Position numbers and translations under genes: made by a program
Source of the DNA: a virus
Virus record (IMG/VR): IMGVR_UViG_3300012013_001028
Location: 1 to 22,572 of that record
Length of the DNA: 22,572 nucleotides
Direction: 5' to 3' (one strand)
In this document: positions 1 to 22,572 of the stretch, one piece after another
Numbering within the stretch: position 1 is the first letter of the stretch
How the letters are laid out: every line of letters begins with the position of its first letter
Notes under the pieces: generated by a model
What the model saw: only the letters and a program-made list of their open reading frames with translations
Database searches by the model: none
Told to the model about the DNA's origin: nothing

Positions 1-59
1 AAGAATTCTGTTGTAATTCTTAACATTTAAATGTCGTTTAGTACTAAAAAACAAAATTT

Positions 60-941
60 ATGATTACTCGTTCAATTCTTGCTGCTAGTGTTGCTGCTGC
101 TTCTCTCGCAGCTCCTGCTATGGCACAAGTCACTAACGTGACTCAACTCAAGGATGTGCAACCTACCGATTGGTCTTATCAGGCGCTTTCCAACCTGATT
201 TCACGTTACGGTTGTGTTGCTGGTTATCCCAATGGCACTTTCCAGCCTGGTCAACCCGCCTCCCGTGCTGAGCTTGCTGCTCTCACTAATGCTTGCCTTG
301 ACCGTATTGGTGAATATCAGAGTGCTGCTGATGCTGCTCTCGCTGCTGCTCTTCGTGCTCAATTCTCCAAGGAAATCGCTGCTACTAACACCCGCGTGAG
401 CGCCCTTGAGGTTGCTGCTGCTCAGAAGGCACAAGGCGTTGGTAACTACCTGGGTGTTGGCGTTCTTCTCAATCAGCAAGGCACTGCTGGTAATGGTTTC
501 AGTGCTCAGCGTACTATCTCTGGTGCTACCGTTCAAGCACGTTATGCTGTGAAGAACTTTACCAACCTGAATGCTGTTTCGGTTCGTCCTTATGCTAGCT
601 TCGTAGGTACTCCTGCTGGTCAACTGGGTTCTGGTGGTGGTGCTCTGGTGTCTTATGACTGGAGCATCTCTCGTGCCAAGTCTGGTGTGAGCCGTGCTAA
701 CGTTTACACTGGCGTTGGTTACCAGATCCCCTTCGTGAACAACACTGCTGCTAACTATCAGTCTGCCGTTGGTAATCGTGGTCAATTCGTGCTTGCCGTT
801 GGCGTTGAAGGTCGTATCACCAACTCACTGGTTGGTTTTGCTGATCTGAAGTTCCCCACCACCAATGCTGCTAATAGCTACGGTGCTACCAACGGAACTT
901 ATTCGCCTGTGTTCACCACTGGACTTGGTTTCAAGTTCTGA
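60..941 (+). CDS. SLH-domain outer-membrane barrel (porin-like) protein
   Basis: This 293-residue protein starts with a Sec-type signal peptide (basic start, alanine-rich core, likely cut after AMA at residues 20-22). One S-layer-homology domain follows (about 28-82; DVQPTDWSYQAL, GYPNGTFQPGQPASRAE). A short Ala-rich helix comes next (about 86-122), then a Gly/Asn/Thr-rich beta region that ends in GLGFKF. A terminal Phe is the usual signal for beta-barrel insertion by BamA. The layout matches cyanobacterial SLH porins such as SomA, but those are roughly 500 residues, so this is a shortened version. C-ending codons are much commoner here than in neighbouring genes, which suggests capture from a host. 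Role is inferred: an outer-membrane or virion surface protein. No clear Shine-Dalgarno site precedes the start. Confidence 0.8.
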   Translation: MITRSILAASVAAASLAAPAMAQVTNVTQLKDVQPTDWSYQALSNLISRYGCVAGYPNGTFQPGQPASRAELAALTNACLDRIGEYQSAADAALAAALRAQFSKEIAATNTRVSALEVAAAQKAQGVGNYLGVGVLLNQQGTAGNGFSAQRTISGATVQARYAVKNFTNLNAVSVRPYASFVGTPAGQLGSGGGALVSYDWSISRAKSGVSRANVYTGVGYQIPFVNNTAANYQSAVGNRGQFVLAVGVEGRITNSLVGFADLKFPTTNAANSYGATNGTYSPVFTTGLGFKF

Positions 942-963
942 TACACTACTCATAAGTTGAGTG

Positions 964-991
964 AAACCACCCCTTTCTGGGGTGGTTTTTT
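964..991 (+). terminator. Rho-independent terminator after the SLH gene
   Basis: A 10-bp perfect stem (AAACCACCCC / GGGGTGGTTT) with a TTTCT loop is followed by a T run. It lies just after the SLH gene and before the next promoter. Confidence 0.9.
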
Positions 992-1012
992 ATGAATTGA
1001 AAACACAGGGAC

Positions 1013-1041
1013 TTGACACCTCTTTATTTTTTCTATATAAT
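1013..1041 (+). promoter_or_regulatory. Sigma70-type (early) promoter for the hli operon
   Basis: TTGACA (1013-1018) and TATAAT (1036-1041) are separated by exactly 17 bp and stand 28 bp before the first start codon. Both hexamers are consensus, so host RNA polymerase should use it early in infection. The start TTGACACCTCT is shared with the promoter at 10523. Confidence 0.88.
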
Positions 1042-1068
1042 TGTGTAACAATTCGTAATAAAACGAAA

Positions 1069-1278
1069 ATGACCGTAACAACTAATGAACGTGGTCAGCA
1101 AAATATGTTTGCGAAAGAACCACAAATGTACATCTCCCAATCCGATGCAGAGCGTTATGCACTTCAAACACATGCTGAACGTGCCGAACTTGCAAATTCA
1201 CGCTGGGCAATGGTCGGCATTATTGCTGGTGCTATTTCTTATGCTCTCACTGGCAAACTCTTCTTCGGAATCTTCTGA
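1069..1278 (+). CDS. hli: High-light-inducible protein (Hli), 69 aa
   Basis: The C-terminal half carries the single chlorophyll a/b-binding-type helix of Hli proteins: AERAELANSRWAMVG followed by a hydrophobic stretch IIAGAISYALTG and FFGIF. Glu, Asn and Arg of the ExxNxRxAMxG motif are visible. Family knowledge: Hlis bind chlorophyll and carotenoid in thylakoids and protect photosystems; cyanophages commonly carry them. The ATG at 1069 was chosen because it follows the promoter at 1013-1041; a longer in-frame reading from 961 would start inside the terminator. An internal ATG at 1108 is a possible alternative. The stop overlaps the next start (TGATG). Confidence 0.88.
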   Translation: MTVTTNERGQQNMFAKEPQMYISQSDAERYALQTHAERAELANSRWAMVGIIAGAISYALTGKLFFGIF

Positions 1279-1364
1279 TGACTGAACTTATTTGGATAGT
1301 AACCACTGTTGCTTTTTTTGTGACTTTGGGTTATGCTGTGGAGAAACTTGCTGAAACTTATTGA
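1278..1364 (+). CDS. 28-aa single-pass membrane peptide
   Basis: ATG at 1278 overlaps the hli stop by one base. The product MTELIWIVTTVAFFVTLGYA plus VEKLAETY has one hydrophobic helix and a charged C-terminus. It is coupled on both sides by TGATG junctions, so translation is likely. Its size and topology are like small photosystem or cytochrome b6f subunits, but I do not recognise it as any of them. Its place between two hli genes makes a thylakoid role a reasonable guess only. Confidence 0.6.
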   Translation: MTELIWIVTTVAFFVTLGYAVEKLAETY

Positions 1365-1561
1365 TGCTTGGAAATCTTGAACCTGAAGAATCTGTGATGT
1401 CTAGAGGTGGTTGGTTGGGAAAACTCTCAATTGCTATCCAAGAACTTCAAGAATCTGGTGCTTGGGATATAGATGATGAACTTAAAGTTTGTATCGCAGG
1501 CACTTTACCTAAAGATAAATTTATTGTAATTCAAAATACTACTAAGAGGACACAAAAATGA
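1364..1561 (+). CDS. Hypothetical protein, 65 aa, in the hli operon
   Basis: The ATG at 1364 overlaps the previous stop (TGATG), and the stop at 1559-1561 overlaps the next start (ATGA). The product is soluble, begins MLGNLEPEESVMSRGGWLGK, has an amphipathic segment KLSIAIQELQESGAWDIDDELKV, and ends in a basic tail (KRTQK). No domain is recognised. Tight coupling in a photoprotection operon suggests a related job, but nothing in the sequence shows it. Confidence 0.65.
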   Translation: MLGNLEPEESVMSRGGWLGKLSIAIQELQESGAWDIDDELKVCIAGTLPKDKFIVIQNTTKRTQK

Positions 1562-1677
1562 AATTCGGATGGACTGAACAAAACGAAAAACTAAATGGAA
1601 GACTGGCAATGTTAGGATTTGTTATTGCAGTTGGCACTTATCTCACAACTGGTCAGGTAGTGCCAGGAATCTGGTGA
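1558..1677 (+). CDS. hli: High-light-inducible protein (Hli), 39 aa
   Basis: This short reading frame encodes EKLNGRLAMLGFVIAVGTY and TTGQVVPGIW, a near-ideal Hli helix with the ExxNGRxAMxG pigment-binding motif (Glu10, Asn13, Arg15 in MKFGWTEQNEKLNGRLAM). The N-terminus is only about nine residues, typical of the short phage form. The ATGA overlap with the previous gene makes it the last gene of the operon, and a terminator follows at once. It is distinct from the longer Hli at 1069, so this operon has two Hli forms. Confidence 0.92.
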   Translation: MKFGWTEQNEKLNGRLAMLGFVIAVGTYLTTGQVVPGIW

Positions 1678-1681
1678 AATA

Positions 1682-1708
1682 AGAGGAGGGATAAACCCCT
1701 CCTTTTTT
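1682..1708 (+). terminator. Rho-independent terminator of the hli operon
   Basis: The stem AGGAGGG / CCCTCCT surrounds a six-base loop and is followed by a six-T tract, just after the hli stop. Confidence 0.88.
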
Positions 1709-1716
1709 CATAAATA
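1709..1716 (+). promoter_or_regulatory. T4-like late promoter for the peptidase/lysozyme pair
   Basis: CATAAATA, the cyanophage form of the T4 late box, is 24 bp before the start at 1740 and immediately follows the terminator. It would be read by the gp55/gp33 clamp-dependent system. Confidence 0.75.
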
Positions 1717-1739
1717 TAACGCAGAGTTGCTACAAATAT

Positions 1740-2441
1740 ATGTTAGTAGATCTTCATAACTTTTTTAAACATTACGATGAAAAGAATCCAAAGCACGTTG
1801 CTGCTGTAGAAAAACTTGAAAAAGACTTGTTTCTAAAATCTCAAGACTTGATTCAAGATGAATCTGAATGGGTAAAAATTTTTAGATCAAAACCAGAAGC
1901 ACCAAAATCAAATATCTTAACCGTTCCATTTTATCCACAAACAGATAACTACAGAGATGCTAATCGCACCTGTAACTCATCTGCTTGTGCTATGTGTTTA
2001 GAATACTTTAAACCTGGCACACTTAAAGGAGCAAAAGGTGATGATGCTTATGTCCAAAAAGTATTTGCAATTGGCGATACGACAGATCACGTCGTTCAAA
2101 CCCGTGTTCTGGCATCTTATGGAATTAAGTCACATTTTAGTTATAGTTTATCTTTTAATGACCTTGACCGTGAGCTTGCTGCTGGCAGACCCGTGGTTAT
2201 TGGCATTCTCCACCGTGGTCCTTTATCTGCTCCTACTGGTGGCCACATGGTTCCCGTGATTGGCAAAACTCCTGGTGGAGATTATGTGGTTAACGATCCT
2301 TATGGGTCATTAAACGATGGATATACAAGTGCCGTAACCAATGGTAAAGGTGCTGTGTATAAGAGATCTGATCTTTCTCGTAGATGGTGTCCTAAAGGAA
2401 ATGATGGATGGGGAAGAGTTTTTGATGCAAAAAAGTCATGA
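1740..2441 (+). CDS. C39-like (papain-fold) peptidase
   Basis: This 233-residue protein has an N-terminal helical part (1-55) and a peptidase C39-like domain (about 58-230). The domain start VPFYPQTDNY and the motif RTCNSSACAMCLEYF give a likely catalytic Cys78. GGHMVPVIG supplies His169 and VNDPYG supplies Asp186, completing a Cys-His-Asp triad. Family members cut peptides or amide bonds, including cell-wall cross-links. There is no signal peptide. The gene follows a late promoter and its stop overlaps the lysozyme start (ATGA), so a role in peptidoglycan attack is likely but inferred. Confidence 0.8.
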   Translation: MLVDLHNFFKHYDEKNPKHVAAVEKLEKDLFLKSQDLIQDESEWVKIFRSKPEAPKSNILTVPFYPQTDNYRDANRTCNSSACAMCLEYFKPGTLKGAKGDDAYVQKVFAIGDTTDHVVQTRVLASYGIKSHFSYSLSFNDLDRELAAGRPVVIGILHRGPLSAPTGGHMVPVIGKTPGGDYVVNDPYGSLNDGYTSAVTNGKGAVYKRSDLSRRWCPKGNDGWGRVFDAKKS

Positions 2442-2902
2442 AAATTCCAACATCAGGAATTAAATTAATTAGAGAATTTGAGGGGTGTCATTTAAAGGCA
2501 TATCCAGATCCTCTGACTGGCGGACTTCCAATCACAATTGGTTGGGGAAGTACAAGAGACTTTGATTATACTCCATTTAAAAGAGATAGATCTATCACTC
2601 AAGAATATGCAGATCGTCTTTTAGAGCACGATGTATTGAATCGTTTCCTTCCTAAACTTTCCAAAATTCCTTATTGGAATGAAATGAATGATAATCAAAA
2701 GGGAGCATTACTTTCTTTTGCATATAATCTTGGTTCTGATTTTTATAATGCTCCCGGTTTTAATACAATTACTAGAAAATTAAAAGAAAAAGATTGGAAA
2801 GGAATTCCTGCGACTCTTGAAATGTATCGTAACCCTGGCAGTAAAGTTGAAGCAGGATTGCTTAGAAGAAGAAAAGCAGAAGGAAAACTTTGGAATTCCT
2901 AG
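2438..2902 (+). CDS. Phage lysozyme (GH24 endolysin)
   Basis: This 154-residue protein matches the T4/P21-type lysozyme family. REFEGCHLKAYPDP gives the catalytic Glu15 and Asp24, and ITIGWGST gives Thr33, in the same order as Glu11/Asp20/Thr26 of T4 lysozyme. Later motifs NQKGALLSFAYNLGS and GLLRRRKAEGKLW are also typical. It hydrolyses the MurNAc-GlcNAc bond of peptidoglycan. Length is normal and there is no export signal, so a holin would be needed. The start overlaps the peptidase stop by four bases. The end overlaps a convergent minus-strand gene by four bases. Confidence 0.93.
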   Translation: MKIPTSGIKLIREFEGCHLKAYPDPLTGGLPITIGWGSTRDFDYTPFKRDRSITQEYADRLLEHDVLNRFLPKLSKIPYWNEMNDNQKGALLSFAYNLGSDFYNAPGFNTITRKLKEKDWKGIPATLEMYRNPGSKVEAGLLRRRKAEGKLWNS

Positions 2903-3138
2903 TCTTCTACTTTAGTTCTCAAAGCAATCACTGTAGTTAAGATTGCAAGTAAAGTTTCATATCCTCTTCTCTCAGATTCTTTGCAATCTAAGGGTGGAGG
3001 ATTTTTTAGTGTTCCTAGTGCATTTGCCGCATTAATTGAACCAGGGAGCATAAAGTTGCAGGCAATGAAATTAAGACCAACAAATCCAACTGCTGATACA
3101 CAAACTATAAAAATAAGTTTGTTTAGATTGAGTTTCAT
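2899..3138 (-). CDS. Small membrane or lipoprotein-like protein, 79 aa
   Basis: A basic N-terminus (MKLNLNK) precedes a hydrophobic stretch (about 8-26) ending in NFIAC, a weak lipobox-like site at Cys27. A PPPL segment follows, then a second moderately hydrophobic stretch YETLLAILTTVIALRT. It is translated after the 63-aa gene with an ATGA overlap and is convergent with the lysozyme gene. Holin-, spanin- or lipoprotein-like roles are all possible from the location beside an endolysin; none is proved. Confidence 0.65.
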   Translation of the reverse strand: MKLNLNKLIFIVCVSAVGFVGLNFIACNFMLPGSINAANALGTLKNPPPLDCKESERRGYETLLAILTTVIALRTKVED

Positions 3139-3326
3139 CTTCCTTCCTGTTTATGAATCCAGATTTTCAGATCTTTTACATACTTTCTTAATACTTCTGC
3201 TTGTGATAAGTGCCACTCATCTCCCGTTTTAGTGTAATTTTTAATGTGCTCGTCAACTGCATCAAGGCATTTTTTGATGACGGGATTCCAAGGTTCCCGA
3301 ATTGGAGTATTCCATTCCCGTGGCAT
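3135..3326 (-). CDS. Conserved hypothetical protein, 63 aa
   Basis: A small, charged, probably helical protein rich in Trp and His (VIKKCLDAVDEHIKNYTKTG, then EVLRKYVKDLKIWIHKQEGR). No domain is recognised. It is the first gene of a two-gene minus-strand unit; its stop overlaps the start of the 79-aa membrane protein. A minus-strand ATAAATA box lies about 21 bp upstream, so it is probably a late gene. Confidence 0.7.
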   Translation of the reverse strand: MPREWNTPIREPWNPVIKKCLDAVDEHIKNYTKTGDEWHLSQAEVLRKYVKDLKIWIHKQEGR

Positions 3327-3346
3327 TTTGGGAAAGCAATTTTAAA

Positions 3347-3353
3347 TATTTAT
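3347..3353 (-). promoter_or_regulatory. Minus-strand late promoter for the 63/79-aa genes
   Basis: The plus strand reads TATTTAT, giving ATAAATA on the minus strand about 20 bp before the start codon at 3326. Position and spacing match other late boxes here. Confidence 0.6.
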
Positions 3354-3375
3354 TGAAATTAAGTCGTTTTACCTA

Positions 3376-3409
3376 TTGACAGGATTTCCTGACAATGTTA
3401 TGATAAATA
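3376..3409 (+). promoter_or_regulatory. Overlapping sigma70 and late promoters (leader copy A)
   Basis: TTGACA (3376-3381), a 17-bp spacer and TATGAT (3399-3404) form a sigma70 promoter. The -10 box runs directly into ATAAATA (3403-3409), a T4-like late box. The same arrangement occurs before psbA at 4753-4786 with the same spacing, so the gene downstream could be read both early and late. Confidence 0.8.
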
Positions 3410-3410
3410 C

Positions 3411-3536
3411 ATCAACAAGTTAAGGAATGTAACAAATCCTTAATGTTGTCCTCTACCTAACCGAGACCTATGGGGAGGTTAAACACAGTCTCTCATATCC
3501 CGCCTGAGGGTGGTGTAGGAATACTGTACTTGTTCA
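3411..3536 (+). promoter_or_regulatory. Structured RNA leader, copy A (psbA-leader-like)
   Basis: Three stems are visible. Stem I: 3413-3417 with 3444-3448 plus 3420-3426 with 3437-3443. Stem II: 3450-3457 with 3472-3478, holding ACCGAGAC (3460-3467) in its loop. GTCTC (3488-3492) can pair with GAGAC (3463-3467) as a pseudoknot. Stem III: 3498-3504 with 3512-3520, with GAGGGT in the loop. The conserved end GGAATACTGTA follows. The psbA leader at 4788-4900 has the same plan with compensatory base changes. The leader lies before a fibre-like gene. Confidence 0.75.
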
Positions 3537-3537
3537 G

Positions 3538-3545
3538 CATAAATA
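3538..3545 (+). promoter_or_regulatory. Late promoter before the fibre-like gene
   Basis: CATAAATA stands 23 bp before the start at 3568, downstream of the structured leader. A transcript from here would lack the leader. Confidence 0.65.
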
Positions 3546-3567
3546 AGATATAAATGAAATTTATAAA

Positions 3568-4734
3568 ATGTCTCTATCCACTAATACTGTTTATAGACTT
3601 TTTGTAGAAAAACTTGGTGGTGCTAATCCAACTACCTTTGTGGGGGATGAAGGTGAAGTATTTTATAATCCAAATGATGGTGTTCTAAAAATATCAGATG
3701 GTTCTACTCCAACTGGAATAGTTATGAACCCATTAATGCCAGTTGGTTTTTTTACACCACCAGACAATCACTGGTATGTAAATCCAAATAGAACTGATAC
3801 ATACACTTCAACTGGTTCTGTTGCCGCTCCTTATAAAACTGTTGGTGCAGCATTAAGTGCAATTCAAAATGCTCTACAAACTGGAATTGTATCTTTTACT
3901 GATAATGGAGATAGTATTGCAAATCCACAATTTATTATTCTTCAAAGTTCTACAACAGAGAATATAGGACTTACAACAGGACACATTTATATTCAAGGAG
4001 ATACTGCAAGTGGTTCTCAAATGCCCATATGGATTTATGGAACAGTCACCATCAATCCAACAGTAGGAAGTTTATATCAAAACCGATTTGGTATTTCTAA
4101 TCTTGGTATTGTAAATACTGGAAGTAATCCTGGTATTGGGACAACACACTCATTAATAGTTACTGGTTCAGCACCTCTTCGTTGTTATCTAAATGATTGT
4201 AATATCATTGCAGGTTCTACAGGAAACCAGGCAATTTTTATGGATAATAGTGGAACTGGAACTCAATTATATGCAGAAGTTCAACAATTATCCAGAGCAG
4301 GTACATCAGGAACTGATTATGTTGTAAAAGTCAGTAAAGGATATGCATTTTTTAGTAACTGCTCAACTGGTGGTTCAACTGCTACATTTAATGTAAGTGG
4401 AACAGGAACTCTACAAATCCAGTATAGTAAGATTGAAAGTGCTGGAGAAGCATGTGTAAAAGTTGATGGTGGAACTGCCATAGTTACTAGCACATCTCTA
4501 ACAAATACTGTAGGACATGGAGTATCAATGACTGCTGCTGGAACAGTTCTAATATCAATAAACAATTACTTTGATATACTTACATCTCCTGCTAGTAACA
4601 GAGCTATTGCTGGCGTCTCTGGAGTTACTGTTCTTCATTCCAATACAGTAGTTGCTTTTGGAAAAAATGCAAAGTATAGCACTGCAATTGGTGCTGGATA
4701 TATTGGATTAGTAACTGCATTAACTGCAACATAA
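3568..4734 (+). CDS. Beta-helix tail fibre/spike-like structural protein
   Basis: This 388-residue protein has a short N-terminal phage-fibre type module (about 20-55; GDEGEVFYNPNDGVLKISDG), like those that precede receptor-binding parts in many fibres. A long Thr/Ser/Gly/Asn-rich region of short beta repeats follows, with the look of a right-handed parallel beta-helix (for example the turns around residues 165-345). There is no signal peptide and no enzyme motif. It probably forms part of a tail fibre or another surface appendage. It has sigma70 and late promoters and an unusual structured leader upstream. The function is inferred from fold type only. Confidence 0.65.
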   Translation: MSLSTNTVYRLFVEKLGGANPTTFVGDEGEVFYNPNDGVLKISDGSTPTGIVMNPLMPVGFFTPPDNHWYVNPNRTDTYTSTGSVAAPYKTVGAALSAIQNALQTGIVSFTDNGDSIANPQFIILQSSTTENIGLTTGHIYIQGDTASGSQMPIWIYGTVTINPTVGSLYQNRFGISNLGIVNTGSNPGIGTTHSLIVTGSAPLRCYLNDCNIIAGSTGNQAIFMDNSGTGTQLYAEVQQLSRAGTSGTDYVVKVSKGYAFFSNCSTGGSTATFNVSGTGTLQIQYSKIESAGEACVKVDGGTAIVTSTSLTNTVGHGVSMTAAGTVLISINNYFDILTSPASNRAIAGVSGVTVLHSNTVVAFGKNAKYSTAIGAGYIGLVTALTAT

Positions 4735-4752
4735 TCTATTTGAGGAAGGGGG

Positions 4753-4786
4753 TTGACAGCAGGTTCTGATGGTGTTATGATAAATA
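4753..4786 (+). promoter_or_regulatory. Overlapping sigma70 and late promoters of psbA (copy B)
   Basis: TTGACA (4753-4758), a 17-bp spacer, TATGAT (4776-4781) and an overlapping ATAAATA late box (4780-4786). TATGATAAATACATCA is identical to copy A at 3399-3414, while the spacer differs. This allows psbA transcription both early and late. Confidence 0.82.
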
Positions 4787-4787
4787 C

Positions 4788-4900
4788 ATCAGCAAGTCAG
4801 GAAATCCTAACATTGCTAAGGTGCTTACCGAGACTTTGCACCATAAATACGTCTCTCATACCCACAATGGAGGGTGTTGTGGGAATACTGTAACTGTTCA
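4788..4900 (+). promoter_or_regulatory. Structured RNA leader of psbA, copy B (possible PhotoRC type)
   Basis: Same plan as the leader at 3411. Stem I is 4791-4795 with 4813-4817, plus an inner AGG/CCT. Stem II is GGTGC (4820-4824) with GCACC (4838-4842), looping out ACCGAGAC. GAGAC (4830-4834) can pair with GTCTC (4851-4855) as a pseudoknot. Stem III is CCCACAA (4861-4867) with TTGTGGG (4877-4883) around a GAGGGT loop. GGAATACTGTA follows. PhotoRC-I and PhotoRC-II are known RNA motifs found before psbA in cyanobacteria and marine phages; whether this belongs to them needs a covariance-model search. Confidence 0.75.
4842..4849 (+). promoter_or_regulatory. Second possible late promoter inside the psbA leader
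   Basis: CATAAATAC directly follows stem II of the leader and is absent from copy A. A transcript from here would keep only stem III. Confidence 0.45.
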
Positions 4901-4934
4901 ATTCCCCTTGAACTCATACTTACCCCTTTAACAA

Positions 4935-6017
4935 ATGACTGCTACAATTGCTACACGCCAATCAGGCGAAAATCTCTGGGAACGTTACCTTAGTTGGGTA
5001 ACAAGTACAAATAATCGTTTATACGTCGGACATTTTGGAACCATTATGATTCCAACATTGCTTGCTGCAACTGTATGTTTCATCGTTGCCTTCATTGCCG
5101 CACCTCCGGTGGACATTGATGGTATTCGTGAACCTGTTGCTGGTTCACTTATGTATGGCAACAACATCATCTCAGGTGCTGTTGTTCCTTCAAGCAACGC
5201 AATCGGACTGCACTTCTACCCCATTTGGGAAGCAGCAAGTCTTGATGAATGGCTCTATAACGGTGGACCCTATCAGTTGGTTGTTTTCCACTTCCTTATT
5301 GGCATCTTCTGCTATATGGGTCGTGAATGGGAACTTTCCTATCGTCTTGGTATGCGTCCATGGATTATGGTTGCCTATAGTGCTCCTGTTGCAGCTGCCA
5401 CCGCAGTATTTCTTGTCTATCCTTTTGGTCAAGGTTCTTTTTCTGATGGTATGCCTTTGGGTATTTCTGGAACCTTTAACTATATGTTTGTGTTCCAGGC
5501 TGAGCACAACATCCTGATGCACCCCTTCCATATGCTTGGAGTTGCTGGTGTATTTGGTGGTTCTCTATTCAGTGCTATGCATGGATCTCTGGTCACTAGC
5601 TCACTCGTTCGTGAAACAACGGAAACTGAATCGCAAAACTATGGATACAAGTTTGGACAAGAAGAAGAAACTTATAACATATGTGCAGCTCATGGATATT
5701 TTGGTCGTCTCATCTTCCAATATGCTTCGTTTAACAATTCTCGTAGTCTGCATTTCTTCCTTGCTGCTTGGCCCGTCGTGGGTATTTGGTTTGCCGCTCT
5801 TGGTGTATCTACTATGGCGTTCAATTTGAATGGTTTCAACTTTAATCAATCCCTGATTGATAGTCAGAATCGTGTAATTCCTACTTGGGCAGACATCCTA
5901 AATCGTGCTGGTCTTGGTATGGAAGTTATGCATGAACGAAACGCCCATAATTTCCCGTTGGATCTAGCATCAGTTGAAGCAACGCCAGTTGCCTTGACTG
6001 CTCCAACCATCGGTTGA
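4935..6017 (+). CDS. psbA: Photosystem II reaction-centre protein D1
   Basis: This 360-residue protein is full-length D1 with no intron. One extra N-terminal residue shifts numbering by one. TyrZ is Tyr162; His199 ligates P680; Asp171, Glu190, His333, Glu334, His338 and Asp343 match the Mn-cluster ligands; His216 and His273 match the non-haem iron ligands. The mature C-terminus would be Ala345 (LDLA), with a 15-residue extension removed by CtpA. Glu131 corresponds to residue 130, where Glu marks the high-light (D1:2-like) form. It would replace photodamaged host D1 during infection. The leader and dual promoters upstream suggest strong expression, and a terminator follows. Confidence 0.98.
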
Positions 6018-6032
6018 TATAAAACTCAAAAA

Positions 6033-6039
6033 ATAAATA
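6033..6039 (+). promoter_or_regulatory. ATAAATA box between psbA and its terminator
   Basis: An exact late-box match stands only a few bases before the psbA terminator, so a transcript would start in or near the hairpin. It may serve the small genes from 6068 onward or be chance. Confidence 0.35.
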
Positions 6040-6040
6040 G

Positions 6041-6067
6041 AGGAGTTCCACAAGAACTCCTTTTTTT
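6041..6067 (+). terminator. Rho-independent terminator after psbA
   Basis: The stem GGAGTTC / GAACTCC with a CACAA loop is followed by a seven-to-eight T tract. Confidence 0.9.
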
Positions 6068-6133
6068 ATGCTCCTCATCCTCCTCCTCTTCCAGATCTTC
6101 GGAGTGTTCCTCTTTCTAATGTCCCTATTATGA
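6068..6133 (+). CDS. 21-aa very hydrophobic peptide
   Basis: The frame MLLILLLFQIFGVFLFLMSLL starts right after the psbA terminator T tract. Its stop overlaps the next start (ATGA at 6130-6133), the same coupling seen through this gene cluster. It would be a single membrane helix almost without charge. No family is recognised. It could be a real small membrane protein or a leader for the coupled genes. There is no clear ribosome-binding site, so confidence is limited. Confidence 0.4.
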   Translation: MLLILLLFQIFGVFLFLMSLL

Positions 6134-6170
6134 TATCCTCAGACACTCCCTATAAACTCGCAGATATTAT
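6130..6170 (+). repeat. 41-bp direct repeat, left copy, flanking the HNH gene
   Basis: 39 of 41 bases are identical to 6623-6663 (one C/T and one T/A difference). It contains the first 13 codons of the downstream 41-aa gene. The two copies bracket the endonuclease gene exactly. Confidence 0.92.
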
Positions 6171-6174
6171 ATGA
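6130..6174 (+). pseudogene. Truncated start (14 aa) of the gene interrupted by the HNH gene
   Basis: The frame MISSDTPYKLADII stops at TGA, where the HNH start codon overlaps it (ATGA). The downstream 41-aa gene begins MISSDTPYKLAEII, so this is the old 5' end cut off by the insertion. It may still act as a translated leader, since it is coupled to the 21-aa peptide before it and to the HNH gene after it. Confidence 0.75.
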
Positions 6175-6626
6175 TTTTAAATTTTTGTGCTATATGTGGA
6201 ACAAGAGATGATTTGCATCACCACCATTTTGTTGCTAAAAGTCATGGTGGTAGTGACGATGAAACAAATATGCTTACCTTATGTTTTAAGCATCATAATG
6301 AGATTCATAGTAAATCATATAGAAATAATCTTAATCATAGCAAATTAACAAAAGAAGGATTACAAAGAGCAAGAGAACGGGGAGTTGTCCTTGGAAATTC
6401 TAAAAATCTTGTAGAATATAATAAGATCAAAAAACGTAATGCAAAAAAATATGCTTGGGAATACAAAGACCTTATTTTATCTTTTCAGAACAACGGAATG
6501 ACATATCGGCAAATATGTGCTGAAATGCAAAAGTTGGGTATTAAAACTAGTCATGGTTCTAATATCTGGCACCCTGTTCAAATAGGTAGAATATTGAAAA
6601 GAATTAAAAATGGTACTATTATATGA
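6171..6626 (+). CDS. HNH homing-type endonuclease with recombinase-like DNA-binding tail
   Basis: This 151-residue protein has an N-terminal HNH domain (about 5-47): two Cys pairs (CAICG and a later LCFKHH), the His-rich catalytic start LHHHHFVAKSHGGSDDETN, and HHNEIHS. A basic linker leads to a C-terminal helix-turn-helix-like part (about 105-148; MTYRQICAEMQKLGIKT, then GSNIWHPVQIGRILKRI), resembling the DNA-binding domain of large serine recombinases. Such free-standing nucleases cut DNA at sites lacking the insertion and spread by repair. The ATGA overlaps at both ends and the flanking 41-bp repeat show how it sits inside another gene without stopping downstream translation. Confidence 0.9.
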   Translation: MILNFCAICGTRDDLHHHHFVAKSHGGSDDETNMLTLCFKHHNEIHSKSYRNNLNHSKLTKEGLQRARERGVVLGNSKNLVEYNKIKKRNAKKYAWEYKDLILSFQNNGMTYRQICAEMQKLGIKTSHGSNIWHPVQIGRILKRIKNGTII

Positions 6627-6663
6627 TATCCTCAGACACTCCCTATAAACTTGCAGAAATTAT
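6623..6663 (+). repeat. 41-bp direct repeat, right copy, flanking the HNH gene
   Basis: Right partner of the repeat at 6130-6170. It restores the start codon and first 13 codons of the 41-aa gene. Confidence 0.92.
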
Positions 6664-6748
6664 CAGAGATACTTGGCCTCAACTTTACAGAAAACCAGAA
6701 GCATCTTACAATAAACAAAAGACTTTGAAAAATGAAAAAATACAATGA
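6623..6748 (+). CDS. Hypothetical protein, 41 aa, with 5' end restored by the repeat
   Basis: The frame begins MISSDTPYKLAEIIRDTWPQ and ends KNEKIQ. Its start overlaps the HNH stop (ATGA) and its 3' end overlaps the next gene by 17 bp. The duplicated first 14 residues at 6130-6171 differ by only one amino acid (Asp for Glu), which suggests this small protein is under selection and was kept functional. No domain is recognised; it is hydrophilic, probably helical, and has no export signal. Confidence 0.65.
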   Translation: MISSDTPYKLAEIIRDTWPQLYRKPEASYNKQKTLKNEKIQ

Positions 6749-7037
6749 AGAATATTTTTCTGTAATTGAAACTAAAACAGGAAGAAAAATTGTTGATTGT
6801 GGTGATGAAATGGATGCATATGCAATGATTGCCTTTGACCCACAAAACCGAACGATTACAAGAAATAAAGTTTTGATGAGTCCAGTAATTGATGTTGAAA
6901 TTCCAAAAGCACTTCCTACAACAAATGTCGTTGCATCAAACGTAAAAGAAGGTGAATGTACAACAAAACAACAACTACTTGATGCTGGACAATTAAAACT
7001 TCTAGAAGATCAAAGAATTCCAGTCAATGCTAAATAA
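6732..7037 (+). CDS. Hypothetical protein, 101 aa
   Basis: A soluble protein beginning MKKYNEEYFSVIETKTGRKI. The first half is a mixed alpha/beta stretch (IETKTGRKIVDCGDEMDAYA, then MIAFDPQNRTITRNK); the second half looks extended (MSPVIDVEIPKALPTTNVVA). No catalytic motif was recognised. It overlaps the 41-aa frame by 17 bp and is followed 21 bp later by the glutaredoxin gene, so it is probably in the same transcript. Confidence 0.75.
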   Translation: MKKYNEEYFSVIETKTGRKIVDCGDEMDAYAMIAFDPQNRTITRNKVLMSPVIDVEIPKALPTTNVVASNVKEGECTTKQQLLDAGQLKLLEDQRIPVNAK

Positions 7038-7058
7038 CTTTCAGTTTTATTAAGAAAT

Positions 7059-7295
7059 ATGAAATTTACAGTTTATTCAAAAGATGGTTGTCCATATTGC
7101 ACAAAAGTTCAGCAGGTGCTAGAATTGGCAGAACTACAATACGTGGTTTACAAATTGAATGTAGATTTTACTCGTGAAGAGTTCTATGCCGAATTTGGAG
7201 AAGGGTCTACCTTTCCTCAAGTAATTGTTGATGAAAAACATATCGGAGGTTGCTCCGATACAGTTCAATATTTGAAGGAGCAAAATCTAGTTTAA
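7059..7295 (+). CDS. nrdC: Glutaredoxin
   Basis: This 78-residue protein has the thioredoxin fold of glutaredoxins. YSKDGCPYCTKV carries the CPYC dithiol active site (Cys11, Cys14). TFPQVIVDEKHIGGCSD gives the cis-Pro (TFP) and the GG of the glutathione-binding site. In T4-like phages the protein reduces ribonucleotide reductase and so helps deoxynucleotide supply. Its stop overlaps the next ATG by one base (TAATG). Confidence 0.92.
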   Translation: MKFTVYSKDGCPYCTKVQQVLELAELQYVVYKLNVDFTREEFYAEFGEGSTFPQVIVDEKHIGGCSDTVQYLKEQNLV

Positions 7296-7654
7296 TGAAT
7301 ACTAATTTTCACGAAGTTTACAATGATGTTGAAAAGGCAATCGATTATGCCTTTAATGGACAATTTGTTTTGAAGTTTTATGATTATTTGAAAATTCGTG
7401 GAACAAAAAGATACGAAGTTGAAGAGTTTATTGAAAGCGCTACAGCAAATGAAATTAATAATCTTGTAATAGATTTGGATACGTATTTGGAAGGTGGTGC
7501 TGATGATCTTCATAAACAACTTCGTGAGGCTTATGGACATATTCCAAAACCTCAAGCAAGAAAAATTAGAAACTACATCTATGGCATCTTAGAAGATGCT
7601 TGGAAATATAGTAATGACAAACGACCAGGAAGACGCAAGAAAAACACTAAATAA
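7295..7654 (+). CDS. Conserved hypothetical protein, 119 aa
   Basis: The ATG at 7295 overlaps the glutaredoxin stop; an in-frame extension to 7250 would overlap the nrdC coding region and is unlikely. The product is helical and charged: an acidic N-terminal half (NFHEVYNDVEKAIDYAFNGQ), a middle part LVIDLDTYLEGGADDLHKQL, and a basic C-terminus (RPGRRKKNTK). No known domain. A basic tail may suggest nucleic-acid contact, but that is a guess. Confidence 0.75.
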   Translation: MNTNFHEVYNDVEKAIDYAFNGQFVLKFYDYLKIRGTKRYEVEEFIESATANEINNLVIDLDTYLEGGADDLHKQLREAYGHIPKPQARKIRNYIYGILEDAWKYSNDKRPGRRKKNTK

Positions 7655-7820
7655 TAATGAACTCCAAATTAATCGGGGTGTTGAACTATTACTACGCAAT
7701 AGGAGGAAGGAGAAATCAAAACCAAAAACTTTTCAAGTGAAGTTTGGTAAAATGATTTCTCTCTTCCGTAGAGAGTTTCATTTTTTTATTGAATTTCACT
7801 TCGACATTAGGAAAAAATAA
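7614..7820 (+). CDS. Small basic hypothetical protein, 68 aa
   Basis: The ATG at 7614 lies inside the 3' end of the previous gene (41-bp overlap). The product starts MTNDQEDARKTLNNNELQIN, continues VELLLRNRRKEKSKPKTFQV and ends REFHFFIEFHFDIRKK. The alternating aromatic/hydrophobic end looks like a beta strand pair. A shorter frame at 7657 in another phase competes for part of this region. I favour this one because its end is close to the next gene's ribosome-binding site, but the call is moderate. Confidence 0.5.
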   Translation: MTNDQEDARKTLNNNELQINRGVELLLRNRRKEKSKPKTFQVKFGKMISLFRREFHFFIEFHFDIRKK

Positions 7821-7839
7821 ACCTCTCTGGAGAAGAAAA

Positions 7840-8061
7840 ATGTTAGCAGTAACTCTAACTATAGGAACATTAGTTTCAATTATGTTCTTTTTTGTAGGAG
7901 GTGTGGTAGGATGGTTAGCAAAAGAGCATTTCTATCAAACACAACCAATTTTTACACACCCAGAGATGTTTGACTCTAATGGTAATGTAATACCCGACGA
8001 AATTTTAGCTGTGAGATTTGAGAATGATTTTGATTATGATGATGAAGATGAAGATGAATAA
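7840..8061 (+). CDS. Single-pass membrane protein with acidic tail, 73 aa
   Basis: The ATG at 7840 follows a good ribosome-binding site (GGAGAAG). One N-terminal transmembrane helix (about 4-28; MFFFVGGVVGWLAK) is followed by a soluble part (HPEMFDSNGNVIPDEILAVR) and a highly acidic end (DFDYDDEDEDE). No family name is recognised. A second, orphan copy of the acidic tail lies at 8663-8710, after the GIY-YIG gene. This suggests that the present 3' end came with that insertion. Confidence 0.72.
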   Translation: MLAVTLTIGTLVSIMFFFVGGVVGWLAKEHFYQTQPIFTHPEMFDSNGNVIPDEILAVRFENDFDYDDEDEDE

Positions 8062-8096
8062 ATAAAACTGCCTGTGTGGTTCGCATCTATCGGGTA

Positions 8097-8124
8097 GAAA
8101 AGGTGTTTAGGCACCTTTTCTTTT
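8097..8124 (+). terminator. Rho-independent terminator before the GIY-YIG gene
   Basis: The perfect 9-bp stem GAAAAGGTG / CACCTTTTC with a TTTAGG loop is followed by four Ts. It separates upstream genes from the endonuclease. Confidence 0.85.
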
Positions 8125-8131
8125 ATAAATA
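8125..8131 (+). promoter_or_regulatory. Late promoter of the GIY-YIG gene
   Basis: ATAAATA directly follows the terminator and lies 27 bp before the start at 8158. T4 homing endonuclease genes also often carry their own late promoters and hairpins. Confidence 0.7.
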
Positions 8132-8157
8132 ATATTGCGAATCACGATAGAGCAGAA

Positions 8158-8625
8158 ATGTATTACACTTATGCATATTTGCGTGAGGATAGAACACCTT
8201 ATTATATTGGTAAAGGTGAAGGTAATAGAGCATACAAATCACATAAAAGAAAAAATGGGCAGGAATTAAAACCAAAAAACAAAAATCAAATCATTATTCT
8301 TAAAAAATTTAAAAGTGAAAAAGAAGCATATATTCACGAAGAATATATGATATCAATTTTTAAAAGAAAATGTGATAGAGGCATTCTTGTAAATATATCT
8401 TTAGGTGGAGAACAACCAAATTCAAAATACAAAACTTTGGAAGAAAAGGTAGAAGCAAGAAGAATAAGATCTAGAATAAATGCTAAAAAATACAGGGAAA
8501 ATGAAACGAATGAACAAAAAGAAAAAAGAAATAAAAAAAGAAGAAAAAAATATTCATTGAACAAAGAAATTATAAATCAAAAAAGAAGAGAAATTTACAA
8601 ACTAAATAAACAGATTGACGAATAA
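8158..8625 (+). CDS. GIY-YIG homing-type endonuclease
   Basis: This 155-residue protein begins with a GIY-YIG nuclease domain (about 1-85). TYAYLREDRTPYYIGKG is the two-strand motif (YAY, YYIG), then Arg24 in NRAYKSH and a Glu in HEEYMISIF, the usual catalytic pair. The remainder (about 95-155) is very Lys/Arg/Asn-rich with repeated KxRRxxY-like units, probably DNA-binding helices. The gene is strongly AT-rich, unlike its neighbours, and has its own terminator and late promoter upstream: a self-contained mobile cassette. It lies between a membrane-protein gene and the orphan tail of what seems the same gene. Confidence 0.9.
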   Translation: MYYTYAYLREDRTPYYIGKGEGNRAYKSHKRKNGQELKPKNKNQIIILKKFKSEKEAYIHEEYMISIFKRKCDRGILVNISLGGEQPNSKYKTLEEKVEARRIRSRINAKKYRENETNEQKEKRNKKRRKKYSLNKEIINQKRREIYKLNKQIDE

Positions 8626-8662
8626 ATTAAATTATTCTAAAATGTAAATAAATTAAAATTAA

Positions 8663-8710
8663 AATTATGGCGATTATGACTACGACGAAGACGACGAAGA
8701 CGAAGACTGA
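8663..8710 (+). pseudogene. Orphan acidic 3' end of the 73-aa membrane protein gene
   Basis: After a stop at 8660, the frame reads NYGDYDYDEDDEDED and ends in TGA. It resembles the acidic end of the 73-aa protein (NDFDYDDEDEDE). It overlaps, out of frame, the start of the 192-aa gene. The simplest reading is that the two genes once overlapped here and the GIY-YIG cassette was inserted between them. Low complexity makes the homology uncertain. Confidence 0.5.
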
Positions 8711-9245
8711 AACTCCAATTGAGAGTCTTCCATCCAACCCATTTGTATTTGAAGTTTTAGAACTTGTTTCAAAGCAAAGAAGCAATGCAAAAAAAGTTGA
8801 AGTTCTTAAAGCATATGAACACGATTCTTTAAAGACTGTTTTTATTTGGAACTTTGATGATACAGTAATTTCTCTTCTTCCTGACGGTGAAGTTCCGTAT
8901 GCGAATACTGATGAACAATCTGTTTATGCTGGAACTCTGTCTGAAAATCTAGCAAGAGAAGCTGCTGGAGGTGAATCGGCAACAGGTCAAGATCTAGATG
9001 GAAGAGGTCGCACATCTCTCCGCAGAGAATATCAAAACCTTTATCACTATGTAAAAGGTGGTAATGACTCACTTTCTACAATTCGTAGAGAAATGATGTT
9101 TATTAATCTTCTTCAAGGACTTCATCCAAGAGAAGCAGAAGTATTAATTCTTACAAAAGATAAGAGGTTGACAAATAAATACAAAATAAGTATTGATAAT
9201 GTGAAAGAATCCTATCCCGAAATTCAATGGGGTGGACGTTCGTGA
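8667..9245 (+). CDS. Conserved phage hypothetical protein, 192 aa
   Basis: A soluble, mostly helical protein with a Thr/Lys-rich start (MTTTKTTKTKT), a middle part LKTVFIWNFDDTVISLLPDG, a basic segment RTSLRREYQNLYHYVKGGND, and NLLQGLHPREAEVLILTKDK. I associate this shape with a conserved T4-like cyanophage family of unknown function, from memory only. The start may be 8667 or, more likely ancestrally, 8676 (MTTT), since 8667-8675 lies next to the endonuclease insertion. Its end overlaps a GTG by three bases. Confidence 0.75.
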   Translation: MAIMTTTKTTKTKTETPIESLPSNPFVFEVLELVSKQRSNAKKVEVLKAYEHDSLKTVFIWNFDDTVISLLPDGEVPYANTDEQSVYAGTLSENLAREAAGGESATGQDLDGRGRTSLRREYQNLYHYVKGGNDSLSTIRREMMFINLLQGLHPREAEVLILTKDKRLTNKYKISIDNVKESYPEIQWGGRS

Positions 9246-9271
9246 CAGTTGCAGTAAGTGGAGAAAAAAGT

Positions 9272-9577
9272 ATGGCAGAATCTGAAAAAGAAGAAAAAAA
9301 TATTCTGCCATCCCGATATGGTTGTGAAATTGTTTTAGAAAAAACAACCCTTGAAAAAGCAAAAGATTCTTCTTTTCCAAGTGATGCTTACTTAGTTTGG
9401 TATGTAATTGATGGAAAACAATATCTTGATTTAACAAGAGGAACCAAGATTCGCATTTTTGATATGTATTATGACACTTATGGTCCTGGAACACTCAAAA
9501 AAATTGACTTTGGATATGGAAGAGTAAATCCCAAACTTTGGGGGTATAGGCAACCAGAGAAAAAGAAAAGAAGATGA
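9272..9577 (+). CDS. Hypothetical protein, 101 aa
   Basis: The ATG at 9272 has GGAG eight bases upstream. A GTG at 9242, overlapping the previous stop, is an alternative that would add ten residues. The product is compact, with alternating strands (YGCEIVLEKTTLEKAK, AYLVWYVIDGKQYLDLTRGT) and a basic end (PEKKKRR). No domain is recognised. The 3' end overlaps the next start by four bases (ATGA). Confidence 0.7.
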   Translation: MAESEKEEKNILPSRYGCEIVLEKTTLEKAKDSSFPSDAYLVWYVIDGKQYLDLTRGTKIRIFDMYYDTYGPGTLKKIDFGYGRVNPKLWGYRQPEKKKRR

Positions 9578-9759
9578 CAGAAGGATTTAGTAAGGAAAAA
9601 ATTGATGTTACTATCAATAAAGATGAGATAAATAAAATATTAAAAAAATACAAGAAAATTAAAAAGTATCAAAGGTCTCCTCTTTTTGAAGTTAAAACTA
9701 TGGACGGAACCGAAACATATGTCAGCAAATTAATTCAAGAAGGACAGGAGAACCTATGA
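9574..9759 (+). CDS. Small basic hypothetical protein, 61 aa
   Basis: It starts at the ATGA overlap with the previous gene. The first 35 residues are a Lys-rich amphipathic helix (DEINKILKKYKKIKKYQ), and the rest reads SPLFEVKTMDGTETYVSKLI. No family is recognised. It ends four bases before the speD start and its 3' end contains the speD ribosome-binding site (GGACAGGAG). Confidence 0.65.
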   Translation: MTEGFSKEKIDVTINKDEINKILKKYKKIKKYQRSPLFEVKTMDGTETYVSKLIQEGQENL

Positions 9760-9762
9760 AAA

Positions 9763-10089
9763 ATGGGCAAGCACTATTTACTTAATTTGTATGGTTGTTC
9801 ATTTGTTCTTTTGAATGATGAACTTTGCCTCATAGATTTACTAGAAAATGCAGCAGCGGCATCTGGTGCGACTGTGGTTCAAACGATTTCAAAAAAGTTT
9901 GAACCACAAGGAGTTACTGTAATGTGCTTGTTGTCGGAAAGTCATATTAGTATTCATACTTGGCCTGAAGAAGGTAAAGCTGCAGTAGATGTTTATACTT
10001 GTGGTGATTGCAATCCAAAGATTGGATGTGATATTATCATTCAGCAACTTTATGCATCAAACCATACACTAAGTTATATTGAAAGGTAA
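9763..10089 (+). CDS. speD: S-adenosylmethionine decarboxylase proenzyme
   Basis: This 108-residue protein is the short prokaryotic AdoMet decarboxylase. LSESHISIHTWPE carries the self-cleavage site between Glu59 and Ser60; Ser60 becomes the pyruvoyl group. His65 and Cys80 (YTCGDCNP) match His68 and Cys83 of the Thermotoga enzyme. It makes decarboxylated AdoMet, the aminopropyl donor for spermidine, a polyamine that can neutralise packaged DNA. Cyanophages are known to carry speD. Start ATG at 9763 has a GGAG site upstream. A new promoter follows, so it ends this transcript. Confidence 0.94.
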   Translation: MGKHYLLNLYGCSFVLLNDELCLIDLLENAAAASGATVVQTISKKFEPQGVTVMCLLSESHISIHTWPEEGKAAVDVYTCGDCNPKIGCDIIIQQLYASNHTLSYIER

Positions 10090-10107
10090 CAAAAGTTACA
10101 AAATTGC

Positions 10108-10136
10108 TTGACTATATACGTCGGGTAGATTAAACT
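10108..10136 (+). promoter_or_regulatory. Sigma70-type promoter of the riboswitch operon
   Basis: TTGACT (10108-10113) and TAAACT (10131-10136) have a 17-bp spacer. The predicted start (about 10143) coincides with the first base of the aptamer stem. Confidence 0.75.
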
Positions 10137-10142
10137 ACCTAT

Positions 10143-10240
10143 ACGTTCATTCCCAACGGGAACGGAAGTAAGCCGACTCGGAACGGATCGTTCATTCTCT
10201 ATTCGCAAATAGAGAACGCAAAAGCCGACTGAAGGAACGC
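10143..10240 (+). promoter_or_regulatory. Glutamine riboswitch (glnA / Downstream-peptide type), tandem-like
   Basis: Two similar units follow each other. Unit 1 is 10144-10185: CGTTCATTCCC, hairpin, ACGGAAGTAAG, CCGACT, GGAACG. Unit 2 is 10189-10240: CGTTCATTCTC, hairpin, AACGCAAAAGCCGACT, GAAGGAACGC. The CGTTC/GGAACG closing stem, ACGGAAGTA and GAAGGAACGC are hallmarks of glutamine-binding glnA and Downstream-peptide RNAs known from cyanobacteria and marine phages. The ribosome-binding site at 10259-10264 can pair with CTCTTT at 10240-10245, a possible control point (inference). Confidence 0.82.
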
Positions 10241-10271
10241 TCTTTAACTTAAACAACTAAGGAGAACCCTA

Positions 10272-10409
10272 ATGTCACAAGTCGTATACCGTGGTGTCGC
10301 ATATGACACCGAAGTTCGTCGCCAGCAACAACAGCAGGCACAACAACAGTCCCAACAATATAATGAAACTTATCGTGGTGTTAAGTTTATAAAGGAGGGG
10401 CAAAAATGA
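10272..10409 (+). CDS. DUF4278/PirA-like small protein under glutamine riboswitch
   Basis: This 45-residue protein contains two YRG motifs, VYRGVAYDT near the start and TYRGVKFIK near the end, joined by a Gln-rich linker. YRG-type motifs are typical of the small cyanobacterial DUF4278 proteins, one of which (PirA) binds PII and affects arginine synthesis. Those genes also lie behind glutamine riboswitches. The phage product may therefore alter host nitrogen control; this is inference from family and context. A strong ribosome-binding site (AAGGAG) is seven bases before ATG. The stop overlaps the next start. Confidence 0.8.
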   Translation: MSQVVYRGVAYDTEVRRQQQQQAQQQSQQYNETYRGVKFIKEGQK

Positions 10410-10507
10410 ACACTTATTTTGTTCGTTATCTTAAACTTAAAGCAAAAAAAGAAAAGTTTCTTAAAATTGCACAACTGAATATGGCAAAGCAACCACAAGT
10501 TGCATAA
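10406..10507 (+). CDS. 33-aa basic peptide co-expressed with the DUF4278 protein
   Basis: ATGA overlap with the previous stop; AGGAGG (10392-10398 area) lies upstream inside the DUF4278 gene as its ribosome-binding site. The product MNTYFVRYLKLKAKKEKFLK plus IAQLNMAKQPQVA is Lys-rich and probably one amphipathic helix. No family is recognised. It ends four bases before the terminator stem and is the last gene of this riboswitch operon. Confidence 0.65.
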   Translation: MNTYFVRYLKLKAKKEKFLKIAQLNMAKQPQVA

Positions 10508-10510
10508 TTT

Positions 10511-10541
10511 AAGAGAGGTGCTTGACACCTCTCTTTTTTTT
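10511..10541 (+). terminator. Rho-independent terminator of the riboswitch operon
   Basis: The perfect 10-bp stem AAGAGAGGTG / CACCTCTCTT has a CTTGA loop and a long T tract. Its loop and 3' arm contain the -35 box of the next promoter. Confidence 0.93.
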
Positions 10542-10550
10542 ATGTATAAT
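10523..10550 (+). promoter_or_regulatory. Sigma70-type promoter nested in the terminator
   Basis: TTGACA (10523-10528) spans the terminator loop and 3' arm; TATAAT (10545-10550) follows after 16 bp. The start TTGACACCTCT is shared with the hli promoter at 1013. Confidence 0.85.
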
Positions 10551-10573
10551 TACCTTTGTTGAGGTTAATAAAG

Positions 10574-10744
10574 ATGGATAAAGAAAAGCTTAAGCTTATT
10601 GTAAGAAATCTTGAGTCTTTAGTTGATTGCCTTAAGTCAGAGATTTATTCTGATACATCTTCATATAAGTATGAAGAAATTGCCCCACATATAAACGATT
10701 ACGACGAAGTTTTTTATGAAGATGACGATGGATACGCAGATTGA
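10574..10744 (+). CDS. Small acidic hypothetical protein, 56 aa
   Basis: The ATG at 10574 follows a TTGAGG ribosome-binding site and the promoter at 10523. An N-terminal helix (MDKEKLKLIVRNLESLVDCL) is followed by a strongly acidic tail (NDYDEVFYEDDDGYAD). No family is recognised. It ends just before thyX, and its 3' end may overlap it if thyX uses an upstream start. Confidence 0.7.
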   Translation: MDKEKLKLIVRNLESLVDCLKSEIYSDTSSYKYEEIAPHINDYDEVFYEDDDGYAD

Positions 10745-10757
10745 TGAATTTGAGTTT

Positions 10758-11447
10758 ATGAAACCAGAAGTTAAACTTATTAGTGTTACTCCAGATGCAG
10801 AAAAGCATATGGCATACTGTGCTCGGGTAAGTAATCCAGATAATCAACAGAATGAAAAGTTTTCTGGATTACTTAAGTATTGTATTCAGCATCAGCATTG
10901 GAGTATCTTTGAACAGGCTTCAATGACTGTTGAGATTAATACTACAAGAGGTATTGCAGCACAAATTTTGAGACATCGTAGTTTTACTTTTCAAGAGTTT
11001 TCTCAACGATATGCTGATACTGGACTTTTAAGTAAATCAATTCCTCTCCCTGAACTTCGTAGGCAAGATACTAAAAATCGTCAAAATAGTATTGATGATA
11101 TTCCTGATTATTTGAAATTGGTTTTGCTTGAAGATATTCGTGTGCTTTTTGAACACTCTCAGAGCATCTACAATCGTCTTCTGGATAAGGGTGTGGCAAA
11201 AGAGTGTGCAAGGTTTGTACTGCCCTTAGCAACCCCCACAAGACTCTATATGACGGGTTCTGTGCGTTCTTGGATTCATTACATTGATCTTCGTTCAGCA
11301 CACGGAACACAGAAAGAACATATGGAGATTGCAGAACTGATTCGTTGCATCTTTACCTGCCAATTTCCTGCAGTATCTGAGGCACTTAGTTGGACTCGTG
11401 AAGGATGTGCTGAGTGTATGGATGCTCCATCCATCACTATTGAATAA
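10758..11447 (+). CDS. thyX: Flavin-dependent thymidylate synthase
   Basis: This 229-residue protein carries the ThyX signature RHRSFTFQEFSQRY (RHRxxSxxxxSxR type, here residues about 75-88). HQHWSIFEQASMTVEI and the C-terminal part around KECARFVLPLATPTRLYMTG and VRSWIHYIDLRSAHGTQKEH are the other conserved blocks. The enzyme makes dTMP from dUMP using FAD and methylene-folate, supporting phage DNA synthesis. The ATG at 10758 places the first strand (KPEVKLISVTPDAEKHM) at the usual distance; in-frame ATGs at 10716, 10722 and 10728 would add up to 14 residues and overlap the upstream gene. The stop codon lies within a late-promoter box. Confidence 0.95.
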   Translation: MKPEVKLISVTPDAEKHMAYCARVSNPDNQQNEKFSGLLKYCIQHQHWSIFEQASMTVEINTTRGIAAQILRHRSFTFQEFSQRYADTGLLSKSIPLPELRRQDTKNRQNSIDDIPDYLKLVLLEDIRVLFEHSQSIYNRLLDKGVAKECARFVLPLATPTRLYMTGSVRSWIHYIDLRSAHGTQKEHMEIAELIRCIFTCQFPAVSEALSWTREGCAECMDAPSITIE

Positions 11448-11450
11448 ATA
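11444..11450 (+). promoter_or_regulatory. Late promoter upstream of the phoH cluster
   Basis: ATAAATA overlaps the thyX stop codon and stands 23 bp before the start at 11473. Confidence 0.65.
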
Positions 11451-11472
11451 TTTTTGTTGTAATTGATAACAT

Positions 11473-11721
11473 ATGGCAACATACCCTGTTTATAATAAAG
11501 TTACTGGTGAACAAAAAGAAGTGACAATGAGTGTTCACGATTGGGAACAATGGAAGAAAGACAACTCTGATTGGGATAGAGATTGGTCTGATCCTTCAAC
11601 TTGCCCTTCATCTGGTGAAGTTGGAGAGGTGTATGACAGACTTAAAAAATCTCATCCTGGATGGAACGATATTTTACACAAAGCATCAAAAGCTCCTGGG
11701 TCCAAAGTAAAACCAATCTAG
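11473..11721 (+). CDS. Conserved hypothetical protein, 82 aa
   Basis: A small soluble protein starting MATYPVYNKVTGEQKEVTMS, with a Trp-rich middle (DWEQWKKDNSDWDRDWSDPS) and SHPGWNDILHKASKAPGS near the end. The start resembles FmdB-type regulators (xxYxCxxCG), but the zinc cysteines are missing, so that link is not supported. It sits between thyX and phoH, seven bases before phoH. Confidence 0.75.
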   Translation: MATYPVYNKVTGEQKEVTMSVHDWEQWKKDNSDWDRDWSDPSTCPSSGEVGEVYDRLKKSHPGWNDILHKASKAPGSKVKPI

Positions 11722-11728
11722 AAAGTAA

Positions 11729-12484
11729 ATGTCAAGAAAAAGAAATCAACCAGCAACACCAGTTCCTTTTGGAATGAGCAATAAGCAAATGAAAAGGAAA
11801 AAACCAATTAGTGTGGATTTGATGAGAGATATTGAACCTCTCACTGATAATCAAGAAGAATTTTTTAGATCTTACCGATTGGATAAAAACATTGTTGCTT
11901 ATGGATGTGCAGGTACAGGTAAGACTTTTATTGCACTCTATAATGCACTAAAAGATGTTCTTGATGAAAAATCTCCATATGAAAAAATTTACATTGTTCG
12001 TTCACTAGTTGCCACAAGAGAAATTGGTTTCCTTCCTGGAGATCACGAAGATAAGTCTTCACTTTATCAAATTCCTTATAAGAATATGGTGAAGTATATG
12101 TTTGAAATGCCAGATGATGCTAGTTTTGAAATGCTCTATGGTAATCTCAAAACTCAAGGAACAATTAGTTTTTGGAGTACATCGTTTATTCGTGGAACTA
12201 CTTTGGATAATTCAATTATTATTGTAGATGAATTTCAAAATCTTAATTTTCACGAATTAGATTCTATCATCACTCGTGTTGGTGAAAATTCTAAAATTAT
12301 GTTCTGTGGTGATGCAACACAATCTGATTTGATACGAACAAATGAAAAGAATGGGATTGTTGATTTTATGAAGGTTCTTCGTATAATGCCTTCTATTGAT
12401 GTCATTGAGTTTAGTGTAGAAGACATTGTTCGTTCTGGATTAGTCAAAGAATATATTCTTGCAAAAATGGAAGTAGGTGTATGA
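11729..12484 (+). CDS. phoH: PhoH-like P-loop ATPase
   Basis: This 251-residue protein has a basic N-terminal tail (1-30) and a PhoH domain. The Walker A box is GCAGTGKT (59-66) and the Walker B box is IIIVDEFQN (about 163-171). RSLVATREIGFLPGDHEDKS and MFCGDATQSDL are typical of PhoH, related to the N-terminal part of superfamily I helicases. Its phage role is not settled; RNA or nucleotide metabolism and phosphate stress have been proposed. Its stop overlaps the next start by four bases. Confidence 0.93.
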   Translation: MSRKRNQPATPVPFGMSNKQMKRKKPISVDLMRDIEPLTDNQEEFFRSYRLDKNIVAYGCAGTGKTFIALYNALKDVLDEKSPYEKIYIVRSLVATREIGFLPGDHEDKSSLYQIPYKNMVKYMFEMPDDASFEMLYGNLKTQGTISFWSTSFIRGTTLDNSIIIVDEFQNLNFHELDSIITRVGENSKIMFCGDATQSDLIRTNEKNGIVDFMKVLRIMPSIDVIEFSVEDIVRSGLVKEYILAKMEVGV

Positions 12485-13161
12485 GTTTTATTCATCATAA
12501 TTTTTTAGGTGATCTTGAATTAGAAAAGAAAGAACAAAACGGCATCCGTCTGTATCATCTTCCTGATGGTCAGTGGGTGCCTTCTATCACTTCTGTAACG
12601 TCTTTCTACAATAGACAGATTTTTGTGAAGTGGAGAGAACGTGTTGGTCTTGAAGAAGCAAATCGTATTACTAAAAGAGCAACAGCACGAGGGACTGATT
12701 TTCACCAAGTTTGTCAGGACTATCTTGAAAACAAAGAACTGAACTGGGATGATTATCAACCCCTAACAAAGTTTATGTTTTATCATCTCAAACCAGAACT
12801 TGATAAGATAAATAACATACACGCAATTGAAAGAACTTTATATTCACAGTACTATGGGCTTGCAGGACGAGTCGATTGTATTGCTGAATATGAAGGAGAA
12901 CTTGCGGTAATTGACTTTAAAACTTCAGACAAAATTAAACCAGAAGAGTGGATTGAAAACTATTTCGTTCAAGAAATGTTTTATGCTGCTTCATATTATG
13001 AAATGACAGAAATTCCAATTAAAAAATTAATTACTTTGATGGTCACTCCTGGTGGTGAAGTCAAAGTATTTGACAAAAGGAACAAAGGGGATTATATTAA
13101 GTTACTAGTCCGATATATCAAAGAATTTGTACATCACAATACTGGGTCAGATGGAAAATGA
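12481..13161 (+). CDS. MGME1-like PD-(D/E)XK exonuclease
   Basis: This 226-residue protein has the RecB-type nuclease core. An N-terminal region with RGTDFHQVCQDYL (about 70-82) is followed by Glu117 in AIERTLYS, Asp132 in GLAGRVDCIAEY, and Asp145 and Lys147 in AVIDFKTSDK. QEMFYAASYYEM supplies the usual Gln motif. This arrangement matches the mitochondrial genome maintenance exonuclease MGME1 and its phage relatives, which trim single-stranded DNA ends. It lies beside recombination and replication genes. Start overlaps phoH; the end overlaps the next gene by 11 bp. Confidence 0.88.
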   Translation: MSFIHHNFLGDLELEKKEQNGIRLYHLPDGQWVPSITSVTSFYNRQIFVKWRERVGLEEANRITKRATARGTDFHQVCQDYLENKELNWDDYQPLTKFMFYHLKPELDKINNIHAIERTLYSQYYGLAGRVDCIAEYEGELAVIDFKTSDKIKPEEWIENYFVQEMFYAASYYEMTEIPIKKLITLMVTPGGEVKVFDKRNKGDYIKLLVRYIKEFVHHNTGSDGK

Positions 13162-13408
13162 ATTAGAAAAAGCATTAGAGAGTAAGTTCTTTTGTCCATC
13201 AAAATTTGCTCAAGAAATCGAAACTCTTGTGCATACAAATGAGGATATGAATTATATTGATGCAATTATTCATTTCTGTGAAAAGAATAGTATTGATGTA
13301 GAATCCATTCCTAAATTGATCTCTAAACCACTGAAAGAGAAAATTAAGTATGAGGCAATGGAACTTAACTTTCTCAAAAAAACTTCCCGTGCTAAATTAG
13401 TATTTTGA
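13151..13408 (+). CDS. 33: Late promoter coactivator, gp33-like
   Basis: The 85-residue product aligns with T4 gp33 through the core: FAQEIETLVHTNEDMNYIDA, then IIHFCEKNSIDVESIPKLIS and EKIKYEAMELNFL resemble T4 MSYLEATTAFLEENSIPE and EKIQSEAIDENLL (T4 sequence from memory). The end is short and hydrophobic (AKLVF), as expected for a tip that binds the sliding clamp. gp33 joins RNA polymerase to the clamp so that late boxes are used. Its position just before gp59 and gp32 matches T4. The ATG at 13151 was preferred over an upstream in-frame start inside the previous gene. Confidence 0.8.
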   Translation: MENELEKALESKFFCPSKFAQEIETLVHTNEDMNYIDAIIHFCEKNSIDVESIPKLISKPLKEKIKYEAMELNFLKKTSRAKLVF

Positions 13409-14005
13409 ATGATGCCGTTTGATGCATATCGTGAATATCTTGCGTTAAAGAATCACTTTACAAAAGATAGTTATGACTACTTTAAGTATTGTGGTAAAAG
13501 TCGTGCAACTGTTCAATCTTTTTACAAACGCAAAGATCGTTTTTGGTTTGAAAAAGTAGCACGACAAAAAACAGATCAAGAAGTCGTAGAATTTTTTGTA
13601 TCAAATTTTATCACCTGTACTGATCCAAGCAAACTTTGGATTGGTGAAATGATCCGAGAAGGTGATAGGAGATATGAAGACTGGAAAAAGAAAAATCAAT
13701 CACTTTCCTATGTCTTTAAACAAGAAACTCAAAATTTGTTTGAAGATAAAAAAGTAGATGAAGTTTTTGTGTGTTCCAAGGGTCATCCTCCAGTTCTCAA
13801 AAATTTCCTGAACGGGAACATTAGTCTTGAAACACTAGTCATTTATGATAGAATATTCCTGTTCGGGAAAAACTTTGATAAAAAACTTAAAGATCCTGTG
13901 TGGGAATCTGTAAGTATGAAGATGAAAAAATATTCTCCTTTCCTACATATAGATGTACAGCGTTATAAACATATTTTAAAAGAAATTATTTTGGGGGATA
14001 AATGA
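13409..14005 (+). CDS. 59: Loader of gp41-type DNA helicase, gp59-like
   Basis: This 198-residue protein matches T4 gp59 in length and in blocks such as FYKRKDRFWFEKVARQKTDQ, VEFFVSNFITCTDP, KLWIGEMI, and later NGNISLETLVIYDRIF and VSMKMKKYSPFLHID. The family is all-helical and binds fork DNA, gp32 and gp41 helicase. Gene order 33-59-32 is as in T4. Start ATG at 13409 directly follows the gp33 stop (TGAATG); a second ATG at 13412 is possible. The end overlaps the next gene by four bases. Confidence 0.87.
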   Translation: MMPFDAYREYLALKNHFTKDSYDYFKYCGKSRATVQSFYKRKDRFWFEKVARQKTDQEVVEFFVSNFITCTDPSKLWIGEMIREGDRRYEDWKKKNQSLSYVFKQETQNLFEDKKVDEVFVCSKGHPPVLKNFLNGNISLETLVIYDRIFLFGKNFDKKLKDPVWESVSMKMKKYSPFLHIDVQRYKHILKEIILGDK

Positions 14006-14346
14006 GTTTCTTTAAATCTGAAGTTGTTCGTGCTGAGATGGCAGAAATTGGTGAATTACAAGAAGACGTTTATCGCAATGTCTTTAAGTTTTCTACAATG
14101 ACGAAGGAAGAAAAACTTAATCACGTCAAAGTTCTTGAAAAACTTCTTGAAAAACAGAAAGTTCTTTATACTAGATTAAGTTTATCTGATGATCCTGAAG
14201 CAGTTGAAATGAAAGAACGCATTACGCAATCTGCAACAATGATGGGACTCCCCCAAAATGTTGATATGAATATCATTTTGAATAATATGTCTAAAATGCT
14301 TGAAGTGATGAAACAGCAAATTGACAAAACAGGTTCCGACCTGTAG
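14002..14346 (+). CDS. DUF1825-like protein, 114 aa
   Basis: The start MSFFKSEVVRAEMAEIGELQ, the middle LEKLLEKQKVLYTRLSLSDD and the end LNNMSKMLEVMKQQIDK resemble the DUF1825 family, small helical proteins found in cyanobacteria. The family function is not known. It lies between gp59 and gp32 with an ATGA overlap, a place where T4 itself has no such gene, so a host-derived addition to the replication module is likely. Confidence in the family is moderate. Confidence 0.72.
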   Translation: MSFFKSEVVRAEMAEIGELQEDVYRNVFKFSTMTKEEKLNHVKVLEKLLEKQKVLYTRLSLSDDPEAVEMKERITQSATMMGLPQNVDMNIILNNMSKMLEVMKQQIDKTGSDL

Positions 14347-14395
14347 AATAACGAAGTACACAAAAGCCAAATCTGTACAAATACGAGGTAATCTA

Positions 14396-15331
14396 ATGTC
14401 TTTTAAAGATCTTAAGAAACAATCTTCTCTGGGTTCTCTTACACAGAAACTAGTAAAAGAAGTAGAGAAGATGAGTACAACTTCTGGTGGCACTGATGAA
14501 CGTCTCTGGAAACCCGAAGTGGATAAAACTGGTAACGGTTTTGCCGTGATTCGTTTTCTTCCTGCTCCTGAAGGTGAAGAACTTCCCTGGGCAAAAATGT
14601 ATTCTCACGCATTCCAAGGTCCTGGTGGTTGGTACATTGAGAATAGTCTGACTACAATCGGTCAGAAAGATCCCCTTGGAGAACATAATCGTGAACTCTG
14701 GAACAGTGGAACTGAAGCAAACAAAGAAACTGTTCGTAAGCAAAAGCGTAAACTTTCCTACTATTCTAACATCTATGTCGTAAAGGATCCTACCAATCCT
14801 CAGAATGAAGGTAAAGTCTTCCTCTTCAAGTATGGTAAGAAAATCTTTGACAAGGTTATGGAAGCAATGCAACCTGAGTTTGAAGATGAGACTCCTATCA
14901 ATCCCTTTGACTTCTGGCAAGGTGCAAACTTCAAACTGAAGATTGTGAAGAAGGATGGTTATTGGAACTACGACAAGTCTGAGTTTGGTTCTGTAGAACC
15001 TCTGCTGGACGATGATGATGCTCTGGAAGCAATCTGGAAGAAAGAGTATTCTCTTGCTGCTGTGACTGCTCCCGATCAATTCAAGTCTTATGAAGAACTT
15101 GAAAAGCGTTTGAAGTATGTTCTCGGTCAGAAAGGTTCTTCTCGTTCTTCTGTTGAAGAAGAAACTGAGTATGATGATTACTCTGAGAACAATGTTGAGA
15201 GTGCTGTTGTAAAGGAACTTGAAGAGTCCTATGCTCGTTCTAAGTCCCCTTCACTTCCAGTAGTCACCAAAGAAGTTGATGACGATGAAGATGATGCTCT
15301 TGCATACTTCTCTCGTCTTGCTGATGAATGA
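14396..15331 (+). CDS. 32: Single-stranded DNA-binding protein gp32
   Basis: This 311-residue protein matches T4 gp32 (301 aa). DKTGNGFAVIRFLPAPEGEE, GPGGWYIENSLTTIG, YYSNIYVVKDPTNPQNEGKV and FKYGKKIFDKVMEAM align with the core; an acidic tail (EVDDDEDDALAYFSRLADE) is the partner-binding end. T4's zinc ligands are mostly lost: only the His in SHAF is kept, while the three Cys positions are Ser, Leu and His. A GAGG site seven bases before ATG at 14396 sets the start; the longer frame from 14321 overlaps the previous gene. A terminator hairpin lies downstream. Confidence 0.95.
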   Translation: MSFKDLKKQSSLGSLTQKLVKEVEKMSTTSGGTDERLWKPEVDKTGNGFAVIRFLPAPEGEELPWAKMYSHAFQGPGGWYIENSLTTIGQKDPLGEHNRELWNSGTEANKETVRKQKRKLSYYSNIYVVKDPTNPQNEGKVFLFKYGKKIFDKVMEAMQPEFEDETPINPFDFWQGANFKLKIVKKDGYWNYDKSEFGSVEPLLDDDDALEAIWKKEYSLAAVTAPDQFKSYEELEKRLKYVLGQKGSSRSSVEEETEYDDYSENNVESAVVKELEESYARSKSPSLPVVTKEVDDDEDDALAYFSRLADE

Positions 15332-16000
15332 TTAGGAGTAAAGTTTAATATTATCTCCTTTCTTAAGGTCCTCACTAACATACTGTGAGGACCCTTTTTT
15401 ATAGGACATAATTTCGTCCATATCATTCAAAACAACATTTAAGTATTGGGATTTTAAAACAAAAATATTTCTTTTATCGTTTTCTAGTTTTTCTTCATAT
15501 TCATAGTTTGTGACTGGAACTGCTATATTTCCACTATCAACTTGTTGATCAATAAAATAATCATAAAAACTTATAGAGTATGGTGATGAAACTTGAAGTC
15601 CTCCAGGAACAATAATTACATCTTGACTATTTTTAATTTCTGTTGTTTCGTAATGATGAATACCTCCATATAGAGTTTCATAATCTCCGTATTTGGATAG
15701 CATCAAATCATCAAATTGTTGTTGAGGTAATGGCCATTCTGTTTGAATATTCACGATATTGTTGCATAAAAGAATCACCCAATCTAAACTGGAGTCTTGA
15801 TAAACTTCATATGCTACATTATCTGGACGATCATTACCTTTGATCTGATACTTGGTGAAGAATGCTAAGTTTTGAAAAATGTCTTCTCTTAATTTTCCTT
15901 TCTTGAATAGATTTTTAAGAGGAGCATAGTCTCCAATTTTAGCATCTGGAAGTCTGCTAACATATTCAAAGTTTGGAACTTGTCGGAAGTAACTTGGCAT
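15332..16000 (-). CDS. 53: Baseplate wedge protein gp53
   Basis: This 222-residue protein matches T4 gp53 family: start MPSYFRQVPNFEYVSRLPDA, QNLAFFTKYQIKGNDRPDNV and YEVYQDSSLDWVILLCNNIV, followed by YGGIHHYET. The N-terminal LysM-like region binds other wedge parts at the baseplate. It is the last gene of a four-gene minus-strand unit, two bases after gp48. Its last codons include the gp32 terminator sequence, so the C-terminus (YVSEDLKKGDNIKLYS) is encoded by dual-use DNA. Confidence 0.92.
   Translation of the reverse strand: MPSYFRQVPNFEYVSRLPDAKIGDYAPLKNLFKKGKLREDIFQNLAFFTKYQIKGNDRPDNVAYEVYQDSSLDWVILLCNNIVNIQTEWPLPQQQFDDLMLSKYGDYETLYGGIHHYETTEIKNSQDVIIVPGGLQVSSPYSISFYDYFIDQQVDSGNIAVPVTNYEYEEKLENDKRNIFVLKSQYLNVVLNDMDEIMSYKKGSSQYVSEDLKKGDNIKLYS
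15367..15399 (+). terminator. Terminator of gp32 inside the gp53 coding region
   Basis: The perfect 9-bp stem GGTCCTCAC / GTGAGGACC with a nine-base loop is followed by CTTTTTT, 36 bp after the gp32 stop. It lies within the 3' end of the convergent gp53 gene. Confidence 0.88.
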
Positions 16001-16001
16001 T

Positions 16002-17342
16002 TTAGTAACCTATTTGAGTGTCTCTATTTCCATCAAGATCTGTATAATCATCATCATAAATTGGCTCAAGTTCTTGGAAAGTTAAATCAAGTTGATATGA
16101 AGCCATTGCTCCATCTTCAAAAGACATATATGTTGCTTCTGGAGTGTAATTTACATTACAACTTGTTAATGCACACTCTTTAAATTTATTTAAGTATGGG
16201 TGATTTTCTTTCTTAAAAATGTAAGAAATTGCAAAAGTATGTGGTGTTTGTAATAAAAATGAAGAAGCAGATCTTTTTACTGACATTGCTTGTTTAAATG
16301 TTCTAATAATTTTTCTAACTATTTCTGCTTCAGTTTTTGAACGTGGTGATAATTTAAAATTAAAAGAAAATTGACGAAGATCTGGAGAATTAAAAAGTAA
16401 TTCTAAGTTTGGATTGATTATCGCACCAAATTCTCTCTGCATTATACCACCTTGACCAATTGCACTTTCAATAAGTTTTGAAACTATTGCGGTTCTTGCT
16501 CCACTACCTGGAGCAGAGATATCTTCTGCTTGTTTCACAAAATCTTTAGACATATCTCCACCCATTATTCCAGTTCTCATCAAACCTGCAAGTGCCCCTT
16601 GAAGATCTGGTAAATCCAATCCGGACCAATTTACTCTATTACTATCAGATATTCCTCCTGGTATTGGTAATACTATTGTGCCTAATATCTTTCTTTCTTT
16701 ATTTTTAAATTCTGGTCTTCCCCCATCAACTGTTACTCTTCTTAAATCTTGATTTCCTGGTCCAAACCCTTTGAGACCCGATTGTTGATATTTGACAATT
16801 GAAAATTTTATACAATCTTGATAATTTAGATTTAAACCCTCTGGATAAACAATGGGTTTGTTTTTTCCATAATCGTCTCTTGATTTTATATTTTTTCTTT
16901 CTTCCTCAAAAAAGTTTCGATTTTCATTTGTTATTGGGTCTCCTATTTTTGTTGAAGTTGCTGTATTAGAAGACCCTGATACTGCTTTAGTTTGTTCTGG
17001 TGTTAATCCTTCTTTTTTAGATGCAGTGTTTATTTGTTGTTGTGTAGTAGTTTTTAGTGCCCCTTCTTTAAGAGACTTTTGAGCATCTGCTCCTAACCAA
17101 GGAGTATTTGAAAATGGTTTATTATTATTTTTCCAATCTCCTGATGTACCAGTGCGTGTTGCTGCTATCACACCATCTCCAATTTTTCCTTCGTAATAAA
17201 TTATTTCGTGTTTTACAGAATTTGGATTTATTTTCCCAGTTTCATCTAATGTATATGTTGTTCTTGTTGATGTTGTTATTTCTACTCCTTGAGCACCAAC
17301 TTTTGTTGTATTTTTACCACTTTCTATTGTTTTAGTTGCCAT
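16002..17342 (-). CDS. 48: Baseplate tail-tube cap protein gp48
   Basis: This 446-residue protein has a long Thr/Asn/Lys-rich N-terminal part (to about 160) that is probably flexible, then the gp48 domain. GAIINPNLELLFNSPDLRQF, SFNFKLSPRSKTEAEIVRKI, and the C-terminal YQLDLTFQELEPIYDDDYTD are typical of T4-like gp48. It caps the baseplate centre, where the tail tube starts. The ATG at 17342 has a GGAGGGAG site seven bases upstream; a TTG one codon earlier is less likely. A minus-strand late box lies about 75 bp upstream. Confidence 0.88.
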   Translation of the reverse strand: MATKTIESGKNTTKVGAQGVEITTSTRTTYTLDETGKINPNSVKHEIIYYEGKIGDGVIAATRTGTSGDWKNNNKPFSNTPWLGADAQKSLKEGALKTTTQQQINTASKKEGLTPEQTKAVSGSSNTATSTKIGDPITNENRNFFEEERKNIKSRDDYGKNKPIVYPEGLNLNYQDCIKFSIVKYQQSGLKGFGPGNQDLRRVTVDGGRPEFKNKERKILGTIVLPIPGGISDSNRVNWSGLDLPDLQGALAGLMRTGIMGGDMSKDFVKQAEDISAPGSGARTAIVSKLIESAIGQGGIMQREFGAIINPNLELLFNSPDLRQFSFNFKLSPRSKTEAEIVRKIIRTFKQAMSVKRSASSFLLQTPHTFAISYIFKKENHPYLNKFKECALTSCNVNYTPEATYMSFEDGAMASYQLDLTFQELEPIYDDDYTDLDGNRDTQIGY

Positions 17343-17417
17343 CAAACTCCCTCCCCGTTTACAAGAGGATTAATGATCTCAATTTTTTGTAGAGTATGAG
17401 ACATTTATAAGGAGTTT

Positions 17418-17807
17418 TTATTTATTTAGAAGGATTTTTGCATAAGGTATGGAGAGTAGTTCATCAAGTTCTTCATATTTAACAATATATAATTGCCCTA
17501 ATATTTCTTCCCAAGTATAGTTTCTAGGTTTTCTCCAGTGAAAATTAATTCCCTTAAATCCCCATTTTTGTATTTCAGTACAAGCAATCAGTGGGTGTTG
17601 GTCATATTCAATACCTGGAGTTTTTGCTCTATAAACAAAGGTATAAAACTTTCCAACTTCTGGGATCCAAGTTTTTTCTTTGAAGATACTCATAATCAAA
17701 ATCATAATATCTTCTGGATCCTTTACACTCATCTTTCCAACTTCTTCTTTGAGTTTTCTAACTCTTGCTGTTGATCCTGCAATATATTGTCCGAAACCTT
17801 CTGCCAT
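17418..17807 (-). CDS. Conserved structural-module protein of unknown role, 129 aa
   Basis: A compact alpha/beta protein starting MAEGFGQYIAGSTARVRKLK, with KFYTFVYRAKTPGIEYDQHP, KWGFKGINFHWRKPRNYTWE and a C-terminus SIPYAKILLNK. No enzyme motif is evident. It follows gp4 with a one-base overlap and precedes gp48, so it is probably a virion or assembly protein. I do not recognise a T4 counterpart. Its stop codon overlaps the late box that serves gp48. Confidence 0.75.
   Translation of the reverse strand: MAEGFGQYIAGSTARVRKLKEEVGKMSVKDPEDIMILIMSIFKEKTWIPEVGKFYTFVYRAKTPGIEYDQHPLIACTEIQKWGFKGINFHWRKPRNYTWEEILGQLYIVKYEELDELLSIPYAKILLNK
17419..17425 (-). promoter_or_regulatory. Minus-strand late promoter for gp48-gp53
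   Basis: Plus-strand TATTTAT gives ATAAATA on the minus strand, about 77 bp before gp48 and overlapping the previous gene's stop. Confidence 0.55.
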
Positions 17808-18250
17808 TATTTGATACCTAGGTCTTCTTCGGTGATTACTTTAAACTGCAAAAGTCTATCATCACACCATTCTTTTGCTGCTTTCCATTTTGCCTGATTC
17901 ACTGCATAAGTAGTGCATTCATAAAGATATGATTTAGTAGCTCTACTTTTTTTCTGTGGAGGAACAGTTTGTTTTTTGGGTTTTACTTCAATCACATAAG
18001 TTTTAACTTGCCCAGATTGTTCTTTTACTTTAATAATAAAATCTGGAAAGTATCTATGAACTCTATTGTCAACTGGAGAAAGATATGGAATGTAAAATTC
18101 TTCACTACCCCATTCTAAAATATTTTCATTTAGATCACACCAACTACAGAAACGTCTTTCCCAACTACTCCTACAAATGATATTATTTGGGTCTCCTTTG
18201 TATTTTTGTGGGTAAGATGGTTTATATTTACTCTTAATACTTTCTGCCAT
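17807..18250 (-). CDS. 4: Head completion protein gp4
   Basis: This 147-residue protein fits the T4 gp4 (50/65) family: KYKPSYPQKYKGDPNNIICR, SSWERRFCSWCDLNENILEW, YIPYLSPVDNRVHRYFPDFI and VIEVKPKKQTVPP. The FPDF plus later VIEVKP pattern is like a nuclease-type fold. gp4 finishes the packaged head before tail joining. It is first in the minus-strand unit 4-x-48-53, behind a late box at 18285-18291. The order 4 then 53 agrees with T4, with two extra genes between. Confidence 0.93.
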   Translation of the reverse strand: MAESIKSKYKPSYPQKYKGDPNNIICRSSWERRFCSWCDLNENILEWGSEEFYIPYLSPVDNRVHRYFPDFIIKVKEQSGQVKTYVIEVKPKKQTVPPQKKSRATKSYLYECTTYAVNQAKWKAAKEWCDDRLLQFKVITEEDLGIK

Positions 18251-18284
18251 TTTCCTTAATACATAATATATACCAGTTAAAAAG

Positions 18285-18291
18285 TATTTAT
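18285..18291 (-). promoter_or_regulatory. Minus-strand late promoter for the gp4 unit
   Basis: TATTTAT on the plus strand gives ATAAATA on the minus strand, 35 bp before gp4. The same 43-bp gap must hold any promoter for the divergent gene at 18294; for that strand only ATAATATATA (about 18263-18272) is late-box-like. Confidence 0.65.
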
Positions 18292-18293
18292 AG

Positions 18294-19145
18294 ATGGCAT
18301 CTCCGTCTCCATCAAAGAAAAGTGTATTCGATATAAAATCAAAAATATTAAGACCTGCACTAACCTCTCATTTTCAGTGTTGGTTCAATCCACCTCAAGC
18401 AGTAAAAAACTGGTTGAAAGAGAGACAAGAAGCTGGTATTGGAGTTGCTTATGAAGGTAATGAAGAATTATTTTCATTACTTTGTTCTGAAACTTCTCTA
18501 CCCGGATCTTCTTTAGCAACTTTGGATATTAATAATGATTTTACTGGTGTAACAGAGAGACACGCATATCGTAGAATTTATGATGATAGAATTGATTTTA
18601 CTTTTTATGTTGATCACGACTATAACGTAATTAAATTTTTTGAAAATTGGATTGGGTATATTGCAAATGAGCAATATACGGATGAAAATGGTGTAAAAAA
18701 TAATGCAATAGAACTACCAAATTATTCTTATAAAGTGAGATATCCAAATCTTTATAGGACAGAAGTTTATGTTAATAAATTTGAAAGAGATTATAATGGA
18801 AGATATATTCGTTATAGATTTTTGCAGGCATATCCAATTAGTATACAATCAATGCCTGTGTCTTATGACTCCTCTTCTTTATTAAAATGTACAGTTTCTT
18901 TTACTTATACTAGATATTTGACTACAGGAGAATTTAATACTGAGTCGCAGAAAAACTTATTTAATAATATAACTGCAGAACAAGCTGCAGCAATTAATGC
19001 AGCTTCCTATAATCCAAATCTTAATCTTGGAATAGATTATGCAAGATATAATGTAACTGGTGGAGTTAACTATGCTGCTGCATTTGCATCTGGAAATTCT
19101 GTCAATATTACTCCAGAGACTAGTGATTACAGAGATTACAACTAA
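18294..19145 (+). CDS. 54: Baseplate-tail tube initiator, gp54-like (gp19 fold)
   Basis: This 283-residue protein has the tail-tube type fold of the gp19/gp54 family: ILRPALTSHFQCWFNPPQAV, LCSETSLPGSSLATLDINND, RIDFTFYVDHDYNVIKFFEN and YRFLQAYPISIQSMPVSYDS with TVSFTYTRYLT. The last 60 residues are Ala/Asn-rich and probably extended. gp54 forms the ring on which the tube starts. Its place near gp48, gp53 and gp26 favours gp54 over the tube protein gp19, but I cannot exclude a gp19 paralog. Confidence 0.75.
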   Translation: MASPSPSKKSVFDIKSKILRPALTSHFQCWFNPPQAVKNWLKERQEAGIGVAYEGNEELFSLLCSETSLPGSSLATLDINNDFTGVTERHAYRRIYDDRIDFTFYVDHDYNVIKFFENWIGYIANEQYTDENGVKNNAIELPNYSYKVRYPNLYRTEVYVNKFERDYNGRYIRYRFLQAYPISIQSMPVSYDSSSLLKCTVSFTYTRYLTTGEFNTESQKNLFNNITAEQAAAINAASYNPNLNLGIDYARYNVTGGVNYAAAFASGNSVNITPETSDYRDYN

Positions 19146-19175
19146 ATAATCACATCTGAAATTCTATAGGTCATT

Positions 19176-19895
19176 ATGCCTTTACCAAAGATTAGTACTC
19201 CAACTTATGAAGTTGAATTGCCATCAACAGGAGAAACAATTCAATATAGACCTTTTTTAGTTAAAGAAGAAAAAGTATTAGTAATTGCTTTAGAAAGTGA
19301 AGACACAAAGCAAATCACAAATGCAATCAAAACAGTAATTAAAAATTGTATTTTATCCAAGGGAGTAAAGGTAGAAACACTCCCTACATTTGATATTGAA
19401 TATTTGTTTCTTAATATTCGTGGTAAGTCAGTTGGAGAAGAAATTGAAGTCAATATAATCTGTCCTGATGATGAAGAAACTACAACTACAGTAACTCTTA
19501 ATTTGGACGATATTAAAGTCCAAAAGAATGAAGATCACACAAATAAAATTCGTGTAGATAAAAGCATTATGATGGAAATGAAGTATCCATCACTTGAGCA
19601 GTTTATTAAAACTAATTTTGATTTTTCAAATACAAATGCAATGGATCAATCATTTGAATTAATTGCTTCTTGTATTGATAAAATCTATACTGAGGATGAA
19701 GTTTGGTCTACTGCTGATGTGACTAAAAAAGAACTAAATGAATTTTTAGAACAGATGAACTCATCACAGTTCAAGGAAATTGAAAAGTTCTTTGAAACGA
19801 TGCCTAAACTTTCTCATAAGGTCAAAGTTACAAATCCAAAAACTCAAGTTGAAAGTGAAGTTATTTTAGAAGGGTTAGCATCTTTTTTCGCATAG
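19176..19895 (+). CDS. 26: Baseplate hub protein, gp26-like (T4 baseplate family)
   Basis: This 239-residue protein starts MPLPKISTPTYEVELPSTGE, then IQYRPFLVKEEKVLVIALES, and has FDIEYLFLNIRGKSVGEEIE and VNIICPDDEETTTTVTL. These are the typical blocks of the T4 baseplate hub family that includes gp26 (about 208 aa in T4). The C-terminal half is helical and acidic. In related phages such proteins help tape-measure folding or hub assembly. The next genes, a tiny frame and a tape-measure-like protein, agree with this. Confidence 0.85.
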   Translation: MPLPKISTPTYEVELPSTGETIQYRPFLVKEEKVLVIALESEDTKQITNAIKTVIKNCILSKGVKVETLPTFDIEYLFLNIRGKSVGEEIEVNIICPDDEETTTTVTLNLDDIKVQKNEDHTNKIRVDKSIMMEMKYPSLEQFIKTNFDFSNTNAMDQSFELIASCIDKIYTEDEVWSTADVTKKELNEFLEQMNSSQFKEIEKFFETMPKLSHKVKVTNPKTQVESEVILEGLASFFA

Positions 19896-19906
19896 CACTG
19901 GTTCAT

Positions 19907-20086
19907 ATGAACCTTGAAAGCTATTTTCGTCTCAACTTTGCCTTGATGCAGTACCATAAATACTCATTAACGGAGATTGAAAATATGATGCCTTGGGAAC
20001 GAGACATCTATGTTGAATTGTTAATGCAGCATCTGGAAGAAGAAAAAACAAAACAACAGCAAGTAAATGGCACTCAATTCTTCTAA
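19907..20086 (+). CDS. Small tail-assembly chaperone-like protein, 59 aa
   Basis: The frame MNLESYFRLNFALMQYHKYS continues LTEIENMMPWERDIYVELLM and ends EEEKTKQQQVNGTQFF. The PWERDIYV core followed by a charged helix looks like the short second products of tail-assembly chaperone pairs (GpG/GpT, P2 E/E'). It starts 12 bp after the gp26-like gene and overlaps the tape-measure-like gene by 20 bp, which is the usual place for such a chaperone. No slippery site was identified. Confidence 0.7.
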   Translation: MNLESYFRLNFALMQYHKYSLTEIENMMPWERDIYVELLMQHLEEEKTKQQQVNGTQFF

Positions 20087-22151
20087 AATTGTACCAGTAT
20101 CAAAACCGAAGAATGGTCGTGCCTTAGTTGATGAGAAGATAGACGAAAGGATATTAAGATTACTTGGTCTTGAAGATGTATTTGATATTGATTATGATAC
20201 TTATGCATCTCTTCTCAAAGAGAGGATGGGTTCTGCAAGAATGAGAAAGCAGACTCTTCCAACAGAAGAAGTTGAATTACTTACAAATGAATGGAAAAAA
20301 ATAAAGGGTAAGAAAGGTAGATTTAAAGTCAAAAAGATTACTGCAGAAAGTTTTAAAAAGGGCACTGCAGTTGGAATGAATTTGGGAAAACAAAAATTTC
20401 TTGGTGGCATAAAACCACTAGCACTTCCTCAAGCAACAGATAAGATGGTTGGGAAAAATGATATTCAAGAAATTATAGATTTACTTGCAGAAATTATTAA
20501 AAATCTAACACAACAGAATAAAATACAAAAAGATTCAAACGAGAGAGAAAGAAAAGAAAGTGAAAACGTAAAGAGAGCACTAGCTGAATCAAAGTTAGAA
20601 AAAGGATTTGCTCTTGCGATTAAAACGGCAGAAAAAGTTATCGCTCCTGTGAAGTCAATGCTCAGTAGAATCATTGACTTCTTTATGGCTATTTTCTTTG
20701 GTAAAGTTTTTCTCAAGTTATTAGATTGGTTTGCTGATCCAGAAAACAAGAAAAAGATTAATTCTTTGTTTAGATTTTTTGGTGACCATTGGCCAAAACT
20801 TCTTGCACTTTACCTTAGATTTGGAACAGGATTTGGTAAGTTTGTTGGTGGATTGACAAATCTGGTATTTTTTGGAGCAAGAAAGTTGCTTCAAATTGTT
20901 GCTCAAATGGTGGGAGCAAAAGGAGCAGCAAAATTTCTTGGAGGTAAAGGTGGTAAATTAGTTGCAGCAGGATTATCAGTTGCTACGACAGTTGGAACCA
21001 CAATGGCTCTAAGTAAAGGAATAGAAAATTTTGCGGGACAGGGTGAAGATAAGCAACCAAAAATACCCACATTTAAAGGTGGTGGATTTGCGAATTTTAA
21101 AAACTTGTTTGGGATGTTTGGTAATGGTTCTCTTAGTTCTGGATATGTAAGTGGAGAAAAGGGTGTAGATAAAGTTCCTGCAATGTTAAGTGATGGTGAA
21201 TTTGTAATGTCTCGTGGTGCTGTTGAAAAATATGGTGTGAATACTTTAGAAGCAATGAATGCTGCGGGTGGTGGTACAAATAGACCGAAAATGATTAGTG
21301 GGACCACATATGCTGCTGGTGGAGGAATGATTGGAGGTTCTCCTGATTTTTGGAAGATAGCAGCACTTGCATCAAAAGAGGATAGCATAAATCCTCAGGG
21401 TCAGGCGGATGTGGCACAGTCAATATACAATCGTATTAATCTTGGATCTTATCCTGGTGGAAAAAGTATTTCTGCGGTAATTACTGCTCCAGGTCAGTAT
21501 CAACCCACTTTTTCTAATCCATCTAAGTGGAAATCAATAAAAGATAGGGTTTCTGCAATCAATGCTACTGGTAATGAAAAAAAGATTGATATGGCTGCTA
21601 AATCAATTACAAATCCAGCATTACAAAGAGAATCTGCAAAATTTGTTGGTGGAAGAACTGATTTTCAGGGAGAAAGTCAGAAAAAATATATGAAACCTTC
21701 CGATGTTACCCGAGGTAAAAGTCATAATTTCTTTGGGTGGTTTTATGATGCAAAATTACCAAAACCTGCACCAATACCCAATATAGTTTCTTCTCAATCC
21801 AAACAAATTCAAACTCCTCCTATGAAACCAGATATGAATGGGAGTAAAAATCAACCAAACATTATAGAGAGAGTTAAAAACTTTATTTTTAGTCCATCAC
21901 AACCAAAAGAACCAAGGTATGCTCAAGGTGGAATGGTGCAGTCACCAATGCAATTAACGAAAATGCCTTTAAGAGCAAAAAATATTACTCCTCCATCTGC
22001 TCCACCTGTACTTGTTTCTACGACAAATAAAACAAGTACTGCAATGCCATCTATACCGTCATCACCTGGTGTTCCAAAAGCTCCATCATTTAATTCTATT
22101 CATAGTAATAATGAAAGAAAGAGAATACTTGCAATTCACGGAGTAGCATAA
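20067..22151 (+). CDS. Tape-measure-like tail protein with cell-wall hydrolase domain
   Basis: This 694-residue protein has a basic N-terminal part, a coiled coil (about 135-190), and hydrophobic helices (about 195-310; IIDFFMAIFFGKVFLKLLDW). Then comes a loop motif seen at the ends of tape measures (GVDKVPAMLSDGEFVMSRGA, about 368-387). A SleB-type hydrolase-like domain follows (about 428-550): EDSINPQGQADVAQSIYNRI and SISAVITAPGQYQPTF, with a likely catalytic Glu in SKEDS. The rest is Pro-rich. It probably sets or fills the tail and opens the cell wall during entry. I did not find a T4 counterpart by eye. Confidence 0.7.
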   Translation: MALNSSKIVPVSKPKNGRALVDEKIDERILRLLGLEDVFDIDYDTYASLLKERMGSARMRKQTLPTEEVELLTNEWKKIKGKKGRFKVKKITAESFKKGTAVGMNLGKQKFLGGIKPLALPQATDKMVGKNDIQEIIDLLAEIIKNLTQQNKIQKDSNERERKESENVKRALAESKLEKGFALAIKTAEKVIAPVKSMLSRIIDFFMAIFFGKVFLKLLDWFADPENKKKINSLFRFFGDHWPKLLALYLRFGTGFGKFVGGLTNLVFFGARKLLQIVAQMVGAKGAAKFLGGKGGKLVAAGLSVATTVGTTMALSKGIENFAGQGEDKQPKIPTFKGGGFANFKNLFGMFGNGSLSSGYVSGEKGVDKVPAMLSDGEFVMSRGAVEKYGVNTLEAMNAAGGGTNRPKMISGTTYAAGGGMIGGSPDFWKIAALASKEDSINPQGQADVAQSIYNRINLGSYPGGKSISAVITAPGQYQPTFSNPSKWKSIKDRVSAINATGNEKKIDMAAKSITNPALQRESAKFVGGRTDFQGESQKKYMKPSDVTRGKSHNFFGWFYDAKLPKPAPIPNIVSSQSKQIQTPPMKPDMNGSKNQPNIIERVKNFIFSPSQPKEPRYAQGGMVQSPMQLTKMPLRAKNITPPSAPPVLVSTTNKTSTAMPSIPSSPGVPKAPSFNSIHSNNERKRILAIHGVA

Positions 22152-22160
22152 TCAAAACCT

Positions 22161-22572
22161 ATGGAACCTAAAGCACTTCCGCCTGCAAAAATTAATCCAA
22201 CAAAACTTTTAAGAGGAAGTTCTTTAATACCCACTGTAAAAAGGATTAGTGCTAAGTCAGTTGTTGATGGTAATAAGTCTTTTGAATTGCGTATTATTAA
22301 AAGACAAGTAATTCAAATTAGCAATTTAATCAAAACAAATACACTATTAAAATCAAAAGAAGAAGAAAAAAAGAAAAAAGAAAGTGAGAAAAAAAGATTT
22401 TCGGAGAAAGAAAAAAAACTTGAAAAACCAAAAGAGGGCAAAAGTGATACAATCAAATTGCCTTCATTACCTCGTTTAGGTTTTCTTGATAGAATTAAGA
22501 AGTTTTTATTTAATATATTTCTTGGTTATATTTCACTTCGTTTATTACCGTATCTTCCAAAACTTGCAGGAG
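22161..22572 (+). CDS. Paralog of the tape-measure-like protein (partial, runs off window)
   Basis: The open frame begins MEPKALPPAKINPTKLLRGS and runs 137 codons to the window end without a stop. It repeats the neighbour's plan on a smaller scale: a basic start, a Lys/Glu coiled coil (KSKEEEKKKKESEKKRFSEK), and a hydrophobic helix FLFNIFLGYISLRLLPYLPK like the neighbour's IFFGKVFLKLLDWF. It starts ten bases after that gene's stop. It is most likely a second large tail protein; its C-terminal part is outside the window. Confidence 0.7.
   Translation, partial: MEPKALPPAKINPTKLLRGSSLIPTVKRISAKSVVDGNKSFELRIIKRQVIQISNLIKTNTLLKSKEEEKKKKESEKKRFSEKEKKLEKPKEGKSDTIKLPSLPRLGFLDRIKKFLFNIFLGYISLRLLPYLPKLAG

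Follow-up and report, generated by a model that had tools for sequence, protein, structure and literature searches.

Relatives in phages and bacteria

Some phages place a barrel protein of their own in the host outer membrane, as known for Lom of phage lambda and for the Lc porin of phage PA-2, which replaces the host porins. Lom and the PA-2 porin lack an SLH stalk, and they come from lysogenic phages, not from lytic cyanophages. Closer relatives of the protein described here are p168 of cyanophage S-PM2 ('putative S-layer protein', CAF34233.1; 72% identity over 90% of the protein) and SCREM1_199 of S-CREM1 ('iron uptake porin'; 74% identity over 100% of the protein), both members of the same family. 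The SLH protein of S-PM2 was in print by 2010 with a guessed protective role, and its gene was reported to be transcribed early and abundantly (PMC2984593). The two annotations do not reveal an eight-stranded barrel, and the combination of one SLH domain with an outer-membrane protein (OMP) barrel argues against a surface-lattice role as in S-layer proteins.

The cyanobacterial SLH/OprB porins (por_somb, NF033921; Som, Slr1841/Slr1908) and the long porin of phage S-SRM01 are homologous in SLH domain and stalk, but their OprB barrel has about 350 residues while that of the short phage form has 167. OmpM of Veillonella and other diderm Terrabacteria (8bym, 8bys, 8bz2) follows the same plan of SLH domain, coiled coil and barrel. 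Its stalk is homologous and its ligand residues are kept in the phage protein; however, OmpM is reported as a 16-stranded trimeric porin (PMC10628300), whereas eight strands are predicted here. Small cyanobacterial OMP_b-brl proteins (PF13505) and a lone OMP of S-CBWM1 have a homologous barrel, but without SLH domain or stalk.

In the open-access literature of one library, we found no description of the chimera, of the long phage family or of an exchange of alleles, and the word 'porin' is absent from the main text of the S-CREM1 and S-SRM01 papers. The S-PM2 gene and its guessed role had already been published; the chimera and the allele swap are new as far as the literature searched is concerned.

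The gene at 60–941 and its product

The analysed stretch of DNA (the window) is a record of 22,572 bases from a T4-like cyanomyovirus with psbA, two hli genes, speD, thyX, phoH, and baseplate and tail genes. An open reading frame at 60–941 on the plus strand starts with ATG and codes for 293 residues with the carboxy terminus TTGLGFKF. Its product is almost certainly a chimera of an SLH-stalk and an unrelated small barrel, and a member of a phage-only family. The features of the gene are:

60–941, plus strand: phage protein with SLH-stalk and predicted eight-stranded outer-membrane barrel (open reading frame, Pfam, relatives, AlphaFold2)
60–125, plus strand: signal-peptide-like segment, residues 1–22 (by eye); the fastest-changing part, dN/dS 0.54
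150–278, plus strand: SLH domain, residues 31–73, with putative ligand residues W38, G55 and R69 (Pfam; residue invariance)
324–431, plus strand: predicted long helix or coiled-coil stalk, residues 89–124 (AlphaFold2 model; OmpM stalk match)
447–935, plus strand: predicted eight-stranded outer-membrane β-barrel, residues 130–292 (AlphaFold2; homology to cyanobacterial OMPs of about 175 residues)

The amino terminus resembles a signal peptide and ends with AMA-Q near residue 22, as read by eye. Residues 31–73 match the Pfam SLH family (PF00395; E = 4.1e-11, 43.1 bits with a cut-off of 20.8), and the PHROGs collection gave a weak match for this frame. AlphaFold2 predicts eight strands in the C-terminal part; the full-length model is of low confidence (pLDDT 57.9), and the barrel modelled alone reached a pLDDT of 70.9 and a pTM of 0.69. 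These results agree with the original prediction, made from the DNA sequence alone, in which the 293 residues comprise a signal peptide, a single SLH domain and a barrel-like end with terminal Phe. The structure prediction which it had proposed supplied the number of strands.

Over its first 120 or so residues, the protein shares homology with the SLH-stalk found in cyanobacterial SLH/OprB porins and in OmpM. The family profile matches the OmpM stalk (PDB 8bz2) over residues 29–114 with E = 1.3e-12, and also whole OmpM1 chains (8bys/8bym). W38, G55 and R69 are invariant in all 119 SLH domains compared (20 short phage, 19 long phage, 22 picocyanobacterial and 58 other cyanobacterial). In OmpM/SpaA, the equivalent Trp, Gly and the Arg of the TRAE motif are reported to bind wall polymer (PMC10628300).

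The barrel is not of the OprB type

The por_somb model gave 94 bits, below its cut-off of 100, with 137 of its 485 positions covered, all N-terminal; the match lies at the amino terminus of the protein, in SLH domain and stalk (E = 8.4e-27). Pfam detected no OprB barrel (PF04966) in the window frame or in the S-PM2 and S-CREM1 proteins. In contrast, the S-SRM01 'porin' matches both the por_somb and the OprB model fully, and together with four long alleles it reaches 280–311 bits on por_somb. The C-terminal 167 residues align by VIA-align with OmpW (Z 15.3, rmsd 3.9, 147 residues aligned), OmpA (Z 14.8, rmsd 2.8, 146 aligned) and NspA (Z 14.6, rmsd 3.1, 142 aligned). PsbO-like barrels, which were among the Foldseek matches, were dismissed as chance β-barrel likeness.

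A barrel profile (A3) found matches in 12 of 386 genomes of the cyanobacterial phylum (E ≤ 0.01), all of them small proteins of about 175 residues; the best match had an E-value of 1.5e-7 (33 bits). Ten aligned proteins of this type are 28–33% identical to the phage barrel. They match OMP_b-brl (PF13505), three of five tested being above its cut-off, while the phage barrel itself has no Pfam match to this family. In the reverse direction, a search of 50,697 phage records with one of these cyanobacterial proteins retrieved only the lone OMP of S-CBWM1 and the barrel of S-PM2 p168.

A widened barrel profile (A4) had no match in the 251 genomes of the host family (that of genome G309, taken as picocyanobacteria by psbA similarity). 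As a control, seven of eight other cyanobacteria were matched; six of these seven had given rows to A4 and one was independent. The family of G009 was dropped as a host family, as it is another lineage with multi-SLH proteins. Short frames of about 170–310 residues among the host matches were considered as possible host chimeras, but all five that were fetched lie at contig ends, and an apparent host protein of 252 residues (L154) is interrupted by stops.

The partial por_somb match, the absence of OprB and the kinship of the barrel to proteins of about 175 residues indicate that an SLH-stalk has been joined to an unrelated small barrel. The idea of a shortened host-type porin has to be given up: the protein scores below the por_somb cut-off, is without OprB, carries another barrel, and its SLH part falls in a phage-only clade (see below). 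Short it is, but not by shortening, since the barrel is a different one.

A phage-only family under purifying selection

All 149 candidate stretches from viral contigs encode a relative, which goes far beyond a chance result. Eighty of these were kept, giving 82 loci together with S-PM2 and S-CREM1. Every one of the 82 has an intact frame ending in KF, mostly of 279–294 residues; six longer lengths are due to an upstream in-frame ATG. Identity to the window protein is 71–94% among 40 representatives. Pooled dN/dS values from 57 distinct sequences are 0.10 for the SLH domain, 0.15 for the stalk, 0.16 for the barrel and 0.21 for the predicted outer loops, the loop boundaries being our reading of the model. 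These predicted loops are conserved, with a mean identity of 76%. The short chimera is under purifying selection and stable in length.

A tree of the SLH-stalk was computed from 86 rows and 101 columns, with 25 of the 58 other cyanobacterial rows; many of its inner forks are not resolved. The 20 short phage rows make up one side of a branch with 100/100 support. The 19 rows of the long phage form are grouped next to the picocyanobacterial hosts (84/82), a position in which the short form is not found. Mean identity of the SLH-stalk to picocyanobacterial hosts is 55% for the short form versus 79% for the long phage porins. A recent transfer of the short form from a host is rejected by this difference and by the 100/100 split. 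Among the matches listed for the family profile in the 251 host-family genomes, 198 genomes are matched via the SLH-stalk of long porins, and none of these matches extends past residue 215 of 293. The 'S-layer domain protein' T4-GC425 of other cyanophages (PMC3037559) was not matched by the window protein at E ≤ 0.01.

The short chimera forms an old clade confined to phages. The comparison with host porins that the original prediction had suggested places the SLH part in one phage-only clade (100/100), well apart from them. An old phage-only family located in the virion had been named as the finding that would speak against that prediction; the family is indeed old and phage-only, and for a virion location no support was found.

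Two alleles at shared slots

With the S-SRM01 porin as query, 506 relatives were found in viral contigs. Full-length porins of the SLH/OprB type are therefore common among these phages; examples are located at L004:8908–10368 and in L321–L400. They are much commoner in viral contigs than among isolates, where S-SRM01 is the only one (two of 50,697 phage records).

Gene neighbourhoods were compared between the 82 short loci and 53 long loci of the 81 available (including S-SRM01). Among recognised reference genes, hli is the closest one downstream in 41 of the short and 24 of the long loci, and Dps in 23 and 15, respectively. Upstream, glycosyltransferase 25 is nearest in 16/82 short and 21/53 long loci. 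The right flank in the window consists of:

1069–1278, plus strand: gene for a high-light-inducible protein (hli), the usual right neighbour of the slot
1361–1561, plus strand: open reading frame of 66 residues (S-PM2 p171 type), conserved right flank
1558–1677, plus strand: second hli gene, conserved right flank

The order hli–p171–hli is also found downstream of p168 in S-PM2; in S-CREM1 the gene occupies a different slot, between MoxR/cobS and gp45.

Two viral contigs (L005 and L030) encode a protein identical to that of the window and reveal the region upstream of it. Directly upstream of the slot, L005 has a surface-sugar cluster (L005:75–4904) with genes for a carbamoyltransferase C-terminus, NAD synthase, a methyltransferase, UDP-glucose/GDP-mannose dehydrogenase and glycosyltransferase 25.

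The closest pair of alleles is formed by the long one of L323 and the short one of L005, a contig from the window's phage or from a phage whose protein is identical. Their 600-base flanks are 85% identical over 584 bases upstream and 94.6% over 595 bases downstream. Promoter, 5' untranslated region (UTR) with inverted repeat, start codon, last codons, stop codon and terminator align, while the coding sequences differ; the SLH-stalk is all that the proteins have in common (47% identity over 110 residues). Six viral contigs contain a pattern derived from this 5' UTR, and the short and the long allele are represented by three of them each. Both flanks pair for 38 short loci and 21 of the 53 long loci (21 and 17 distinct proteins, respectively), in four slot classes; 78 short loci had enough upstream and 76 enough downstream sequence for this comparison. 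Each large record contains one SLH protein and never both (14 of 14 with the short allele and 14 of 14 with the long one), many of these records being fragments. The two alleles are exchanged at shared slots, and the long allele of the S-SRM01 type uses the same slots and regulatory DNA as the short form. The two may do different jobs.

We tentatively propose that in cyanomyoviruses one early promoter–UTR–terminator unit may take up either a phage-only SLH tether with eight strands or a host-derived SLH/OprB porin, by which the virus would rebuild both the link between membrane and wall and the cell surface.

Regulatory regions and codon usage

The regulatory elements around the gene in the window are:

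1–23, plus strand: inverted repeat of the 5' UTR, its left arm cut by the start of the window; kept with both alleles of the slot
964–991, plus strand: terminator-like hairpin directly 3' of the gene, a perfect 10 bp stem running into T residues
1013–1041, plus strand: sigma-70-type promoter of the following hli gene, 12 of 12 positions (consensus scan)

The hairpin at 964–991 is absent from the listing of the consensus scan. In L005 the promoter of the slot is TTGACA-17-TATACT at 4901–4929, about 70 bases 5' of the ATG. A promoter with at least 10 of 12 positions lies within 150 nt in 27 of 55 distinct upstream regions; S-PM2 has no consensus promoter in this range (8/12). On average, a fraction of 0.39 of shuffled sequences did as well, and hence about half of the upstream regions are without a convincing promoter. 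Perfect hairpins of at least 8 bp precede the gene in 11 of 55 regions, where 0.8 were expected.

The gene had been described as more C-rich in codon use than its neighbours. Its third-position C (0.26) is indeed above that of the 20 other window frames examined (0.05–0.25) but not unique, with 0.23 in psbA and 0.25 in one hli gene. Third-position A is 0.08 versus 0.21–0.53 in the same 20 frames. Three host porins have a third-position C of 0.52–0.64, for which reason the C-rich codons seem to resemble those of a highly expressed phage gene (cf. S-PM2 gp23) and not those of a recent host import. The fraction of C-ending codons for Phe, Tyr, Asn, His and Asp is 0.51 in S-PM2 p168, 0.66 in gp23, 0.53 in gp19 and 0.19–0.42 in 11 other S-PM2 genes. 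This codon usage fits high expression.

Proposed function

Two points of the original interpretation are supported: the phage gene codes for an SLH protein with a barrel of the outer-membrane type, and its product probably acts at the surface of the host. What falls away is the shortened host-type porin. By analogy with OmpM and OmpA, we favour, with a probability of roughly 45%, a main function as tether between outer membrane and cell wall. The short protein is predicted to be exported; its SLH domain and coiled-coil stalk would grip the peptidoglycan and its eight-stranded barrel would sit in the outer membrane. The phage would make this tether in quantity early, once host proteins are no longer replaced, and the envelope might thus be kept intact until lysis. 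The tether would also become a new abundant surface protein. In related phages, this purpose could be served by a full-length SLH/OprB porin expressed from the same cassette. Since no open pore is to be expected from a barrel of eight strands, the common feature of the alleles would be stalk plus membrane anchor; sharing these and not a pore, they favour an early-made link between outer membrane and wall. In Synechocystis, loss of an SLH/OprB protein is reported to raise vesiculation (PMC8707739).

The main rival, possible but somewhat doubtful, is superinfection exclusion or defence against grazing: the barrel would mask or displace host porins or glycans used by other phages, and the choice of short or long allele would set which competitors are excluded. 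The slot often adjoins surface-sugar genes, neighbours that would also fit a remodelling of the surface. The exchange of a whole barrel at one slot also speaks for exclusion, as do the early, abundant transcription reported for the S-PM2 gene and the protective role proposed there (PMC2984593). However, with a mean identity of 76% and a dN/dS of 0.21, the predicted outer loops show a conservation that is unlike an arms-race surface. Moreover, we know of no receptor of these phages that is an SLH porin. Uptake of nutrients or iron, by which the phage would maintain import across the outer membrane as the 'iron uptake porin' annotations imply, is less likely for the short form and on the whole improbable: the short allele has no OprB barrel, and eight-stranded barrels are normally without a diffusion pore. 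It draws on the long allele, a full por_somb porin with 280–311 bits, on the vicinity of Dps (nearest downstream in 23/82 short and 15/53 long loci) and on Slr1908 of the same type, which reportedly matters for iron uptake (PMC8707739).

Still less credible is a helper of lysis, an abundant SLH decoy that displaces host porins from the wall by competition, makes the outer membrane looser and facilitates the burst. Genes for a C39 peptidase and a lysozyme are indeed nearby in the window and in many relatives, but the barrel would itself tether, and the S-PM2 gene was reported as early, not late (PMC2984593). A virion protein or released decoy is very improbable in view of signal peptide and OMP barrel; for S-CREM1 virions, the main text gives 14 proteins (four structural, nine unknown, one without match) and mentions no porin (PMC9964418). 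A copy of a host SLH/OprB porin that has been truncated and is decaying would account for the SLH-stalk as the only shared part. It is already refuted by a non-OprB barrel with relatives of its own, by a length stable in 82 loci with dN/dS of 0.10–0.21, and by the single old clade.

Discussion of the auxiliary genes of cyanophages has centred mainly on photosynthesis and metabolism. The family described here directs attention to a takeover of the host outer membrane by a lytic phage, on the scale of hundreds of viral contigs, and suggests that these viruses achieve it with interchangeable parts. It also corrects two labels given to the short form, 'S-layer protein' and 'iron uptake porin'. As S-PM2 and its host are culturable, the role of phage-made outer-membrane proteins in lytic infection is directly testable, and the two alleles that occur naturally at one slot provide internal controls.

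Other features of the window

The genes for the C39-like peptidase and the lysozyme (1740–2902) overlap by four bases. PHROG 3617 (405 positions) matches the peptidase with positions 1–235 and the lysozyme with 245–405; as this single PHROG spans both, the two seem to be fused in other phages. PhotoRC-II RNA elements are present at 3440–3532 and 4808–4896. One precedes psbA as usual; the second is directly in front of an open reading frame of 388 residues (3568–4734) which is not a known photosynthesis gene and had no Pfam family at E 0.001. Directly after psbA there is an HNH endonuclease gene (6171–6626). A second frame (8158–8625) has a motif which, as read by eye, is GIY-YIG-like; this frame had no Pfam match. 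A glutamine riboswitch aptamer (Rfam RF01739; 37.2 bits with a cut-off of 35) is located at 10187–10243, directly after speD.
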